64,000 nucleotides of DNA from Bacteroidota bacterium (GCA_947457395.1 CANGVA010000004.1:124001-188000), one strand, 5' to 3'; counted from the first letter of the stretch, positions 1 through 64,000 are shown. The notes: generated by a model from the letters alone, not told the origin. A program made the numbers and translations.

Positions 1-320
1 ATAAAACTACTTAGCTGAATGGAATCATATTTGTGCGCATTTATGGTAGTGGCAATTTTGTTACCTGTATTTCTAAGTTCCTCCAGCTGCTGCCAGTGGC
101 TCTTTTTATCAAAGGCTTCTGTTAGCTGAATAAAAACAAGGCGGTTAAACTGATTAACTGTAATAAACTTTTCATCAGCCTTGATTTTCTTTTCAATGTA
201 GGCAAGTTCACGCTTGTCAAATCCTGCACCATCCCAGTTACTTTTTTTATTAGCAAGAAAAAACACAGACTCGCTATTGTTGATTTTAGTAAATGTTGAA
301 ATTTGTGTGTGCGACATCAT
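1..320 (-). CDS. N-terminal part of a probable M17 leucyl aminopeptidase (runs off the window)
   Basis: An open reading frame begins with two consecutive ATG codons and stays open to the window edge, giving about 106 residues starting MMSHTQISTF. The visible part is the amino-terminal domain only. Its alternating hydrophobic/charged pattern and phrases such as ELAYIEKKIKADEKFI and NQFNRLVFIQL resemble the N-terminal domain of Bacteroidota M17 leucyl aminopeptidases, whose zinc-binding catalytic domain would lie outside the window. The gene is divergent from rsmA, and a perfect TAnnTTTG element (reverse strand, 340-347) sits about 20 bases upstream of the first ATG, which supports this start. 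That it is a real gene is well supported; the family assignment is moderate because no catalytic residue is visible. Confidence 0.6.
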   Translation of the reverse strand, partial: MMSHTQISTFTKINNSESVFFLANKKSNWDGAGFDKRELAYIEKKIKADEKFITVNQFNRLVFIQLTEAFDKKSHWQQLEELRNTGNKIATTINAHKYDSIQLSSF

Positions 321-339
321 ATTATTAAACTTAAGTGAG

Positions 340-347
340 CAAAACTA
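340..347 (-). promoter_or_regulatory. Candidate -7 promoter element for the M17 gene
   Basis: The reverse strand reads TAGTTTTG, a perfect match to the Bacteroidota -7 consensus TAnnTTTG, 20 bases before the first ATG of the divergent aminopeptidase gene. No clear TTG -33 element is seen at the expected distance. Confidence 0.45.
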
Positions 348-501
348 TAAAAAAAACTGAGATAGGGACGCTATTGTTGCATATCAGTTTAATTCGGTCT
401 AAAAGTCATTTCGACTTGATATGGATCAAATGAAAATCAGCTACGTATAATTTAGAAAGTTATTTTGTCAAATCACAAACAATTTTTCTTCTATTTGTAA
501 C

Positions 502-1311
502 GTGCAAAAAAAGAATGTAAAAATTAAGGTTGCACCCAAAAAACACCTGGGGCAGCATTTTCTGAATGATGAACGGGTTGCAAAAGATATTGCAGGCGCA
601 TTAATAGAAAAAAATAACTGTAAATATGTGCTGGAGATTGGTCCTGGTATGGGTGTATTAACAAAATACTTACTTGGCAATGATGGTTTTATAACCCATG
701 CAATTGATATAGACCATGAATCGGTATTATGGCTAAGGGAGCATTATCCGCAGCTTACACCTCATTTGATTGAGGGTGATTTTTTAAGACTTGATTTACA
801 TCAGTTGATGCCCTCTAGCTTCTCACTCATTGGTAATTTCCCTTACAATATTTCCTCTCAAATTGTTTTCAAGGTGCTGGACAACCGCAAGCAGATTCCT
901 TTGCTAGTTGGCATGTTCCAGAAAGAAGTTGCCGAACGTTTTTGTGCTACCCCACGGCATAAGGAGTATGGGATTTTAAGTGTGTTAACTCAGGCTTATT
1001 ATGATACTGAATATTTATTTACTGTAGATGCCCATGTTTTTACACCTCCGCCAAAAGTAAAATCAGGAGTAATTAGGCTCAGCGTGAAAAAAGATGAACC
1101 AGATGTAGCACAATCACTGTTATTCAGAACAGTAAAAGTGGCATTTAATCAGCGAAGAAAAAAATTAAGAAATGCTTTACAACAATTTCAGTTAAATGAT
1201 TCAATATTGCAGCAAGCCGGATTTATTGATAAAAGAGCGGAAGAGTTAAGCGTTTCCGATTTTATATACTTAAGTAAACTGATTGAGCAACATGGAAAAG
1301 CGCACGATTGA
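502..1311 (+). CDS. rsmA: 16S rRNA (adenine(1518)-N6/adenine(1519)-N6)-dimethyltransferase RsmA (KsgA)
   Basis: RsmA uses S-adenosylmethionine to dimethylate two adjacent adenosines in the 3'-terminal helix of 16S rRNA, a late step of small-subunit assembly. The protein has 269 residues, normal for the family. It shows the N-terminal KKHLGQHFL signature (13-21), the SAM-binding glycine loop EIGPGMG (45-51) and the catalytic NFPYNIS motif (about 111-117; the family motif is N-L/F-PY). The basic C-terminal domain with FNQRRKKLRNAL is also present. The start is a GTG, because no ATG precedes the conserved N-terminal motif. The 3' end overlaps mgtE by 20 bases, so the two are probably co-transcribed and translationally coupled. 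Identification is secure. Confidence 0.97.
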   Translation: MQKKNVKIKVAPKKHLGQHFLNDERVAKDIAGALIEKNNCKYVLEIGPGMGVLTKYLLGNDGFITHAIDIDHESVLWLREHYPQLTPHLIEGDFLRLDLHQLMPSSFSLIGNFPYNISSQIVFKVLDNRKQIPLLVGMFQKEVAERFCATPRHKEYGILSVLTQAYYDTEYLFTVDAHVFTPPPKVKSGVIRLSVKKDEPDVAQSLLFRTVKVAFNQRRKKLRNALQQFQLNDSILQQAGFIDKRAEELSVSDFIYLSKLIEQHGKAHD

Positions 1312-2653
1312 TCAGGCATTTGTAAAGCATATAAAGCAACTGCTAGAGCAGCAGGGTAATGAGAATATTACCTCTATGCTACATGGCATGTATGCACAGG
1401 ATATTGCTGAGTTGCTGGATAAAGTGCAGCCGGATGAGGCACGCTTGCTTATGAGCATGGTAGAGAAAGATAAAATTATTAAGGTGCTTGTTGAGATGGA
1501 AGAGAATGTGAGAGAGTCTTTCCTATCGGCATATACGCCAAAGGATATTGCAGACGAGTTTATCCAAAATATGGACTCTGATGATGCAGTATATATACTT
1601 AACCAATTACCGGTTAAGGAAAAAGAGGATGTTATTGCAAGTTTAACCGATATAGCCTACGCATCCAGCTTGCTTTCTTTGCTAAGCTATGAGGAGTATA
1701 CTGCCGGAAGTTTAATGGCTGTGGAATTGGTAAAAGCAAATGTTGAATGGACGGTGGGGCAATGTGTGGAAGAAATACGCAGACAGGCTGAAAATGTAGA
1801 TACCATTTACGTAGTTTATGTGGTTGATTATTACGAACGTTTGCTAGGTATCATTACCTTAAAAAACCTTATCCTTACACATCCTGATTTGCCTTTGGCC
1901 GATGTTTATAACAAAGAAGTGATATCCGTATCTACCTCAACTGATTCTGAAGAAATCGCAAATTTGTTTAAAAAGTATGATCTGGTGGTTTTGCCGGTTG
2001 TAAACGCACTTGGGCAACTGGTCGGAAGAATCACGGTGGATGATGTGGTGGAGGTAATCAAGGAAGAAGCCAAAGAAGATTATCAGCTTATGTCTGGCAT
2101 TACCGAAGATGTTGATGCAACCGATAAAGTGTGGGTGCTCTCCAGGGCACGTCTGCCCTGGTTGTTAATTGGATTACTAGGTGGCATAGCTTCATCTCGT
2201 TTTATCGAGGTATATGAAAATGAGATTCAGATTCATCCTGAAATGGCATTTTTTATGCCGCTGATTGCAGCTATGGGAGGTAATGCAGGTGTGCAATCAT
2301 CTGCAATAGTGGTGCAAGGGCTTGCAAATAATACGCTGGGCACAAAAAATATAGTTCCTAAAATACTAAAGGAATTACGTGTGGCTTTTCTCAACGGAAT
2401 CATCTGTTCGGTTCTGCTTTTTGGGTATAATTTGATGTTTTCAGACTCATATGACCTTAGCATCACTGTTAGCACAGCCTTGTTCAGCGTTATTATTTTT
2501 GCCTCGGTTTTGGGAACGTTTATTCCTTTATTACTGGATAAAATGAAAATTGATCCCGCCATAGCAACAGGCCCTTTTATTACCACTACCAATGATTTGC
2601 TAGGCTTGGCCATTTACTTTACCGTAGGGCATTTGCTCTACAATCTCATTTAG
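1292..2653 (+). CDS. mgtE: MgtE-type magnesium transporter
   Basis: This is a cytoplasmic-membrane Mg2+ channel/transporter gated by cytosolic magnesium. The 453 residues follow the MgtE order: an N-terminal superhelical domain to about 125 (containing MLHGMYAQDIAELL and LPVKEKEDV), a pair of CBS domains to about 250 (GIITLKNL, GRITVDDVVEVI), a connecting helix, then five hydrophobic segments from about 275. The pore-associated phrases GGNAGVQSSAI and TTTNDLLGLAIYF are characteristic of MgtE. I choose the ATG at 1292 over a TTG nine bases earlier, since the ATG gives a normal N-terminus. It overlaps the end of rsmA by 20 bases, so translation is likely coupled. Mg2+ supply next to an rRNA methyltransferase may be merely an inherited gene order. 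Confidence 0.95.
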   Translation: MEKRTIDQAFVKHIKQLLEQQGNENITSMLHGMYAQDIAELLDKVQPDEARLLMSMVEKDKIIKVLVEMEENVRESFLSAYTPKDIADEFIQNMDSDDAVYILNQLPVKEKEDVIASLTDIAYASSLLSLLSYEEYTAGSLMAVELVKANVEWTVGQCVEEIRRQAENVDTIYVVYVVDYYERLLGIITLKNLILTHPDLPLADVYNKEVISVSTSTDSEEIANLFKKYDLVVLPVVNALGQLVGRITVDDVVEVIKEEAKEDYQLMSGITEDVDATDKVWVLSRARLPWLLIGLLGGIASSRFIEVYENEIQIHPEMAFFMPLIAAMGGNAGVQSSAIVVQGLANNTLGTKNIVPKILKELRVAFLNGIICSVLLFGYNLMFSDSYDLSITVSTALFSVIIFASVLGTFIPLLLDKMKIDPAIATGPFITTTNDLLGLAIYFTVGHLLYNLI

Positions 2654-2724
2654 TTGGATAAATGGTGCAACCAATTCTGATATTTTGTTAACTATTACTT
2701 AAAATCGCACACAAATAGTTTTTG

Positions 2725-3666
2725 ATGAGCGGTTCAAAACAAGTGTTGATTATTGATGATGTGCATGAGCTTTTAATAAAAGGCTTAAAGCAGCTTGGAT
2801 GGTTGGTTCATTATCGGCCGGAATGGGATAGAGATAATCTGATCAGCAATATAGAGCAGATGGAAGGTCTGATTGTGAGAACCAAAACAAATATAGACCA
2901 GGATGTTCTTTCTCATGCTAAAAAATTAAGGTGGATTGCCCGCGCAGGTGCCGGGTTGGATAATCTTGATACGGTCTACTGCGATCAACATCACATATCC
3001 TATTTCAATGCAGGTGAGGCGAATGCCGATGCAGTAGGGGAGCAAACAATAGCCATGCTACTTTCGTTGCTAGCCAATGTAGTAAAGGCTGATGCGGAAG
3101 TGAGGCAGGGTATTTGGGATCGTGCCGGTAATACAGGCGAGGAACTTTCAGGTAAAACGGTTGGTATAATTGGTTATGGAAATACAGGTAAAGCCTTGGC
3201 CCGCAGATTATCTGGTTTTAATGTAAAAGTACTGGCTTACGACAAGTACTTGCAGCATTACTCAGATTCCTATGCCACTGAATCAACCATGCAAGCTATT
3301 TTTGAAAATGCTGATGTACTTAGCTTACACGTGCCTCTTACCAAAGAAACTATGCATATGGTAGATGCTACATTTATTCGCCAATTCAAGAACCCAATCA
3401 TTTTACTCAATCTTTCAAGAGGTAAAATTGTCCGTTTACATGATTTGTGTTTAGCATTGGAGCTGGGTTTTGTTAAAAAGGCCGCCCTAGATGTGCTGGA
3501 AAATGAAAATATTCATGCATTGACGGCAGACGAAAAAAAGTGGTATAGCAAACTGATTCAAAGCAACAAACTCATTCTTACTCCTCATATTGGAGGTTGG
3601 ACGGTAGAATCATACCGTAAGATTTCGGAGGTTTTACTTCGAAAAATCAAAGAGTTAACAGGTTAG
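2725..3666 (+). CDS. D-2-hydroxyacid dehydrogenase, phosphoglycerate dehydrogenase-like
   Basis: An NAD-dependent oxidoreductase of the D-isomer-specific 2-hydroxyacid dehydrogenase family, 313 residues. The Rossmann nucleotide-binding loop is GYGNTGKAL (around 148-156). The catalytic triad of the family is visible as Arg in LNLSRGKIV (about 231), Glu in ALDVLENE (about 259) and His in TPHIGG (about 288). RAGAGLDNLD in the N-terminal half is also typical. The length is that of the short, ACT-less type, so it could be a 3-phosphoglycerate dehydrogenase for serine synthesis or a reductase for another 2-oxoacid. No serC neighbour is present to decide. The ATG at 2725 is preferred to the overlapping TTG at 2722. 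It lies 71 bases after mgtE. Confidence 0.85.
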   Translation: MSGSKQVLIIDDVHELLIKGLKQLGWLVHYRPEWDRDNLISNIEQMEGLIVRTKTNIDQDVLSHAKKLRWIARAGAGLDNLDTVYCDQHHISYFNAGEANADAVGEQTIAMLLSLLANVVKADAEVRQGIWDRAGNTGEELSGKTVGIIGYGNTGKALARRLSGFNVKVLAYDKYLQHYSDSYATESTMQAIFENADVLSLHVPLTKETMHMVDATFIRQFKNPIILLNLSRGKIVRLHDLCLALELGFVKKAALDVLENENIHALTADEKKWYSKLIQSNKLILTPHIGGWTVESYRKISEVLLRKIKELTG

Positions 3667-3786
3667 TGGAAAAATCAATTTGATTCAGGCTTGGGCAAGT
3701 TTTGATTTATTAAACCAAATTCCTTTAATTTACCGATTCATATAAAAACCGTTTTAAGCATCTATCGAAGAAATAATTACTGTTGA

Positions 3787-6700
3787 ATGAAAAAAGTATA
3801 TAGTTTAATTTTTGCATTGTTAGCATTCGTACTACTCGCTAATGCGCAATCGCAACTTGGAGAAATCAGGGGTAAGGTTCTTGATTCAAAAACCAAAAAG
3901 CCTCTTGACTATGCCAGTGTAACCATTGAGTTGAATGGGGTGGTAAAAGCCACAACCCTTACAGATGATGAGGGAGGTTATATTGTAAAAACGCTCCAGC
4001 CCGGAGAGTATACCGTAAAGGTTACCACACTTGGTTACCGCAATGCGGTAATCAGACAGGTTGATGTAATAAGTGATCAGATTACATTCGTTAATGTACC
4101 CATGGAGCCATCTGATGGTAAAATGCTGGATGATGTTGTAATTGTGCAGAAGCGTCCGCTGGTTGACCCTGAAGGAAAAGGTGGTGCAACCAAAACAGCT
4201 AAGGAAATTATGGCATTGCCGCAACGTAATGCAAACATGGTGGCCAACACAGTTGCGGGCGTAGATGCCCGTGCAGGTGGTACGCCAAACTTTCGTGGTG
4301 CCCGTGCAGACGGTACAGCATATTATATAGATGGTGTACGTGTGCAGGCAGGCAGCAGCATTAACATCCCGCAAAATGCAGTAGATCAGATACAGATTAT
4401 TACAGGTGGTGTACCTGCACAATATGGAGACTTTATTGGTGGTGCCATTGCCATCAATACCAAGGCGCCCTCTAAAAACTGGATGCGCGGCTTTGAGTTT
4501 ATCAGTTCTTCGCCCTTTAACAGATATTTGGATAATTCTCATTACAATGAGCTACAAGGTTTTGTATCAGGACCACTCTTACTAAAGGACAAAGGAAAAG
4601 GTGACAAGGAGCGCGTGCTTGTTGGTTTTTCTTTTGCAGGCAGTGGTGTTTATGCTCGTGATGGACGTTTACCTGCCACCGATATGTTTAAAGTTAAAGA
4701 TGCAAAATTGCGTGAGATTGAAGAAACGCCACTGGTTCCTCAACAAGGAGGAGGTTTCATCCCCGCAGGTGAGTACCTTACCCGTGCCGATTTGGAGCCG
4801 GTTGATTACAGGTTAAATGCATCAACATATAATTTTAACATTCAAGGTAATTTCTCCTACCAGCCAACCAACAATATTTCTGTTCGCATGGGATATCAAG
4901 GAGCTTTTTCAAGAGGCAGAAACTTTAGCTATGTAAATTCATTAACTAATTTTAATGCTAATTCCATAACACAGGATATGACAGGCCGCGTTTACCTGCA
5001 ATTTACCCAAACATTTGCAAAACAAGATGCCGAAAAAGATAAAACCAAAGAGCAAAAATCAGTTATTAGCAATGCATTTTATACTGTACGCGTATCTTAC
5101 GAAAACAGGTTTGTTGAAAATATGGATGCTGAGCATGAGCGTAATCTATTTAATTATGGCTACGTAGGTAAATTTAATCGTTTTTCTGCACCTGCATTCC
5201 AGGCTGTAAGAAAAGGATTTGGTGATTCAGCTGATGTTTATACATTGGTTGATGACCAGGGGAATAAAAGAGAATTACGTTTAACATCCTATGCCCGTCA
5301 GGTGGGATTTATAGATACTGCACTTACCTACGAACAAGCTAATGTTAATCGCATCAGAGGAAATTATACACGCACTATTTATGATTATTACAGAGACAGG
5401 GGGCAGACCATTAGAAGTATAAGTAATTTAAGGGGTCTTGGAGGTACAGCAAATGGCGATTTACCAAATGGTATTTACTCTAATCTTTGGTCCAGTCCAG
5501 GAGCATTGCAAGCCAACTACTCCAAGACCATGAATGAAACTTATACGTTATTTGTAATGACGGAGGCTACCGCAGCGCCCAAAAGTAATCCTAAGGCAAA
5601 ACATGACCTCCAGTTTGGTTTTACCTATGAGCAACAATTCAGAAGAGGTTATAGTGTAAATTCAAATGGTTTGTGGACATTAATGCGTCAATTGGTTAAC
5701 CAGCAATTCTCCGGTATGGATTATGCCAACCCAATTGTTGATGCCAGAACATTTGATGCCAATGGTGTATTTAATGATACCCTGCGCTTCAGAGATTCTT
5801 TGGTTTCGCAGAATCAAAGCACGTTCGATAGAAACCTCCGTAATAAATTAATAGGGATGGGAGCAACGGATGTTTATGGTAATCCAATTGATCAGTACTC
5901 TCGTTTAAATTCTGATGGATATGATCCAAGCATGTATTCAATTAACATGTTCTCTGCCGATGAGTTGTTAAATAATGGTAATTCATATGTGAGTTATTTC
6001 GGATATGATTATAAAGGAAACAGAGTATCAGGTAAACCTGGCTTAAAAGACTTTTTAAATGATCCTCAAAACCGCACACTGGGTGCATTTCAGCCGGTAT
6101 ACATGGCTGCTTGGGCACAGGATAAGTTTGTGTTTAAGGATTTAATTGTGCGTTTGGGTGTGCGTATGGAACGTTTTGATGCCAATCAGGTTGTGCTTAA
6201 AGATCCTTATACCATGGCTCCTGCATACACCGCAGGTGATGTAAGGGGAGGAAGATTAGCCATTTCATCAGATAAAATACCAGGCTCTATTGGTGATGAT
6301 TATGTAGTTTATGTAAATGACCATGAGGTATATGATAACTTGCAAGTTACCGGTTTCAGAAAGGGTAATGACTGGTTTGACAAAAACGGTAATCCTGTAA
6401 CTGACCCATCAGCACTGTGGCGTAATGCATCAGCAGCTCGTGTGCCACTGTCAAAAAATCAAAATATACCATATCTCGTAAGACCCGGTCAGATTATTCC
6501 GGATGAAGCCTCTTTCCAGGATTATTCTCCGGATTTTAAGGTATTGCCTCGTATCTGGTTCTCATTCCCTATTTCAACAACCTCGCAGTTCTTTGGTACC
6601 TATGATGTGTTGGCTCAGCGCCCAACGGAGGGAAATGTTGCGCAGATTGATGATTACTTCTTCCTGAATAACCGCTTAACAGGAACAATTGCTAATCCAG

Positions 6701-7599
6701 ACCTCAAAATGACTCAAGTAACCGATTATGAAATTGGTTTCCGCCAGCAGATCGGAGATGATGCAAGTTTAGGTATCATCGCTTCATATAGAGAGTTTAG
6801 AAACCTTATACAGCTTTTCCGCTATGTGCAGGCATGGCCAAATGATTATACCACATTTGGTAACCTAGACTTTGCAACGGTTAAATCAATTCGCTTGGAA
6901 TATGAGTTAAGAGATCTAGGAAATATAAACCTTTCTGCTAATTACATGTTGCAGTTTGCAGAAGGAACCGGTTCCAATTCACAATCAAGTGCTGCCTTGG
7001 TGCAAGTTGGTTTACCTACCTTGCGTACCATTTTTCCTCTGAATTTTGATACCCGTCATACATTGAAAGGTGTATTTGATTACCATTACAAATCTGGCAA
7101 GGAATACAATGGCCCAGTTGTAGGCGGAAAGAAAATCTTCGAAAATGCCGGTTTCAATGTGATTTTTAATGCTACCTCAGGAAGACCTTACACACAAACC
7201 ACCATTCCTGTTCCCGAAGTACAATCGGGCGTGGTTGCCCGTACGCAGGTTAAAAGTACCATTAATGGTGCCAACCTTCCTTCGCAGTTCTATACCGACA
7301 TAAACATAGACAAAAACTTTGAAATCAGAAGTGAAGGAATTGACAAAAACCGCGTATACAGGTTGCGCGTTTTCCTTTGGGTACAAAATGTATTTAATAA
7401 TATCAATGTTTTGGGTGTTTATCGTTATACCGGTAGTGCCTACGATGATGGTTTTATTACATCAACTCAGGCTGATGCTCAGTTGAGAGCTGCAACCAAT
7501 GCTCAGTCTTTGGTTGACTTATATAACGTGCGTATGGTTAACCCGGCAAACTTTGCTTTGCCACGCTTAACCAGATTAGGTTTAGCCTTGTATTTCTAA
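3787..7599 (+). CDS. TonB-dependent receptor with carboxypeptidase-regulatory-like N-terminal domain
   Basis: A large outer-membrane TonB-dependent receptor of 1,270 residues. A signal peptide (MKKVYSLIFALLAFVLLANAQ) is followed by a carboxypeptidase-regulatory-like beta-sandwich at about 24-110 (GEIRGKVLDSKTKKPLDYAS, then LKPGEY-like and TLGYR strands). A plug domain spans about 135-235 (NFRGARADGTAYYIDGVRV, GGVPAQYGDFIGGAI). The rest is a long beta-barrel ending in the outer-membrane C-terminal signature LGLALYF with a terminal Phe. It heads a three-gene cluster with an exported 1,321-residue protein (23-base gap) and a PorV-like barrel. No SusD partner follows, so a glycan-uptake role is not supported; substrate unknown. 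A Plug-like SprA or gliding role is possible but not shown. Family assignment is strong. Confidence 0.92.
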   Translation: MKKVYSLIFALLAFVLLANAQSQLGEIRGKVLDSKTKKPLDYASVTIELNGVVKATTLTDDEGGYIVKTLQPGEYTVKVTTLGYRNAVIRQVDVISDQITFVNVPMEPSDGKMLDDVVIVQKRPLVDPEGKGGATKTAKEIMALPQRNANMVANTVAGVDARAGGTPNFRGARADGTAYYIDGVRVQAGSSINIPQNAVDQIQIITGGVPAQYGDFIGGAIAINTKAPSKNWMRGFEFISSSPFNRYLDNSHYNELQGFVSGPLLLKDKGKGDKERVLVGFSFAGSGVYARDGRLPATDMFKVKDAKLREIEETPLVPQQGGGFIPAGEYLTRADLEPVDYRLNASTYNFNIQGNFSYQPTNNISVRMGYQGAFSRGRNFSYVNSLTNFNANSITQDMTGRVYLQFTQTFAKQDAEKDKTKEQKSVISNAFYTVRVSYENRFVENMDAEHERNLFNYGYVGKFNRFSAPAFQAVRKGFGDSADVYTLVDDQGNKRELRLTSYARQVGFIDTALTYEQANVNRIRGNYTRTIYDYYRDRGQTIRSISNLRGLGGTANGDLPNGIYSNLWSSPGALQANYSKTMNETYTLFVMTEATAAPKSNPKAKHDLQFGFTYEQQFRRGYSVNSNGLWTLMRQLVNQQFSGMDYANPIVDARTFDANGVFNDTLRFRDSLVSQNQSTFDRNLRNKLIGMGATDVYGNPIDQYSRLNSDGYDPSMYSINMFSADELLNNGNSYVSYFGYDYKGNRVSGKPGLKDFLNDPQNRTLGAFQPVYMAAWAQDKFVFKDLIVRLGVRMERFDANQVVLKDPYTMAPAYTAGDVRGGRLAISSDKIPGSIGDDYVVYVNDHEVYDNLQVTGFRKGNDWFDKNGNPVTDPSALWRNASAARVPLSKNQNIPYLVRPGQIIPDEASFQDYSPDFKVLPRIWFSFPISTTSQFFGTYDVLAQRPTEGNVAQIDDYFFLNNRLTGTIANPDLKMTQVTDYEIGFRQQIGDDASLGIIASYREFRNLIQLFRYVQAWPNDYTTFGNLDFATVKSIRLEYELRDLGNINLSANYMLQFAEGTGSNSQSSAALVQVGLPTLRTIFPLNFDTRHTLKGVFDYHYKSGKEYNGPVVGGKKIFENAGFNVIFNATSGRPYTQTTIPVPEVQSGVVARTQVKSTINGANLPSQFYTDINIDKNFEIRSEGIDKNRVYRLRVFLWVQNVFNNINVLGVYRYTGSAYDDGFITSTQADAQLRAATNAQSLVDLYNVRMVNPANFALPRLTRLGLALYF

Positions 7600-7622
7600 T
7601 TTTTTTAAAAAACAGTAAGGAC

Positions 7623-10600
7623 ATGAACAATAGATTTTTTACAAACACAAGCAAATTACTGCTGGCACTTGGATTGACGCTGATTACCGGTAATCTTTTT
7701 GCCAAAGAAAACGTGAGACCATCCAAACCAGATGATCAGCCAACCACGATACTTGGTAAAGGTTCAGGATGTGCCGCTGCAACTGCCCAGCGAGATTTGG
7801 ATATTAATAATGTTAGAACCACTATTCTTAATGGTGGCGATATGTGGTGGAATCTAAGCAACGCCCGCTACGAAGTGCCTAAAGTACAAACTGGTCAGGT
7901 AGCCAAGCATTCATTATTTTCAGGCGCTTTATGGATTGGTGGAGTAACAAATAATAACCTTCGTATTGCTGCTCAAACCTACAGACAAAGCGGTAATGAC
8001 TTTTATCCAGGGCCTTTAACCATTGGAACAGCCTCTATTACACAAGATAAGTGTAAGGCATATGACCGTATATGGAAAATAACTTTAGGAGAGATTGAAG
8101 AGTTTAGAAGTAATCCTAATAACTGGTTTAATCCATCAGAAGAAATTAGCACATGGCCGGTTCATGTGTCAAATAATGTTGGTGAAGCTGATAAACTTGC
8201 TCCTTTCTTTGATTACGATAACGATGGAAGATATGATCCTTCAGCAGGTGATTACCCTTCATTCGACCAAAATGAAAAGAATAATATTCCGGATATGATG
8301 CTGTTCATTTTGTATAATGATAAAGGCAATATTCATAGTGAAAGTGAAGGTATTCCAATAGGAATAGAACTTCACACCCAGGCTTTTGCCTATGCAACCA
8401 ATGATGAGGTAAATAACATGACTTTTTACCGTACCACTATTTTTAATAGAAGCAATGAGATTATTGATAGTTGTGTATTTGGTCAGTGGGTAGATCCGGA
8501 TTTGGGGAACTACGCAGATGACTATGTGGAATGTGATGTCAAAAGAAACTTAGGTATATGCTACAACGGTGATGACAACGATGAAGGCCAACTTGGTTAT
8601 GGTTTAAATCCTCCTAGTGTGGGTGTAACCTTTTTTGAAGGTCCAAGGAGACCAGACAGCTCAGAGATTGGTTTAACTAAATTTGTTTACTACAACAATG
8701 ACTTTTCACCAACAGGAAATCCAAGTAGACCTGAACATTTCTGGGGCTACCTGAACGGTAGATGGAAAGATGGAGCCCCTATTACCTATGGTGGCAACGG
8801 GAAAGGTGGTTCAGATACAGCAAGCTTTATGTTCCCAGGAGATACTGACCCTGCAGGCAGACCAACATGGAATGAAAGAAATTCACAAAATACACCAAGT
8901 GACAGACGTTTTCTGCAAACAGCAGGTTCATTTAGTTTATTGCCAGGTGCCATTAACAAGGTAACCATTGGTGTGGTGTGGGCCCGCGCCTCCTCAGGTG
9001 GTGCAACAGGTTCATTTAACTTACTTAAACAGGCAAGCGACAAAGCCTTTGTATTGTTTAAAAATAAATTTCAGCTCATCACAGGACCAGAGGCTCCTAA
9101 GTTAGAAATCGTTGAACTAAAGAATAAACTGATATTTAAAATGGTAGGAACGGAGAATATTGAAAATTTTGTAGACTCGTTCCAGGGTAATTGCGGTTCA
9201 AGAACCATCTATAAATTCCAAGGTTACCTTGTTTATCAGCTTAAGATCCCCAATACGCCTAATGATTACTACGATACTGAAGAAGCCAGGCTTATTGCAC
9301 AGTTTGATGTGACAGATGGAAATGCGAAAATAGTGAATGCCATTTTTGACCCGGATTTAGAGGAAGATGTGAAGAAGATTATGGTTGATGGAGCCGATAA
9401 AGGAATTCAGCATACATTTGAAATAACCAAGGACTTCTTTGAAACAGGAACGGATCAAAGACTGGTTAATTTTAAAAATTATCACTACCTGGTATTGTCT
9501 TATGCAGCAGCAACCAATTGTGCTACAGATCGTTTGCAGTTTTTGGCAGGTAGAAAAACAATCAATGAAAGAGAGTTAAGAGTATATACCGCAACTCCGC
9601 ATGATCCTGCTCCACGCAATGGGGGTACCCAATTAAATTCAGATTATGGCACCGGTCTTCCTGTAACGGCATCTGAAGGAATTGGTAATGGAGGTAATTT
9701 CCTTGAGCTTTCTGAAGAAACAATCAATGAAGCGTTGTTGTCTGATTCAGGCTATGTAAAGCAGCGAAAATATAAATCTGGTTCAGGCCCTATTCAGGTT
9801 AAGGTAATAGATCCTTTTAAAGTCCCTCAAAATACTTCTTTCACAGTTTGGCTAAAGGAAGAAGATACTTCGGGAGGATTTAAGAATCCGGCTCGTTTCG
9901 ATTCGTTGAGTGCAAAAAGAACATACTGGTACATCAGAAACAACAATACCAACGAGGTAAGGAAAGGTGCTAAGAGCATAGAAACACCGTATGAGCAGTT
10001 GTTTAATGATTGGGGTATTTCGTTAAATATTACACAGGCCATTTTACCGGGCGATGTAAATAATACCACAGATCAAAGTAACGGATATCTTGCATCAAAG
10101 GTGATATGGCAAAACCCTGCTCAGAAATGGTTAGAGAATATTATCGATGAAGATCCGATTTTTACACAACTTGGCTACGGAACCCAATGGAACTGGATCC
10201 GATCTGGAAGTAACGGACGTGGTAGTGGTGCCGAGTCGTTTAGTAATGCACAAATACACGATTTTGCTTTGGGAGGAAATGCCTTGGATCCTAGAAGAAA
10301 TTATTCTAAAGTTATTGATGGAACATGGTCTCCTTATGCTTTGGCTGCACGTTGGAGAACAAATTCTTCTGCAACAATTCCTACCTTTGGTCCTGCATGG
10401 GATGCAGGTGCAGGAGTTCCTGGAGTATTTGGTGGAGCTCCATTGTTGGGTCCAACCGGTGGTGCCTCGGCCGATAATCCGCTAAAAGATTTACATGGTA
10501 TTGATTTGGTGATTACCCCTGATCGCAGCAAATGGACGCGCTGTGTAGTGGTTGAAACAGGTGAAGATTATCGTTTCAACCAAAATAATGTTGATAAGCT

Positions 10601-11588
10601 GGATGCAAGAAGCGCACCTTCAGTAGATAAATTTGGCCGAACCATTTTTAACGGAGGTAAAAATAACCCTAATGATCCTGAAGCCGCCAATTTTAAAGGA
10701 GAAAGAGGTTTAGGCTGGTTCCCTGGATATGCAATTGATGTAGAAACCGGTGAGCGCCTAAACATCATGTTTGGTGAAGACTCATCTTTACCTACCGAAA
10801 ATGGAACGGACATGAAGTGGAATCCTACATCTAATCTTTTTGATAGAGGCGGAAGGCCTGTATTTGGCGGTAAACATTATATATATGTGATGAAAGCCAA
10901 ACGTTTTGCCTTAGGTTCAGGCGCAAGTGCTATTGTTTTCAATGGTCCTTCCTATGATTATGGCGTAAGTTACCTTAGCAGAATAACCAGAGACAATGCT
11001 GCTGATTTTGTTTTAAAGAAGCGCTTGGTTTATTCTCAGGTAATATGGACAACAATGCCTGTGCTCTCAAGAGGTATTAGCTTAGGTGACGCACTTACAA
11101 CCGATGTTGTGCCTTCTGAAGTAACCTATAAATTACGTGTGAAGAAGCCATATGCTAAATACTTTAAAGGAAAAGCAACCGCTTTAAATGACAGCATGCC
11201 TTATTATACCTTCTCAACAGATGGCTTTGCTCCTAATAATAGTATTGAACTAGGTAAAAAAGCTCTGGATAACGTTGCTGTGGTTCCTAATCCATACTAT
11301 GCTTATTCTTCTTATGAGGATCCGGGTAATCAGTTAGATAACAGGATTCGTATAATCAATCTTCCTCCAAAGTGTACAATCAGAATTTATACCAGCGATG
11401 GTGTGTTGGTTAGAACTATACGTAAGGATGATAACACATCAACTTTTCTGGAGTGGAACCTAAAGAACGATGCACAGGTCCCTATTACTAGCGGAATATA
11501 TTTATTCCACTTTGATGCAGGCGCTTTAGGGGAAAGAATGGTTAAGTGGTTTGGTATCATGAGGCCCGCAGATTACGATTCATTCTAA
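7623..11588 (+). CDS. Large exported protein with a C-terminal T9SS/FlgD-like beta-sandwich, function unknown
   Basis: An exported protein of 1,321 residues. It has a signal peptide at 1-27 (hydrophobic core LLLALGLTLITGNLFA) and a Bacteroidota-typical opening (LDINNVRTTILNGGDMWW, SLFSGALWIGGV). A calcium-site-like Asp-rich segment DYDNDGRYDPSAGDYP lies near 200. No catalytic motif is recognised. The C-terminal ~100 residues (VVPNPYYAYSSYE, RIRIINLPPKCTIRIYTSDG, SGIYLFHF) resemble T9SS/FlgD-type sandwich domains, with a PNP motif opening the domain and a GIYLF strand. The protein does not end in the usual KLIK-type tail but in PADYDSF. It sits between the TonB receptor and the PorV-like barrel. 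An AAGGA sequence five bases before the ATG may act as a ribosome-binding site. I infer a surface or secreted protein handled by its neighbours. Confidence 0.75.
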   Translation: MNNRFFTNTSKLLLALGLTLITGNLFAKENVRPSKPDDQPTTILGKGSGCAAATAQRDLDINNVRTTILNGGDMWWNLSNARYEVPKVQTGQVAKHSLFSGALWIGGVTNNNLRIAAQTYRQSGNDFYPGPLTIGTASITQDKCKAYDRIWKITLGEIEEFRSNPNNWFNPSEEISTWPVHVSNNVGEADKLAPFFDYDNDGRYDPSAGDYPSFDQNEKNNIPDMMLFILYNDKGNIHSESEGIPIGIELHTQAFAYATNDEVNNMTFYRTTIFNRSNEIIDSCVFGQWVDPDLGNYADDYVECDVKRNLGICYNGDDNDEGQLGYGLNPPSVGVTFFEGPRRPDSSEIGLTKFVYYNNDFSPTGNPSRPEHFWGYLNGRWKDGAPITYGGNGKGGSDTASFMFPGDTDPAGRPTWNERNSQNTPSDRRFLQTAGSFSLLPGAINKVTIGVVWARASSGGATGSFNLLKQASDKAFVLFKNKFQLITGPEAPKLEIVELKNKLIFKMVGTENIENFVDSFQGNCGSRTIYKFQGYLVYQLKIPNTPNDYYDTEEARLIAQFDVTDGNAKIVNAIFDPDLEEDVKKIMVDGADKGIQHTFEITKDFFETGTDQRLVNFKNYHYLVLSYAAATNCATDRLQFLAGRKTINERELRVYTATPHDPAPRNGGTQLNSDYGTGLPVTASEGIGNGGNFLELSEETINEALLSDSGYVKQRKYKSGSGPIQVKVIDPFKVPQNTSFTVWLKEEDTSGGFKNPARFDSLSAKRTYWYIRNNNTNEVRKGAKSIETPYEQLFNDWGISLNITQAILPGDVNNTTDQSNGYLASKVIWQNPAQKWLENIIDEDPIFTQLGYGTQWNWIRSGSNGRGSGAESFSNAQIHDFALGGNALDPRRNYSKVIDGTWSPYALAARWRTNSSATIPTFGPAWDAGAGVPGVFGGAPLLGPTGGASADNPLKDLHGIDLVITPDRSKWTRCVVVETGEDYRFNQNNVDKLDARSAPSVDKFGRTIFNGGKNNPNDPEAANFKGERGLGWFPGYAIDVETGERLNIMFGEDSSLPTENGTDMKWNPTSNLFDRGGRPVFGGKHYIYVMKAKRFALGSGASAIVFNGPSYDYGVSYLSRITRDNAADFVLKKRLVYSQVIWTTMPVLSRGISLGDALTTDVVPSEVTYKLRVKKPYAKYFKGKATALNDSMPYYTFSTDGFAPNNSIELGKKALDNVAVVPNPYYAYSSYEDPGNQLDNRIRIINLPPKCTIRIYTSDGVLVRTIRKDDNTSTFLEWNLKNDAQVPITSGIYLFHFDAGALGERMVKWFGIMRPADYDSF

Positions 11589-11597
11589 TACAATACA

Positions 11598-11629
11598 TAT
11601 CCGGCAAGCTTTAAAACGCTTGCCGGATA
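11598..11629 (+). other. Perfect 12-bp intercistronic stem-loop
   Basis: TATCCGGCAAGC and GCTTGCCGGATA pair perfectly around an 8-base loop in the 63-base gap between the exported-protein gene and the PorV-like gene. No T-run follows, so it is not a standard terminator. It could stabilise mRNA ends or set different levels for the two products. Confidence 0.7.
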
Positions 11630-11651
11630 ACAAAACAGACAAAGCATATTT

Positions 11652-12746
11652 ATGAAAAAATATATACTATTTATAGCAGCAATCGCAGGTATGTTTCATG
11701 CCGATTCGCTTCAGGCTGGTAACCCAGATCGTGCAGGCGGTGCAGGCGGCACGCAGTTATTGTTAAATCCTTATGGCCGATCCGCTGGAATGATGGGTGC
11801 AAATACAGCCTATCTGCGCGGAGTTGAAGCCATGCACTTCAATGTTGGTGGGCTGGCTTATTTAGAGAGAACAGAGTTGCAGGCTTCCAGAGTAGTTTAT
11901 TTGCAAGGAACAGATATTTTTTACAATAATTTCTCATTTGGTCAAAATTTTGGTAATGGTAACGTATTGGGTTTATCTTTTACTGCCATGGATTTTGGCG
12001 ATATCAGAATTAGAACTGAGTCTCAGCCGGACGGAACACTTGGTACCTTCTCGCCTCAGGTTATTAATATCGGCCTTGCTTATTCAAAAAAATTCTCCAA
12101 TAGCATCAGTGGTGGTTTGTTGGTAAGATACGTATATGAAGGTATCAATAATGCTTCTGCAACAGGTATAGGTCTGGATGCAGGCGTTCAATATCAAACA
12201 TCACTTAATCCTAAAAAGAAAATTAAAAAGGAAGATTTTAGATTTGGTATTGGCGTGCGCAATATCGGCCCGAATATGGTTTATGGCGGCTCAGGTTTAA
12301 CTTTCCGTTCCATTAATCCGGCTACCGGTGCAGATAGGAGGGCAGCAATGGGCTCAGAACAATTTAATTTACCTGCGTTAGTAAATATCGGTGCTTCTTA
12401 TGACATGCGCCTTGATAAATCAGCAGATACCTACTTTCATCGCTTAACTGCTTCAGGAAACTTTAACTATAATGCATTTTCTTCCAACATTATTGCAATT
12501 GGTGCAGAGTATTCTTTTAAAGAAACATTTATGCTGCGCGCAGGTTATGGCTGGCAGGAAAATCAACATACCGTTGATGATTTCAGACATCAGACATATG
12601 GATATTCCGGAGGCTGCACCATACAGTTACCAATTAGTAAAAGTGGTACTATGTTAGGCATCGATTATGCGTATCAACCAACACGCACATTCAATGGCGT
12701 TCATAATTTATCGCTTCGCTTCACAATCGGAAATAAGAAAAGTTAA
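11652..12746 (+). CDS. PorV/PorQ-family outer-membrane beta-barrel protein
   Basis: A 364-residue outer-membrane barrel. A signal peptide (MKKYILFIAAIAGMFHADSLQAG) precedes the motif-rich start GGTQLLLNPYGRSAGMMGA, followed by NVGGLAYLERTEL. This start is characteristic of the PorV/PorQ family, where PorV is the T9SS shuttle that binds C-terminal sorting domains. FadL-like strands continue to the end (LSLRFTIGNKKS). As the third gene of the receptor/exported protein/barrel triad it is best read as a paralogue serving the adjacent exported protein rather than the housekeeping PorV, which normally sits with porU; this is inference. A perfect stem-loop lies just upstream and a terminator follows the gene. 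Confidence 0.85.
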   Translation: MKKYILFIAAIAGMFHADSLQAGNPDRAGGAGGTQLLLNPYGRSAGMMGANTAYLRGVEAMHFNVGGLAYLERTELQASRVVYLQGTDIFYNNFSFGQNFGNGNVLGLSFTAMDFGDIRIRTESQPDGTLGTFSPQVINIGLAYSKKFSNSISGGLLVRYVYEGINNASATGIGLDAGVQYQTSLNPKKKIKKEDFRFGIGVRNIGPNMVYGGSGLTFRSINPATGADRRAAMGSEQFNLPALVNIGASYDMRLDKSADTYFHRLTASGNFNYNAFSSNIIAIGAEYSFKETFMLRAGYGWQENQHTVDDFRHQTYGYSGGCTIQLPISKSGTMLGIDYAYQPTRTFNGVHNLSLRFTIGNKKS

Positions 12747-12754
12747 TATATTTG
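12747..12754 (+). promoter_or_regulatory. Candidate -7 promoter element for greA
   Basis: TATATTTG directly abuts the stop codon of the PorV-like gene and matches TAnnTTTG perfectly. It would start greA mRNA near 12761, upstream of the terminator-like hairpin at 12770. No convincing -33 TTG is visible. Confidence 0.45.
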
Positions 12755-12769
12755 TTGACGGATATCAAG

Positions 12770-12806
12770 GAAACGCTCTGTGCAAACAGGGCGTTTCTTT
12801 CGTTTT
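12770..12806 (+). terminator. Rho-independent terminator after the PorV-like gene, or greA leader attenuator
   Basis: GAAACGCTCTGT pairs with ACAGGGCGTTTC (12 bp with one G-T wobble, loop GCAA, 12770-12797) and is followed by the T-rich run TTTCGTTTT. It fits a terminator for the upstream operon. Because a good -7 element precedes it, the hairpin would also lie in the greA leader. Confidence 0.75.
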
Positions 12807-12833
12807 CAAAGAATCAATAAAAAAGAAAATACC

Positions 12834-13307
12834 ATGGCAGAGATAAATTATTTATCGAAAGAAGGTTTTGAAAATTTACAGAAGGAATTGCATGAGCTTA
12901 AGTATGTTCAGCGGCCGTTTATATCTAAACAAATAGCAGATGCCAGAGATAAAGGTGATTTGAGTGAAAATGCCGAATACCATGCTGCCAAAGAGGACCA
13001 GGGATTGCTTGAAACCAAAATTGCGCAGCTTGAAGACCTGATTAGCCGTTCGCGTGTGATAGATGAATCAAAACTGGATACAAGCAAAGTAATGATGCTA
13101 AGCAAGGTTAAAGTAAAAAATTTGGGTAGTAAGCAGGAAATGATATATACCATGGTTTCTGAAAAGGAAGCAGATTTTAAATCAGGTAAAATCTCAATTA
13201 AATCTCCAATTGGGGTTGGTCTGATGGGTAAAAAGGTAGGAGAGATTGCTGAAATTAGCGCACCTGCCGGTAAAATACAGTTACAGATTATTGAAATAAA
13301 ATTATAG
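12834..13307 (+). CDS. greA: Transcription elongation factor GreA
   Basis: GreA enters the RNA polymerase secondary channel and stimulates cleavage of backtracked transcripts. The 157-residue protein begins MAEINYLSKEGFENLQKEL. Its N-terminal coiled coil carries the tip motif GDLSENAEYHAAKEDQ, with the acidic Asp-Glu pair that positions the catalytic Mg2+. The C-terminal FKBP-like domain ends SAPAGKIQLQIIEIKL. I start at the ATG at 12834; an upstream in-frame extension to 12780 runs through the terminator hairpin and is unlikely to be translated. The HIT gene follows after one base, so the two are co-transcribed. Confidence 0.95.
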   Translation: MAEINYLSKEGFENLQKELHELKYVQRPFISKQIADARDKGDLSENAEYHAAKEDQGLLETKIAQLEDLISRSRVIDESKLDTSKVMMLSKVKVKNLGSKQEMIYTMVSEKEADFKSGKISIKSPIGVGLMGKKVGEIAEISAPAGKIQLQIIEIKL

Positions 13308-13308
13308 C

Positions 13309-13707
13309 ATGGCTACTATATTTAGTAAAATTGTGAGTGGTGAAATACCTTGTTATAAAATTGCCGAAACCAATGATTATATGGCTTTTCTTGACGTAAA
13401 GCCGCTTGCTGCCGGTCATACCCTTATAATTCCCAAGAAGGAAACAGATTATCTTTTTGATTTGAATGATGAAACTTACGCAGGAATGTGGTTGTTTGCC
13501 AAGATTGTTGCTGGTGCAGTTAAAAAAGCCATTCCATGCGTTAAAGTAGGTGTGGCTGTTGTAGGTTTGGAGGTTGCGCATGCCCATATTCATTTGGTGC
13601 CTCTGCAGAGTATTGGCGATTTAAATTTCTCTAACCAGCGAAAGGAATTTACCTCAGAAGAATATCAGGCCATTGCCGCAGATATCAGGCATCATCTAAA
13701 TAACTAA
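13309..13707 (+). CDS. HIT-family (histidine triad) nucleotide hydrolase
   Basis: A small purine-nucleotide phosphoramidase/hydrolase of 132 residues. The catalytic triad motif HAHIHLVP places histidines at 91, 93 and 95. The N-terminal FSKIVSGEIPCYKI and FLDVKPLAAGHTLIIPKK are the nucleotide-binding strands of the HINT branch. The ATG lies one base after the greA stop, so it is probably translated by re-initiation on the greA mRNA. It is convergent with ruvC, whose stop codon is one base away. Physiological substrate unknown, perhaps aminoacyl-AMP adducts. Confidence 0.92.
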   Translation: MATIFSKIVSGEIPCYKIAETNDYMAFLDVKPLAAGHTLIIPKKETDYLFDLNDETYAGMWLFAKIVAGAVKKAIPCVKVGVAVVGLEVAHAHIHLVPLQSIGDLNFSNQRKEFTSEEYQAIAADIRHHLNN

Positions 13708-13708
13708 T

Positions 13709-14290
13709 CTATTTCTTTTTTACTTTATCAGGGTTTTCGGAAATAAAACTCTTCCAGCTATTATAGCTCTTTCCTCCGGCAGTTGTTTTGTTATTTTGCA
13801 AAAAATGACAGTAGGCAGCAGCCAATCCATCTGTTGCATCTAAAAACTCGGGTGTTTCTTTAAATTTAAGTAGGCGCTGCAGCATGGCAGCCACTTGCTC
13901 TTTAGATGCATTCCCGTTGCCTGTAATAGATTGTTTGATTTTTTTAGGAGAATACTCAATTATTACCAGTTCTCTGTTTAACGCAGCAGCCATAGCTACA
14001 CCCTGAGCTCTTCCTAATTTTAGCATAGACTGAACATTCTTACCAAAGAAAGGCGCCTCAATAGCCAGTTCATCCGGCTTATACTGATCAATTAAAGAGG
14101 TGGTTCGTTCAAAAATTCTTTTGAGTCTAAGGCTATGTTCATCCAACTTATCTAACTTCACCACGCCAAGGCTAATTATTTCTGCTTGTTTTTTAGTAAT
14201 ACCAATGAGTCCGTAGCCCATGACAATGGTACCCGGATCAATGCCTAAAATTATGCGTTCGTAACTTTTTATATGTTCTAAATTACCCAA
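13709..14290 (-). CDS. ruvC: Crossover junction endodeoxyribonuclease RuvC
   Basis: RuvC resolves Holliday junctions made during recombination, acting with RuvAB. The protein has 193 residues with an RNase H-like fold. The four acidic catalytic residues are visible: Asp18 (GIDPGT), Glu78 (LAIEAPFF), and Asp151 and Asp154 ([14 protein letters not shown]). The basic segment [13 protein letters not shown] around 114-126 is also typical. ruvA and ruvB are not nearby. Its 3' end is one base from the HIT gene on the opposite strand. It is divergent from the following membrane-protein gene with a 43-base gap. Confidence 0.96.
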
Positions 14291-14333
14291 ATGTGTTTAT
14301 TTTCGGCTATTATTTAGTGGTAAACCATACTGA

Positions 14334-15296
14334 TTGAAATCCGAAAATAAGCATATATCGTCACTAATCAATTTTTTAAAGCTACTGTTGTTGTTCGCCA
14401 CCTTTGGCTTTATATTTTATAAGCTGTTTTATGCCTATCACTTTGATGAATTGCTGCGTAGCATTTCTGAATTTAATCCCGGATGGCAAGATTTACTGTT
14501 TATTTTACCTGCTGTATTACTCTCAACAGGCAACTGGATGCTAGAGGCCTCCAAATGGAGGATGCTTATTAATAAGTATGAATATATATCGTATGCTGAT
14601 GCAATGAAGGCTGTATTATCCGGTGTTTCACTGAGTATTATTACACCAAATCAAATTGGTGATTTTGCAGGACGCGTCATTCATCTAAAAAAGTTTAATA
14701 AAATTAAAGGTTCCCTTGTAACAATAATTGGGCATACAGCACAGATGTATATGACCGCTTCATTTGGTCTTTACGCAATTGTATGGCTGGTTGAAGACCA
14801 ACAAGAACTAAATGGCCAACGTACGGATTACATTTATTTTCTCATATTTGTACTGATTGCATTAATGGCTTGGGCATTTTTGAATATCAAGTACCTGTCA
14901 CGCTTATCTTTTAATCAAAAAATAACCAGTTACCTTTCTGTTTTCAGTCAGTACAACAGATCCGAGCTAATGCAAGTGCTCATGCTTTCTTTTCTCCGAT
15001 ACAGTATTTTTGTTTGTCAGTATTATCTCTTACTTCATTTTTTTGGCGTATCGGTAAGTCCTAATCAGGCATTTGTTTGTATCATTGCTGCGCTTTGTGC
15101 GCAGTCTTTTGTTCCTTCATTTATACTAGTTGAGCTGGGTATGCGTGGGGCCAGTGCATTATGGTTTTTTGGTATGTATACTGGTAATATTTCAGGTGTT
15201 TTATTATCAGCCTATTCGTTATGGATTATTAATTTAATGATACCTGGTTTACTCGGACTTTGGGTTATCATGCGCTGGAGGTTTATCAAATCATGA
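14334..15296 (+). CDS. Lysylphosphatidylglycerol synthase TM-region (UPF0104/AglD-like) membrane protein
   Basis: An integral membrane protein of 320 residues with about eight hydrophobic segments. The order and signatures match the family: the N-terminal helix LLLLFATFGFIFYKLF, the central SLSIITPNQIGDFAGR (family pattern tP.riGe..r) and the C-terminal VPSFILVELGMRGASALWFF. Members flip or handle lipid-linked head groups, and the soluble aminoacyl-transferase half of MprF is absent. The start appears to be a TTG, since no ATG precedes the first membrane helix. It overlaps the following glycosyltransferase by an ATGA junction, suggesting the two act on the same lipid-linked sugar. Confidence 0.8.
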   Translation: MKSENKHISSLINFLKLLLLFATFGFIFYKLFYAYHFDELLRSISEFNPGWQDLLFILPAVLLSTGNWMLEASKWRMLINKYEYISYADAMKAVLSGVSLSIITPNQIGDFAGRVIHLKKFNKIKGSLVTIIGHTAQMYMTASFGLYAIVWLVEDQQELNGQRTDYIYFLIFVLIALMAWAFLNIKYLSRLSFNQKITSYLSVFSQYNRSELMQVLMLSFLRYSIFVCQYYLLLHFFGVSVSPNQAFVCIIAALCAQSFVPSFILVELGMRGASALWFFGMYTGNISGVLLSAYSLWIINLMIPGLLGLWVIMRWRFIKS

Positions 15297-16405
15297 TTAC
15301 TGCGGGATTGCTTTTAACAGCTTTTTATGTTTTGTTGATTGGGATTTATGCCATAAGCTGGATGATGATACCCATTAAAAGCACAGCAAAATCAGGGTCG
15401 CTTCGGCATACCTATACCATACTTATTCCGGTTAGAAATGAGGAGCAGGTCATAGAAAAGTGTTTATCAGACATTTTTCGGCAGCATTTTCCTGCATCAA
15501 ACTTTGAGGTAATTGTTGTAAATGATTATTCAACAGATGAAACAGTATTTCGTGTAACAAATTTTATCAGAGATAATCAGTTGCCTAACCTACGTTTACT
15601 TCATATGGCAGATTTGCCTGCTAAGCAACAGCTTAAGAAGGCTGCTATAACGCATGGTGTTTCAGTGGCAAATGGGCAATATATTATCTTAACCGATGCC
15701 GATTGTGAACGGGGAGAGGATTGGCTAAGTGCAATAGATGCGATGGTGGCAGATACGCGTGCAAAAATGATATATGCACCTGTTGTATTTAAATCAAACA
15801 ATATTTTTGAACACGTACAGGCAATGGAGTTTGCCGGACTAGTGGGTATTGGTGCTGCAGCTATCAGACTTAATAATCCCAATATGTGCAGTGCAGCAAA
15901 TCTTGTTTTTGAGAAACAGACATTCTTTGAGGTTGATGGTTACAAAGGAAATGAAGAGGTGGTAAGTGGTGATGACGAGTACTTGTTGCACAAGGTCTGT
16001 AAACGCTATCCGGGCCGTGTTCATTTTCTTAAGAATAAGGATGCAATTGTATCTACTTCCGCCAATGCCTCTCTTGCACAATTAGCAGAGCAACGCAAAA
16101 GATGGGTTTCTAAAAGTACCAAATATGAGAATCGATTTATTACCGCAATTCTTATAGCAGCCTATTTATTTAATGCAATTATTGTAGCTGCGCTATTTAC
16201 AGAACCAGCTTATGGAATGGCCATGCTCCTTGCCAAAATGAGTATTGAAGGTGTATTTTTATTCCTTGTATTGGGATTTTTCTCAAAGCGGCATTACCTG
16301 TTATTATTGCCCTTTGCTGAATTGTTTCATATTTTATATGTACTCATTATTGGAGTTTTAGCAAACACTTCTACATATAACTGGAAAGGTCGCAAAATCA
16401 ACTAG
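15293..16405 (+). CDS. Glycosyltransferase family 2, membrane-associated
   Basis: A GT-A fold inverting glycosyltransferase of 370 residues. An N-terminal membrane helix precedes the catalytic domain (YTILIPVRNEEQVIEKCL, VVNDYSTDE). The metal/nucleotide-binding DAD is at 135-137 (TDADCERG), a GDDEYLLHK acceptor-site motif follows, and QRKRW (about 267-271) is the QxxRW motif of processive GT2 enzymes. The C-terminal 90 residues form membrane helices, like ceramide glucosyltransferase or polysaccharide synthases. The ATG at 15293 sits in an ATGA overlap with the previous gene and has GGAGG 11 bases upstream. That decides the start over an earlier in-frame codon at 15260. Sugar and acceptor are unknown. 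Confidence 0.88.
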   Translation: MITAGLLLTAFYVLLIGIYAISWMMIPIKSTAKSGSLRHTYTILIPVRNEEQVIEKCLSDIFRQHFPASNFEVIVVNDYSTDETVFRVTNFIRDNQLPNLRLLHMADLPAKQQLKKAAITHGVSVANGQYIILTDADCERGEDWLSAIDAMVADTRAKMIYAPVVFKSNNIFEHVQAMEFAGLVGIGAAAIRLNNPNMCSAANLVFEKQTFFEVDGYKGNEEVVSGDDEYLLHKVCKRYPGRVHFLKNKDAIVSTSANASLAQLAEQRKRWVSKSTKYENRFITAILIAAYLFNAIIVAALFTEPAYGMAMLLAKMSIEGVFLFLVLGFFSKRHYLLLLPFAELFHILYVLIIGVLANTSTYNWKGRKIN

Positions 16406-16433
16406 TTTTAATTATTAAACTGAAGATATAACA

Positions 16434-16706
16434 ATGGATACTCAACTTACCGATATTGAATATGATGTTTTAAACGCCATTTATTTTGTGGAATCATTTG
16501 AACATATTGTTGCCGAATGTGCTAAACCTCCGGCAATTGTTGGCGATGTATTGAAGCAACTAATTCATAAAAAGTATGTAGTGCCTATGCGCTGGGATGA
16601 GGAAAAAACCGAATTTGTGCGGAGTTTTATTTATGATACAGATAATATGAATGCCTATTCCTATCTTGCTACTAAGGAAGGATTGATGGCACATAATAGC
16701 AGATAA
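16434..16706 (+). CDS. Small conserved-looking protein, unknown function
   Basis: A 90-residue acidic protein without signal peptide or membrane segment. It alternates helices and short strands (DIEYDVLNAIYFVESF, VGDVLKQLIHKKYVVPM, YLATKEGLMAHNSR), which could form a small winged-helix fold, with the final part resembling a wing plus helix. I do not recognise the family. Composition and spacing (28 bases after the glycosyltransferase, 24 before the reductase) support a real gene within the same transcription unit. Confidence 0.7.
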   Translation: MDTQLTDIEYDVLNAIYFVESFEHIVAECAKPPAIVGDVLKQLIHKKYVVPMRWDEEKTEFVRSFIYDTDNMNAYSYLATKEGLMAHNSR

Positions 16707-16730
16707 ATTATTAAATTAAACAATACTTAA

Positions 16731-17729
16731 ATGAAAGCCATTATTCTAGAAGGAGTTAATCAGCCACTTAAGTTGGCTGATGTAGAACAGCCTGAACTAA
16801 GATCGGGTGAGGTATTAGTTAGAATGAAAGCTGCTGCATTTAATCATCGAGATTACTGGATTCAAAAAGGGCAGTACGGTGGCTTGCGTTTTCCCAGTAT
16901 ACAAGGTAGTGATGGCTGCGGTGTGGTTGATATGGTTGCTGATTCTGAAAATACCCACTGGATTGGAAAAGACGTTGTAATTAATCCATCATTGAACTGG
17001 GGTAATAATCCCCATACACAAGCGAAGGACTATATAATCCTTGGTATGGCTCAGGATGGCACATTTGCTGAATATGTAAGGGTGCAGGCAAGATTACTGT
17101 ATGAAAAACCTGCACATTTAACGGCAGCCCAGGCTGCTGCCATACCCCTTGCAGGGTTAACAGGTTACAGAGCATTGATGACGCGCGCTGCTGCCAAACC
17201 TGGCAATAAGGTATTAATTACTGGTATTGGTGGTGGAGTAGCTTTGCTCTGCATGCAGTTTGCTATTGCCCTTGGTTGTGATGTATATGTTACTTCAGGT
17301 AGCGATGAAAAAATTGCCAAAGCTACTACTATGGGTGCCAAGGGAGGAGTAAATTATAAGATTGAAAATTGGCATAAGGAAATTCAGAAAATAAGCGGAG
17401 GTTTTGATGCTATAATAGACAGCGCTTGCGGTGAGCAGTTTGAAAAGTTGGTTGAGATATGTAAGCCTGCAGGTAGAATTGCTTTCTATGGAGCAACCTT
17501 AGGCGCATTCAATAGCGGTGTTCCCGCAAAAATATTCTGGAAACAGCTAACCATTTGTGGCAGCACGATGGGCAATGATGATGAGTTTGCAGCAATGATT
17601 AATTTGATTTCAACACATAAAATTATTCCAGTTGTAGATGCGGTCTATCCAATGGCTGAGGCGCAACTTGCTATTGAGAAGATGGCAAGAGGTGAGCAGT
17701 TTGGTAAAATAGTACTACACATATCTTAA
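16731..17729 (+). CDS. Zinc-binding-type alcohol dehydrogenase / quinone oxidoreductase (MDR superfamily)
   Basis: A medium-chain dehydrogenase/reductase of 332 residues. The GroES-like N-terminal domain (GEVLVRMKAAAFNHRDYWIQ, GSDGCGVV) leads into a Rossmann domain with ITGIGGGVALLCMQFA as the NAD(P)-binding loop and GAKGGVNYK. The structural-zinc cysteine cluster of true alcohol dehydrogenases is missing, as in quinone oxidoreductase-like members. The C-terminal MARGEQFGKIVLHI is typical. It is the last gene of the run from 14334. The substrate cannot be inferred. Confidence 0.88.
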   Translation: MKAIILEGVNQPLKLADVEQPELRSGEVLVRMKAAAFNHRDYWIQKGQYGGLRFPSIQGSDGCGVVDMVADSENTHWIGKDVVINPSLNWGNNPHTQAKDYIILGMAQDGTFAEYVRVQARLLYEKPAHLTAAQAAAIPLAGLTGYRALMTRAAAKPGNKVLITGIGGGVALLCMQFAIALGCDVYVTSGSDEKIAKATTMGAKGGVNYKIENWHKEIQKISGGFDAIIDSACGEQFEKLVEICKPAGRIAFYGATLGAFNSGVPAKIFWKQLTICGSTMGNDDEFAAMINLISTHKIIPVVDAVYPMAEAQLAIEKMARGEQFGKIVLHIS

Positions 17730-17830
17730 ATTCTCTGTTTAATCGTTTTTACTCGACATCTCATTATCTATTTTTAGAATGTTTTTGAATGCTACCTGAT
17801 AGTTATTTAAATTATCTCTAACTTTTTTCA

Positions 17831-17840
17831 TTTTTTTTTT
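17831..17840 (+). repeat. Ten-T homopolymer upstream of the giant secreted-protein gene
   Basis: A run of ten consecutive T residues is followed at once by ACATTTTG, which resembles a -7 element with one extra base. Runs of this length can slip during replication and change promoter spacing; no slippage can be seen from a single sequence. Confidence 0.6.
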
Positions 17841-17847
17841 ACATTTT

Positions 17848-17873
17848 GCTTGGTACAAAATTTAACGCCAAGC
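17848..17873 (+). other. Short stem-loop just before the giant-gene start codon
   Basis: GCTTGG and CCAAGC can pair around a 14-base loop. The stem ends five bases before the ATG at 17879, where it could affect ribosome access. Confidence 0.4.
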
Positions 17874-17878
17874 AAAAG

Positions 17879-20800
17879 ATGAAACAACTATTTACAAAGA
17901 TGGCCATGGTTATGCTATTAGTGCTAACCGGCCTGCAAATTCAAAAAGTACATGCGCAATGTAATCCCGTAACCGCAGGAACTTATACAATAGGTCCCAG
18001 CGGCATCTGGCCAAGTATTAGAGCTGCCATGGATTCAATTGGAGCACGTGGTGTTGATGGCGATGTAATTCTGGAACTGGATCCTTCTTATTCATCGTCA
18101 GTTGAAGTTTATCCAATTACGGTTCCTGATTACAGGCCTGTTGGTTGCTCGGCCAATAACCCTAAATTAACGTTAAGGCCATCAGCTTTTGTTGCCGGAC
18201 CAATATTATTCTCAGCTAACTTGGCTTCTCCAATGTTTCTTATTAACGGGGCAGATTATTTTACACTTGATGGCAGACCTGGAGGAGTTGGAACTGCCAG
18301 GGATACATTGATTTTCGTTAATACAAATGCATCAGGAAATGTTTTTCGTTTTGTAAATGATGCAATGCGTGATACCATCAGAAATATTCAAATACGATCA
18401 GCCAACAACACAACAAGCACTACAACTGCAGGTGCCGTTCAGTTTATGGGCACCTCCTTTTCGTTTGGCAATGACAGCAATGCTGTAATGAATTGTTTAA
18501 TTAAAGGTACAGGCTTAAATACGCTGGCAATAGGTATTTATACGAACGGACAGGCAGCCAATATTCAGAATAGCCATAATGCTATTGTAAATAATGAGTT
18601 TACTCTTTTTTCGCATTCAGGTATATTGGTTGATGGTGGATGGTTTGTTGCCAATGCATCAAATGGTAGTTTTTGGAATATAAGTAGCAATCATTTTTAT
18701 GATACAACCATTGCCAACCCAAATGCCGGATGGCAATCTGCCATTTTCTTTTATCCAGGAACTGCATCAGGTTCTACATTCAATACCATTAGTAATAATT
18801 TTATTGGTGGCACTGCTCCTTTTGCAGCAGGGGCACCACTTTTAAATACCAATGTAACAAATACTTTTAGGGGTATTTTTGTGTTTACACAGGCAGGAGG
18901 TGATAATTCTATAACCGGTAATACTGTCAGAAATCTGCGTTTTACCGGCACCTCACTTTCTACTTTCAGGCCAATTGATTTAGGAAGCGGTAATGCAACC
19001 ATAAGTGGTAATACCATAGGGGATAATAACATGTTTAGTAGCATCAGTTGTTTTGGCAATGGAACATGGGCAGGCATCACGGCTTCAGGCAGTGTTATAA
19101 ATATAAGTAATAATATTATTAGTGGTTTAACAGATAGTACTGCCAACACAAGTGTTGCTGTAAGAGGTATATGGGTTAGCTCAGCAACAAACCTAACTGT
19201 TACCAATAATACGTTGCGTAGGTTTATTACATTATCTACCAGTTCAGGTACCTCAATAAATGGATCGCTCATTGGCATAAATATTACTTCATCGGCAAAT
19301 AGCCAGATTATTTCAGGTAATCAGATTGGTAATGATACCCTGGAAGGATTTTTTAGATATGGTAATACCGTTAACGGAGTGGTATATGGTATTGCTATAT
19401 CCGCAGGCCTTAATACCATAAATAATAATACCATTAACGGGCTGGTTAACTATAGTACATTCACTTCAGCAGGCTCAGGATCTCATCTTACAGGCATTAT
19501 GATGGTAGCAGGCCAGACCGGTTCTACCATTAGTAACAATATCATCAGAAATATATACTCCTGGGGTGTTGCAGCTACTCAATTAAATGGTATCCTAAGT
19601 CAGGTGTCAAGTAATATTATAGGAAATCAAATTAGTCGATTGTTTACGGTTTCTTCCAATTCAAGTACAACTTCTTCAAATGCTTTTAATGGTATTTTGG
19701 TTGGCACAAGTTCAACTTGTAATGTAAGTAACAATTTGGTTGATAGTATGACGCTGAATAACAATACATCATCGGCCATGACATATGGAATTAACAGTAC
19801 CAGTGTATCCAATGCTTTTACAGTTAATAATAATGTTATAAGAAATTTGACATCAAATGCAGTGAGTCAGTTAATAAGTAGTCATCAATATCCTATGTTA
19901 GCGGGTATATATATTTGGGGAACATCACCAGCTGCAGTTGGGGTAAATATTAATGGCAATACCATACACTCATTAGAGGCTACCAATACAGCAGCAACCC
20001 AGCAGTTTGTTATTGGAATAGTTTATTGGGGGCCAACCGTAGCTGTTTCAAGCAATAGTGTTTCGCGTAACTTCATTCATAGTTTGCGCACCTTTACTAC
20101 AAATGCGAACTCTGCAATCATTGGTATTACAACTTTTCAGCAAGGCTCGGCAACTTATGCAAATAATATGATTCGTTTGGGTGTTGACAGGGCAGGCAAT
20201 ACCATCAGCACCCCTTCACAAATCAGAGGTATTCATAATCCAGCTTCCGGTTCTGTTAGTTCTCCAAGCATAAATAGATTCTATCACAATACTATTTATA
20301 TAGCAGGCACCATTACATCCGGCAGTAACTATTCTGCATGTTTTGATAATCAATCCAGCGGTAATCTGGGTCAAGGATATTTATGTGATATTAGGAATAA
20401 TATCTTTATTAATATGGCTACAAACGGTGGTGGAACAGCTCAGCATCTTGGTCTTTATACGTTTACAACTACAGGCGGGTATCTTTCAGATAACAATATC
20501 TTTAATATTAGCGGATCTGCTAACAGTTTTCACGCCTCTAACCCGGGAACCTTTTCTTCGTTGAAAGGTGCCAGTGGATACGTAATTAATTCACAGGGCA
20601 GGGAAACCAATAGTTCAACAGCAGCTGTAACTTTGGTTAATCCTGCGGGTAATGCCAATACTGTTGATTTGCATTTGTCAGGTATTAGCAGTTCTGCAGA
20701 AGGTACAGGTGATATTGCTACCATCAGTTTTATAACGGATGATTTTGATGGGCAGTCAAGAAGTTCAAATTCGCCTGTTGATATTGGTGCTGATGCTGTA

Positions 20801-23800
20801 TCTATTACCAAAGTTACACCTAACCAGCATGGTCCTATAATTAATTACACGGTATTAACTAATACGGCCTCAACTTCTACTAGAACCATTACAGCAACAA
20901 TTTTTGCTCATAACGGATTGTTTGATTCCAGCAGCACCTTTAGGCCTAGGTTATACTACAGAAAAAATTTCGGTACATGGACATCTTCAACAGGTATTCA
21001 ATTAGCAGGAAATAATCGTGAAGGAACCTGGCAATTTACCTTTGATTATGCTGATCCTGCAATTAGTGGTGTTTTAGCCGGTGATGTCATCAGGTATTAT
21101 ATTGCTGCGCAGGATTCTTCCAATAATCTATCTTCTAATATTGGTATACCGGTTGGAACCAATATTACCAATATTACCACCCATCCCATAACAACCAATG
21201 CGTTTAATATTATTGCACCATTACCTACCACAATTAATGTTGGCCCCGGCCAGACTTATACTACCTTAACCGGGTCAGGAGGCTTGTTTGCAGCCATTAA
21301 TAATGGTGTATTGCAAGGAAATACAGTTGTTAATATTACAGGAGATATTAATGAACCGGCAACTTTTGCTTTAAATCAATGGTTGGAAATTAATGCAGGA
21401 GTAATGGGTAGCTATAATTATACACTGACGATTAGGCCAAGTGCTGCTGCTCCGCGCCTATTGCGTAATACAAGTAGCAGTGGTGGTGCTATTAGATTAG
21501 ATGGTGCCGACAGGGTAACCATTACCGGCATACCTGCCGGTGGCAATCCAACAGATACATTTCTTACCATCAGAAGTATAGTTAGTTCCTTTTCACCTGT
21601 AATTACTTTGCTGAACGATGCAGTGAATAATACCTTGCAAAATCTGATTATTGAAGGGAGAAATAGTTGGTCATTTAACAGCCAGCCAACCACTCTTGCT
21701 GCTGCAGTTAATATAAGTGGTACTTCTCTAACAACGGGTAATGATAATAACGCCATTCGTGGCTGCATCATTCGTGATAGTTCATTTATTACCCCTTCAT
21801 TGCAAACAGCAATTTGGGTAGAGGGCACATCTGCCCGATTGATAGATAATCTGACTATTGAGAATAATCAGATTTATAATTTCACTGCAACCGGAATTAA
21901 CATACCAGCGTCAGGAAATACCATAGGTAATAATATTGTTATCAGAAACAATTCAATATTTTATAACGCAAGTACACCGCTTGCTAATTTCATCACCGCT
22001 ATTGCTTTTCAGCCAGGTACTACATCAAATAATGATACCATCAGTGGTAATTTTATTGGTGGAAACGCACCTCAGGCCTCGGGCATGCTACTCAATAATA
22101 CGACAGGTAGCTTTACCGGTATTACTGTTACCGCAGGCACAGGTACTGGTGTGAGCATTTCTTCTAACATCATACGTAATATTAGAATGGTGAATGTGAG
22201 TTCAACGGGTACGATAATAGCGGTTAACGTATCTAGCTCAGTTGCGAATATTTCAAATAATTTCATTGGGGGTACTCTTGCTACAGATAGTTTAGTGCAT
22301 TCCGGTAATGGAGGGATTACCGCTATACAGGTAAACAATTCCGGTTTTAATACCATCATATCAGGTAATCTGATTCAGAACTTTTACAATAATACGGTAG
22401 CCGCTGGCAACAATGTAACACTTAGAGGTATTTCTTACGTGGGCGGTACAAATGATATTGTTATCAATAATAATACCATCAGGAACTTCCTCATTACTGC
22501 ACCCAATATTACCAATACCGCTTCGGGTGGTAATGGTAGCAGTATATTTGGAATTTTTGCACAATCCAGTTCAGCATCTGCTCAAATTACTAACAATACC
22601 GTAACGGGTTTCGCTAACATGGCTAATTCTGCCAGTAATGGATATCAGATGTATGGAATCTTAGCAACCAGCAACGGTATTTATCAGATAAATAATAACG
22701 TGATAAGAGGTTTTACAAGTCGTTCGGTTCCAACCTTCCTTGGTACTATTACCTCTAGTGCCTTATTCGGAATTGGTTTTACCGGCAGCTCAGGCGGATC
22801 GGTTATCGGCAACAATACGCTTGATTCATTATTTCATTTGGGGAATACCGCATTCACTCAGTTAAATGGCTTGGTTATTGGTGCAAGTCCTAATGCATTA
22901 CTTGTAACTAACAATACAATTAGGCATCTGCGCACCTTTGCGGCAAATGCATCAACATCTACATCAGCAGCACTTAACGGAATTCTTGTAAGTTCCTCAG
23001 GAACCAATATGGTTTTCCGTGGTAATACTATACAAATGCTATCAGCCTTAAATCCAACCTCAGTTGGTGTTCAGGTGAATGGAATGCTAATTACAGGTGG
23101 CAGTGGCCTTACGCAGAACATAAACATTGTTGAACGTAATATGATTAATACATTTAATCTAGCCGCAACCAATACTAGTGCTTTGGTTAGTTTAAATGGA
23201 ATTCTATTTAATTCTGGATTTTATACTTGCCAGAATAATGTCATCAGTTTAGGTCTTGATTCTACAGGTGCTTCCTTAACCGGGCCTTATCAGGTTTTTG
23301 GTATCAATCAGAATCATTCAACTATTAGCAGATATTATCACAACTCAGTGTATATTGGAGGAACACCCAATACCGGTAGTGTACAGACTCGCGCATTCTC
23401 ATGTACATTTACCTTTTCAGGTTCAAATACGTTGGATATTCGTAATAATATTTTCTTAAATGCAGCCTCTAATATTGGCACAGCAACCGGTCAGCACGTA
23501 GCATTAAGATTGGGAGGTATATCCAATACTACCTCAAATTATAATGTATTAAAGGCCACAGGTATTGGTGGTGCTACTGCTAATGACGGTACCAACTTTG
23601 TAAGCCTAAACGGCCCTGGTAGTTGGCGAGCTGTGCGAGGAATGGATTTACAATCAGCAGGTGGTGATACCTCTCAGCTTTTTGTTTACCCCAACGCTCC
23701 ATGGGATCAGGTTGACCTGCACGTAAAAGCATTAAATATTATTGAAGGTTCTGGCGACCCATCACTTTTAGTAAGTAACGATTTTGATGGACAGACAAGA

Positions 23801-26800
23801 ACATTCCCTGCTGATGTAGGTGCAGATGCAGGTAACTTTACCTTGGTTGCTGATAGTTTCCCATCAGCCATCACATTTACAACGCTAAGCAATACAGGCG
23901 ATTTGATTGGTCCGATAACTATGGCTAATGTAAATATCAGAGATAATGTAGGCGGATACATCAACCTGTTTGGTTCATTTGTTCCTAGGCTTTACTATAG
24001 AAAGGGAGCAGGTACTTGGGTTTCTACAGCAGCTTCAGCAGTAAGCGGTACGCCATCAAATGCAAACTATACCTTTGCACTTGACTATACATTGGTTGGT
24101 GGTGTAGTGCCAACAGACGTAATAAGCTATTATATAGTTGCTCAGGATAGCCTGTCGGGTAATCTCATCAGCAATGCACCACTCGCATTTGGATTTGACG
24201 TGAATATTATTACAACTCATCCTACTAGCCCTAATACATTTACTATTCTACCAAGCATACCTGCCGGAAGTCGGTTTACTATCGGAACAGGAAGTGGTCA
24301 GCAGTTTAACTCATTATCTAATACAGGAGGTTTCTTCGAGTTTTTAAATGCCAACTCAATTGGAGGTGATGTGTATGGCATCATCAGTTCAAATACAGTT
24401 GAAACAGGTAGTATTCAGTTAAATCCAATAGGGCAAAGTGTGCCCGGTAACTGGCGTGTATATATTATGCCTGATTCATCCCAAACTGAGCGTATTGTTA
24501 GCGGTAACTTTTTTGGGTCTTTAATTACGTTCAATGGAGCCGATAATGTTGTTATTACAGGTATTCCTGATACAAGCACCAATAGCACACTTCGGAGACT
24601 TAGGATACGTAATAGCAGTACATCTGGAGTAGCTGTTACGTTTATAAATGATGCAACACAAAATAAACTGCAGAATTTAATCATTGAAACTGCCAATACT
24701 TTCAATGGTAATGGTGGTGTGGTGTTCTCTACCTCGAATGTTACAAACGGAATTGGCAATGATCAGGATACCATTATAAACTGTTTATTTAGAAATGATC
24801 AAACGCTGGTATTGCCAAATGGTGTTCCATCAAATTGTATTTATTCTTTAGGCACGGTAGGTCGTGAGAATAGTAACAATGTGATTATCCAAAATGAGTT
24901 TACCAATTTTAACCGTGCCGGATTAGAGCTTGCGACTACAGGAAATGGTGGTGGATGGGTGTTCAGCAATAATCATGTTTACAATAACCTGGCACTGCCA
25001 CCCTCAGGATTTGTTTTTGGTACATTAATGAATGCTGGTCCTCTCTCCAATGGTAATATAATCTCCAATAACTTTATTGGAGGTAGCACTTTGTTTTGTG
25101 GTGGTGCCCCATTTCAGCACAATGGAAATAATTCATTCAATGGTATTCGTATTGATGTAGGAACACAGTCACCAACAATTATTACCGGGAATGTAATTCG
25201 TAATATCAATATGCAGAACTCAGGAAACAATTCACAGTTTGGAGGCATTGTTCAATTTGCCGGTAATGTGAATATTGGTACTATTGCCCAACCCAATATT
25301 ATTGGTGACTCACTGGTAAGCAACAGTATTACTATTAATGGTACTTTTGGCAATCACCAAGGCATATCAGTTAATGGAATCGGTACAGTTAATATTATAG
25401 GGAATCGGATACACGGTATTACAATTAACGCACCGGCACAGGCTGTTGCCCTCAATGGTATTATTGCCAATACCGGAACTTGTGTTATTAGCAATAATGT
25501 AATAGGCCGCGCCTCTTTACCTAATAGTATAAACATAAACAGTAACTCCTTTATTTCAGGTATATCGTCTTCGGTTCCTGTAGGTGTTTCTCCAAATATT
25601 ACCATTACCAATAATACCATTGCCGGATTCAGTGCCACAGGTAATTATGCATCTAACGGTGTAAGGGGAATTGTGCACACAGGAACCTCAGTTCCTGTTA
25701 TTACCGGAAATGTATTGCAAAATCTTAATACAGCTTCGGTAAACACTACTACCACAGGTAATAATGCCATTACGGGTATTAATATTCAGGCAGCTATCAA
25801 TAATGCCGGTTCACGTATAAGTAACAATACCATCAGTAATCTGAATAATACCAGTACTGATATTATAGGTACCAATGTGAGTGCGATTTTACTTACAGGT
25901 GGTATAACAAACCCGGAAATCTCTCGTAACCGCATTTTTCAGCTAACCAATGCTACCACTAATACAAGCACCATCCTGCCTTCAACTGTAACCGGTATTA
26001 ATATTCTTTCACTTACTTCAGGTGCTAGTATTTTTAATAACCAGATAAGTTTGGGTAATGGATCAACTACCAATACTCAGTTTACCGGAATTTGGCAACA
26101 GTCATCCGGTGGCTTTAATGTAGGTTGTTACTACAATACCGTTGTTATTAGTGGAACGGTTGGTACTGGTAATCAAAATTCATATGCCTATATGCGTGGT
26201 AATAATAGCGGATCTGAATTGAATTCTGCCATGACTTTGGTAAACAATGCATTTGTTAATTTGCGCAGTGGAGGCACCGGAAGCCATTTTGCAATTGCTA
26301 ACCAAAGTAATTTTGCCTTGGGTAGTGGCTGGTTTGGAAGCACCATTAATTATAATTTTCTGTATGCTTCAAATGGCAATCAGATTGGACAATGGGGACC
26401 GGTAAATTTAAATTTTGCTGATTGGCGCTCAAATAGTTTATCGGATAATAATTCCTGGAGTGCTTCATTGGTAGATTTTAATGCAAATAGCTTGTTTAAC
26501 AATATTTCAGCCGGTAACCTAAATGTTAATACGGTGAATAATGCCAGCTGGTATTTAAATGGTAAAGGAATAGCAGGTATTTTAAGTAATTCAATTAATA
26601 CCGATTTTAATAATACAACCAGAGGTACAACATTGGGTTTTGGAACAGATATTGGTTCACATGAGTTCACTACAAGTACAATACCGCCTGCTGCTAATGC
26701 ATCTGCAGTAGTAGCGTTAAATACTTCGGTAGTATACACTTTTGGAGGTAGAACCATTGCAACCATTAACTGGGGAAATACAGGAACTGTACCTTCATCT

Positions 26801-27670
26801 GTAACATTGCAATATTATACAGGTGTAAATGCACCAAATGCTGCTGCTGGACGCAATCTGATGAATGCCTATCTGGCTGCTTCTGCAACTGGAGGCTCTG
26901 GATTTAGCTATAATTTACAACTCAATTATGATCCTGCTATAATGGGTAATGTGAGTTCAGAATCCAATCTCCGAATGGCATTTTTTAGGAATAGTACTTG
27001 GACATTCGATTCAATTTCTACTGTTAATACTGTTGCTAGAATTATCAACACATCTAATCTGTCACAAATTACATCTACTAATTTTACCGGTACGGATGTT
27101 ACCAATCCGCTTCCTGTTGTACTCGGTTATTTCAACGCAAAGGCAAGTGGTGTTGATGCAGAACTCAATTGGGCAACCTTTGCTGAAGTAAACAATAATG
27201 GATTTTATATTGAGCGTTCTGTCAATGGTGAGCAGTTTGAAGAGATTGGTTTTGTAAAAGGGCGCATCAATAGTAGCCGGGCAATGCAGTATAACTTCAC
27301 CGATAAAAATGCTGCAAGTGTAGCTCAGACTATTTTCTATCGTTTACGTCAGGTGGATGTGGATGGCTCTTATGATTATTCTCAGGTTGCCATTCTTAAT
27401 TTTATTAAGCAAACAGAAAATCGTAATGCTATACTTGCTTATCCAAATCCTTTCAGCACGCAACTTACTCTGGCCATTCAATCTGGTATAAGCGGAGATG
27501 CAACCCTGCATGTTTATGATCTAACAGGTAAGAAAGTTGTGAATAGCTTTGTGAAACTAACCAATGGCTTGGTTAGTACAGAAGCTGCATCTAATCTAAA
27601 TGCAGGTATTTATTTTGCTGAGATTATTTGTGGAAATGAGCTATTCAAAGTGAAGCTCATAAAGGAATAA
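17879..27670 (+). CDS. Giant secreted beta-helix repeat protein with T9SS type A sorting domain
   Basis: A 3,263-residue secreted protein. A signal peptide (MAMVMLLVLTGLQIQKVHAQ core) starts at the ATG at 17879; an upstream TTG at 17846 would spoil it. Three tandem modules of about 1,000 residues follow, each beginning with a pentapeptide-like G.GQ.Y..L opening. Each continues as dozens of NN/NT-rich strands (SNNIISG, ISGNTI, NNTIRN) typical of right-handed beta-helices. The first two end in DFDGQ...DIGADA plus an RLYYRK Ig-like strand set; the third ends GTDIGSHEF. Near the end are a fibronectin-like domain (FYIERSVNGEQFEEIGFV) and the sorting domain (LAYPNPFSTQLTL, LNAGIYFAEI, KVKLIKE). It is probably a surface adhesin or matrix protein. 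No catalytic residues are recognised. It is monocistronic, with a strong terminator. Confidence 0.9.
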   Translation: MKQLFTKMAMVMLLVLTGLQIQKVHAQCNPVTAGTYTIGPSGIWPSIRAAMDSIGARGVDGDVILELDPSYSSSVEVYPITVPDYRPVGCSANNPKLTLRPSAFVAGPILFSANLASPMFLINGADYFTLDGRPGGVGTARDTLIFVNTNASGNVFRFVNDAMRDTIRNIQIRSANNTTSTTTAGAVQFMGTSFSFGNDSNAVMNCLIKGTGLNTLAIGIYTNGQAANIQNSHNAIVNNEFTLFSHSGILVDGGWFVANASNGSFWNISSNHFYDTTIANPNAGWQSAIFFYPGTASGSTFNTISNNFIGGTAPFAAGAPLLNTNVTNTFRGIFVFTQAGGDNSITGNTVRNLRFTGTSLSTFRPIDLGSGNATISGNTIGDNNMFSSISCFGNGTWAGITASGSVINISNNIISGLTDSTANTSVAVRGIWVSSATNLTVTNNTLRRFITLSTSSGTSINGSLIGINITSSANSQIISGNQIGNDTLEGFFRYGNTVNGVVYGIAISAGLNTINNNTINGLVNYSTFTSAGSGSHLTGIMMVAGQTGSTISNNIIRNIYSWGVAATQLNGILSQVSSNIIGNQISRLFTVSSNSSTTSSNAFNGILVGTSSTCNVSNNLVDSMTLNNNTSSAMTYGINSTSVSNAFTVNNNVIRNLTSNAVSQLISSHQYPMLAGIYIWGTSPAAVGVNINGNTIHSLEATNTAATQQFVIGIVYWGPTVAVSSNSVSRNFIHSLRTFTTNANSAIIGITTFQQGSATYANNMIRLGVDRAGNTISTPSQIRGIHNPASGSVSSPSINRFYHNTIYIAGTITSGSNYSACFDNQSSGNLGQGYLCDIRNNIFINMATNGGGTAQHLGLYTFTTTGGYLSDNNIFNISGSANSFHASNPGTFSSLKGASGYVINSQGRETNSSTAAVTLVNPAGNANTVDLHLSGISSSAEGTGDIATISFITDDFDGQSRSSNSPVDIGADAVSITKVTPNQHGPIINYTVLTNTASTSTRTITATIFAHNGLFDSSSTFRPRLYYRKNFGTWTSSTGIQLAGNNREGTWQFTFDYADPAISGVLAGDVIRYYIAAQDSSNNLSSNIGIPVGTNITNITTHPITTNAFNIIAPLPTTINVGPGQTYTTLTGSGGLFAAINNGVLQGNTVVNITGDINEPATFALNQWLEINAGVMGSYNYTLTIRPSAAAPRLLRNTSSSGGAIRLDGADRVTITGIPAGGNPTDTFLTIRSIVSSFSPVITLLNDAVNNTLQNLIIEGRNSWSFNSQPTTLAAAVNISGTSLTTGNDNNAIRGCIIRDSSFITPSLQTAIWVEGTSARLIDNLTIENNQIYNFTATGINIPASGNTIGNNIVIRNNSIFYNASTPLANFITAIAFQPGTTSNNDTISGNFIGGNAPQASGMLLNNTTGSFTGITVTAGTGTGVSISSNIIRNIRMVNVSSTGTIIAVNVSSSVANISNNFIGGTLATDSLVHSGNGGITAIQVNNSGFNTIISGNLIQNFYNNTVAAGNNVTLRGISYVGGTNDIVINNNTIRNFLITAPNITNTASGGNGSSIFGIFAQSSSASAQITNNTVTGFANMANSASNGYQMYGILATSNGIYQINNNVIRGFTSRSVPTFLGTITSSALFGIGFTGSSGGSVIGNNTLDSLFHLGNTAFTQLNGLVIGASPNALLVTNNTIRHLRTFAANASTSTSAALNGILVSSSGTNMVFRGNTIQMLSALNPTSVGVQVNGMLITGGSGLTQNINIVERNMINTFNLAATNTSALVSLNGILFNSGFYTCQNNVISLGLDSTGASLTGPYQVFGINQNHSTISRYYHNSVYIGGTPNTGSVQTRAFSCTFTFSGSNTLDIRNNIFLNAASNIGTATGQHVALRLGGISNTTSNYNVLKATGIGGATANDGTNFVSLNGPGSWRAVRGMDLQSAGGDTSQLFVYPNAPWDQVDLHVKALNIIEGSGDPSLLVSNDFDGQTRTFPADVGADAGNFTLVADSFPSAITFTTLSNTGDLIGPITMANVNIRDNVGGYINLFGSFVPRLYYRKGAGTWVSTAASAVSGTPSNANYTFALDYTLVGGVVPTDVISYYIVAQDSLSGNLISNAPLAFGFDVNIITTHPTSPNTFTILPSIPAGSRFTIGTGSGQQFNSLSNTGGFFEFLNANSIGGDVYGIISSNTVETGSIQLNPIGQSVPGNWRVYIMPDSSQTERIVSGNFFGSLITFNGADNVVITGIPDTSTNSTLRRLRIRNSSTSGVAVTFINDATQNKLQNLIIETANTFNGNGGVVFSTSNVTNGIGNDQDTIINCLFRNDQTLVLPNGVPSNCIYSLGTVGRENSNNVIIQNEFTNFNRAGLELATTGNGGGWVFSNNHVYNNLALPPSGFVFGTLMNAGPLSNGNIISNNFIGGSTLFCGGAPFQHNGNNSFNGIRIDVGTQSPTIITGNVIRNINMQNSGNNSQFGGIVQFAGNVNIGTIAQPNIIGDSLVSNSITINGTFGNHQGISVNGIGTVNIIGNRIHGITINAPAQAVALNGIIANTGTCVISNNVIGRASLPNSININSNSFISGISSSVPVGVSPNITITNNTIAGFSATGNYASNGVRGIVHTGTSVPVITGNVLQNLNTASVNTTTTGNNAITGINIQAAINNAGSRISNNTISNLNNTSTDIIGTNVSAILLTGGITNPEISRNRIFQLTNATTNTSTILPSTVTGINILSLTSGASIFNNQISLGNGSTTNTQFTGIWQQSSGGFNVGCYYNTVVISGTVGTGNQNSYAYMRGNNSGSELNSAMTLVNNAFVNLRSGGTGSHFAIANQSNFALGSGWFGSTINYNFLYASNGNQIGQWGPVNLNFADWRSNSLSDNNSWSASLVDFNANSLFNNISAGNLNVNTVNNASWYLNGKGIAGILSNSINTDFNNTTRGTTLGFGTDIGSHEFTTSTIPPAANASAVVALNTSVVYTFGGRTIATINWGNTGTVPSSVTLQYYTGVNAPNAAAGRNLMNAYLAASATGGSGFSYNLQLNYDPAIMGNVSSESNLRMAFFRNSTWTFDSISTVNTVARIINTSNLSQITSTNFTGTDVTNPLPVVLGYFNAKASGVDAELNWATFAEVNNNGFYIERSVNGEQFEEIGFVKGRINSSRAMQYNFTDKNAASVAQTIFYRLRQVDVDGSYDYSQVAILNFIKQTENRNAILAYPNPFSTQLTLAIQSGISGDATLHVYDLTGKKVVNSFVKLTNGLVSTEAASNLNAGIYFAEIICGNELFKVKLIKE
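17990..26670 (+). repeat. Three tandem ~1,000-residue modules inside the giant gene
   Basis: Equivalent landmarks recur. Module openings lie near 17,990 (GPSGIWPSIRAA), 21,243 (GPGQTYTTL) and 24,285 (GTGSGQQFNSL). Module ends lie near 20,738 (DDFDGQSR), 23,778 (NDFDGQTR) and 26,640 (GTDIGSHEF). Spacing is about 3.25 and 3.04 kb. The copies are diverged, so this is old internal duplication rather than recent DNA repeats. Confidence 0.8.
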
Positions 27671-27691
27671 TTTCTTTCTCGTATCAATTGT

Positions 27692-27727
27692 AAAAAGAGC
27701 TGCCTGAATACTCAGGCAGCTCTTTTT
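27692..27727. terminator. Bidirectional rho-independent terminator
   Basis: A 16-bp perfect stem (AAAAAGAGCTGCCTGA with TCAGGCAGCTCTTTTT) around a four-base loop sits between the convergent giant gene and the TRIC-channel gene. T-runs on both strands let it end transcription from both sides. Confidence 0.93.
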
Positions 27728-27734
27728 ATAATAC

Positions 27735-28358
27735 TCATTTAATTTGTTTCTTATAAATATCCGGCATTTGCCAGTTAAAATATTTGGCTCCTACTCTGAT
27801 GACAATGATCAGGCTGCCTGACAGAATACTGGCATGGTTATAATCATCCATAACCTGCCTTAGCAAAAAATATATGATGCCACCAGCAATACAGGCACTG
27901 GCATAAACATCTTTTCTGAAAACATACGGAATTTCATTTAACAGCACATCTCGAATAATGCCACCAAAACTTCCTGTAATGGTTCCTAGTGCAATGCAAA
28001 TGGCAGGATTTAATTGAAATGTAATACCTTTATCAATGGCAATCATACAAAAAAATGCAAGGCCAATTGTATCCAGCCAGAAGAGGGTATGAGTAAGTGT
28101 TTTTAGATATTTACTAAAGAACAAAACGATTAGATAAGACATAAACATGGCCGTGATAAGTTCCATATCCTTGAGCCATGCCACCGGCAAACTTCCGATA
28201 ATTAAATCCCTTATGGTACCACCTCCAACGGCAGTGGCAAAGGTGAGCACCAGTACACCAAAAACATCAAGTTTTTTTTGCATGGCAGAAAGTGCCCCCG
28301 ACATGGCAAATGCCATAATACCTGCCAGCTCTACTGTGTTATGAAATGTAAAAACCAT
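27735..28358 (-). CDS. TRIC/YadS-family (UPF0126) cation channel protein
   Basis: An integral membrane protein of 207 residues with seven hydrophobic segments. It has the two inverted glycine-rich repeats of the family: FATAVGGGTIRDLIIG near 40-55 and TGSFGGIIRDVLLNEIP near 125-142. The kinked GGxxRD helices line the pore in bacterial trimeric intracellular cation (TRIC) channels, which are K+-permeable. The ATG overlaps the last base of the rnhB stop (TAATG), so it is the distal gene of the GT9-fhs-rnhB operon. The bidirectional terminator lies 7 bases beyond its stop. Confidence 0.9.
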   Translation of the reverse strand: MVFTFHNTVELAGIMAFAMSGALSAMQKKLDVFGVLVLTFATAVGGGTIRDLIIGSLPVAWLKDMELITAMFMSYLIVLFFSKYLKTLTHTLFWLDTIGLAFFCMIAIDKGITFQLNPAICIALGTITGSFGGIIRDVLLNEIPYVFRKDVYASACIAGGIIYFLLRQVMDDYNHASILSGSLIIVIRVGAKYFNWQMPDIYKKQIK

Positions 28359-28960
28359 TATAGTTCTAATGAAAGTTGTTCGTTGAGCAAGGTAAATGAT
28401 AAACGATGAAGAGGAGTAACACCATGTTTTTTTATTGCTTCGCGGTGCGATGCAGTAGGATAGCCCATATTCTGTTTCCAGCCGTATTGCGGAAATTGTT
28501 CATGCAGTTTACTCATGTATTCATCTCTGTATGTTTTGGCCAGTATCGATGCAGCCGCAATGCATTGATATTTGCCATCGCCCTTAACTATGCATTCATG
28601 CTTAATTTTTCTGTAAGGAATAAACCTGTTACCATCAATAAGCAGGAGGGAAGGCTCTGTACTTAATTTGTCCAGTGCAGCATGCATGGCCATGAATGAT
28701 GCTTTCAGGATATTGTGTTTGTCTATCTCAAGATTACTAAGCATGGCTACACCAAAACTTAGTGCCTTTTCTTCAATTTCCTGCCTTAATGAAATACGTT
28801 GTTTTTCAGTTAGTTTCTTTGAGTCATCAAGGCCTTTTATAGTTTTACCCTCATCTAAAATCACTGCGGCTGCAAATACCGGACCAGCCAAACATCCCCT
28901 TCCGGCTTCATCACATCCGGCCTCAATTTGTCCTTTGCTGTAGTAGCGTTTTAAACCCAT
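28358..28960 (-). CDS. rnhB: Ribonuclease HII
   Basis: RNase HII cuts RNA-DNA hybrids and starts removal of single ribonucleotides misincorporated in DNA. The 200-residue protein has the signature GCDEAGRGCLAGPV with catalytic Asp17-Glu18, DSKKLTEKQR, a third acidic residue in LLIDGNRF (about 109), and the C-terminal IAAASILAKTYRDEYM. Length is normal. It follows fhs after two bases and overlaps the TRIC gene by one base, indicating one polycistronic mRNA. Confidence 0.96.
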   Translation of the reverse strand: MGLKRYYSKGQIEAGCDEAGRGCLAGPVFAAAVILDEGKTIKGLDDSKKLTEKQRISLRQEIEEKALSFGVAMLSNLEIDKHNILKASFMAMHAALDKLSTEPSLLLIDGNRFIPYRKIKHECIVKGDGKYQCIAAASILAKTYRDEYMSKLHEQFPQYGWKQNMGYPTASHREAIKKHGVTPLHRLSFTLLNEQLSLEL

Positions 28961-28962
28961 GC

Positions 28963-30630
28963 CTAGCTAAGTCCTTCAATAATTCCGTTTTTAAAAGTCA
29001 TACCATTTGCAGCCGGTTCTTTAGGTAATCCGGGCATGCGCATAATCTCTCCGCAAACAGCCACAATAAAACCTGCACCACTATTTATAACCAGATCCTG
29101 CACATGCAGTGTATGATCTGTTGGTGCACCATAGATTTCTGCATTATCTGTAAAACTATATTGCGTTTTTGCAATACACACAGGCAGGTTCCCTAAATTA
29201 TTTTTCTTAATACGTGCTAACACGGTTTTACACTTACTGCTAAATTCAACCTTACCGGCTCTGTATATACGTGTTGCTATTTCCTCTATTTTCTGCTCAA
29301 TAGTGTCTGTAAGTTCATAAGTAAAGTTGATAGGCTTAGAAGGATTCTTTTCAACGGTCTCAACTATTTTATTTGCCAGTTCTATGGCTCCTTCACCGCC
29401 TTTAGTAAAGGCATCATTTACGGCAAATGCAGCGCCTTTACTTTCGCACCAACTTCTTAGGTAATCAATTTCTTCCTGCACATCAAAATGAAATTTATTT
29501 AATGAAACAACAATACTCTGTCCAAATCCTTGCAGGTTTTCAATATGTCTTTGTAAATTAGGAATTCCATTTTTTAACCCTTCTATATTGGGTTTCTTGG
29601 TCTCGTCACCTTCCAACCCGGCATGCATTTTAAGTGCCTGCGTAGTGGCTACCAAAACGGTTGCTTTGGGTTGTAAGCCTGCCACGCGGCATTTAATATC
29701 TAGAAACTTTTCGGCACCCAGGTCGCTTCCAAAACCGGCTTCAGTTACCACATATGCTGCTGTGCTCAATGCCATCTTAGTTGCAATAACACTGTTGCAA
29801 CCATGAGCAATATTGGCAAAGGGTCCACCATGAATAATGGCAGGAGTATTTTCTGTGGTCTGCACAAGATTAGGCATGATGGCATCTTTTAATAAGATGG
29901 TAATAGCACCGCCTACACCAAGGTCTTTTACGGTAAAAGGGGTGTTATCCTGTTTGTATCCCAGAATAATACGTTCAATTCGTAGTTGTAAATCATCAAA
30001 GTTTTCACTCAGGCATAATGCAGCCATAATTTCACTGGCAGGTGTAATATCAAATCCGGTTTCTTGCGGCAGCCCGTTTGTTCTGCCACCTAAACCTGTG
30101 GTGACAAATCGTAAACTTCTGTCATTGACATCCAGTACGCGTTTCCAGGTAATTTGTTTCAGGGCTTTATCTGAGTTGATATGGTTATACTGATAATTAT
30201 CAAGCAATGCAGCAATGGTATTGTTTGCTGTAGTAATGGCATGAAAGTCTCCGGTAAAATGCAGGTTAATATCCTCCATGGGCAATACCTGTGCGTATCC
30301 GCCACCGGCAGCTCCACCTTTCATTCCAAATACAGGGCCCAGAGATGGCTCTCTTAATGCGGCCACGCAGGTCTTGCCAATTTTGTTCAATCCAAGGCTG
30401 GCACTAACTGTGGTTACGGTTTTGCCAACGCCTGCCTTGGTGGGCGATAATGCTGTAACCAGTATTAGGTTGTTCTTTTTGATGTTTTCTTCATTCAATA
30501 CACTCAAGCCTATTTTGGCTTTAGTCTTTCCGTATGGAATGATATGCTCTGCATCTATTTTTAGTCCATTGGCTATTTCCTGAATTGGTTTTAGGGTAGC
30601 TTCTCTTGAAATTTCAATATCTGTTTTCAT
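28963..30630 (-). CDS. fhs: Formate--tetrahydrofolate ligase
   Basis: The enzyme makes 10-formyltetrahydrofolate from formate, tetrahydrofolate and ATP, feeding purine and formyl-Met synthesis. The 555 residues match the single-domain bacterial enzyme. The P-loop is [10 protein letters not shown] (62-71; the usual family form is TPAGEGKT, so the Thr-Pro/Glu positions differ slightly). Further signatures are [28 protein letters not shown]-type sequence near 105-130, GLGGRTNG, and [15 protein letters not shown]. It lies 21 bases after the GT9 gene and two bases before rnhB. The pairing with a cell-surface glycosyltransferase looks fortuitous. Confidence 0.96.
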
Positions 30631-30651
30631 ATGCGTTGGTTTTAGCTGCTA

Positions 30652-31752
30652 TTATTTTAGCAGTTCTTCAATTTTAGTTATTACTTCAGAAAGTTGTATT
30701 CTTTTTATGCAAGGATTTTCCGGATGTATACAGGTTACTTGATTGCAAGGATTACAAGGTAGTATATGGTGTAAGTATGTTGTTTTGGGTCCAAATGGGT
30801 AAAATATATCCGGCTCACCGGGGCCAAACAAACCAACACTTGGCGTGCCGCAGAGTGATGCGATATGAAGCGGTCCGCTTTCATTACCTATATAAACAGT
30901 TGCTTCTTTGCACAGGGCTGCTAGTTCTGCAAGGTTAAAAATTCCGGCAACGCTATGTGATTCAAAAGTTAGTTGTTTCTGAATTTCGCTGATGATTTTT
31001 TTTTCATAATAATCACCGGTAAAAACAATATCCAGTCTTTTCTCCTGATGAAGCCACTCAGCCAGCAATTTAAATTTATCCCATCTGCGCAATTGTTTTC
31101 TGGCACCCGGATGTAAGATGGCAAATTTCCTGATACCCTGGTCTGTTAAAAATTGAGTAACCTTTTTTACTTCATGCTCCCCTAAATATAATTGAGGCGT
31201 AAGTTTTAATAGAGCGTTATTGCTAATAAATGGTTCAATGATTTGTTTATTGGTAATAACCTCATGCGGGTGTTTGCCGTTGAGTTTGTTTCTAAGCCTA
31301 ACAGTACCTCGGTCAGCTCTTGCTTTTGGCCAGTGCCATAGGGCATACCAAAGGCTTCTCGCACTCACACGCAAATCAACAATCAGGTCATAATTTCCGG
31401 TAAGGTCTTTCCAGTTACTGGTAATATGTGTAAGATGGGGGTTGTTATGCACCAATGTTATCGCATATGGCTTGCAAATCAGTGTAATTTCCGCGTGTGT
31501 GTATTCAGTCTTTAGTATGTCAATTACATGCTGGGCATAGCATAGGTCACCAATTTCATCTGTTTTGATAATGAGTATGCACTGAACGGGTATATCTTTC
31601 AGGTTCTTGTGGCCGTTAATAAATTTAGTAAGCAATACCGAGCAGGCATTATTAATTTTTTCGGGCAAGGTGTATTTAAGAAGTTTATACCTGTTCACAT
31701 TACAATGATACAAAGTGTTTCGGAATGTTTTACATTGCAGCCATAATAGCAT
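30652..31752 (-). CDS. Glycosyltransferase family 9 (heptosyltransferase-like)
   Basis: An ADP-heptose:LPS heptosyltransferase-like protein of 366 residues. After a 58-residue extension, the GT-B N-domain begins CILIIKTDEIGDLCYA. The C-domain shows AILHPGARKQLRRW and the donor-binding YIGNESGPLHIASLCGTPSVG, then LFGPGEP. A C-terminal cysteine cluster (PCNPCNQVTCIHPENPC) is common in Bacteroidota members. The ATG chosen is back to back with the flippase ATG (shared CATATG). A shorter form starting at an internal TTG or GTG is possible, because the extension lacks another Met. The divergent polysaccharide genes suggest a role in LPS or exopolysaccharide assembly. Confidence 0.85.
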   Translation of the reverse strand: MLLWLQCKTFRNTLYHCNVNRYKLLKYTLPEKINNACSVLLTKFINGHKNLKDIPVQCILIIKTDEIGDLCYAQHVIDILKTEYTHAEITLICKPYAITLVHNNPHLTHITSNWKDLTGNYDLIVDLRVSARSLWYALWHWPKARADRGTVRLRNKLNGKHPHEVITNKQIIEPFISNNALLKLTPQLYLGEHEVKKVTQFLTDQGIRKFAILHPGARKQLRRWDKFKLLAEWLHQEKRLDIVFTGDYYEKKIISEIQKQLTFESHSVAGIFNLAELAALCKEATVYIGNESGPLHIASLCGTPSVGLFGPGEPDIFYPFGPKTTYLHHILPCNPCNQVTCIHPENPCIKRIQLSEVITKIEELLK

Positions 31753-33198
31753 ATGCAAAGAAAATTTTTTTCAAATCTTATTTTGCTACTATTACTCAAT
31801 CTGCTGATTAAACCAGCATGGATTCTGGGTATTGACCGCAGTTTTCAAAATCAGTTAGGGTTTGCCAGTTATGGTGATTATGCCAATATTTTCAGCTTTT
31901 CATTGATTTTGTCGGTAATTCTGGATCTGGGTATGAATAATTTTGTAAGTTCAACCATTGCCAAACAACCGGAACGGATAAATGAATTGTATTTGCCTTT
32001 GTTATTCGTTAAAATCTTTTTTGGTTTGGTATATATCATCATTACATTGGCTGCAGGTTGGCTATATGGATACAATAATTTTTTTCTGGTGCTGCTGTTA
32101 TGGCTATGCATCAATCAACTCATAGCCTACATAGCTACATTTAACAGGAGTTTTGTAAGCGGTTTGCAGTTGTATAAAACAGATGCCTGGCTTTCGATTA
32201 TTGATCGTTTTACTATGCTTTTATTGGGCATATTTATAGTATGGATACCCTATTTCCCGGTAAATCTCAATTTATTTATTGGTATTCAAACTGTGGGTTA
32301 CCTGATGGTGTTAATAGCAAGTTTATTGGTGTTGATGGGCCATTTAAAATACAGCGGCTCTGTTCAAGTCAGACAGCAAATTTATCCTGTTTTTAGGCAG
32401 GCACTTCCGTATGCCTTGCTTGCATTACTTATGATGTGCTATTCAAGGGTTGATATGCTTATTCTTAAAAAGCTTCATATAAATGGGAGCTTGGAAAATG
32501 GAGTTTATGCGGCCGGAGGCCGCTTGTTCGATGCTGCCAATATGTTTGCAGTGTTGATTGGCTTCATGCTATTACCCGCATTTTCTGCCAATTTATCCAG
32601 ACTGGAGGAACTGAAGAAACTGGTTCGTTCAACTGTGATTATTTTACCTGGCTTCGGTTTGTTTGTTTCTGCTTTTTGCTATGTGTATCGTTTAGAAATC
32701 ATGCAGGCCATGTATCATGAAGCGAATTCATATACGGCATCAGTTTTTGGCACACAAATGTTTAGCTACACCATGATGTGCGGTATGTATGTTTTCGGTA
32801 CGCTATTAACAGCAGGTAAAGAGTTAAAACTACTAAATGGTTTGGCATTTGTTGCATTGATACTGAATGTAGTAGGTAATTGTGTATTAGTGCCGGAGCA
32901 AGGGGCACTTGCCTGTGCAAGAGTTGGCCTTGCTACACATACTTTTATATGTATAACCAACTTCATATTTGCTGTGAAAAGATCATCTGGTTTATTTCCT
33001 ATTTCTTATTGGGCTAAATACACGGTGCTTTCTGTTTGCTCGGTAGTAATGATAGTATTGTTCGGGTATCTTCATTTTTCAATTATTTTAGCAGGCATAG
33101 CCGGCTGCGCAGTATGGATTATTCTTGTTTTTGTATTACAACTAGTGAATATACAGAGCGTACTTGGCATTTTTATGCCCACGCATGCAAACAATTAG
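31753..33198 (+). CDS. Polysaccharide flippase, Wzx/MurJ-like (MOP superfamily)
   Basis: An integral membrane protein of 481 residues with 12-14 hydrophobic segments and charged loops typical of Wzx-type lipid-linked oligosaccharide flippases. Typical phrases are LGFASYGDYANIFSFSLIL in the first helices, YSRVDMLILKKL after helix 6 and GVYAAGGRLFDAANMF in helix 7. It opens the surface-polysaccharide run with the Wzz-like and O-antigen ligase genes, 66 bases before the former. Its start codon abuts that of the divergent GT9 gene. The substrate is not readable. Confidence 0.85.
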   Translation: MQRKFFSNLILLLLLNLLIKPAWILGIDRSFQNQLGFASYGDYANIFSFSLILSVILDLGMNNFVSSTIAKQPERINELYLPLLFVKIFFGLVYIIITLAAGWLYGYNNFFLVLLLWLCINQLIAYIATFNRSFVSGLQLYKTDAWLSIIDRFTMLLLGIFIVWIPYFPVNLNLFIGIQTVGYLMVLIASLLVLMGHLKYSGSVQVRQQIYPVFRQALPYALLALLMMCYSRVDMLILKKLHINGSLENGVYAAGGRLFDAANMFAVLIGFMLLPAFSANLSRLEELKKLVRSTVIILPGFGLFVSAFCYVYRLEIMQAMYHEANSYTASVFGTQMFSYTMMCGMYVFGTLLTAGKELKLLNGLAFVALILNVVGNCVLVPEQGALACARVGLATHTFICITNFIFAVKRSSGLFPISYWAKYTVLSVCSVVMIVLFGYLHFSIILAGIAGCAVWIILVFVLQLVNIQSVLGIFMPTHANN

Positions 33199-33219
33199 CT
33201 GCCCGCATGTTATTTTTTA

Positions 33220-33227
33220 TATTTTTG
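33220..33227 (+). promoter_or_regulatory. Candidate -7 promoter element before the Wzz-like gene
   Basis: TATTTTTG matches TAnnTTTG perfectly in the 66-base gap after the flippase gene, 37 bases before the next ATG. The surrounding T-rich stretch makes a chance match more likely here. Confidence 0.35.
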
Positions 33228-33264
33228 TCGTTACTCAATTGATATTACCTCAAAACATCAGTAC

Positions 33265-34263
33265 ATGAATAAAAAGCGAACATCATATTCTTTCGAATTT
33301 ATAGATACCGTAAGGTTTCTTATCAAGTGGAAAAAGCAACTATCAATAATTGTAGCAGTTGCTGTTGTAGCGGCTATTGTTGGTTCAGGTCCGTGGTTTA
33401 TCGCACCCAAGTATAAATCAACCGCTGTATTTTACCCGGGCACGGTTAGTTCCATATCTTCTGCCTTGTTTTTCAAATCACGCGAGCGTGCCAAAGAGGC
33501 GCTGGCATTTGGTGAGCAGGAAGAAACCGAGCAATATCTTCAGATTTTAGAATCGGCCGATTTGCAGTGGCGCATCATTAATAAGTTTAACCTCATTGAA
33601 CATTACCGCATTTCTCAAGATAGAAAAGATAAATATGATCAGGTGATTCGAACCTATTCTAAAAATGTAGATATAAAACGTACTGACTATAATTCCATTG
33701 CCATTACTGTGATGGATGAAGATCCTAAATATGCAGCAGATATGGCTAATTCCATAGTGGGTATGGTAGATACTATTAAGCACGAAATTGTTGGCAGGGT
33801 TGCCAAACAAGCTCATGAGGTGGTGGCAAAGGCCTACTTTGAAAAGCTAAATTATATTGATTCACTGAAAAATGCCATGAAACTGCTTGGAGATAAAGGA
33901 GTGTATAATGCCCCTGAGCAAGCCAAGGGACTTGCCGAAGTTGCGGTAGTAGGCAGGGGAGGCAGTGAAAAGGAGAAGCAGGCATTGGCGCAGTATTCCG
34001 GTGAGTTTACCGTGCTTGATGAATTGCTCCAAAATGAGTCTGAAATGCTGGCGGACCTGCGCATGCGTTATGAACAAACTAAGATAGATATGAAGGGTGG
34101 CCTGAGCAATGTATTTGTGGTTGGATATGCTTACCCGCCTGAGTCAAAGGCGTATCCTGTAAGATCTATTATTGTGGTAATGTCTGCTTTGTCTGCTTTT
34201 GTCTTTGGATGCATACTCATTGTTTTTATTGAACATTACAAGGAAATTAAAGAGCGTTTTTAA
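33265..34263 (+). CDS. Wzz-like chain-length determinant / polysaccharide co-polymerase
   Basis: An inner-membrane protein of 332 residues with two membrane helices, at about 25-45 (LSIIVAVAVVAAIVG) and about 305-325 (IIVVMSALSAFVFGCILIVF). They flank a periplasmic domain with a coiled-coil-prone middle. The N-terminal domain (KYKSTAVFYPG) and the proline motif before the second helix (YPPESKAYPVRS) are typical of Wzz/PCP proteins, which set glycan length with the Wzy polymerase. No cytoplasmic tyrosine kinase domain is fused. Its position between flippase and O-antigen polymerase/ligase supports the assignment. Confidence 0.85.
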   Translation: MNKKRTSYSFEFIDTVRFLIKWKKQLSIIVAVAVVAAIVGSGPWFIAPKYKSTAVFYPGTVSSISSALFFKSRERAKEALAFGEQEETEQYLQILESADLQWRIINKFNLIEHYRISQDRKDKYDQVIRTYSKNVDIKRTDYNSIAITVMDEDPKYAADMANSIVGMVDTIKHEIVGRVAKQAHEVVAKAYFEKLNYIDSLKNAMKLLGDKGVYNAPEQAKGLAEVAVVGRGGSEKEKQALAQYSGEFTVLDELLQNESEMLADLRMRYEQTKIDMKGGLSNVFVVGYAYPPESKAYPVRSIIVVMSALSAFVFGCILIVFIEHYKEIKERF

Positions 34264-34274
34264 TATCCTGAGGC

Positions 34275-35714
34275 TTGGAACAAGCGCTAAAAAATAAGTT
34301 ATTTTACCTGATTTGTGCTAGTTTTATTGGCCTCAATGTAACAGCCATTGCAATGGGTTTTGTATGGCTAAACTTACTACCCTTTGCACTACTTTTTGCT
34401 CTGCTTATATTGTTCAGTCTTGATACCTTATTGTTTATTCTTTGTTTTCTTGTTCCACTCTCCGTCAATGTGGATAATATAGGTGGAGGTTTTGGTCTTA
34501 GCTTACCGGATGAGCCGCTGATTATGCTCATTATGTGTTTGGCAGTGTTTAAGTTTATCATCAACAGCGAGTACGACTATCGTGTTTTCAGGCATCCGCT
34601 AACCATCATTATTATCATCAATATGCTGTGGACCCTGCTCACCGTGTTCACCAGTGAGCAACCATTTGTTTCTGTTAAGTTTTTTCTTTCCAGATTTTGG
34701 TATGTTGTGGTATTTTATTTCTTGGGTGTGGTGTTGTTTAAACGCTTTTCTAACATGGTTCGCTATCTGTGGTTGTACCTTCTACCCTTGGCATTTGCTA
34801 TATTATGGACTTTATACCAGCACAGTGCCTACAATTTTGAAATGAAATATTCATTTGAAATAACCAGGCCTTTTTATGTTGCTCATGGAGTTTATGGAGC
34901 AGCTATTGCTTTTTTTATTCCCATTACCCTCATTTTTATTCTTTTCCCATCACGCCTGCATATTAGTAAAACAGCATGGATTGTTGCCATTGGTTTGCTG
35001 GCTTTATTAGTAGTTGGTCTTATATATTCATATACCCGTGCCTCCTGGATTAGTATAGCAGCAGCTGTTGCGGCCTTGGTACCGCTGCTGCTGCGCATTA
35101 AGTTTAATACGATATTGATCATGTTGTTCAGTGCCATCACGTTGTTTTTTGTGTTTCAGAGTGAAATTACCTACATGATGTCTAAAACAGATGATAAATC
35201 ATCCAAAGATTTCAGCGAGCATTTTCGCTCCATCTCCAATATCAATACCGATGCATCCAATGCAGAGCGCATTAACCGATGGGTATGCGCCTGGAAAATG
35301 TTTGAGGAGCGGCCATTGGTTGGTTTTGGCCCCGGAACATATTCGTTTGTGTATGCGCCTTTTCAGCTTAGTCAGTATCAAACAGTCATCAGCACTAATT
35401 TTGGTGATGGCGGAAATGCGCACAGCGAATACCTTGGGCCACTTTGCGAAACCGGGCTCCCAGGGCTCATAACCATTTTGCTCATGGTTTATTTTGCACT
35501 GGCAACTGCTTTTCGTTTGTTTTATACGGCAAAAAAGGCCCGTGTGCGCTATTTGTCACTTGCCTTGCTGCTGGCCTTTGTCACCTATTTTGTGCACGGA
35601 TTGATGAATAACTATAGTGAAACAGATAAGATTGCCATCTTGTGGTGGGGTGGATTTGCCATGCTTACTGCTATGGATTTATACCACAATCCGCAGAAGC
35701 AAAAATCAAACTGA
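34275..35714 (+). CDS. O-antigen ligase/polymerase (WaaL/Wzy_C family)
   Basis: A polytopic membrane protein of 479 residues with about eleven hydrophobic segments. The Wzy_C/WaaL region is visible: SYTRASWISIAAA, a large periplasmic loop containing VGFGPGTYSF, and the signature NAHSEYLGPLCETG with the conserved His and Glu, followed by LPGLITILLM. These enzymes polymerise repeat units or ligate glycan onto lipid A core or proteins; sequence alone does not separate the two. The start is a TTG with TGAGG five bases upstream, 11 bases after the Wzz-like stop; no ATG lies before the first helix. It is convergent with ald. Confidence 0.85.
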   Translation: MEQALKNKLFYLICASFIGLNVTAIAMGFVWLNLLPFALLFALLILFSLDTLLFILCFLVPLSVNVDNIGGGFGLSLPDEPLIMLIMCLAVFKFIINSEYDYRVFRHPLTIIIIINMLWTLLTVFTSEQPFVSVKFFLSRFWYVVVFYFLGVVLFKRFSNMVRYLWLYLLPLAFAILWTLYQHSAYNFEMKYSFEITRPFYVAHGVYGAAIAFFIPITLIFILFPSRLHISKTAWIVAIGLLALLVVGLIYSYTRASWISIAAAVAALVPLLLRIKFNTILIMLFSAITLFFVFQSEITYMMSKTDDKSSKDFSEHFRSISNINTDASNAERINRWVCAWKMFEERPLVGFGPGTYSFVYAPFQLSQYQTVISTNFGDGGNAHSEYLGPLCETGLPGLITILLMVYFALATAFRLFYTAKKARVRYLSLALLLAFVTYFVHGLMNNYSETDKIAILWWGGFAMLTAMDLYHNPQKQKSN

Positions 35715-35724
35715 GTAAACGAAA

Positions 35725-36951
35725 TCAGGCATGGGCCGCAATCAGTAAATCAATATCCTTATGGTAAATATTCAGGCGTTTGCCAATGTGCCTATTGGTT
35801 AAATTACCTTTATAAATATAAACTCCATTTCTTGCTGCAGCGTGCTCCCACAGGTAGGTTGTAATGGAACCAGCCTCTGCAATATCAACTAAAATAGGGG
35901 TTAATATATTACTTAATGCATAACTGGCCGTGCGGCTTACCCTCGAAGAAATATTTGGTACACAATAGTGTATCACATCATGCTTAATAAAAATAGGTTT
36001 TTCGTGTGTTGTAATTTCAGCGGTTTCAAAACAACCGCCTTGGTCAATACAAATATCCACAATAACAGAACGGGGTTTCATCTTACTCACCATTTCCTCG
36101 GTTACCACAGTAGGGCTTCGGCCTTCTTCACTCCATAAACTACCTATGGCCACATCTGCAGTGGCAAGGGCTTTACCCAAGATTTTTGGGTTTAGCAGCG
36201 AGGTGTAGATTTTTACTCCAAGGTTATTTTGCAGCCTTCTCAGTTTTTCCAGTGAGTTATCAAATACCTTAACTGTTGCGCCTACCCCTAATGCAGCCCT
36301 GGCTGCATATTCACCAACCGTTCCGGCACCAATAACCACAATCTCAGTAGGTGGGATACCGGTAACCCCACCCAGCATTTCGCCTTTGCCACCTCTTGTT
36401 GAGCACAAATATTCTGCTGCAACGGCAATTGCAGATGTTCCTGCAATTTCAGCCATACTTCGCACAATCGGGTAAATTTCATCACTCGATTTCAGGTATT
36501 CAAATGCAATAGCTGTAATCTTTTTATCCATCAATGAGCGGATGTACTTCTCAGATTTATTACTTAACTGTATGGCTGATATGAGCAATTGCTGTGGTTT
36601 CAGCATTTTTATTTCTTCATCGGTAGGGGGTTCAACCTTAACTATGATATCGGCTTTAAATAAATCTTCCTTGTTGTAGCAAATCTTGGCACCAGCCTCG
36701 CTATAATCTTTATCAGTAAAGTGAGATTCATTGCCTGCTCCGGTTTCTATCCAAACCTCATTGCCGGTATTAACGAGCAGGTTTACGGAGGAAGGAGTTA
36801 ATGCTACACGATGTTCCTGGAGGGTGGTTTCTTTAGGAACCGCTATGAATAATGTTTGTCCGGGTTTTTTTATTTCCAGTAAGGCTTCCTTGGGTTGCAA
36901 TGATGCCTGACGGGCAAGCTCACTGAAGCCTAACTTTGATACGTCTTCCAT
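35725..36951 (-). CDS. ald: Alanine dehydrogenase
   Basis: An NAD-dependent enzyme interconverting L-alanine and pyruvate plus ammonia. 408 residues, longer than the usual 370 because of about 30 extra N-terminal residues before IAVPKETTLQEHRVALTP. The Rossmann loop is VVIGAGTVGEYAARAALG. The catalytic-region signatures VEPPTDEEIKML and HYCVPNISSRVSRTASYAL match alanine dehydrogenase rather than the transhydrogenase alpha subunit, which lacks the latter. It is a single gene, convergent with the O-antigen gene and divergent from the lipid-precursor operon, with a perfect -7 element 21 bases upstream. Confidence 0.88.
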   Translation of the reverse strand: MEDVSKLGFSELARQASLQPKEALLEIKKPGQTLFIAVPKETTLQEHRVALTPSSVNLLVNTGNEVWIETGAGNESHFTDKDYSEAGAKICYNKEDLFKADIIVKVEPPTDEEIKMLKPQQLLISAIQLSNKSEKYIRSLMDKKITAIAFEYLKSSDEIYPIVRSMAEIAGTSAIAVAAEYLCSTRGGKGEMLGGVTGIPPTEIVVIGAGTVGEYAARAALGVGATVKVFDNSLEKLRRLQNNLGVKIYTSLLNPKILGKALATADVAIGSLWSEEGRSPTVVTEEMVSKMKPRSVIVDICIDQGGCFETAEITTHEKPIFIKHDVIHYCVPNISSRVSRTASYALSNILTPILVDIAEAGSITTYLWEHAAARNGVYIYKGNLTNRHIGKRLNIYHKDIDLLIAAHA

Positions 36952-36971
36952 AGTGCTATTTAAAAGGTTCT

Positions 36972-36979
36972 CAAATATA
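36972..36979 (-). promoter_or_regulatory. Candidate -7 promoter element for ald
   Basis: The reverse strand reads TATATTTG, a perfect TAnnTTTG match, in the 211-base divergent gap and 21 bases before the ald ATG. No obvious -33 TTG. Confidence 0.45.
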
Positions 36980-37139
36980 AGCAGTTATTATGTATCGAGG
37001 AAATTTTGATTCGGTTCACCTCATTGCCACTCGTATTGTTAACAATGGTGTCTTGTGTTTAAAATCAGATACTTGTGTTTATTTATACCCTCAAATTTCT
37101 TCTTTTTTGTGTTTGTGATGTAAGTTTAGCTGAAAATCT

Positions 37140-37147
37140 TATCTTTG
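37140..37147 (+). promoter_or_regulatory. Candidate -7 promoter element for the yceD-rpmF-plsX-fabH operon
   Basis: TATCTTTG is a perfect TAnnTTTG match ending 15 bases before the ATG at 37163. A TTG at 37113-37115 is 24 bases upstream, slightly farther than usual for a -33 element. If used, the mRNA leader would be only about 8-10 bases. Confidence 0.5.
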
Positions 37148-37162
37148 CGCCCTTTCCGTAGC

Positions 37163-37678
37163 ATGCTGAGGCTGAAAGATTATATCATTGAGTTCAACAA
37201 ACTACGCAACGGTAACAATGTATTTGACTTTGTTCTGAACACGGAATTTATACATTCTATTGATGATCAGTCGAATATACAATCCGAAGTAGTAGCTCAT
37301 CTGGATCTTTTTAAAACAGAGACCATGTATGAACTCAGTTTTAAGCTGAACGGAAAAATAAGAACAACGTGTGATACTTGCCTGGATGAGTTTGAAATGC
37401 CTGTGGATAGTAATTTTAAACTGATTCTGAAGCTGAGCGAAACAGAAAAGTATGATGATGATGAGATTGTGTATATTACACCTCAAACCATCGACTATGA
37501 TCTGAGGCAGTATTTGTATGAATGTTTGGTGCTTTCTCTTCCAATCAGAAAAACCTGTGCTTTAGCGGGTAAAGATTGCAATGAAGAGGTGATTCGTAAG
37601 CTAACTGACGTTCAGGCAAATAACGATGACGAAAGCAATGATCCACGCTGGGACAAACTAAAAGGAATATTTAACTAA
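37163..37678 (+). CDS. DUF177/YceD-family protein
   Basis: A 171-residue protein of the YceD/DUF177 family, which precedes rpmF in many bacteria and is linked to 23S rRNA/large-subunit maturation. The core CDTCLDEFEMPVDSNFKLIL with its CxxC pair, the acidic stretch YDDDEIVYI and the segment LSLPIRKTCALAGKDC with NDPRWDKLKGIF at the C-terminus are family hallmarks. I use the ATG at 37163; an upstream TTG overlaps the -7 element and would not be in the mRNA. rpmF follows after 17 bases. Confidence 0.88.
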   Translation: MLRLKDYIIEFNKLRNGNNVFDFVLNTEFIHSIDDQSNIQSEVVAHLDLFKTETMYELSFKLNGKIRTTCDTCLDEFEMPVDSNFKLILKLSETEKYDDDEIVYITPQTIDYDLRQYLYECLVLSLPIRKTCALAGKDCNEEVIRKLTDVQANNDDESNDPRWDKLKGIFN

Positions 37679-37695
37679 ATTAGATTTATACTACT

Positions 37696-37881
37696 ATGCC
37701 TAATCCAAAACGAAAAATGTCAAACTCTCGCAGAGACAAGAGAAGGACACATTACAAAGGAGTAGCTCCTGCAACTACCGTAGATGCTACCTCTGGCGAA
37801 ACACATCTTAGACATAGAGTAACCGCTGATGGTTACTACAAGGGAAAACATGTTTTTCCTGATATGAAAAAAGATGTATAA
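37696..37881 (+). CDS. rpmF: 50S ribosomal protein L32
   Basis: L32 is a small basic protein of the large ribosomal subunit. The 61 residues begin [21 protein letters not shown], the conserved N-terminal rRNA-binding segment. The zinc-ribbon cysteines found in many L32 proteins are absent (the C-terminal half is [14 protein letters not shown]), as is common in Bacteroidota, so it should not bind zinc. It lies between the yceD-like gene and plsX, the classic ribosome/lipid gene order. Its stop codon overlaps a stem-loop that precedes plsX. Confidence 0.96.
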
Positions 37882-37899
37882 TTGTTTTGCCAAACAATT
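37880..37899 (+). other. Perfect 8-bp stem-loop between rpmF and plsX
   Basis: AATTGTTT and AAACAATT pair perfectly around TGCC. The stem includes the last two bases of the rpmF stop codon and ends six bases before the plsX ATG. A ribosome terminating on rpmF would open it, so it could couple plsX translation to L32 synthesis. Confidence 0.6.
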
Positions 37900-37905
37900 A
37901 AATGA

Positions 37906-38865
37906 ATGAGAATCGGATTTGACATTATGGGGGGAGATTATGCCCCCAAAGAAGCCATAGCCGGGGCCATACAGGCCAAAAATGAACTTACAAACGCTGA
38001 GCGTATTGTATTAATCGGAGATAAAGAGCAGGCGATAAGTTTGCTTCAATCCAATGGTGCGCGTATTGAAGACTTTGATTTCATTCACACCACCGAGGTT
38101 ATTGGTATGGGTGAACACCCGACCAAAGCCATTTCTTCGAAAAAAGACTCCAGCATTGCAGTTGGATTCAAAAGTCTTGCATCCAAACAACTCGATTCAT
38201 TCGTAAGTGCAGGTAACACAGGTGCTATGCTGGTGGGTGCCATGTTCTCTATAAAGCCCATTGAAGGTGTAATCAGGCCATGTGTTACAGCTCTTATTCC
38301 AAAGCCCAATGGCAAGTTGGGTGTATTGCTTGATGCCGGTGCTAATGCCGACTGTAAGCCGGATGTATTATACCAGTTCGCTGTTTTGGGTGCATTGATG
38401 ATGAAGCACGTGCTCAAAGTAGATGATCCGCGAGTTGGCTTACTAAGCATTGGTGAGGAAAAAGAAAAAGGAAATCTGGTAACAATTGCTGCACATCAGT
38501 TGATGGAAGATTCCAGTCAATTTCATTTTGTAGGCAATGTAGAAGGCCGTGATTTTCTAAGTGATAAAGCTGATGTCTATGTATGCGAGGGATTTGTTGG
38601 CAATGTGGTACTGAAAGCATTCGAGTCTGTTTACTACGTCATGAAAAAACGTGGTATTTCAGATGAATATTTTGATAAATTGAATTATGAGAATTATGGT
38701 GGAACGCCTATTCTCGGAGTGAATGCACCTGTTATTATCGGTCATGGTATTTCCAATGCCAAGGCTTTTAAAAACATGATACTATCAGCAAAGAATGTAT
38801 CAGACTCCAATTTGTGTGAAATCATCAGAGAAGCATTCAGAAATCTGGTTTTACCTCTTCCGTAA
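37906..38865 (+). CDS. plsX: Phosphate acyltransferase PlsX
   Basis: PlsX converts acyl-ACP to acyl-phosphate, the acyl donor for PlsY in phosphatidic acid synthesis; it is a peripheral membrane enzyme. The 319 residues begin with the family motif IGFDIMGGDYAPKEAI. They continue with GMGEHPTKAISSKKDSSI, FVSAGNTGAMLVGA and VCEGFVGNVVLKAFE. Length is normal. The stop overlaps the fabH start (TAATG), which couples phospholipid and fatty-acid initiation steps. Confidence 0.96.
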   Translation: MRIGFDIMGGDYAPKEAIAGAIQAKNELTNAERIVLIGDKEQAISLLQSNGARIEDFDFIHTTEVIGMGEHPTKAISSKKDSSIAVGFKSLASKQLDSFVSAGNTGAMLVGAMFSIKPIEGVIRPCVTALIPKPNGKLGVLLDAGANADCKPDVLYQFAVLGALMMKHVLKVDDPRVGLLSIGEEKEKGNLVTIAAHQLMEDSSQFHFVGNVEGRDFLSDKADVYVCEGFVGNVVLKAFESVYYVMKKRGISDEYFDKLNYENYGGTPILGVNAPVIIGHGISNAKAFKNMILSAKNVSDSNLCEIIREAFRNLVLPLP

Positions 38866-39875
38866 TGAATAAAATAACCGCAGCTATAACCTGTGTACAC
38901 GGCTTTGTGCCTCCTGATGTATTAACCAACACTGATTTGGAAAAAATGGTTGATACCTCTGACGAGTGGATTATGACCCGCACGGGAATCAAAGAACGAA
39001 GGATTCAGAAAGAACCCGGCAAGGCCACAAGCGATATGGCTGTTGAGGCTGTAAACGGGTTACTAAAAAAGCGCGGAATTTCTGCTGAAGAAATAGACCT
39101 TATTATTTTCGCAACCATCACTGGTGATATGGTTTTCCCATCATCTGCTTGTGTACTGGCCGATAAAATCGGAGCAAAAAATGCATGGGGTTATGACCTC
39201 TCGGCTGCATGTTCCGGTTTCTTGTTTGCATTGGAAACAGGAGCAACGTTTGTTCAATCCGGCAAATACAAAAAAGTAGTAATTATTGGTGGTGATAAAA
39301 TGTCGTCAATCATTGATTATACCGACCGTAATACTTGTATTATTTTTGGAGATGGATTGGGCTGTGTTTTACTGGAACCAAATGAAGATGGTTATGGTGT
39401 ACGAGACTCTATATTAAAAATAGATGGTTCAGGCAGGCATTACCTGCATCAGAAAGCCGGTGGTTCACTTAAACCACCAACGCATGAAACCATAGATGCA
39501 CGTGAGCATTATGTGTTTCAGGATGGTAAAACTGTATTTAAGTTTGCCGTTACCAATATGGCCGAAGTTTCTGCTAATATTATGGAAAGAAACAACCTGA
39601 CTTCTGCAGATGTAACCTGGCTGGTTCCGCATCAGGCAAATTTGCGTATCATTGATGCAACTGCTGAAAGAATGGGCCTGGGTAGAGAAAAAGTAATGAT
39701 TAATATTGATCATTTTGGTAATACCACCAATGGAACATTGCCTTTGTTATTATGGGAGTGGGAAAGCAAACTTAAAAAAGGAGATAACCTCATCTTATCT
39801 GCATTTGGTGGTGGTTTTACCTGGGGAGCTATGTATATAAAATGGGCTTACGATGGCAGTAAATCGGCCGATTAA
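38865..39875 (+). CDS. fabH: 3-oxoacyl-ACP synthase III (FabH)
   Basis: FabH condenses acetyl-CoA (or branched acyl-CoA) with malonyl-ACP to start fatty-acid synthesis. The 336-residue thiolase-fold protein shows the Cys-His-Asn triad: Cys116 in DLSAACSGFL, His in LVPHQANLRI (about 256) and Asn in GNTTNGTLP (about 286). DEWIMTRTGIKERR near 33-46 is the CoA-binding signature. Start shared with the plsX stop. The 60-base gap to accB contains a possible internal promoter. Confidence 0.96.
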   Translation: MNKITAAITCVHGFVPPDVLTNTDLEKMVDTSDEWIMTRTGIKERRIQKEPGKATSDMAVEAVNGLLKKRGISAEEIDLIIFATITGDMVFPSSACVLADKIGAKNAWGYDLSAACSGFLFALETGATFVQSGKYKKVVIIGGDKMSSIIDYTDRNTCIIFGDGLGCVLLEPNEDGYGVRDSILKIDGSGRHYLHQKAGGSLKPPTHETIDAREHYVFQDGKTVFKFAVTNMAEVSANIMERNNLTSADVTWLVPHQANLRIIDATAERMGLGREKVMINIDHFGNTTNGTLPLLLWEWESKLKKGDNLILSAFGGGFTWGAMYIKWAYDGSKSAD

Positions 39876-39906
39876 AAATTTAACTTTTCAATTTTTAAAA
39901 ATTCAA

Positions 39907-39914
39907 TACATTTG
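39907..39914 (+). promoter_or_regulatory. Candidate -7 promoter element for accB
   Basis: TACATTTG, a perfect TAnnTTTG match in the 60-base fabH-accB gap, ends 21 bases before the accB ATG. It would allow accBC to be expressed apart from the upstream genes. Confidence 0.45.
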
Positions 39915-39935
39915 ATTTAAGTAATAATTACCCCT

Positions 39936-40418
39936 ATGGAATTAAAGGAAATTAAAGAACTAATAAAGTTGGTGGCTGAGGCCGGTGTTTCTGCTGTTGA
40001 AGTAGAAAAAGGTGATTTTAAACTCTCCATCAAGAAAGTAGAAGAGAAAACTACCATCGTGCAGTCTTCAGCTCCCATCATGCATGCTCCTGTGTCCATG
40101 CCTGCTGCTCCTGCTCCGCAGGCAACAGAAAGAATGGAAGCTCCCGCAAGTAAAACAGAAACAATAAGCGGTGCAAACCTGATTACCATCAAATCACCTA
40201 TGATAGGCACTTTCTACAAATCCAGTTCACCGGATAAGCCTGCTTTTGTGCAGGTTGGCGATGAAATAAAACCGGGTAAGGTGCTTTGTATCGTTGAGGC
40301 CATGAAATTGTTTAATGAAATTGAATCAGAGGTTTCAGGCAAAATTGTAAAGGTATTGGTGGATAATGCTTCACCGGTAGAATATGATCAACCCTTATTT
40401 TTGGTTGAACCTGCTTAA
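39936..40418 (+). CDS. accB: Biotin carboxyl carrier protein of acetyl-CoA carboxylase
   Basis: AccB carries the biotin that shuttles CO2 between biotin carboxylase and carboxyltransferase in malonyl-CoA synthesis. The 160 residues comprise an N-terminal helical region (ELIKLVAEAGVSAVEVEKG), an Ala/Pro linker (about 47-70) and the biotinyl domain. The biotinylated lysine is Lys124 in VEAMKLFNEIE. The chain ends PLFLVEPA. accC follows after an 81-base gap that holds a terminator-like hairpin. Confidence 0.96.
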   Translation: MELKEIKELIKLVAEAGVSAVEVEKGDFKLSIKKVEEKTTIVQSSAPIMHAPVSMPAAPAPQATERMEAPASKTETISGANLITIKSPMIGTFYKSSSPDKPAFVQVGDEIKPGKVLCIVEAMKLFNEIESEVSGKIVKVLVDNASPVEYDQPLFLVEPA

Positions 40419-40435
40419 TAAAATGAATTGAAAGC

Positions 40436-40477
40436 AAAGTTGTCAGTCCCTTAAAAGCCTGGCAACTTTTGTTTTAT
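40436..40477 (+). terminator. Terminator-like hairpin between accB and accC
   Basis: AAAGTTGTCAG pairs with CTGGCAACTTT (11 bp, one G-T wobble) around a 12-base loop, followed by TGTTTTAT. The T-run is interrupted, so it may act as a partial terminator that lowers accC relative to accB. Confidence 0.5.
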
Positions 40478-40499
40478 GTACCATTGAATTTTAACTCAT

Positions 40500-41846
40500 A
40501 TGTTTAAAAAAATACTGATAGCAAACCGTGGTGAAATTGCCCTGCGTGTTATACGTACGGCACGCGAAATGGGTATTAAAACAGTTGCTGTTTATTCAAC
40601 AGCTGATAAAGAAAGCTTGCATGTGCGTTTTGCTGACGAGGCCGTTTGCATTGGCCCCGCCCCATCTCCGCAATCGTATCTAAATATCCCAAATATTATT
40701 GCTGCAGCAGAAATAACAAATGCCGATGCCATACATCCGGGTTACGGATTTTTATCTGAAAACGCCAAGTTTTCACAAATATGCCGCGATCATGGAATTA
40801 AGTTCATCGGTGCTTCACCTGAAATGATTAATTCCATGGGTGATAAGGCGAGTGCAAAAGATACCATGAAGAAAGCAGGTGTACCTGTTATTCCTGGTTC
40901 TGATGGGTTGCTTGAAAATGCTGCCGAAGGCATAAAACTTGCTAAAGAGATCGGATATCCTGTTATCATTAAGGCTACTGCCGGTGGTGGCGGACGCGGT
41001 ATGCGTATTATCTGGACAGAAGAAGAATTTGAAAGACATTGGGACAGTGCCAAGCAGGAAGCGGCTGCCGCTTTTGGTAATGATGGTATTTATATGGAGA
41101 AGTATGTTGAGGAACCTCGGCATATTGAAATACAACTTGCCGGAGATCAATACGGCAATGTTTGTCACCTTTCTGAGCGTGATTGTTCCATTCAACGTAG
41201 GCACCAGAAATTAATTGAAGAATCACCATCTCCATTTATTACGCCTGAGTTGCGTGAGAAAATGGGTGATGCAGCTATTGCCGGTGCAAAGGCAATTAAC
41301 TATGAAGGATTAGGAACCATTGAGTTTTTGGTTGACAAGCACCGTAACTTTTACTTTATGGAGATGAACACCCGCATTCAGGTGGAACACCCCGTAACTG
41401 AGGAAGTAATCAATTATGATTTGGTGAAAGAGCAAATTTTAATTGCTGCAGGTGTGCCCATCAGTGGTAAAAATTATTATCCTATTCGCCATGCTATTGA
41501 ATGTCGTATTAATGCAGAAGACCCATTAAATAATTTTAGGCCAACCCCGGGTAAAATTGAGTATCTGCATAAGCCTGGCGGCAATGGTGTGCGCGTAGAT
41601 ACGCATGTTTATGCTGGTTATACCATTCCATCCAACTATGATTCTATGATCGCCAAGCTTATTGTTTTTGCACAAACACGTGAGGAAGCAATTATAAAAA
41701 TGGAAAGAGCCTTGGGAGAGTTTATCATAGAAGGACCCGGATTAAAAACAACCATACCGCTTCATATTAAGCTAATGCAGAATGAAGATTTTAAAGCAGG
41801 TAATTTTACCACTGCATTTATGAATACATTCGATATGAATAAATAA
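40500..41846 (+). CDS. accC: Acetyl-CoA carboxylase biotin carboxylase subunit
   Basis: AccC carboxylates AccB-bound biotin using ATP and bicarbonate. The 448-residue ATP-grasp enzyme starts [20 protein letters not shown]. It contains [13 protein letters not shown], the glycine-rich ATP loop [12 protein letters not shown], the bicarbonate/biotin-site sequence [16 protein letters not shown] and the C-terminal [11 protein letters not shown]. Length equals the family norm for a separate subunit. It is followed by a good terminator; accA/accD are not in the window. Confidence 0.97.
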
Positions 41847-41872
41847 TACTGATTATACTCCTCTTAGCTATG

Positions 41873-41908
41873 AAGCCGCTCCTAAATGATTTTAGGAGTG
41901 GCTTTTTT
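41873..41908 (+). terminator. Rho-independent terminator after accC
   Basis: AAGCCGCTCCTAAA pairs with TTTAGGAGTGGCTT (14 bp with one wobble) around TGAT, followed by a T-run. It ends the lipid-precursor operon; the opposite strand has no T-run. Confidence 0.92.
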
Positions 41909-41931
41909 ATTAGAGAATTTGGTTGGGCTGC

Positions 41932-42951
41932 TTATTTTCTCTTTTCAATCTTATCATAAAAGCCACCAAACGTTACCATTCTCACGCCTTCTTCGTTTAA
42001 GAAATCACCGGGGAAACCCAGTTCTATTTTACTAATATCATTCAGTTTTTCGATATGTTCTTGTGTTAGATTTACCTCCAGGCACTTCATGTTTTCTTCC
42101 ATCTGAGATACTTTGGTTGCACCTACAATGGGTATAGAAGCAAAATCTTGCATCATGGTCCATTTGAGTGCAACATGCGCAGGTGCAACCCCTAGCTGAT
42201 CAGCAATATCAATAACTGTTTGGGTTATGCTTACTGCACGTTCGTTTAAACGTTTGCTATTGTCGGGTAGCCTGCCTTTATCACCTCGCAAATATTTTCC
42301 GGTTAGTGCACCCCCGGCAAGTGGAGCCCATGGGGTTACCGTCATACCAAAATGTTTGGCCATTGGAATCAGATCTCTTTCCGGTGTGCGTTGAAGCAAA
42401 CTGTATTCAACCTGCAGTGCAATAAATTTACTCCAGCCCATTAACTCTGCCAGGGTTTGTCCTTTGCTTATAATCCAGGCCGGTGTATCACTGATGCCAA
42501 TATAATTTACTTTGCCTTGTCTCACCAAATCATCCAAGCCACGCATTACCTCATCAATGGGGGTGAGGTTATCCCAGATATGCAGATACAGCAAGTCAAT
42601 AAAATCAGTATTAAGGCGTTTTAAACTTAGTTCCACACTGCGCATCATGTTTTTGCGGTTATTCCCCGATGCGTTCACATTGGTCAGGTTATCGTGTAAC
42701 GAATATTTGGTTGCCACTATAAAATGATCTCTGTTGGCCTGCATAAATTCACCAATATATTTTTCACTTGTGCCATCTGTATAACGGTTGGCCGTATCAA
42801 TAAAGTTACCGCCTGCATTAGCAAAACTTTCCATTACTGCAAAACTCGTCTCTTTGTCAGCCCCCCAGTTCCATTCTTTACCAAATCCCATGGTGCCCAA
42901 ACAAAGTTCTGATACTTTTAAACCGCTATTGCCTAATAATTTGTATTTCAT
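41932..42951 (-). CDS. Aldo/keto reductase
   Basis: An NADPH-dependent oxidoreductase with a TIM-barrel fold, 339 residues. The catalytic tetrad is visible: Asp52 and Tyr57 (FIDTANRYTDG), Lys82 (VATKYSL) and His124 (LLYLHIWD). The nucleotide site near the C-terminus reads PIVGATKVSQMEEN. It resembles the YajO/YakC subgroup. Substrate unknown. It lies 74 bases downstream of the pirin gene and may be read from the same minus-strand unit. Confidence 0.93.
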   Translation of the reverse strand: MKYKLLGNSGLKVSELCLGTMGFGKEWNWGADKETSFAVMESFANAGGNFIDTANRYTDGTSEKYIGEFMQANRDHFIVATKYSLHDNLTNVNASGNNRKNMMRSVELSLKRLNTDFIDLLYLHIWDNLTPIDEVMRGLDDLVRQGKVNYIGISDTPAWIISKGQTLAELMGWSKFIALQVEYSLLQRTPERDLIPMAKHFGMTVTPWAPLAGGALTGKYLRGDKGRLPDNSKRLNERAVSITQTVIDIADQLGVAPAHVALKWTMMQDFASIPIVGATKVSQMEENMKCLEVNLTQEHIEKLNDISKIELGFPGDFLNEEGVRMVTFGGFYDKIEKRK

Positions 42952-43025
42952 TATTTCTTATTTTAATTGAGTTAATATTCATAGAGCAGCACTATAGCTA
43001 AATTATTAATGCCACTCCTTTTATT

Positions 43026-43745
43026 TTAGAATTGCATTGGGATGTCCATGACCAAAATTCTGCTATTTTCTTTGGCAATTATTGCTGTTGTTTCGAAATC
43101 CGTTATTCCTATTGCATCTCGTTTTTGTAATATCTCTCCGGTTGTTTCTATGCATCCGTCAATAAGAAAGATATAACTGCCATTTCCTGCTTTTTTTGAT
43201 GTGTAGGTAATATTGTTTCCTGCTTCTAAATCGCAAAGATTAAACCAGGCCTGCTGATGAATAAATATCGCATCACCCTCCGTTTGTGTATCCGGCTTTA
43301 TAATTTCCTGCCATTTATTTTTCCTGTCTTCCGGAGCAAAAGTCTTCTGATCGTAACGCGGTGTAACATTGCCCTTATCCGGGAAAACCCAGATCTGAAA
43401 TAATTTTACCGACTCGGTCTTAGAATGATTCATCTCTGAGTGAAATACACCTGATCCGGCACTCATTACCTGAACATCATTAGGTTTCATCACAGAGCCG
43501 TTGCCCATACTATCTTTATGCTCCAATGCGCCTTCCTGCACCAATGTAATGATTTCCATGTTATCATGCGGATGCTTGCCAAATCCCATGCCGGGAGCTA
43601 CTTCGTCATCATTTAATACACGCAGTGCGCCAAAATGTATTTTTTCAGGATCATACCATTGAGCAAAGCTAAATGAGTGTTTTGCTATAAGCCATCCATG
43701 GTTGGCCTGACCTCTATTTTCTGCACGATGTATAACTGTCTTCAT
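43026..43745 (-). CDS. Pirin family protein (bicupin)
   Basis: A 239-residue protein with two cupin domains. The N-terminal cupin holds the pirin metal-site motif HPHDNMEIITLV and the later His/Glu in VFHSEMNHSK, enough to bind iron. The sequence HSFSFAQWYDPEKIHFGALRVLNDD is the standard pirin opening. Bacterial members act as quercetinases or redox-stress-linked proteins; which applies here cannot be told. It lies 51 bases after the alpha/beta hydrolase on the same strand. Confidence 0.93.
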   Translation of the reverse strand: MKTVIHRAENRGQANHGWLIAKHSFSFAQWYDPEKIHFGALRVLNDDEVAPGMGFGKHPHDNMEIITLVQEGALEHKDSMGNGSVMKPNDVQVMSAGSGVFHSEMNHSKTESVKLFQIWVFPDKGNVTPRYDQKTFAPEDRKNKWQEIIKPDTQTEGDAIFIHQQAWFNLCDLEAGNNITYTSKKAGNGSYIFLIDGCIETTGEILQKRDAIGITDFETTAIIAKENSRILVMDIPMQF

Positions 43746-43796
43746 GTATTCAGTTGAAATTAATATGCTTCAATCTTTTTTGGGAATGCAGGTATT

Positions 43797-44570
43797 TTAA
43801 TCGTTAATAAATTCCAATACGTATTTAGAAAATAATTGTGGTTGTTCTGCATGCAACCAGTGTCCTGCTTGCTCAATAGTGATTATCCTTGCAGAAGGAA
43901 ATAATACACGGATCAGAGGTTCATCTGACTCTCTAATGTATTGTGAGAGCGCACCTTTAAGAAATAAAACAGCACCGCCATAGCTATTTGTAGAGGTGGT
44001 TTCTTCTAAAATGTTTTCGTAATCATGGTAAAGTGTTTCTAAATTAAATTTCCAACGGTATTGACCATTTTCGGCACGTTCCAGATTTTTTAAAATAAAC
44101 TGGCGTGTGCCAAAATCGCCCAGATAGGTTTTCATGGCTTCTTCTGCTTCCTTACGCGATTGTATGGTGTTGAGATCAATACTTTTTATCGCCTTAAAAA
44201 CTTCATCATGTCCGTGTTTATATGCCCGTGGCGACATATCCGCAACAATTAATTTCTGTGTGTGCATTGGATATGTAAGTGCAAATTGCATAGCTACCTT
44301 CCCTCCCATAGAGTGGCCAAGTATAATGGCCTTTTCAATATGCAGCTGCTGCATAAAATGGTATAAATCATCCACCATATTGGCAATCGTATGGGTGTCT
44401 GTATGGGGAGATTTCCCGTGGTTGCGCTGATCCAGTGCGTAAACGGTATATCCGCTTTTGCCCCACTCGGTAGCAAGTGTATGCCAGTTATCCAGTGATC
44501 CCAAGAATCCATGCAGAATAATAAATGTTTTGGAGCCACTCCCGTATTGTTTAAAATGTAGTTTAACCAT
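43797..44570 (-). CDS. Alpha/beta hydrolase (YbfF-like esterase)
   Basis: A 257-residue alpha/beta-fold hydrolase. The oxyanion-hole strand reads ILHGFLGSLDNWH, the DQRNHGKSPH segment is typical of the YbfF/epoxide-hydrolase-like branch, the nucleophile elbow is GHSMGGK (Ser87) and the catalytic His is in QAGHWLHAEQP (about 237). Likely an acyl esterase of unknown substrate. It starts six bases after the adenosyltransferase gene, so it shares that operon. Confidence 0.9.
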   Translation of the reverse strand: MVKLHFKQYGSGSKTFIILHGFLGSLDNWHTLATEWGKSGYTVYALDQRNHGKSPHTDTHTIANMVDDLYHFMQQLHIEKAIILGHSMGGKVAMQFALTYPMHTQKLIVADMSPRAYKHGHDEVFKAIKSIDLNTIQSRKEAEEAMKTYLGDFGTRQFILKNLERAENGQYRWKFNLETLYHDYENILEETTSTNSYGGAVLFLKGALSQYIRESDEPLIRVLFPSARIITIEQAGHWLHAEQPQLFSKYVLEFIND

Positions 44571-44576
44571 GTTTGA

Positions 44577-45131
44577 TTACATGCGGGGTTTCCAGGGTGT
44601 TTCTGTAGCTCCGGCCTCATGAACCACAAATCTGGCAAAGGTGAACAAATAATCGCTCAGGCGATTCAGGTATCTGATTACAATTTCATGTACCAATGTT
44701 TCAGATGATAAATGAACTACGATTCTTTCTGCCCTTCGGCAGATGCACCTGGCTACATGGCAATGTGAGGCAACAATGGTTCCTCCGGGAAGTATAAAAC
44801 TTTTTAATGGAGGCAAAATATCATCCATGCGGTCTATTTCTTTCTCCAGCAATTCAATATCCGATTCAAGTAAATCGGGAATTTTCATTTTGGATTTTTC
44901 CGGGTCGCTGGCAAGGTCTGAGCCTATAGTAAATAAGCGGTCCTGAATTTCGTAAAGAATATGGCTTTTGTCCTTTTGCTGGTAAGCGTCAATTATAAGG
45001 CCTATATAGGAATTAAGCTCATCAACGGTACCATATGCTTCTATCCTTAAGTGATGCTTGGGTACACGGATACCTCCAATTAATGAGGTCTCTCCTTTGT
45101 CGCCCGTTTTTGTGTATATTCTGAAAGTCAT
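44577..45131 (-). CDS. Cob(I)alamin adenosyltransferase, PduO type
   Basis: The enzyme adenosylates cob(I)alamin to make coenzyme B12. The 184-residue protein forms the family five-helix bundle. The ATP-binding N-terminus is YTKTGDKGETSLIGG, and the later signatures are AYGTVDELNSYIG and the ATP/cobalamin-site RCICRRAERIVVHL, then YLNRLSDYLFTFARFV. It overlaps the upstream hydrolase by four bases (ATGA). No B12-dependent enzyme is in the window, so it presumably serves a distant one. Confidence 0.94.
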   Translation of the reverse strand: MTFRIYTKTGDKGETSLIGGIRVPKHHLRIEAYGTVDELNSYIGLIIDAYQQKDKSHILYEIQDRLFTIGSDLASDPEKSKMKIPDLLESDIELLEKEIDRMDDILPPLKSFILPGGTIVASHCHVARCICRRAERIVVHLSSETLVHEIVIRYLNRLSDYLFTFARFVVHEAGATETPWKPRM

Positions 45132-46225
45132 TTTTTTAGTTGTTGTTTTAGTTGGTTTCGGAATGCTGGGTCTGTAAATACCTTAAACTCAAATTCAGGT
45201 AAACTTGTTTGCAATTTAAGATTTTCCAGTGTTGTTAAATTATTAAAAAAGACAGCTAGTTCACCCGTATTGTTCTGTTTATCCGTGCAATAGGCTGTTT
45301 CGGCCAGCACATAAGCTGTAGAACCTCCTTTATTGCCATAATGTTTAAAACTAGCGGAGTAGTCGGTATCTGTTTTCTTTTGTTCGATAATTATGGATAA
45401 ATAGGCATGCCCTGCTGAATCCAGTAATGACCTTTGGTTAAGTTTTTCAAGTAGCTGCACATATAAACGGGGTGAGCCACCCGGCAGGCGATTAGACCAT
45501 ATACGCTGAACTTTCAGGTCAACTTCACTAGAACTGAATGATTCTTTTATTTGTGGGTTAACCTGCAACAAACGGTGAAAACTATCGCAGGCATTTAGGT
45601 ATGCTTGCTTAGTCATTAGGTCTTTTTCCTCAATGTATCTTTTATAATCAAGCTTATTGTGGTTTTGCAATACCAGCAATGCCGATACAAAAGGATATAG
45701 CGGTGTGTGCCCTGCATAGCCTAGTGAGTCCTTTAAATGATTAATCTGTTCCAGTCCTAATTTGTGAAAAAGGTATTCGGTATTGGCATTGGAGCTATAC
45801 CTAATCATACCCTTTGCAACTTCAATTAGTGCTAGTTTCCCATTTTTTATGAGCCCTTCTTTTTTCATGGCTGCTATCCATGCAGGATGTGCACCACCAT
45901 CTGTTTCAGGTATGTAGTAAGCTAGCAATGAAGTGGTATCAATCTCCTGCTGTGGATTTATGATTCCTGCTGCAGCCTGATGTGCAAAGGTAACTGCCAC
46001 CCAGAGTTTAGAAACACTTGCAACAGGCATCACTGTATCTGTGTGTATTGAAGCAATAATTTCTTTATTCCAATGTATGAGTAAGGCCGATTTCTCAGGA
46101 TGCTTACTAATAAATGCAAGAATACGATTGGCATCCGGACGTGCATACCAATATGCCCAGCCAATTGCGCCTGCAACTATTACAATCAGCGGAAGAAGTA
46201 TCCACAGGAATAGTTTTTTTAGCAT
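45128..46225 (-). CDS. Membrane-anchored serine hydrolase of the class A beta-lactamase fold
   Basis: A 365-residue protein with an uncleaved-looking N-terminal helix (ILLPLIVIVAGAIGWAYWY) and a periplasmic domain. All three active-site motifs of the class A beta-lactamase/PBP fold are recognisable: SVSK at 70-73 (nucleophile Ser70, Lys73), a YSSN motif near 145 (SxN position) and NKGGS near 295 (KxG). The omega-loop Glu of true class A enzymes is not evident, so it is more likely a peptidase- or esterase-like member than a resistance enzyme. It lies four bases after the FAD reductase and overlaps the adenosyltransferase start. Confidence 0.75.
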   Translation of the reverse strand: MLKKLFLWILLPLIVIVAGAIGWAYWYARPDANRILAFISKHPEKSALLIHWNKEIIASIHTDTVMPVASVSKLWVAVTFAHQAAAGIINPQQEIDTTSLLAYYIPETDGGAHPAWIAAMKKEGLIKNGKLALIEVAKGMIRYSSNANTEYLFHKLGLEQINHLKDSLGYAGHTPLYPFVSALLVLQNHNKLDYKRYIEEKDLMTKQAYLNACDSFHRLLQVNPQIKESFSSSEVDLKVQRIWSNRLPGGSPRLYVQLLEKLNQRSLLDSAGHAYLSIIIEQKKTDTDYSASFKHYGNKGGSTAYVLAETAYCTDKQNNTGELAVFFNNLTTLENLKLQTSLPEFEFKVFTDPAFRNQLKQQLKK

Positions 46226-46229
46226 GTAT

Positions 46230-47381
46230 TTAATAAAAAAGTTTAGGTATGCGCTTATTGATGAAAGGAATGTTACCTATGCTGATAAGTGAATTGATGA
46301 GCCAAATTCTTTTACCCAAAAATCGCTGCAGGATGTAATGGTTTCTGAAATTGGGCCACATTTTTTTATACACCCTTTCGTCATAGGCTTTCATATATTT
46401 TGCGGAGAATTTTTGCTCCTTAAAGCACCGCATAGCTTGTTCTGCAGCAAATTTTCCGCTCTCCATAGCTGTTTCAATACCCTCTCCGCTAAACGGGTCA
46501 ATTAATGAAGCGGCATCGCCACACAACATGAAACCATTGCCTGAAATGGCATATTTTTTAGATCCCAGCGGCAAGCCAAATCCTTTTATTTCATCTAATG
46601 CTTCCGCATGCTCAAAGCGCTCAGCTACTTGTGGTATATTGTTAATGATATCCTTTAGGCTTTGTTTTAAATCTATTTTCTGCTTGGCAATTGTTTCACT
46701 AAGCATGCCAAAACCGATATTGGCTTCTCCGTTGCTTAATGGAAAAATCCAAAAGTAGCCTGGCAAAAACCCTTTTAAAAAATATACTTCAAGAGCGTTT
46801 CCTTCCAGGCCTTTAATGTTTCGATAATACTGCCTTACTGCTCCTGAATAATGTTTTCTGTTAACCGTCATATTCCCCAGTTTTTTGGCAGCAACGGAAT
46901 GTGCTCCGTCACAGGCAATAAGCAATGGCGCCTGGAGCAATTGGCCATTTTGCAGCAGTACCTTATTGGTTCCGTTTTCCTGAATAACCTGCTTTACTGC
47001 TTGTTGCAAATACAATGAAAGCTTGGGGTGTGCGGTACATGCTTTTTCAAATAGCCAATGATCAAAATCCATTCTTCTGATGCAGTGACCTACTTTGCTA
47101 AATGCTATTTCAATGCTTTCAAATGCGGGGCTATATAGTTTGGCTTTTGTGATATTGGTTTTGGGGGCAAAATCTAGTAAATCGATTTCCAACTGAGGGT
47201 CAATTTGTCTGAGTATTCTTTTGGCAATAGAACTTACAGCATCACCGCAAATTTTATCTCGGGGAAATTTCTCTTTATCTACCAGTGCAACTCTCAAGCC
47301 GCTTTTTTTTAATGCTAGCGCGCAAGTAGACCCTGCAGGGCCTGCACCGGTAATAATGATATCATATGTTGTGGCTGACAT
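46230..47381 (-). CDS. FAD-dependent oxidoreductase, geranylgeranyl reductase-like
   Basis: A 383-residue flavoprotein. The dinucleotide-binding start is YDIIITGAGPAGSTCALAL, followed by KFPRDKICGDAV and the C-terminal FAD motif LCGDAASLIDPFSGEGIE. These are typical of the geranylgeranyl reductase branch, which reduces polyprenyl chains such as menaquinone tails or lipids. I start at MSATTYD (47381): the 24 residues upstream are unusual and would shift the flavin site far from the N-terminus. It heads the minus-strand run down to 41932 and is divergent from the secreted serine hydrolase gene. Confidence 0.85.
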   Translation of the reverse strand: MSATTYDIIITGAGPAGSTCALALKKSGLRVALVDKEKFPRDKICGDAVSSIAKRILRQIDPQLEIDLLDFAPKTNITKAKLYSPAFESIEIAFSKVGHCIRRMDFDHWLFEKACTAHPKLSLYLQQAVKQVIQENGTNKVLLQNGQLLQAPLLIACDGAHSVAAKKLGNMTVNRKHYSGAVRQYYRNIKGLEGNALEVYFLKGFLPGYFWIFPLSNGEANIGFGMLSETIAKQKIDLKQSLKDIINNIPQVAERFEHAEALDEIKGFGLPLGSKKYAISGNGFMLCGDAASLIDPFSGEGIETAMESGKFAAEQAMRCFKEQKFSAKYMKAYDERVYKKMWPNFRNHYILQRFLGKRIWLINSLISIGNIPFINKRIPKLFY

Positions 47382-47499
47382 GACGCGGAGCAAAAATGAT
47401 GGAATTAACCAAGGCCACCAAAAGAAATTTACTGAATATTTGGAAATAGGCATTAAACTTTCCGAACAGAACCTTATCAGAATGTATTATTTTTAACGC

Positions 47500-48813
47500 A
47501 TGAAAAAACTACTCCTTATTTACCTAATTGTTTTATCTTTAAATGCTCACTCACAGCTTTACTTTCCACCTCTTACCGGAAATACATGGGATACTATTAG
47601 TCCGCAAACCCTTGGATGGTGCACCAATAGGCTCGATTCCTTGTATAAAATGCTGGATGAAAAAAATACCAAGGCATTTATTGTACTAAAGGATGGCAAA
47701 ATAGTGATAGAAAAATATTTTGATTCTTTTACCCGTGATTCTTCCTGGTATTGGGCCTCTGCCGGAAAAACCATTACCTCAGTGTTGATTGGTATTGCCC
47801 AACAGGATGGAAAACTCAAGATTACAGATTCAACATCAAAATACCTGGGTGCAGGCTGGACATCATGCCCACCCGATAAGGAAGGTAAAATTACCATTCG
47901 ACACCAACTAACCATGACTACAGGAGTGGATTATGCCGTGCCCGACTGGAATTGCACCACTCCGGCTTGTCTGAAATATAAAGCAGATGCCGGAACGCAA
48001 TGGTTTTACCACAACGCCACTTATTTATTGTTGCAAGATGTAATTGAAGCGGCAACCGGCCTTACTTTTCAGCAATACACCCAGCAAAAACTAATATCCA
48101 GAATAGGTATGGCGGGTATTTGGTTTGATGGTGTTTATTATTCAAAGCCTCGTTCAATGGCTCGTTTTGGGCTGATGGTATTAAATAAGGGAATATGGAA
48201 CAATGATACCATCATCAGGGATACAACCTATTATCATCAAATGCTTAATACCTCACAAAATTTAAATGAGTCTTATGGTTATTTATGGTGGTTAAATGGT
48301 AAACCAAGTTATCGCATGCCGGCTTCTATTCAGTTGTTTAACGGGCCGCTATTTAAACCTGCACCTACTGAGTTGGTATGCGGTTTGGGTAAGAATGATC
48401 AAAAATTATATATCTGGCCCTCTGAGAAAATGGTGATTGTTAGAATGGGAGAATCTGCTGATGCAAACAGCCTTGTTCCACTTTCCGTTGATACCCTGAT
48501 ATGGCAGGAGATGAACCAATTAATGTGTAAACCAAATGTGTCAATACAGGAGCAGGTTAAGCAAGATGAAGAGGTATTTCATGTTTATCCAAATCCTGCA
48601 ACCGGTCAATTGTTTTTTCGCATACCACAGCAAAAAGGTTCTGCCATACTACATTTATATGATATGCATGGTAAACTGGTTCGTTCCATAACTATGGATG
48701 GACAAACGAATGAAGGTTTGATTGCAATTGATGGCCTGGATGGCGGTATTTATTCCTTACGTTTATATGCAAGCAATCAGGTTTGGCTTAAAAAAATAAT
48801 TATTACAAAGTAG
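47500..48813 (+). CDS. Secreted serine hydrolase (class C beta-lactamase fold) with T9SS sorting domain
   Basis: A 437-residue exported enzyme. A signal peptide (MKKLLLIYLIVLSLNAHSQ) precedes a beta-lactamase/transpeptidase-fold domain with the SAGK motif (nucleophile Ser87, Lys90) and the YHN motif in WFYHNATYLLL. The KxG-equivalent near the domain end reads CGLGKND. The last ~80 residues are a type A sorting domain (FHVYPNPATGQLFF, IYSLRLYASN, KKIIITK), so the enzyme should leave the cell or be surface-anchored through T9SS. The substrate may be an ester or D-amino-acid peptide; unknown. Confidence 0.88.
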   Translation: MKKLLLIYLIVLSLNAHSQLYFPPLTGNTWDTISPQTLGWCTNRLDSLYKMLDEKNTKAFIVLKDGKIVIEKYFDSFTRDSSWYWASAGKTITSVLIGIAQQDGKLKITDSTSKYLGAGWTSCPPDKEGKITIRHQLTMTTGVDYAVPDWNCTTPACLKYKADAGTQWFYHNATYLLLQDVIEAATGLTFQQYTQQKLISRIGMAGIWFDGVYYSKPRSMARFGLMVLNKGIWNNDTIIRDTTYYHQMLNTSQNLNESYGYLWWLNGKPSYRMPASIQLFNGPLFKPAPTELVCGLGKNDQKLYIWPSEKMVIVRMGESADANSLVPLSVDTLIWQEMNQLMCKPNVSIQEQVKQDEEVFHVYPNPATGQLFFRIPQQKGSAILHLYDMHGKLVRSITMDGQTNEGLIAIDGLDGGIYSLRLYASNQVWLKKIIITK

Positions 48814-48820
48814 TAAGTTT

Positions 48821-49051
48821 ATGAAGAAAGGTGTTTACAGGCATTATAAAGGCAAGCTTTATAAAGTAACCGGATTAGCGCGTCACAGTGAAACGCTGGA
48901 GGAAATGGTAATCTATCAAGCCTTGTACCAATCAGAAGAATTTGGTTACGGAGCAACCTGGATAAGGCCAAAAAAAATGTTTGAGGAGGAAGTAACGGTG
49001 CAGGGCAAAACCTTGCCCAGATTTGAGTTTATAAGTGAAGAACCGGCATAA
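48821..49051 (+). CDS. DUF1653 family small protein
   Basis: A 76-residue soluble protein matching the DUF1653 pattern: GVYRHYKGKLYKVTGLARHSE, then YQALY, GATWIRPKKMFEEEV and RFEFI. It has an SH3-like all-beta look. Function is not known; members are widespread as single small genes. It starts seven bases after the secreted hydrolase stop. Confidence 0.85.
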   Translation: MKKGVYRHYKGKLYKVTGLARHSETLEEMVIYQALYQSEEFGYGATWIRPKKMFEEEVTVQGKTLPRFEFISEEPA

Positions 49052-49159
49052 GGAGAATAAACCCTTTCTTTATTTGCACGTCTATAAAAGCAGCCAATTA
49101 CATCGTTTTGCATAATTGTCGTTTTCTTTGTGTATGTTTCGCCTTTAAATGATGAATGT

Positions 49160-49189
49160 GTGATACATGCTTTTAACACGATGCATCAC
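49160..49189 (+). other. Imperfect stem-loop upstream of the RsmB-like gene
   Basis: GTGATACAT and ATGCATCAC pair with one mismatch around a 12-base loop in the 156-base gap, 19 bases before the ATG. No T-run follows. It is weak and may be chance. The rest of the gap shows no convincing -7 element. Confidence 0.25.
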
Positions 49190-49207
49190 CTTATTTCTTA
49201 ACAACAG

Positions 49208-50422
49208 ATGAAACTTCACAAAAATCTGATAGACGCAGTTGTAAAATCACTTCAGCTGATATTTAATGACGGAAAGTATGCTGATAAAGTTATTGAGAAA
49301 GTACTGCAATCTGATAAACGATGGGGTGCAAGAGATCGTGCATTTATTGCAGAAAACACCTATGAAATGGTTCGCTGGTGGCGCCTGATACGCTTTATTG
49401 CCGGATATAATCAGGTAAAAGAAGAGCAATTGACTTATGAAGCAGGTTGGCAGTTGTTTGGCGTTTGGCTACTTCTAAGTGGGGAGCAGCTACCTCCATG
49501 GAAAGAGTTTGAAGAAATAGACAGAGAGCAAGTTAAACATTTGAGTGCACATGCTTTACATATACGTAAGGTTAAAGAATCTATTCCGGACTGGCTGGAT
49601 GAACTTGGCGAGAAAGAGCTGGGCAGCAACTGGGATAAAGAGCTATTGGCACTCAATCATGCCGCACCGGTTGTTATTAGGACAAATACACTTAAAACAA
49701 CGCGCGGGCGTCTTGCTAAACAGCTTGCCGAGCTTGATATTGAAACCTTTCCGGTTGCCGGTGCCGATGCTGCATTGGTTTTAAAGAAGCGTGCCAACTT
49801 GTTTACGTTGCCTTTTTTTAAGGATGGTTTATTTGAAGTTCAGGATGCCTCTTCGCAACTGGTAGCCGATTTTCTGCAGGTAAAGCCCGGCATGCGTGTA
49901 ATTGATGCCTGCGCAGGAGCAGGAGGGAAGAGTTTGCACCTGGCCGCATTGATGGAAAACAAGGGCCGTATTATTTCCATGGATACAGAACAATGGAAAT
50001 TGGATGAGCTGAAACGCAGGGGAAGAAGGGCAGGAGCCAATATTATTGAGACCCGCCTCATTGAAGGCAGTAAAACAATTAAACGTTTGCATGATTCGGC
50101 CGACAGGCTATTACTGGATGTGCCATGCTCCGGACTTGGTGTGCTGCGCAGAAATCCGGATGCCAAATGGAAACTGGATATGACATTTATTAATAAGGTA
50201 AGGCAAATGCAGGCAAATATTTTAAGCGCATATAGTGTGATGCTGAAGCCCGGTGGATTAATGGTATATGCTACCTGCAGTATTTTACCTAGCGAAGATG
50301 AGGAGCAGGTAAAATCTTTTTTGGATAAGCACCCGCAATTTGAGAAACTGAATGAACGCAGGGTTTCTGCCACTGAGGGGTTTGATGGGTTTTACATGGC
50401 ACTGATTAAGCGCTTAAGCTAA
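49208..50422 (+). CDS. RsmB-like rRNA/tRNA m5C methyltransferase (NOL1/NOP2/Sun family)
   Basis: A SAM-dependent RNA cytosine-C5 methyltransferase of 404 residues. The first ~130 residues resemble a NusB-like helical RNA-binding domain (KVIEKVLQSDKRWGARDRAF), as in RsmB (16S C967). The SAM loop is DACAGAGGKSLHLA. The two catalytic cysteines are seen in LDVPCSGLGVLRRNPD (about 308) and YATCSILPSEDEEQ (about 356). It is convergent with the permease gene. RsmB is the best guess, but other m5C targets are possible. Confidence 0.88.
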   Translation: MKLHKNLIDAVVKSLQLIFNDGKYADKVIEKVLQSDKRWGARDRAFIAENTYEMVRWWRLIRFIAGYNQVKEEQLTYEAGWQLFGVWLLLSGEQLPPWKEFEEIDREQVKHLSAHALHIRKVKESIPDWLDELGEKELGSNWDKELLALNHAAPVVIRTNTLKTTRGRLAKQLAELDIETFPVAGADAALVLKKRANLFTLPFFKDGLFEVQDASSQLVADFLQVKPGMRVIDACAGAGGKSLHLAALMENKGRIISMDTEQWKLDELKRRGRRAGANIIETRLIEGSKTIKRLHDSADRLLLDVPCSGLGVLRRNPDAKWKLDMTFINKVRQMQANILSAYSVMLKPGGLMVYATCSILPSEDEEQVKSFLDKHPQFEKLNERRVSATEGFDGFYMALIKRLS

Positions 50423-50485
50423 CGCATCTTATTGAAGTTTTTCTTCTTCGTTGTTAGCCCAACTTTTAAAACAATAACTGTCCGT

Positions 50486-51748
50486 TTATTTTGCACGGAT
50501 AGCATCAACCGGGTCAAGTCTGGCAGCCTGCCACGCAGGTATAAAACCAGATATAACACCAATACAAACGGATACAATAATTCCCGTGAAAATATTGCCT
50601 GTTGTAAGCATCATGTCAAAATCAATTAAAGCGCTCACAGCATAGGTGATTGCTCCAACACATGCGATGCCAATGCCTCCACCGGTTATGCATAAAACGA
50701 TTGCCTCAACCAGAAACTCAATTAAGATAAAATAATTTTTTGCACCCAGCGATTTTTGAATACCTATCTGGTTGGTTCTTTCTTTTACTGAAACAAACAT
50801 GATATTGGCAATTCCAAAACCACCCACAAGCATGGCAAATCCGCCAATAATCCAACCGGCAAAGGTTATCACCGAGAACAAGTCTTTTAATGGCTCTGCA
50901 ATCAGTGTGGTTTTGTTTAGTGCAAAATTTTCTTCTTCACCAGGTTTTAATTTACGCTGCGCACGCATTATGCCTCTCAATTCTTCTTCCAATTGCTCTA
51001 GTGGCACACCTGGTGCTGCTTTCACTTGTATCTGGGCATTGGCACGATCAGAATCTATCCGAACATAATTCGCTAATGTTTTGGCCGGAATGAGCAGCGC
51101 GTTGTCCAGGCTATTGCCCAATAAACTTTCTCCTTCTTTATTTATAACGCCTACTACTTTGAATTTTCTGCCCCTAACTGAAATAATCCTGTCCATGCCG
51201 CTTCTGTTTCCGAATAAGTTCTTCGCAATGGCATATCCTAGTACAACTACATCTGTTCCATTTACAGTTTCACCTTCAGTAAAAAATCGACCTTCCAGCA
51301 GTTCAAAATTTCTTACTTTATTATAATCATGAGAAACACCATTAACATTAGCTCCTTCTGCTGTATTGCTTTCATACTTTACCGTTACACCACCCAGTTG
51401 CACACTGATGGTACTTGCTCCTGCAAATTGTGATTGTGTTTCTACCTTCCTTAATTCACTCAGCCTGGGATTTGGCCTGTTCATGTATTTCCACCACTTA
51501 TAATCACCGGAAAATGTCCAGGGCCATTTTTCAATAAAGATAACATCCTTGCCAAGTGACTCAACGCTGTTTTGTACATTCCTTTCCAGCGAGTCAACAA
51601 TGGTTAAAACAGCTATTATACAGAAAATGCCAATGGTTACACCAAGGGTTGAAAGAAACGTGCGAATTTTATTTTGCCTGAGTGCCTCAATCGCAAATAG
51701 CGTGCTTTCAAAAATCTGAATGAGTAATGTTTTTATCTCTGCCAGCAT
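50486..51748 (-). CDS. MacB-type ABC transporter permease (FtsX domain)
   Basis: A 420-residue inner-membrane protein. The first helix (FLSTLGVTIGIFCIIAVLTIV) and the preceding ALRQNKIRTF are the MacB/LolE opening. A periplasmic core of about 220 residues follows, then three C-terminal helices of the FtsX domain (GGFAMLVGGFGIANIMFVSVKERTNQIGI-type region near 285-315). It ends PAWQAARLDPVDAIRAK. No ATPase gene is adjacent, so it must pair with one elsewhere. It is the last gene of the minus-strand block, 14 bases after the TPR gene. Confidence 0.92.
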   Translation of the reverse strand: MLAEIKTLLIQIFESTLFAIEALRQNKIRTFLSTLGVTIGIFCIIAVLTIVDSLERNVQNSVESLGKDVIFIEKWPWTFSGDYKWWKYMNRPNPRLSELRKVETQSQFAGASTISVQLGGVTVKYESNTAEGANVNGVSHDYNKVRNFELLEGRFFTEGETVNGTDVVVLGYAIAKNLFGNRSGMDRIISVRGRKFKVVGVINKEGESLLGNSLDNALLIPAKTLANYVRIDSDRANAQIQVKAAPGVPLEQLEEELRGIMRAQRKLKPGEEENFALNKTTLIAEPLKDLFSVITFAGWIIGGFAMLVGGFGIANIMFVSVKERTNQIGIQKSLGAKNYFILIEFLVEAIVLCITGGGIGIACVGAITYAVSALIDFDMMLTTGNIFTGIIVSVCIGVISGFIPAWQAARLDPVDAIRAK

Positions 51749-51762
51749 AAGGCAAAGATATA

Positions 51763-52371
51763 TTATTTAATGAGTGATAATCCTTCTAAAGCAGATTTAT
51801 CTGCCGGAGATGCCAGCAATACTTTTTGAAAAAGTAATTTGGCTTCTTTTAGTTTACCCAATCTGTAATTGGTCCATGCATACATCAGTAGCGCATCATA
51901 ATCAAACGGGTAAAGGTTCACCACTTTCTCAAAGCATTTATATGCTTGTGTATATTGTTTGCGTGTATAATAAATATATCCCAGCTTGTAGTTTACAGCA
52001 GAGTTTTTAGGGTCGTTTTTTAAGATGGCCACATACATTGCCATCACATCATCCCACTTTCCCAAAGCAGCCAGGGGTAATACCTTACCTAATCTTGGTT
52101 CTATGGCATATGGCATTAATTCGATAGCTTTTTGATAGTATCCGCTAGCTTCTGCATACGTTCCCATCATATATTTGAGGTATCCAAGTCGCAAATTGCA
52201 TTCATAGCTCTGCGGATTATAAATATTGCTGATGGCTTGTGCAGCACCAGCATAATTACCAGCTTTTTCCATGGTATAGCTGCTTGCAAATGCTTGCTGC
52301 ATAGGCTGATCTTGGGCATACAATTCGCTTATTAAAAGCATGTAAAGTAAAAGAATAGAAATTTTTTTCAT
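51763..52371 (-). CDS. Exported tetratricopeptide-repeat protein
   Basis: A 202-residue protein. A signal peptide (ISILLLYMLLISELYAQ) precedes about five TPR-like helix pairs, including LGYLKYMMGTYAEASGYYQKAIELMP, KLGYIYYTRKQYTQAYKCF and AWTNYRLGKLKEAKLLFQ. Probably a periplasmic or outer-membrane-associated scaffold. Function unknown. It lies 11 bases after the barrel gene and 14 before the permease gene, so it belongs to the same unit. Confidence 0.85.
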   Translation of the reverse strand: MKKISILLLYMLLISELYAQDQPMQQAFASSYTMEKAGNYAGAAQAISNIYNPQSYECNLRLGYLKYMMGTYAEASGYYQKAIELMPYAIEPRLGKVLPLAALGKWDDVMAMYVAILKNDPKNSAVNYKLGYIYYTRKQYTQAYKCFEKVVNLYPFDYDALLMYAWTNYRLGKLKEAKLLFQKVLLASPADKSALEGLSLIK

Positions 52372-52382
52372 GGTTGTTTTAT

Positions 52383-53555
52383 TTATCTGATTAATTTTAT
52401 GCCGATGAGTGCCATTTGCAGGCTATAGTTTGTTTTACTTATAGATTCCACGCGCTTTTCATATTGCCACAATCCATACAGCGAAAGATTATTGAGTAGC
52501 ATATATTCTATACCTGCTTGTACTCTGTAATCTGTTTTATCAAATGCATTGGTAGCAAGCCAGCCGTTTTGTTCATTAAAATTATTGGTATTGGCAAGTA
52601 GATAGTTGCAGCTTATGGAAAGTCTCTTTAATGCCCAATATCTTAACTGCGCGCCATATAACAGATAACTGATGTTATTATTATAAAGATGTGTTAGCTG
52701 TATACCGGTTTCTAATTTGTTATTGAAGAAGGGATAATAATTAATGCCCACTTGTTGCTGCCATTGTGTGGTTTTATTAAAGTTAGAAAAGGCAATACTT
52801 AGCGATGTTCGCCAATTATCCAATCTTTTAGATACTGCAAGGCCTGCTAATATAGGATTAGCTCGAAAATCATTTTCCGAAAGTCCGTTCTGCATATTAG
52901 AATGGTTATAACTGATAAAATGAAACGAGGGCATGATGCTCCATTGCCTACGGAATGGAATATTGCCTGTAACATATATCTGTTGCTGATTTAATCTACC
53001 ATAATATGCTTCCTGATTTAGATGTGAAGCTGAAACGAAACCAGTTGCCTTATTAAAAACCCTGAAGCCTAATCCTACCTGGCTGTAGTATAATGTTTTA
53101 TATAATGCTTCATCACTCGATAACTTGATGCCAAATTCTGCATTTGCCAGATGCAGCAGTTTAGGGGCCGGAGCAATATTTTTATTTTTTGAATCTTGAA
53201 TAATTATCTCATATTCGTTAATTGCATACACATAATCTCCGATGTAGACATAGTTCCAGTACAGGTAATACCTGATGGCATCTTTCATAGCTGTATCCTT
53301 ACAAAATGCTAACGCTTTTTCATAATACGTTGCCGATTTCATATATCGTTGCAGTTGGAAACTTGCATACCCTGCACGCATATACAGGTAATCATGTGTG
53401 TAACCTTCGCATATAGCTTTCTCAGAAACTTCTAACAATTCTTCCCATTGCTCGGTTATCAGCAAATCATAACTCACTTCATCATAAGGTGAATATTGTG
53501 CCCGGGTACTTTGATTTAGTAACAACATAAATAGAATAGTCAGGAGTTTACGCAT
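52383..53555 (-). CDS. TPR plus outer-membrane beta-barrel protein (YaiO-like)
   Basis: A 390-residue exported protein. The signal peptide (LLTILFMLLLNQSTRAQ) is followed by TPR-like helices to about 150 (AGYASFQLQRYMKSATYYEKA, YLYWNYVYIGDYVYAINEYE). After that come alternating amphipathic strands rich in Tyr, Trp and Asn (GLGFRVFN, YLLYGAQLRYWALKRLSIS, LSLYGLWQYEKR) ending LQMALIGIKLIR. This fits YaiO-type TPR-barrel proteins, which accompany secreted polysaccharide systems, but the match is by pattern only. Its start overlaps the end of the transporter/peptidase gene by 16 bases. Confidence 0.7.
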   Translation of the reverse strand: MRKLLTILFMLLLNQSTRAQYSPYDEVSYDLLITEQWEELLEVSEKAICEGYTHDYLYMRAGYASFQLQRYMKSATYYEKALAFCKDTAMKDAIRYYLYWNYVYIGDYVYAINEYEIIIQDSKNKNIAPAPKLLHLANAEFGIKLSSDEALYKTLYYSQVGLGFRVFNKATGFVSASHLNQEAYYGRLNQQQIYVTGNIPFRRQWSIMPSFHFISYNHSNMQNGLSENDFRANPILAGLAVSKRLDNWRTSLSIAFSNFNKTTQWQQQVGINYYPFFNNKLETGIQLTHLYNNNISYLLYGAQLRYWALKRLSISCNYLLANTNNFNEQNGWLATNAFDKTDYRVQAGIEYMLLNNLSLYGLWQYEKRVESISKTNYSLQMALIGIKLIR

Positions 53556-55720
53556 TTCACCTCCTTTTGTTGGTTAATAACAAACCTATTAAGCTTTCCT
53601 TTTACAAATTTTAGTTGATAGGTATTTTTGCTAGACGCCCCAGTTATTCCATGAAGGATTACTTTACTTTCAATGCTAATTTCTTCAGGGTTATGATAAT
53701 CATCAATTCCGGTAAACGAAGATTCAAATCCCACTTTCATGAATATGCGGAACGGGGCAATTAAATCTTGTATGTATCTCAGTGGACCTGCAAAAAATTC
53801 ATCGGCAGGCAAATGGTCTGTTAGTTTCATCTGATGATAATAGCCCAATAAAATCTTTTGAGTAGCCAGATAAAAATGATATAGGATGCTCTTTTTCTCA
53901 CCGTAAAATGCTGTTGCATAAAATAGTGTTCCGTTGTTTACAAAAAACAAACTCGACTGACTTTGTTTACAGTATATATAAGTTTGGTTCCAAGCGTTTA
54001 CCTTAAACTCCCAATGCAGGTTGATGTATTTGCCATTCTCCTCGTAGGTTAATTCCATTTTGTTACCCGGAATAAAGCGTAAGGCATCCTGCAGTAAAGG
54101 TGTGGAAATGGGTTTAGATACAGATGCGCCTGCCTGTGGAACAGTAAATGAGTGAAATTGATAGTTATTGCCTTCTTTTGTAATAAAGTAGCTGAGTGGA
54201 TATTTTAGCGTAGCCGAACCGATATAAGGAGTGCTTTGCAACTGAAAATGTAAATGTGGTTCCGGTGATCTTCCGGAACTTCCACATGTTGCCATCAACT
54301 GGCCCCTGTGTACAAAGTCGCCCGGCTTTACCACAATACTTCCTGCTTTCAGGTGGCTTAGTTTACTGTATAATGCTTCGGCATGTTTAATGATGATGGT
54401 ATTGCCCCAATTTTGTTGCACATTGATATCTTTTATCGCATTATCCTCTACGCCATCTACCACTGCGGATATATATCCATCTGCAGGTGCCAGCACAGGC
54501 AGGTTATAGCAATAGTAATCTGTAAGTGTAGTTCCCGGAAGTTTAAAAGTGTGCTTGGTCTCATCTACCACCACAAAATCAAGTGCATATTTCCAGTCTT
54601 CTTTATGCGTAATATTTCCTTCATATCCCTGCGAAACATTCCACTCTCCGAAAAAGGGCAGATGAAAGTGGATTAGTGTATCGTTTTTAAAGCGTTCAAT
54701 GCTGTTTAGGTAGTGGTATAAATTTTTTTCAGGTGAATAAAATTGCTGAGGGACCAAAACCAGGCGTTTAAAATGAACACGGCTGTTCAGCAGCATCATA
54801 AACAAAATTACCACTAAATTAAATGGCAATGAAAATAAGGGTAGCTGATAAATATATAGGAATCCGGATAGTCCGCTAATCAATACAGCTATGAGAGGTG
54901 AGGCCAGTATCACCAGAAAATAAGATGCCCGTGAAGGCACTAGAAAAAAGCCACCAAGGGTAATGGCAGTTAGAATAAAATTAAAGCCGATGTATGAATA
55001 CTGCAACTGGCTGAATTCGCCCGCTACCAAATAATAAAACATATATCCGATGGAGAAACCAAGTATGGAGAGCGAAAAGGCAATTCTTGACCAGATGATG
55101 ATACCTGCCGTCATAATTAATCCAACCAACAAATTGTATTGAAAAAATATGGCAGATACCGACCGAAGGTAAACATCTGCAAAATGGGGTAGGCTTAATT
55201 CGTTTATTTTTTCTACCAGGCTCACCAGCGAGTTACCACCTAATTGGAATAACATATTGGCACGGTAAAGGCCTTCTGTGCTTAGATGTATCGAGCCAAA
55301 AGAGCGTATGCCAATCATGGTAATCCATAATGTTAGTAAAAAGGAAAGACTCATGGCCGGTACCTTATATTTATGTAGTAAGTTATAGAACAATACCGTG
55401 AGCAATACACTTAGTAAGGCGGCACTTACCACAATACCAATAAATGCAGCACTTAGATCGTAATAGCTGCCCAGCACCATACCTGCCATGAGTGCATTAA
55501 AACTATAACTGCCTTGTGCCAGTGCCTGCCTGTCTAAACCTGCCCAGTAGGCAAATAATAATGCAGCGATTGCTGCAATAGCCCCGCTGGTTCCTGTATT
55601 GGGATCAATAAAGGACGAGGCAAACAATAGCCAAGCAAAAATTTTATTATCTGCGAAAAACAGCTGAGAGTAGCTATTGATAATACCTTTTAAAAATATT
55701 TGTCTTAAATGATTTACCAT
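53540..55720 (-). CDS. Urea transporter (UT) domain fused to M23 metallopeptidase
   Basis: A 726-residue two-part protein. Residues 1 to about 316 are a polytopic UT domain: DPNTGTSGAIAAIAAL and LAQGSYSFNALMAGMVLG are the urea-transporter motifs, and the second half repeats the fold (FFLVPSRASYF). Residues from about 345 form a LytM/M23 domain. Zinc ligands His372 (THKED) and Asp381 (YALDF) and the HLHF pair (His489, His491) are present, with a catalytic-type His in KLSHLK and the usual ADGYISAVV and GSSGRSPEPHLHF. A ~230-residue beta-rich C-terminus of unknown type follows. It lies 60 bases after the decarboxylase gene and overlaps the barrel gene. M23 would be periplasmic. Confidence 0.88.
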   Translation of the reverse strand: MVNHLRQIFLKGIINSYSQLFFADNKIFAWLLFASSFIDPNTGTSGAIAAIAALLFAYWAGLDRQALAQGSYSFNALMAGMVLGSYYDLSAAFIGIVVSAALLSVLLTVLFYNLLHKYKVPAMSLSFLLTLWITMIGIRSFGSIHLSTEGLYRANMLFQLGGNSLVSLVEKINELSLPHFADVYLRSVSAIFFQYNLLVGLIMTAGIIIWSRIAFSLSILGFSIGYMFYYLVAGEFSQLQYSYIGFNFILTAITLGGFFLVPSRASYFLVILASPLIAVLISGLSGFLYIYQLPLFSLPFNLVVILFMMLLNSRVHFKRLVLVPQQFYSPEKNLYHYLNSIERFKNDTLIHFHLPFFGEWNVSQGYEGNITHKEDWKYALDFVVVDETKHTFKLPGTTLTDYYCYNLPVLAPADGYISAVVDGVEDNAIKDINVQQNWGNTIIIKHAEALYSKLSHLKAGSIVVKPGDFVHRGQLMATCGSSGRSPEPHLHFQLQSTPYIGSATLKYPLSYFITKEGNNYQFHSFTVPQAGASVSKPISTPLLQDALRFIPGNKMELTYEENGKYINLHWEFKVNAWNQTYIYCKQSQSSLFFVNNGTLFYATAFYGEKKSILYHFYLATQKILLGYYHQMKLTDHLPADEFFAGPLRYIQDLIAPFRIFMKVGFESSFTGIDDYHNPEEISIESKVILHGITGASSKNTYQLKFVKGKLNRFVINQQKEVKCVNS

Positions 55721-55780
55721 TAAAAAGTAATAATTGTTCTATGACAACATGCTTTATGATACTGAAACATCAAACTTTTG

Positions 55781-57154
55781 TTATGATAGTTTAAATGTGT
55801 TTAAAATATCCGGCATAACCTCATTCATCTCAATATTCTCAAGTGTTTCACGTTTGCGAATTAAATGACTTTTGCCATCCATACCCAACAGCACCACAGC
55901 CGGACGCATGGCAATAAATTGCATCCATTGCGTCATATTGTAGGCGCCAACGGTATGTACTACGACATGGTCGTCTTTTTTAAGCGGTGGCAGCGTAGCA
56001 TGGTCTCTGATAACATCAATATTCATGCAAAGCGGCCCATACATGACGGTGTCTTCTGTATAGGAACTAAACTCCTGTGCCGGGCTTATTTTATGATTAT
56101 ACCAGAATGAAGTGAACATGATGTTTACGCCAAAATCGAGTATGGTAGCCCTGCGGCCGTCAGCCAGGCGTTTATTGGCAATTACGCTGCCCAGCAAATA
56201 GCCGGCTTCATCAATCAATGCTCTTCCTGTTTCCAGAATAAGCAATGGTAAATCTTTATCAGTAAAGCCGGCATTAAGCAATGCTGTGCAAATGGCTTCG
56301 GCAAACTGATCAAATGTTGGTGACGTATCCTCTCCCGGTAAATACGATCCTTTTAAAGTATTTTTTGAGGCAAACCCTCCGCCCATATCAATATATTGGA
56401 TTTGCTTATTAAACTTTTGTTTAATACCTAGAGCAAGGTCAGATAGTTTGTAGGCAGCTGTGGCATATGCACTTGGAGATAGCATGAATGTTCCAATATG
56501 GCAATGCAAGCCTATCAACTCCAGCTTATCGCCTAAAATTATTTTATTAATGGCGTCCCATGCCTGTCCGTTTTCGTAATTAAAGCCAAATCTGTCCCAC
56601 ATCGGATAAATGCCTGTATCCATATTTACACGGATGGCAACATTGGGGCGTTTTTTCATTTCTTCTGCCAATTCAGTTAATCGGTATAACTCATCCAGAT
56701 GGTCGATATGAATAGGCGAGTTGTTATTGATGGCGGAACGTAAATCTTCATCTGTTTTATCAGGGCCATTAAAGATTACACGATTACCCGGTACGCCATT
56801 CTTTAATGCTTTGGCATATTCAAAACCAGATACCACTTCGGCCCATGAGCCTTCCTGATGAAAAATATTGCAAATGGCATTAATGTAATTTGTTTTATAA
56901 CTCCAAGCAAATTGCACCTTAGGATACCTTGTTTTAAAGGCTCTGTTTGCTTCCTTGTATGTATTGCGTATGGTTCTTTCACTCAATACAAATACGGGTG
57001 ATCCGTATTGCGTAATTAAATCTTTAACTGAAAAAGTATCAATATGCGTTACAGGTGCATATTCTGTTTTGGTGCCAAATTTATTCATGAGGCCTGTATT
57101 GATTCGCTGAATCAGTGGGCGCTCATATAGTGCTTTCTTGTTGCTCATCTTCAT
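55781..57154 (-). CDS. Fold-type III PLP-dependent decarboxylase (LysA/ODC-like)
   Basis: A 457-residue alanine-racemase-fold decarboxylase. The PLP lysine is Lys87 in FAWSYKTN. GLHCHIGT, DMGGGFAS and ETGRAL are the PLP-phosphate and substrate-loop motifs. Cys376 in YGPLCMNID is the second-subunit catalytic Cys of diaminopimelate/ornithine-type decarboxylases, but the LysA consensus CESGD is altered to CMNID, so the substrate is probably not diaminopimelate. GAYNMTQWMQF replaces the usual GAYxxxxxxxFN. The ATG at 57154 leaves 13 bases after the ATP-grasp stop; a longer start would overlap it. Substrate may be a basic amino acid or an amino-acid conjugate. Confidence 0.88.
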   Translation of the reverse strand: MKMSNKKALYERPLIQRINTGLMNKFGTKTEYAPVTHIDTFSVKDLITQYGSPVFVLSERTIRNTYKEANRAFKTRYPKVQFAWSYKTNYINAICNIFHQEGSWAEVVSGFEYAKALKNGVPGNRVIFNGPDKTDEDLRSAINNNSPIHIDHLDELYRLTELAEEMKKRPNVAIRVNMDTGIYPMWDRFGFNYENGQAWDAINKIILGDKLELIGLHCHIGTFMLSPSAYATAAYKLSDLALGIKQKFNKQIQYIDMGGGFASKNTLKGSYLPGEDTSPTFDQFAEAICTALLNAGFTDKDLPLLILETGRALIDEAGYLLGSVIANKRLADGRRATILDFGVNIMFTSFWYNHKISPAQEFSSYTEDTVMYGPLCMNIDVIRDHATLPPLKKDDHVVVHTVGAYNMTQWMQFIAMRPAVVLLGMDGKSHLIRKRETLENIEMNEVMPDILNTFKLS

Positions 57155-57167
57155 TGTATTAATTGTT

Positions 57168-58214
57168 TTATAGTTCTCCAAAGGTTGAAATGTTCTCAAA
57201 CTCTTTCAGGTCCACAATCTGATCCCACGAGTAGCGCACAAACATCTTACCTACTTCATACCTTTTATAAGGATTTATGTCTTCCCCAAGAGCCATTCTA
57301 ACCAGTGCTTCCGGATGATTTTGGCCTGATCCGGTTGCCAGATGCACCCATGCAGGAAACCGTGGATTGATTTCAATCAGGTAGTACTCGTTTCTATCGG
57401 TTCTGATCATTTCCAGTTCAAAACCGCCCCGCCATTTATTTCCTGCTACCATCTTTTCAGCAATCTTCATCAGTTCTCTATCTTCCAGTGTTACACCTGC
57501 CCAGGCCTTGCCCTTATCGGTAATATAGGTTTTGCGCATGGGCACAGCTCCGGTAAGTTTGCCTTTGCCGTCACCCAGCCCGGTTAGGTTTACTTCGGTA
57601 CCCGGAGTGTATTGCTGAATGATGATGGGTAACCCCCATTTACCACTTATTTTATTAAAATAAGCCATAGCCTGATCCGGTGAGTAAGCAACTGAAGCAT
57701 CATAAAATTTTCCTTTTACCACCAACGGATAGCCAAATTCATATGCAAGGCTGTGAATTTCGGCCATGCTATTTATCATTCTACTTTTCGGAACTTTGAT
57801 ACCGTATTTTTCTCCGAATGCAGGTAAAGCAGATTTATGACGCTCTTCAAATTGTTCCAGTGTTGGCAGGAATGTGGAAATACCCATGCTTTTCAGGGTA
57901 TCCTGCAGTTTAATAAAGTTGTACAGCTCGGCATCAAAATTGGGGATGATTACATCTAGTTTTTCCTGCTGATGTATGTACTCCAGTCGAGTAAGCAAAC
58001 TTTGCTGACCTGCTGAGGGTAATGGAATCTGGTAAGTTTTATCAACAACCTCGTGCATATAAATACCGGGTTCCATGGCGTCATAGGAAAGACCAATGAT
58101 GCGGCAGTTAAAATGCTTACTTTCCTTTAGTCCACGTATTACAGGTATACCAGGTCCCGGACTATCAATGTTATTTAATCCTGTAACTCCAACCGTGATG
58201 TTGCGCTTAGTCAT
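57168..58214 (-). CDS. CarB-like ATP-grasp ligase
   Basis: A 348-residue ATP-grasp enzyme. It opens VGVTGLNNIDSPGPGIPVIR, a pre-ATP-grasp nucleotide-like fold; the ATP-grasp body shows PLVVKGKFYDAS (phosphate-loop Lys), IIIQQYTPGTEVNLTG and the Mg2+-binding EINPRFPAWVHLA with its Glu and Asn. This is the CarB/PylC-like branch, which makes amide or ester bonds through acyl-phosphates. It overlaps the PqqD-like gene by four bases (ATGA), suggesting a stoichiometric complex, and precedes the decarboxylase. It likely joins an amino acid to a carrier or peptide; substrate unknown. Confidence 0.88.
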   Translation of the reverse strand: MTKRNITVGVTGLNNIDSPGPGIPVIRGLKESKHFNCRIIGLSYDAMEPGIYMHEVVDKTYQIPLPSAGQQSLLTRLEYIHQQEKLDVIIPNFDAELYNFIKLQDTLKSMGISTFLPTLEQFEERHKSALPAFGEKYGIKVPKSRMINSMAEIHSLAYEFGYPLVVKGKFYDASVAYSPDQAMAYFNKISGKWGLPIIIQQYTPGTEVNLTGLGDGKGKLTGAVPMRKTYITDKGKAWAGVTLEDRELMKIAEKMVAGNKWRGGFELEMIRTDRNEYYLIEINPRFPAWVHLATGSGQNHPEALVRMALGEDINPYKRYEVGKMFVRYSWDQIVDLKEFENISTFGEL

Positions 58215-58453
58215 TGTTCGGTAAGCTTTAACTGTTCCAGCATTTTAAAGAAATCATAAAGATCCTTCTCAACCGTTTCCTTATCGGTTTGATAAGCATC
58301 CAGCAAGCTTTTCCTTATTTCATTTTCAGACTTTCCGTTTTTCAGTAGTTTCAAAATATCAAGTCCTATGGGGTTTACAGAGAAGGAATCACCGGTTGCA
58401 GGATTAAATACAAATCCTGTATCGCTTAGTGCGAGGTTTTTTAACAAATTCAT
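58211..58453 (-). CDS. PqqD-family protein (RiPP recognition element-like)
   Basis: An 80-residue protein with the PqqD pattern: LALSDTGFVFNPATGDSFSV, VNPIGLDILKLLKNGKSENEI, then a helix pair DLYDFFKMLEQLKL. PqqD folds are peptide-binding winged helices that present precursor peptides to modifying enzymes. No precursor-like small gene is recognised next to it, and no radical-SAM enzyme is present. It overlaps the ATP-grasp gene. The 41-base gap from the Spy/CnrX-like gene shows no -7 element, so it is probably read from further upstream. Confidence 0.85.
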   Translation of the reverse strand: MNLLKNLALSDTGFVFNPATGDSFSVNPIGLDILKLLKNGKSENEIRKSLLDAYQTDKETVEKDLYDFFKMLEQLKLTEQ

Positions 58454-58494
58454 GTGTAGGTTGATTAATTATAAATAAATAGGAGTGGAAAGAA

Positions 58495-58998
58495 TTATGG
58501 GAGTGGTGGTCCACCCGGTTGTCTTAATTCATGAGGTGGAGGTGGTGCCTGCAATCCTACCATTTTTATAACCTGATTAATGATTGCATCAAAATGTTGT
58601 TTTTGTTGGTCATTGCATAATTCTCTTACCTGCCTGAAATGCTCAAAAGTTATTTTCTCTGCTTGCTCCTCGCATGCAATTACTTTTGCCAAATGATCAT
58701 ATGCAGCTGCTTCATTGCCTTTCGTTTTTAATCCAGCATACATCTCTTCTTTTTCTGATCTGATTTGCTCACGTAATTTTTGAATGGTATCAAAGTGTGA
58801 TTTACGAAGCAGTTCAAAGGCTTCGGCCTGCTCATCGGTAAATTCCAGTTTGGTAATAATGAATTCTTTTGGGCTCATGGCACCAAAACCGTGTGGGTTT
58901 GGAGGGCGCATCATCCATACACCGGCAAGAGTTGCCAGGTTAATGCAAATAAGCAATACCACCAGTATGCTCAATATTTTTACTTTATCCAGTTTCAT
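58495..58998 (-). CDS. Spy/CnrX-like periplasmic protein, membrane anchored
   Basis: A 167-residue protein with one N-terminal membrane helix (ILSILVVLLICINLATLAGVW), a periplasmic helical hairpin (KLEFTDEQAEAFELLRKSHFD, IACEEQAEKITFEHFRQV) and a Pro-rich tail. This is the Spy/CpxP/CnrX type, called periplasmic heavy-metal sensors or LTXXQ-like chaperones. It follows the probable anti-sigma gene after one base, so it is likely part of the ECF sigma regulatory set. A chaperone or sensor role is inferred. Confidence 0.75.
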   Translation of the reverse strand: MKLDKVKILSILVVLLICINLATLAGVWMMRPPNPHGFGAMSPKEFIITKLEFTDEQAEAFELLRKSHFDTIQKLREQIRSEKEEMYAGLKTKGNEAAAYDHLAKVIACEEQAEKITFEHFRQVRELCNDQQKQHFDAIINQVIKMVGLQAPPPPHELRQPGGPPLP

Positions 58999-58999
58999 G

Positions 59000-59308
59000 T
59001 TAGTAGATGTAAAGGTTATCTGTTTCGAAATATTCTTGTGTTACTACCAGGATTTGAGTGTCTTCATTCACCTTTTTAGTAGTGTTTCTTTTATACCTTG
59101 TTACCGTGATGATGTTTAATGATAAAACGAAGAGAATCATGGCAGCCAATCTCAATAACATCTTATTGCTGTAATAAACCGGCTCAGGTAATTGCCTGCT
59201 GAGTTTGTGCATGATTTTTCCAAACAGAAATGGGGAGGCTTCTGCTCTCGTCATTCCGTTCAAACTTTTCATGGATTGCTCAATCTGCTCTTGTAAGGTT
59301 GGTTTCAT
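59000..59308 (-). CDS. Single-pass membrane protein, probable anti-sigma factor
   Basis: A 102-residue protein with a cytoplasmic N-terminal half (SMKSLNGMTRAEASPFLFGKIM), one membrane helix (RLAAMILFVLSLNIITV) and a short periplasmic end. It lies directly after the ECF sigma gene (three-base gap) and before the Spy-like gene. This order and the topology suggest an anti-sigma factor, though no zinc-binding ZAS motif is present. Function is inferred from context. Confidence 0.65.
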   Translation of the reverse strand: MKPTLQEQIEQSMKSLNGMTRAEASPFLFGKIMHKLSRQLPEPVYYSNKMLLRLAAMILFVLSLNIITVTRYKRNTTKKVNEDTQILVVTQEYFETDNLYIY

Positions 59309-59311
59309 GAT

Positions 59312-59926
59312 TTAGAAGATTAGAAGAAGAGACAGCAAATAACTTGCGCCACCTTGGATGTTATTTTTGTAATAATCAGATAACGAGTGTCTTAAATTTT
59401 CGTTGGCCCTAAATAAAAGTGATTCTACTGCAGAGGTGGTGGTTTGCATTACCTCCGCAATTTCAGCATAGGTAAGACCTTCCATTTTATTCAAGGTAAA
59501 TGCGGTTTGTTGCTTTTTAGGTAATTGGCTTATGGCAAGAAAAAGCACACGAGCATGTTCCTTATTTTCCAACAACACTCCCGGATGATCAAAATGTGCT
59601 TTGTCTGCTTCTAGTTCATTTTCTGCGCCCCATAACGATTTAACAAAGGCAAAACGTTTGGCTGCCTTCTTCTTTTTCTGCACATCCAGGCATTTACTAA
59701 TGGCAATCCTGTAAAGCCATGTTTGCAAACTAGATTGGCCTTTAAATGCGGCAATCGACCTAAATACCTCAATAAAAACTTCCTGTGTGGCATCTTCTGC
59801 TTCCTCTGTTTGTTGCAGCATACCCAAACAGGTATTGTAAATCTTATTTCCATACACACGATAAAGTTCCCTGAAAGCTTGTTCTTCGCCTGAAATGATT
59901 TTTGCTATCAGTTCTTTTTCATTCAT
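59312..59926 (-). CDS. ECF-type RNA polymerase sigma factor
   Basis: A 204-residue sigma-70 family regulator. Region 2 is visible as FRELYRVYGNKIYNTCLGM with DATQEVFIEVFRSI, followed by LQTWLYRIAISKCLD. Region 4 carries LPKKQQTAFTLNKMEGLTYAEIA and the recognition helix TTTSAVESLLFRANENLR. I start at MNEKEL (59926); 33 upstream residues are not sigma-like. It is first of the probable sigma/anti-sigma/Spy set, and its own regulon could include the PqqD-ATP-grasp genes downstream. It is unusually terminated by a short hydrophobic tail (YLLSLLLIF). Confidence 0.93.
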   Translation of the reverse strand: MNEKELIAKIISGEEQAFRELYRVYGNKIYNTCLGMLQQTEEAEDATQEVFIEVFRSIAAFKGQSSLQTWLYRIAISKCLDVQKKKKAAKRFAFVKSLWGAENELEADKAHFDHPGVLLENKEHARVLFLAISQLPKKQQTAFTLNKMEGLTYAEIAEVMQTTTSAVESLLFRANENLRHSLSDYYKNNIQGGASYLLSLLLIF

Positions 59927-60053
59927 GATATTAAAGGCAATATGGTATTTAGATTCAATAAATGCAATGTTGGCAGCAGCTGAATACTTATTTAACAGGC
60001 AAATTTCCGTCCGCAGACAGGTCATCTAGTTAATACCCGTGTTTCGTAGCAAT

Positions 60054-60090
60054 AAAAAAGCGGTAGCACCTGAAATGACTCACCGCTTTT
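60054..60090 (-). terminator. Rho-independent terminator after the upstream Spy-like gene
   Basis: On the minus strand AAAAGCGGT pairs with ACCGCTTTT (9 bp, 17-base loop), followed by a T-run. It separates the Spy-like gene at 60112 from the sigma factor gene. Confidence 0.8.
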
Positions 60091-60111
60091 ACCTGTATGA
60101 AAGTGTATTGA

Positions 60112-60543
60112 TTAGTCGTTCAGAAACAATCCATCCTCTTGTAATTCTTCTTTCTCTTTCCTTTTTTCTTCCGCTTTCATCTTCATCTCCTTTTTGCGTT
60201 CCAGTTTATATGCAGTATACTTTTTCTTCTGCTCATCGCTCAGTAAAGCATCGATGCGGATATCGGTATTTTTTAGAATATTTTTCATGGCTGCTTTTTT
60301 GGATTCCGGTGTATGATCTGGATTTTTTCTTTCCTTATGCAGTTGTTCCTGTTGTTCTTTCAACAAGTGTTTTATTTTTTCTTTTTGGTTTTCCTGTATG
60401 CCAACCTTTTCACAAAATTCAGCAAACCTTTTTTCTCTCATTTCCTGTTTTTGGGCCAATCTTTCACCCTTGGGTTTCTGTGCCATTACTGCTGTGGTAA
60501 AGACCCATAACAAAACCATGGCCATGCATTTAAATAATTTCAT
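60112..60543 (-). CDS. Spy-like exported protein
   Basis: A 143-residue exported protein, highly charged and helical. The signal peptide (MKLFKCMAMVLLWVFTTAVMAQ) is preceded by an eight-residue extension that I exclude by starting at the ATG at 60543. The mature part has LTxxQ-like helix turns (VGIQENQKEKIKHLLKEQQ, DALLSDEQKKKYTAYK) of the Spy/DUF4890 type and a Lys/Glu-rich end. Periplasmic chaperone or metal-binding role inferred. It has its own -7 element and terminator. Confidence 0.75.
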   Translation of the reverse strand: MKLFKCMAMVLLWVFTTAVMAQKPKGERLAQKQEMREKRFAEFCEKVGIQENQKEKIKHLLKEQQEQLHKERKNPDHTPESKKAAMKNILKNTDIRIDALLSDEQKKKYTAYKLERKKEMKMKAEEKRKEKEELQEDGLFLND

Positions 60544-60601
60544 AGTATTATTTCTTTTGTTGTTCATCAGATTGTAGTGTGGTAAAATGGTTTAATCGCC
60601 C

Positions 60602-60609
60602 CAAAAATA
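60602..60609 (-). promoter_or_regulatory. Candidate -7 promoter element for the Spy-like gene
   Basis: The reverse strand reads TATTTTTG, matching TAnnTTTG, 59 bases before the ATG. It lies in the palindrome CCCAAAAATATTTGGG, which could also be an operator. Confidence 0.4.
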
Positions 60610-60765
60610 TTTGGGTAAAATAAATGGTCGGCACATATCATAACCGTAGTATTCATATGCTTAAGTGATACATTTATATATATTTATAACAGCCTATCGG
60701 CTTATTAGGGCTAATATTGTTAGGGTTAGCATTATGTAGATTTTCTCTAAATAACTTTTCTGCAT

Positions 60766-60773
60766 TACCTTTG
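60766..60773 (+). promoter_or_regulatory. Candidate -7 promoter element for mnmA
   Basis: TACCTTTG matches TAnnTTTG perfectly and ends 12 bases before the mnmA ATG, implying an almost leaderless mRNA. It also excludes an in-frame start at 60717. Confidence 0.5.
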
Positions 60774-60785
60774 TTGTCCTTTTAT

Positions 60786-61895
60786 ATGAGTAAGCACGGG
60801 AAAATACTGGTTGCCATGAGTGGCGGTTTGGATAGCACAGTTACAGCGGTTATGCTCGCTGAGCAGGGCTATGAAGTGGTGGGAATTACCATGAAAACTT
60901 GGGATTACAGCTCATCCGGAGGTAGTAAAAAAGAAACCGGTTGCTGTAGCCTCGATTCTATTAATGATGCCCGTGCCATCGCTGTTAAACATGGTATACA
61001 CCATATGATTTTGGATATCCGAGATGAATTTGGCGATTTTGTGATTGACAATTTTGTGGATGAATACCTTGCCGGACGCACCCCAAATCCTTGTGTATTG
61101 TGCAATACACATATTAAATGGGAAGCCTTGCTAAAACGCGCCAATCAGCTGGACTGTGAGTTTATTGCTACCGGTCACTATGCGCAAGTGCGCGAGGAAA
61201 ATAACCGCTATGTTGTTTCAAAGGGGTTGGATGATAATAAAGACCAATCCTATGTATTATGGGGATTAACCCAAGCCAGTTTAGCAAAAACTCGTTTCCC
61301 ATTAGGAAAATTCAGGAAAACGGAAATTCGACAAATGGCTATGGATATGGGCTATGAAGAACTGGCCAAAAAGAGCGAAAGTTATGAAATATGCTTTGTG
61401 CCAGATAATGATTACCGTGGTTTTCTGAAACGAAGGGTTGAGGGATTGGAGCAACAGGTTGATGGTGGTGATTTTGTTACCAGAGATGGAACCATATTGG
61501 GTAAACACAGGGGCTATCCGTTTTATACAGTTGGTCAAAGAAAAGGTCTTGAAATTGCTTTGGGAGAGCCTATGTATGTGTTGGAAATTGACCCGGAACA
61601 CAATAAGGTGGTGCTTGGAAGAGAAGATGAACTGCAGCGTAAAGGCATGTGGGTGCAAGGCCTGAATATGGGTAAGTATGCAACTTTAACTGAGCCAATG
61701 GAGGTTGTAGCAAAAATACGCTATAAAGATGCCGGTCAGATGGCAACCATCAGGCAGCATGGCAACCGTATGGAAGTTATTTTTAATTCAGCCGTTAAAG
61801 CTATTGCACCAGGCCAGTCGGCTGTTTTCTATGAAGGCAATGATGTGGTTGCAGGAGGATGGATACAATCCGCATTTGATGTGATCAATGCGTAA
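60786..61895 (+). CDS. mnmA: tRNA-specific 2-thiouridylase MnmA
   Basis: MnmA puts sulfur on U34 of tRNAs for Lys, Glu and Gln, using ATP and a persulfide relay. The 369-residue protein starts with the PP-loop AMSGGLDSTVTAVML. The two catalytic cysteines appear in NPCVLCNTHIKW (first Cys pair region) and SYEICFVPDNDYRGFL. The segment GHYAQV and the C-terminal domain (YTVGQRKGLEIALGEP) are typical. The start is the ATG at 60786, just after the -7 element; an upstream extension of 23 residues is rejected. Confidence 0.97.
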   Translation: MSKHGKILVAMSGGLDSTVTAVMLAEQGYEVVGITMKTWDYSSSGGSKKETGCCSLDSINDARAIAVKHGIHHMILDIRDEFGDFVIDNFVDEYLAGRTPNPCVLCNTHIKWEALLKRANQLDCEFIATGHYAQVREENNRYVVSKGLDDNKDQSYVLWGLTQASLAKTRFPLGKFRKTEIRQMAMDMGYEELAKKSESYEICFVPDNDYRGFLKRRVEGLEQQVDGGDFVTRDGTILGKHRGYPFYTVGQRKGLEIALGEPMYVLEIDPEHNKVVLGREDELQRKGMWVQGLNMGKYATLTEPMEVVAKIRYKDAGQMATIRQHGNRMEVIFNSAVKAIAPGQSAVFYEGNDVVAGGWIQSAFDVINA

Positions 61896-61909
61896 AACAA
61901 TCCAAAAGC

Positions 61910-61917
61910 TATATTTG
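61910..61917 (+). promoter_or_regulatory. Candidate -7 promoter element for the lipoprotein gene
   Basis: TATATTTG, a perfect TAnnTTTG match, lies 29 bases before the lipoprotein ATG in the 51-base gap after mnmA. Confidence 0.45.
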
Positions 61918-61921
61918 CGTT

Positions 61922-61939
61922 ACCTTTATTTGTAAAGGT
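61922..61939 (+). other. Stem-loop in the lipoprotein leader
   Basis: ACCTTTA and TAAAGGT pair (7 bp) around TTTG, immediately downstream of the candidate -7 element and ending seven bases before the ATG. It would sit at the very 5' end of the mRNA. Confidence 0.45.
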
Positions 61940-61946
61940 GTTTTGC

Positions 61947-62615
61947 ATGAAACAATTGAATATTTTGCTTCTTTTTTGCTCGTTAGCCCTGATTGCATGC
62001 ACGGATGATGATGCAGCGCAGCAAACCATTGATTTGGGTTTTAGCTACCAGCCTGCGGACGTTGGATCAGAGTGGATTTATAAGGTCGACTCATTTTCTT
62101 ATGACGATAATACCGGATCAACCAATATTGATACTTTTACCTATTGGTATAAAGAAGTTGTTGCACAGAAACTAAGTGGCAATGCCGATGAAACAGAGCG
62201 CACCTTCTTAATTAACCGCTTTTTTAAGTATTCAGATTCGGCTGAGTGGAAACAGGCCAACAGCTGGAGGTTGATAAAAAGTAATACACAAATAGAAAAA
62301 ATTGAGGAAAATATTTCATTCATCAAATTGTTGTTTCCGCTTGCCTCCGGTAAAAAATGGAATGGCAATATGGCCAATAGTCGCGACCGAGAAAACTATA
62401 CCATTATCTGGATGGATGCACCATTCGGAGGTCATGAACAAACCTGCAAAGTGGAGCAGTTTAAAGAAAAGAATTTGATAGAAGAGATAACACGTGAGGA
62501 AATATTTGCGCGTGAGACAGGTCTTGTTTATAAAGTTTCTGATTCACTCAATTCGCAGGTAAAAGGTACCCGAGGCTATCGTGTTCGTTATGCCCTTCAA
62601 ACATATAAACCCTGA
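61947..62615 (+). CDS. Predicted lipoprotein, unknown function
   Basis: A 222-residue protein with a lipoprotein signal peptide: hydrophobic LLLFCSLALIAC with lipidated Cys18, followed by acidic residues (TDDDA). In Bacteroidota, acidic residues after the Cys are often tied to surface export of lipoproteins; here this is only suggestive. The mature part is beta-rich (GSEWIYKVDSFSYDDN, FPLASGKKWNGNMA, ETGLVYKVSDSL) with no family recognised. Its stop overlaps the protease start by one base, so the two are co-translated. Confidence 0.8.
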   Translation: MKQLNILLLFCSLALIACTDDDAAQQTIDLGFSYQPADVGSEWIYKVDSFSYDDNTGSTNIDTFTYWYKEVVAQKLSGNADETERTFLINRFFKYSDSAEWKQANSWRLIKSNTQIEKIEENISFIKLLFPLASGKKWNGNMANSRDRENYTIIWMDAPFGGHEQTCKVEQFKEKNLIEEITREEIFARETGLVYKVSDSLNSQVKGTRGYRVRYALQTYKP

Positions 62616-64000
62616 TGCGTTTTTTAGTATTACTTTTTGTTACCGGTTTTTCTGCTGCTCTTTTTGCCCAGGCGCCCGGATCTACAGAACTATATGCTTA
62701 CTGGATCGTCTTCAAGCATAAGGATAGCAGTTTGCATATGCTTCATGAGCCTCATTTATTTCTTGGTGATCGTGCCATTAGCAGGCGAAAAAGATTTGGT
62801 ATACCTGTTGATATGCTTGACTTGCCGGTAGACAGGCAGCATAAAAAATATTTTCTGGAAAGAGGTTATGCTATTTACAGCAGCAGCAAATGGCTCAATT
62901 CTATCACTATTTTATCTAAAGGTAAAACCCTTCCCGATAACATTACCAAGCTATCATTTATAAAGGAGGTTACTTATCTGGGCAAGATTAATGAAGCTTC
63001 TATATACAGAAATGAGCAGGATATAAAAGACCTGCTTAGCAATTTGGAAATGAGAACAGAAAATCTCCGTAAAAAGAGTATCGATACATCCTACTACGGC
63101 AAAGCTTTTTTGCAAAATGAAATGATCAATGCCTCACCGCTACATCAATTGGGTTTCAAAGGCAATGGAGTACATATAGCTATTATTGATGCCGGCTTTA
63201 AAAATATTCCTGCTGTTCCGTTTTTTCGCCATATTCTGGATAGTGGCCTACTTTTGGGCAGCTATGATTTCGTAGACAGGCAATACAATGTGTTTGATGA
63301 TGATGATCACGGTGGTGCGGTATTGTCATGTATGGCAGCTTATAAACCATTTGAGTATGTTGGTATTTCTCCACATGCTTCCTATTGGTTGCTTCGGAGT
63401 GAAAATGCAGCAACGGAGCAGTTACTTGAGGAGGCGCTATGGGCAGAAGCTGCTGAGTTTGCTGATAGTGCGGGAGTGGATGTAATCAATTCTTCATTGG
63501 GCTATTATGCTTTTGATGATAAAAAGATGAATCACAAGTCCAGGCAGCTGGATGGAAAAACCACCATTATAAGCAGGGCTGCTTCTATTGCAGCAACCAA
63601 GGGAATCTTGATGATAAACAGTGCCGGAAACGAAGGTGATACCAAGTGGAAGCAAATTGCTTTTCCTGCCGATGTCAGTGGTGTGTTAACCGTTGGTTCT
63701 GTTGATCGCAATAAAATCCATTCTGTCTTCAGTTCTATTGGTCCCAGTGCCGATAACAGAATAAAACCCGATGTTGTGGCAATGGGGCAGGAGGCCTATC
63801 TCATTTCTTCCAGTGGATATATTTACCAGGGCAACGGCACTTCTTATGCCAGTCCAATGATTGCCGCAGGTGCAGCGTGTTTATTGCAGGCAAGCAAAGA
63901 ATCATCACCTGCAACCATTATCTCTGCCATTCGTTTATCAGCACACCAATATTACCGCCCGGATAAATTGGTAGGATATGGCATTCCCGATTTTTTTCTG
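62615..64000 (+). CDS. Secreted subtilisin-like serine protease (peptidase S8), 3' end outside the window
   Basis: At least 462 residues, open to the window edge. A signal peptide (MRFLVLLFVTGFSAALFAQ) and a prodomain-like region (ISRRKRFGIPVD, WLNSITILSKGKT) precede the S8 domain. The catalytic triad is complete: Asp192 (IAIIDAGF), His232 (DDDDHGGAVLSCM) and Ser410 (GNGTSYASPMIAAG). Oxyanion-hole Asn is in NSAGNEGD. Bacteroidota relatives often carry a T9SS domain at the C-terminus; that part is not visible here. It shares its start with the stop of the lipoprotein gene (TGATG), hinting that the two work together. Confidence 0.93.
   Translation, partial: MRFLVLLFVTGFSAALFAQAPGSTELYAYWIVFKHKDSSLHMLHEPHLFLGDRAISRRKRFGIPVDMLDLPVDRQHKKYFLERGYAIYSSSKWLNSITILSKGKTLPDNITKLSFIKEVTYLGKINEASIYRNEQDIKDLLSNLEMRTENLRKKSIDTSYYGKAFLQNEMINASPLHQLGFKGNGVHIAIIDAGFKNIPAVPFFRHILDSGLLLGSYDFVDRQYNVFDDDDHGGAVLSCMAAYKPFEYVGISPHASYWLLRSENAATEQLLEEALWAEAAEFADSAGVDVINSSLGYYAFDDKKMNHKSRQLDGKTTIISRAASIAATKGILMINSAGNEGDTKWKQIAFPADVSGVLTVGSVDRNKIHSVFSSIGPSADNRIKPDVVAMGQEAYLISSSGYIYQGNGTSYASPMIAAGAACLLQASKESSPATIISAIRLSAHQYYRPDKLVGYGIPDFFL

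Follow-up and report, generated by a model that had tools for sequence, protein, structure and literature searches.

The window analyzed here, a stretch of 64,000 nucleotides from a Bacteroidota bacterium, carries on its minus strand a compact, self-contained cassette of six genes (58453-51763). The first gene (58211..58453) encodes a PqqD-like protein of 80 aa with the fold of a RiPP recognition element (RRE; Pfam PqqD, 2.5e-11) and overlaps by 4 bases the gene encoding a CarB-like ATP-grasp ligase (57168..58214; 348 aa; ATPgrasp_Ter, 6.8e-10). After a gap of 13 bases follows an FslC-type fold III PLP decarboxylase with the loop CMNID (55781..57154, with its ATG at 57154; 457 aa; Orn_Arg_deC_N, 3.6e-30; Orn_DAP_Arg_deC, 4.1e-11), and after a further 60 bases a 726-aa protein (53540..55720) in which a channel of the urea-transporter (UT) fold is fused to an M23 metallopeptidase domain, followed by a beta-rich C-terminal region (UT, 1.2e-52; Peptidase_M23, 6.7e-15). 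An initial annotation of the window had described these four genes and their spacings as a cassette, and all four open reading frames were indeed recovered on the minus strand, each with Pfam support. That set is genuine but incomplete, as two downstream envelope genes belong to it as well. One encodes a 390-aa protein in which a signal peptide precedes TPR repeats and a beta-barrel of the outer membrane (52383..53555; identified with an AlphaFold2 model and Foldseek) and overlaps the UT-M23 gene by 16 bases; the other encodes an exported TPR protein of 202 aa (51763..52371; best match among Pfam TPR families, 4.6e-17). A MacB/FtsX-like permease gene (50486-51748) lies 14 bases past the cassette. 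It was kept out of the cassette, being present in 2 of 21 neighbourhoods, both from the window's own genus. Elsewhere in the window (47500-48813), a serine hydrolase of the beta-lactamase fold is encoded that carries a Por tail for type IX secretion.

Among 296 evenly drawn Bacteroidota genomes, the ligase, the decarboxylase, and the full-length UT-M23 protein were found in an identical set of 27 genomes and in no others, a placement expected with a probability of ~1e-38 if the three were independent, uncorrected for shared ancestry. Nine further genomes matched the UT-M23 query by the M23 part only, with far lower scores. When 84,980 species genomes were scanned with the ligase alignment, at least 555 relatives emerged, of which the best 80 were analyzed. 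By title, these 80 derive from Bacteroidota or neighbouring FCB lineages, with the exception of a metagenome-assembled genome titled Bifidobacterium, which is evidently mislabelled. Alongside the 80 ligase genes, the loci contained 79 decarboxylase, 74 UT-M23, 74 PqqD, 64 barrel, and 59 TPR genes; all six were present in 56 loci, in a single order and strand in 51, and many loci are incomplete because contigs are cut. In the window's genome and its relatives, the first five genes occurred in all 21 neighbourhoods and the sixth, the TPR gene, in 20. Rare adjacency had been named beforehand as the observation that would speak against a cassette, and the four genes initially described turned out to be almost always adjacent. 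The identical genome sets show that the association does not arise by chance. The proposal that the four genes form a real functional unit tied to the envelope is supported, and the evidence for the cassette is stronger than initially described.

Median identity was highest for the decarboxylase (68%) and the ligase (64%) and lowest for the barrel (22%), and such a decrease from the cytoplasmic enzymes to the outer-membrane protein would be anticipated for constant chemistry behind a variable surface. The presence of the cassette is patchy inside the family too, which fits a unit that is gained and lost as a whole. The six-gene block has been kept in genomes related to Bacteroidales, Flavobacteriales, Cytophagales, and Ignavibacteria, yet it occurs in only ~9% of the sampled species; this combination of retention and patchiness suggests that the product is conserved and has a genuine role in ecology. 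One genome carries two copies of the cassette near both ends of a single contig (G178:C1:14-4962 and 3731287-3736378). One of its two UT-M23 copies is broken, and the duplicate may be an assembly-end repeat.

The CMNID loop initially reported for the decarboxylase was confirmed and does not vary among the 16 relatives aligned. The protein scored higher against the NCBIfam model of FslC (232.6 bits; cut-off, 500) than against that of lysA (218.8 bits; cut-off, 297.9), while remaining below both cut-offs. Its nearest solved structure is likewise FslC (7kh2, 8.3e-71), and in the tree it joined FslC, itself a long branch, apart from LysA, with a support of 100/98. An identity as the LysA diaminopimelate decarboxylase was rejected based on the score under the lysA cut-off and the presence of CMNID rather than a CExGD loop, and a role in lysine biosynthesis was discarded as the window's genome has a separate LysA-like homologue (at C12). 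The fold, the CMxxD loop, and the GAYN segment are common to the window decarboxylase and FslC/FigC, the N-citrylornithine decarboxylase of the rhizoferrin pathway, whereas FslC Arg387, which is involved in citrate binding, aligns with Gln409 and FslC His357 with Ile379. As in FslC, a Met stands beside the catalytic Cys. The specificity-helix segment of the window protein (TSFWY) contains neither Asp nor Arg. In FslC, the Met next to the Cys (Met355) replaces the acidic residue that grips a free side-chain amine, and the clade comprising FigC, SbnH, AcsE, MccE, and BtrK has no polyamine role, its substrates being conjugates (PMC7857480). Due to the Met beside the Cys, the lack of Asp or Arg in TSFWY, and the Gln where FslC has its citrate-binding Arg, the substrate would be an amino acid that is already conjugated, with a partner that is probably not citrate. 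The expectation of a substrate other than that of LysA is therefore supported, but the accompanying statement that such decarboxylases act on basic amino acids does not hold for a protein whose closest solved relative is FslC/FigC, from a subfamily that takes conjugated amino acids (PMC7857480). No IucA/IucC (NIS) synthetase was found in any of 30 cassette genomes, and an NIS siderophore pathway of the rhizoferrin type was rejected on this basis. Decarboxylases from Antarctobacter (in tandem) and Natrialba were also set aside, as their neighbours differ from those of the cassette. On the Antarctobacter heliothermus plasmid (L133:4908-7945), the two tandem fold III decarboxylases are followed by a 76-aa ORF without a Pfam match and a methyltransferase.

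Among solved structures, the ligase matched 2pn1 (3e-11) and CarB (1a9x, 6.7e-11), and its residues E281, N283, P284, and R285 are invariant in 16 sequences. On a plasmid of Streptomyces zaomyceticus (L132:5998-8274), a single 758-residue protein combines an ATP-grasp ligase homologue with a CMxxD decarboxylase. In its N-terminal part, 309 columns align with the window ligase at 30% identity (pairwise E, 5e-32), and the decarboxylase that forms its C-terminal part contains GRSCMEND. This natural fusion supports the view that the ligase and the decarboxylase would perform consecutive steps, also outside Bacteroidota. Downstream of the fusion gene lie a 195-aa ORF and then a fatty acid desaturase gene.

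The predicted model of the UT-M23 protein (pLDDT, 89) matched urea transporters with a Z score of 36.9 and LytM domains with a Z score of 15.0, and the zinc-ligand and catalytic residues of the M23 domain (H372, D381, H456, H489, and H491) are invariant in all 30 UT-M23 proteins compared. In canonical urea transporters, the C-terminal side is cytoplasmic. The last membrane helix is followed by conserved positive charges (R314, K332, and R343), which suggest a cytoplasmic placement of the M23 domain. Cys404 and Cys479 are both Cys in 23 of 30 proteins, and this pair would instead fit a periplasmic disulfide. The C-terminal beta-rich region (residues 535-726; 53540-54118 in the window) has no Pfam match; it is apparently shortened or missing in versions of ~573 aa (e.g., L040 and L080). 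The AlphaFold2 model of the barrel protein (pLDDT, 90.1) shows helices at residues 24-121 and strands at 134-389, with OmpG (7e-11) and also FadL as the nearest Foldseek matches and BcsC (1.5e-8) further down. Exporters of the BcsC and PgaA type similarly join TPR repeats to an outer-membrane barrel. In contrast to these, the cassette protein has a short TPR region and ~14 strands, and the conserved gene set includes no polysaccharide synthase.

Overall, the six-gene cassette appears to join an amino acid to a partner, strip a carboxyl group, and pass the product across the envelope. We put the probability that it is a dedicated unit for making and exporting (or displaying) an amino-acid conjugate at roughly 0.5. 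The data show the six genes with their folds, the intact catalytic residues of the M23 domain, and the inheritance of the genes as a block. For the order of steps, the substrate class, and the direction of transport, we infer the following scheme. The ATP-grasp enzyme would activate a carboxylate and couple it to an amino-acid side chain (or the reverse), with the PqqD-like protein helping the ligase by presenting or carrying one substrate. The FslC-type PLP enzyme would then take the alpha-carboxyl off the conjugated amino acid to give an amine. The product could exit via the UT-like channel while the fused M23 peptidase works locally on the cell wall, and the TPR-carrying barrel, with help from the second TPR protein, could provide passage through the outer membrane. 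Some points count against this scheme. An M23 domain acting on the wall would need the side opposite to the cytoplasmic C terminus of canonical urea transporters, and PqqD proteins are normally peptide binding, yet no conserved peptide gene was found within 700 bases. Furthermore, the UT pore of known members passes small solutes only, so that the conjugate would have to be small or take another route. The interpretation offered in the initial annotation is partly supported, being right in outline and wrong in the substrate class.

Every cassette protein belongs to a known family. As the cassette matches no described pathway that was tested or found, and no published description of its pathway or product was encountered in the open-licence literature, we rate the six-gene system as new as a system, with a putative product and mechanism. 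If the proposed making and export of a conjugate is true, it would add a route of export based on the urea-channel fold and perhaps also carrier proteins of a new kind. None of the six proteins had a PADLOC match at an E value of 0.001, and a role in anti-phage defence was discarded accordingly.

The PqqD-like protein is a member of the PqqD/RRE fold family (PF05402, 44.2 bits; cut-off, 23.4) and falls under the cut-off of every NCBIfam PqqD type. The HPr-rel-A PqqD system was rejected, as TIGR04353 scored 32.1 bits against a cut-off of 35 and the conserved set includes no HprK-like gene. In most relatives checked, the cassette gene is the genome's sole PqqD gene. Its role may be to bind a peptide from a distant gene, to influence the ligase, or to serve as the carrier itself. 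The last of these options leads to a possible, if unlikely, alternative that resembles butirosin biosynthesis, in which the PqqD-like protein is a carrier (as BtrI), receives an amino acid from the ATP-grasp enzyme (as from BtrJ), and keeps it bound while the PLP enzyme removes the carboxyl group (as BtrK does). The BtrI/BtrJ/BtrK arm follows the same logic of a small protein, an ATP-grasp ligase, and a conjugate decarboxylase, with the same three functions, and BtrK is related to the window decarboxylase (3.9e-33). Ser23 of the PqqD-like protein could be the attachment site. Together with Asn27, Gly13, Gly21, and Ala8, it is invariant in 75 of 75 sequences, whereas the solved PqqD proteins TbiB1 and TfuB1 have a Tyr at this position. 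However, Ser23 may be structural, and BtrI is an acyl carrier, while its counterpart here has the PqqD fold, which is distinct from that of acyl carriers and lacks the phosphopantetheine helix; no ACP family matched the 80-aa protein. In addition, the BtrK loop is CTPED, compared to CMxxD here. The BtrI/BtrJ/BtrK triad is not known to include membrane export genes. A bolder version, in which a conjugate on a PqqD-fold carrier is decarboxylated while attached and freed via a UT-derived channel and its own outer-membrane pore, would represent an undescribed, phylum-wide class of small molecules, and we regard it as speculative and on balance unlikely.

PqqD proteins normally bind peptides, and the closest solved chain to the cassette protein is TbiB1, a lasso-peptide PqqD protein (1.4e-10). 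A RiPP with a distant precursor would use the PqqD-like protein to bind the leader, the ATP-grasp enzyme to modify the peptide, the decarboxylase to trim a side chain or the C terminus, the M23 domain to cleave, and the barrel to export. Besides this similarity to lasso-peptide leader binders, the formation of graspetide bonds by ATP-grasp enzymes (PMC8939145) is in its favour. We nevertheless consider it improbable, as the ligase matches CarB-like families, with no graspetide maturase model among its hits, and no conserved ORF of 18-90 aa (known neighbours aside) was found within 700 bases of ~100 cassettes. A RiPP with a local precursor was rejected for the latter reason. The PqqD-like protein shares fold and Pfam family with the lasso-peptide PqqD proteins but is not accompanied by a nearby precursor peptide. 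The radical-SAM, lanthipeptide, and HprK partners initially listed as missing are indeed not present with the cassette.

The genes upstream of the cassette bear on a further alternative. At ~41 bases from the PqqD gene, an LTXXQ/Metal_resist (CnrX/Spy-like) protein is encoded on the minus strand (58495..58998; Metal_resist, 2.2e-5; LTXXQ, 3.2e-5). This gene belongs to a lineage-specific regulatory module and is probably on one transcript with the cassette. On the same strand follow a likely anti-sigma protein (59000..59308), assigned from its position and without a Pfam family above cut-off, and an ECF sigma factor (59312..60025; Sigma70_r4_2, 5.7e-15; Sigma70_r2, 2.5e-14); in 5 of 21 neighbourhoods, the cluster of the anti-sigma candidate (c7) adjoins the sigma factor. 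A second short signal-peptide protein, Spy/LTXXQ-like and without a significant Pfam match, is encoded upstream of the sigma factor (60112-60567). Across lineages, the upstream neighbours vary between AraC regulators with an HMA-like N terminus, response regulators or LytTR proteins, and LTXXQ/Metal_resist proteins. An AraC domain was detected in 28 of 68 upstream genes and a weak HMA match in 2 of 68 (E, 0.01), and the first Cys of the HMA-like domain is often Ser. The HMA-like AraC family was observed upstream of the cassette in ~30 loci (e.g., L101:3356-3952). These regulators hint at an envelope or metal stress response. Given that they change from lineage to lineage and that the HMA-like domain is degenerate, metal is suggestive only and was not accepted as a defined trigger. 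In the corresponding alternative, the decarboxylated conjugate is put on peptidoglycan or lipid, and the UT-M23 and barrel proteins reshape the wall when metal or the envelope causes stress, without export of a free compound. The invariant M23 active-site residues agree with such envelope modification, as do the ECF sigma factor, the LTXXQ/Metal_resist protein, and the AraC regulators with their HMA-like N terminus. The cassette has no transferase, and the HMA match is weak with its first Cys often replaced, so that we view this alternative as quite improbable.

Bacterial urea transporters such as dvUT share their fold with UT-M23, and the pore Phe and Leu are mostly kept. Q24 and E187 of dvUT are its urea-site residues. 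While the Gln is kept at the Q24 position in 22 of 25 aligned residues, Ala occupies the E187 position in 23 of the 30 UT-M23 proteins, Gly in 3, Ser in 2, Thr and Tyr in 1 each, and Glu in none. UT-M23 further differs from dvUT in the fused M23 domain, and most of its hosts have no urease; the enzyme was clear in 1 of 30 cassette genomes, with weak matches to part of the profile in four others (E, 5e-5 to 2e-4). As the second-site Glu is never present and urease is clear in a single genome, urea is unlikely to be the cargo, and the acquisition of urea or ammonia with a recruited amino-acid decarboxylase is, despite the clear UT fold, very improbable. In one genome (G062:C1:2246024-2248176), UT and M23 lie in two overlapping frames and UT contains an internal stop, consistent with a split or broken copy.
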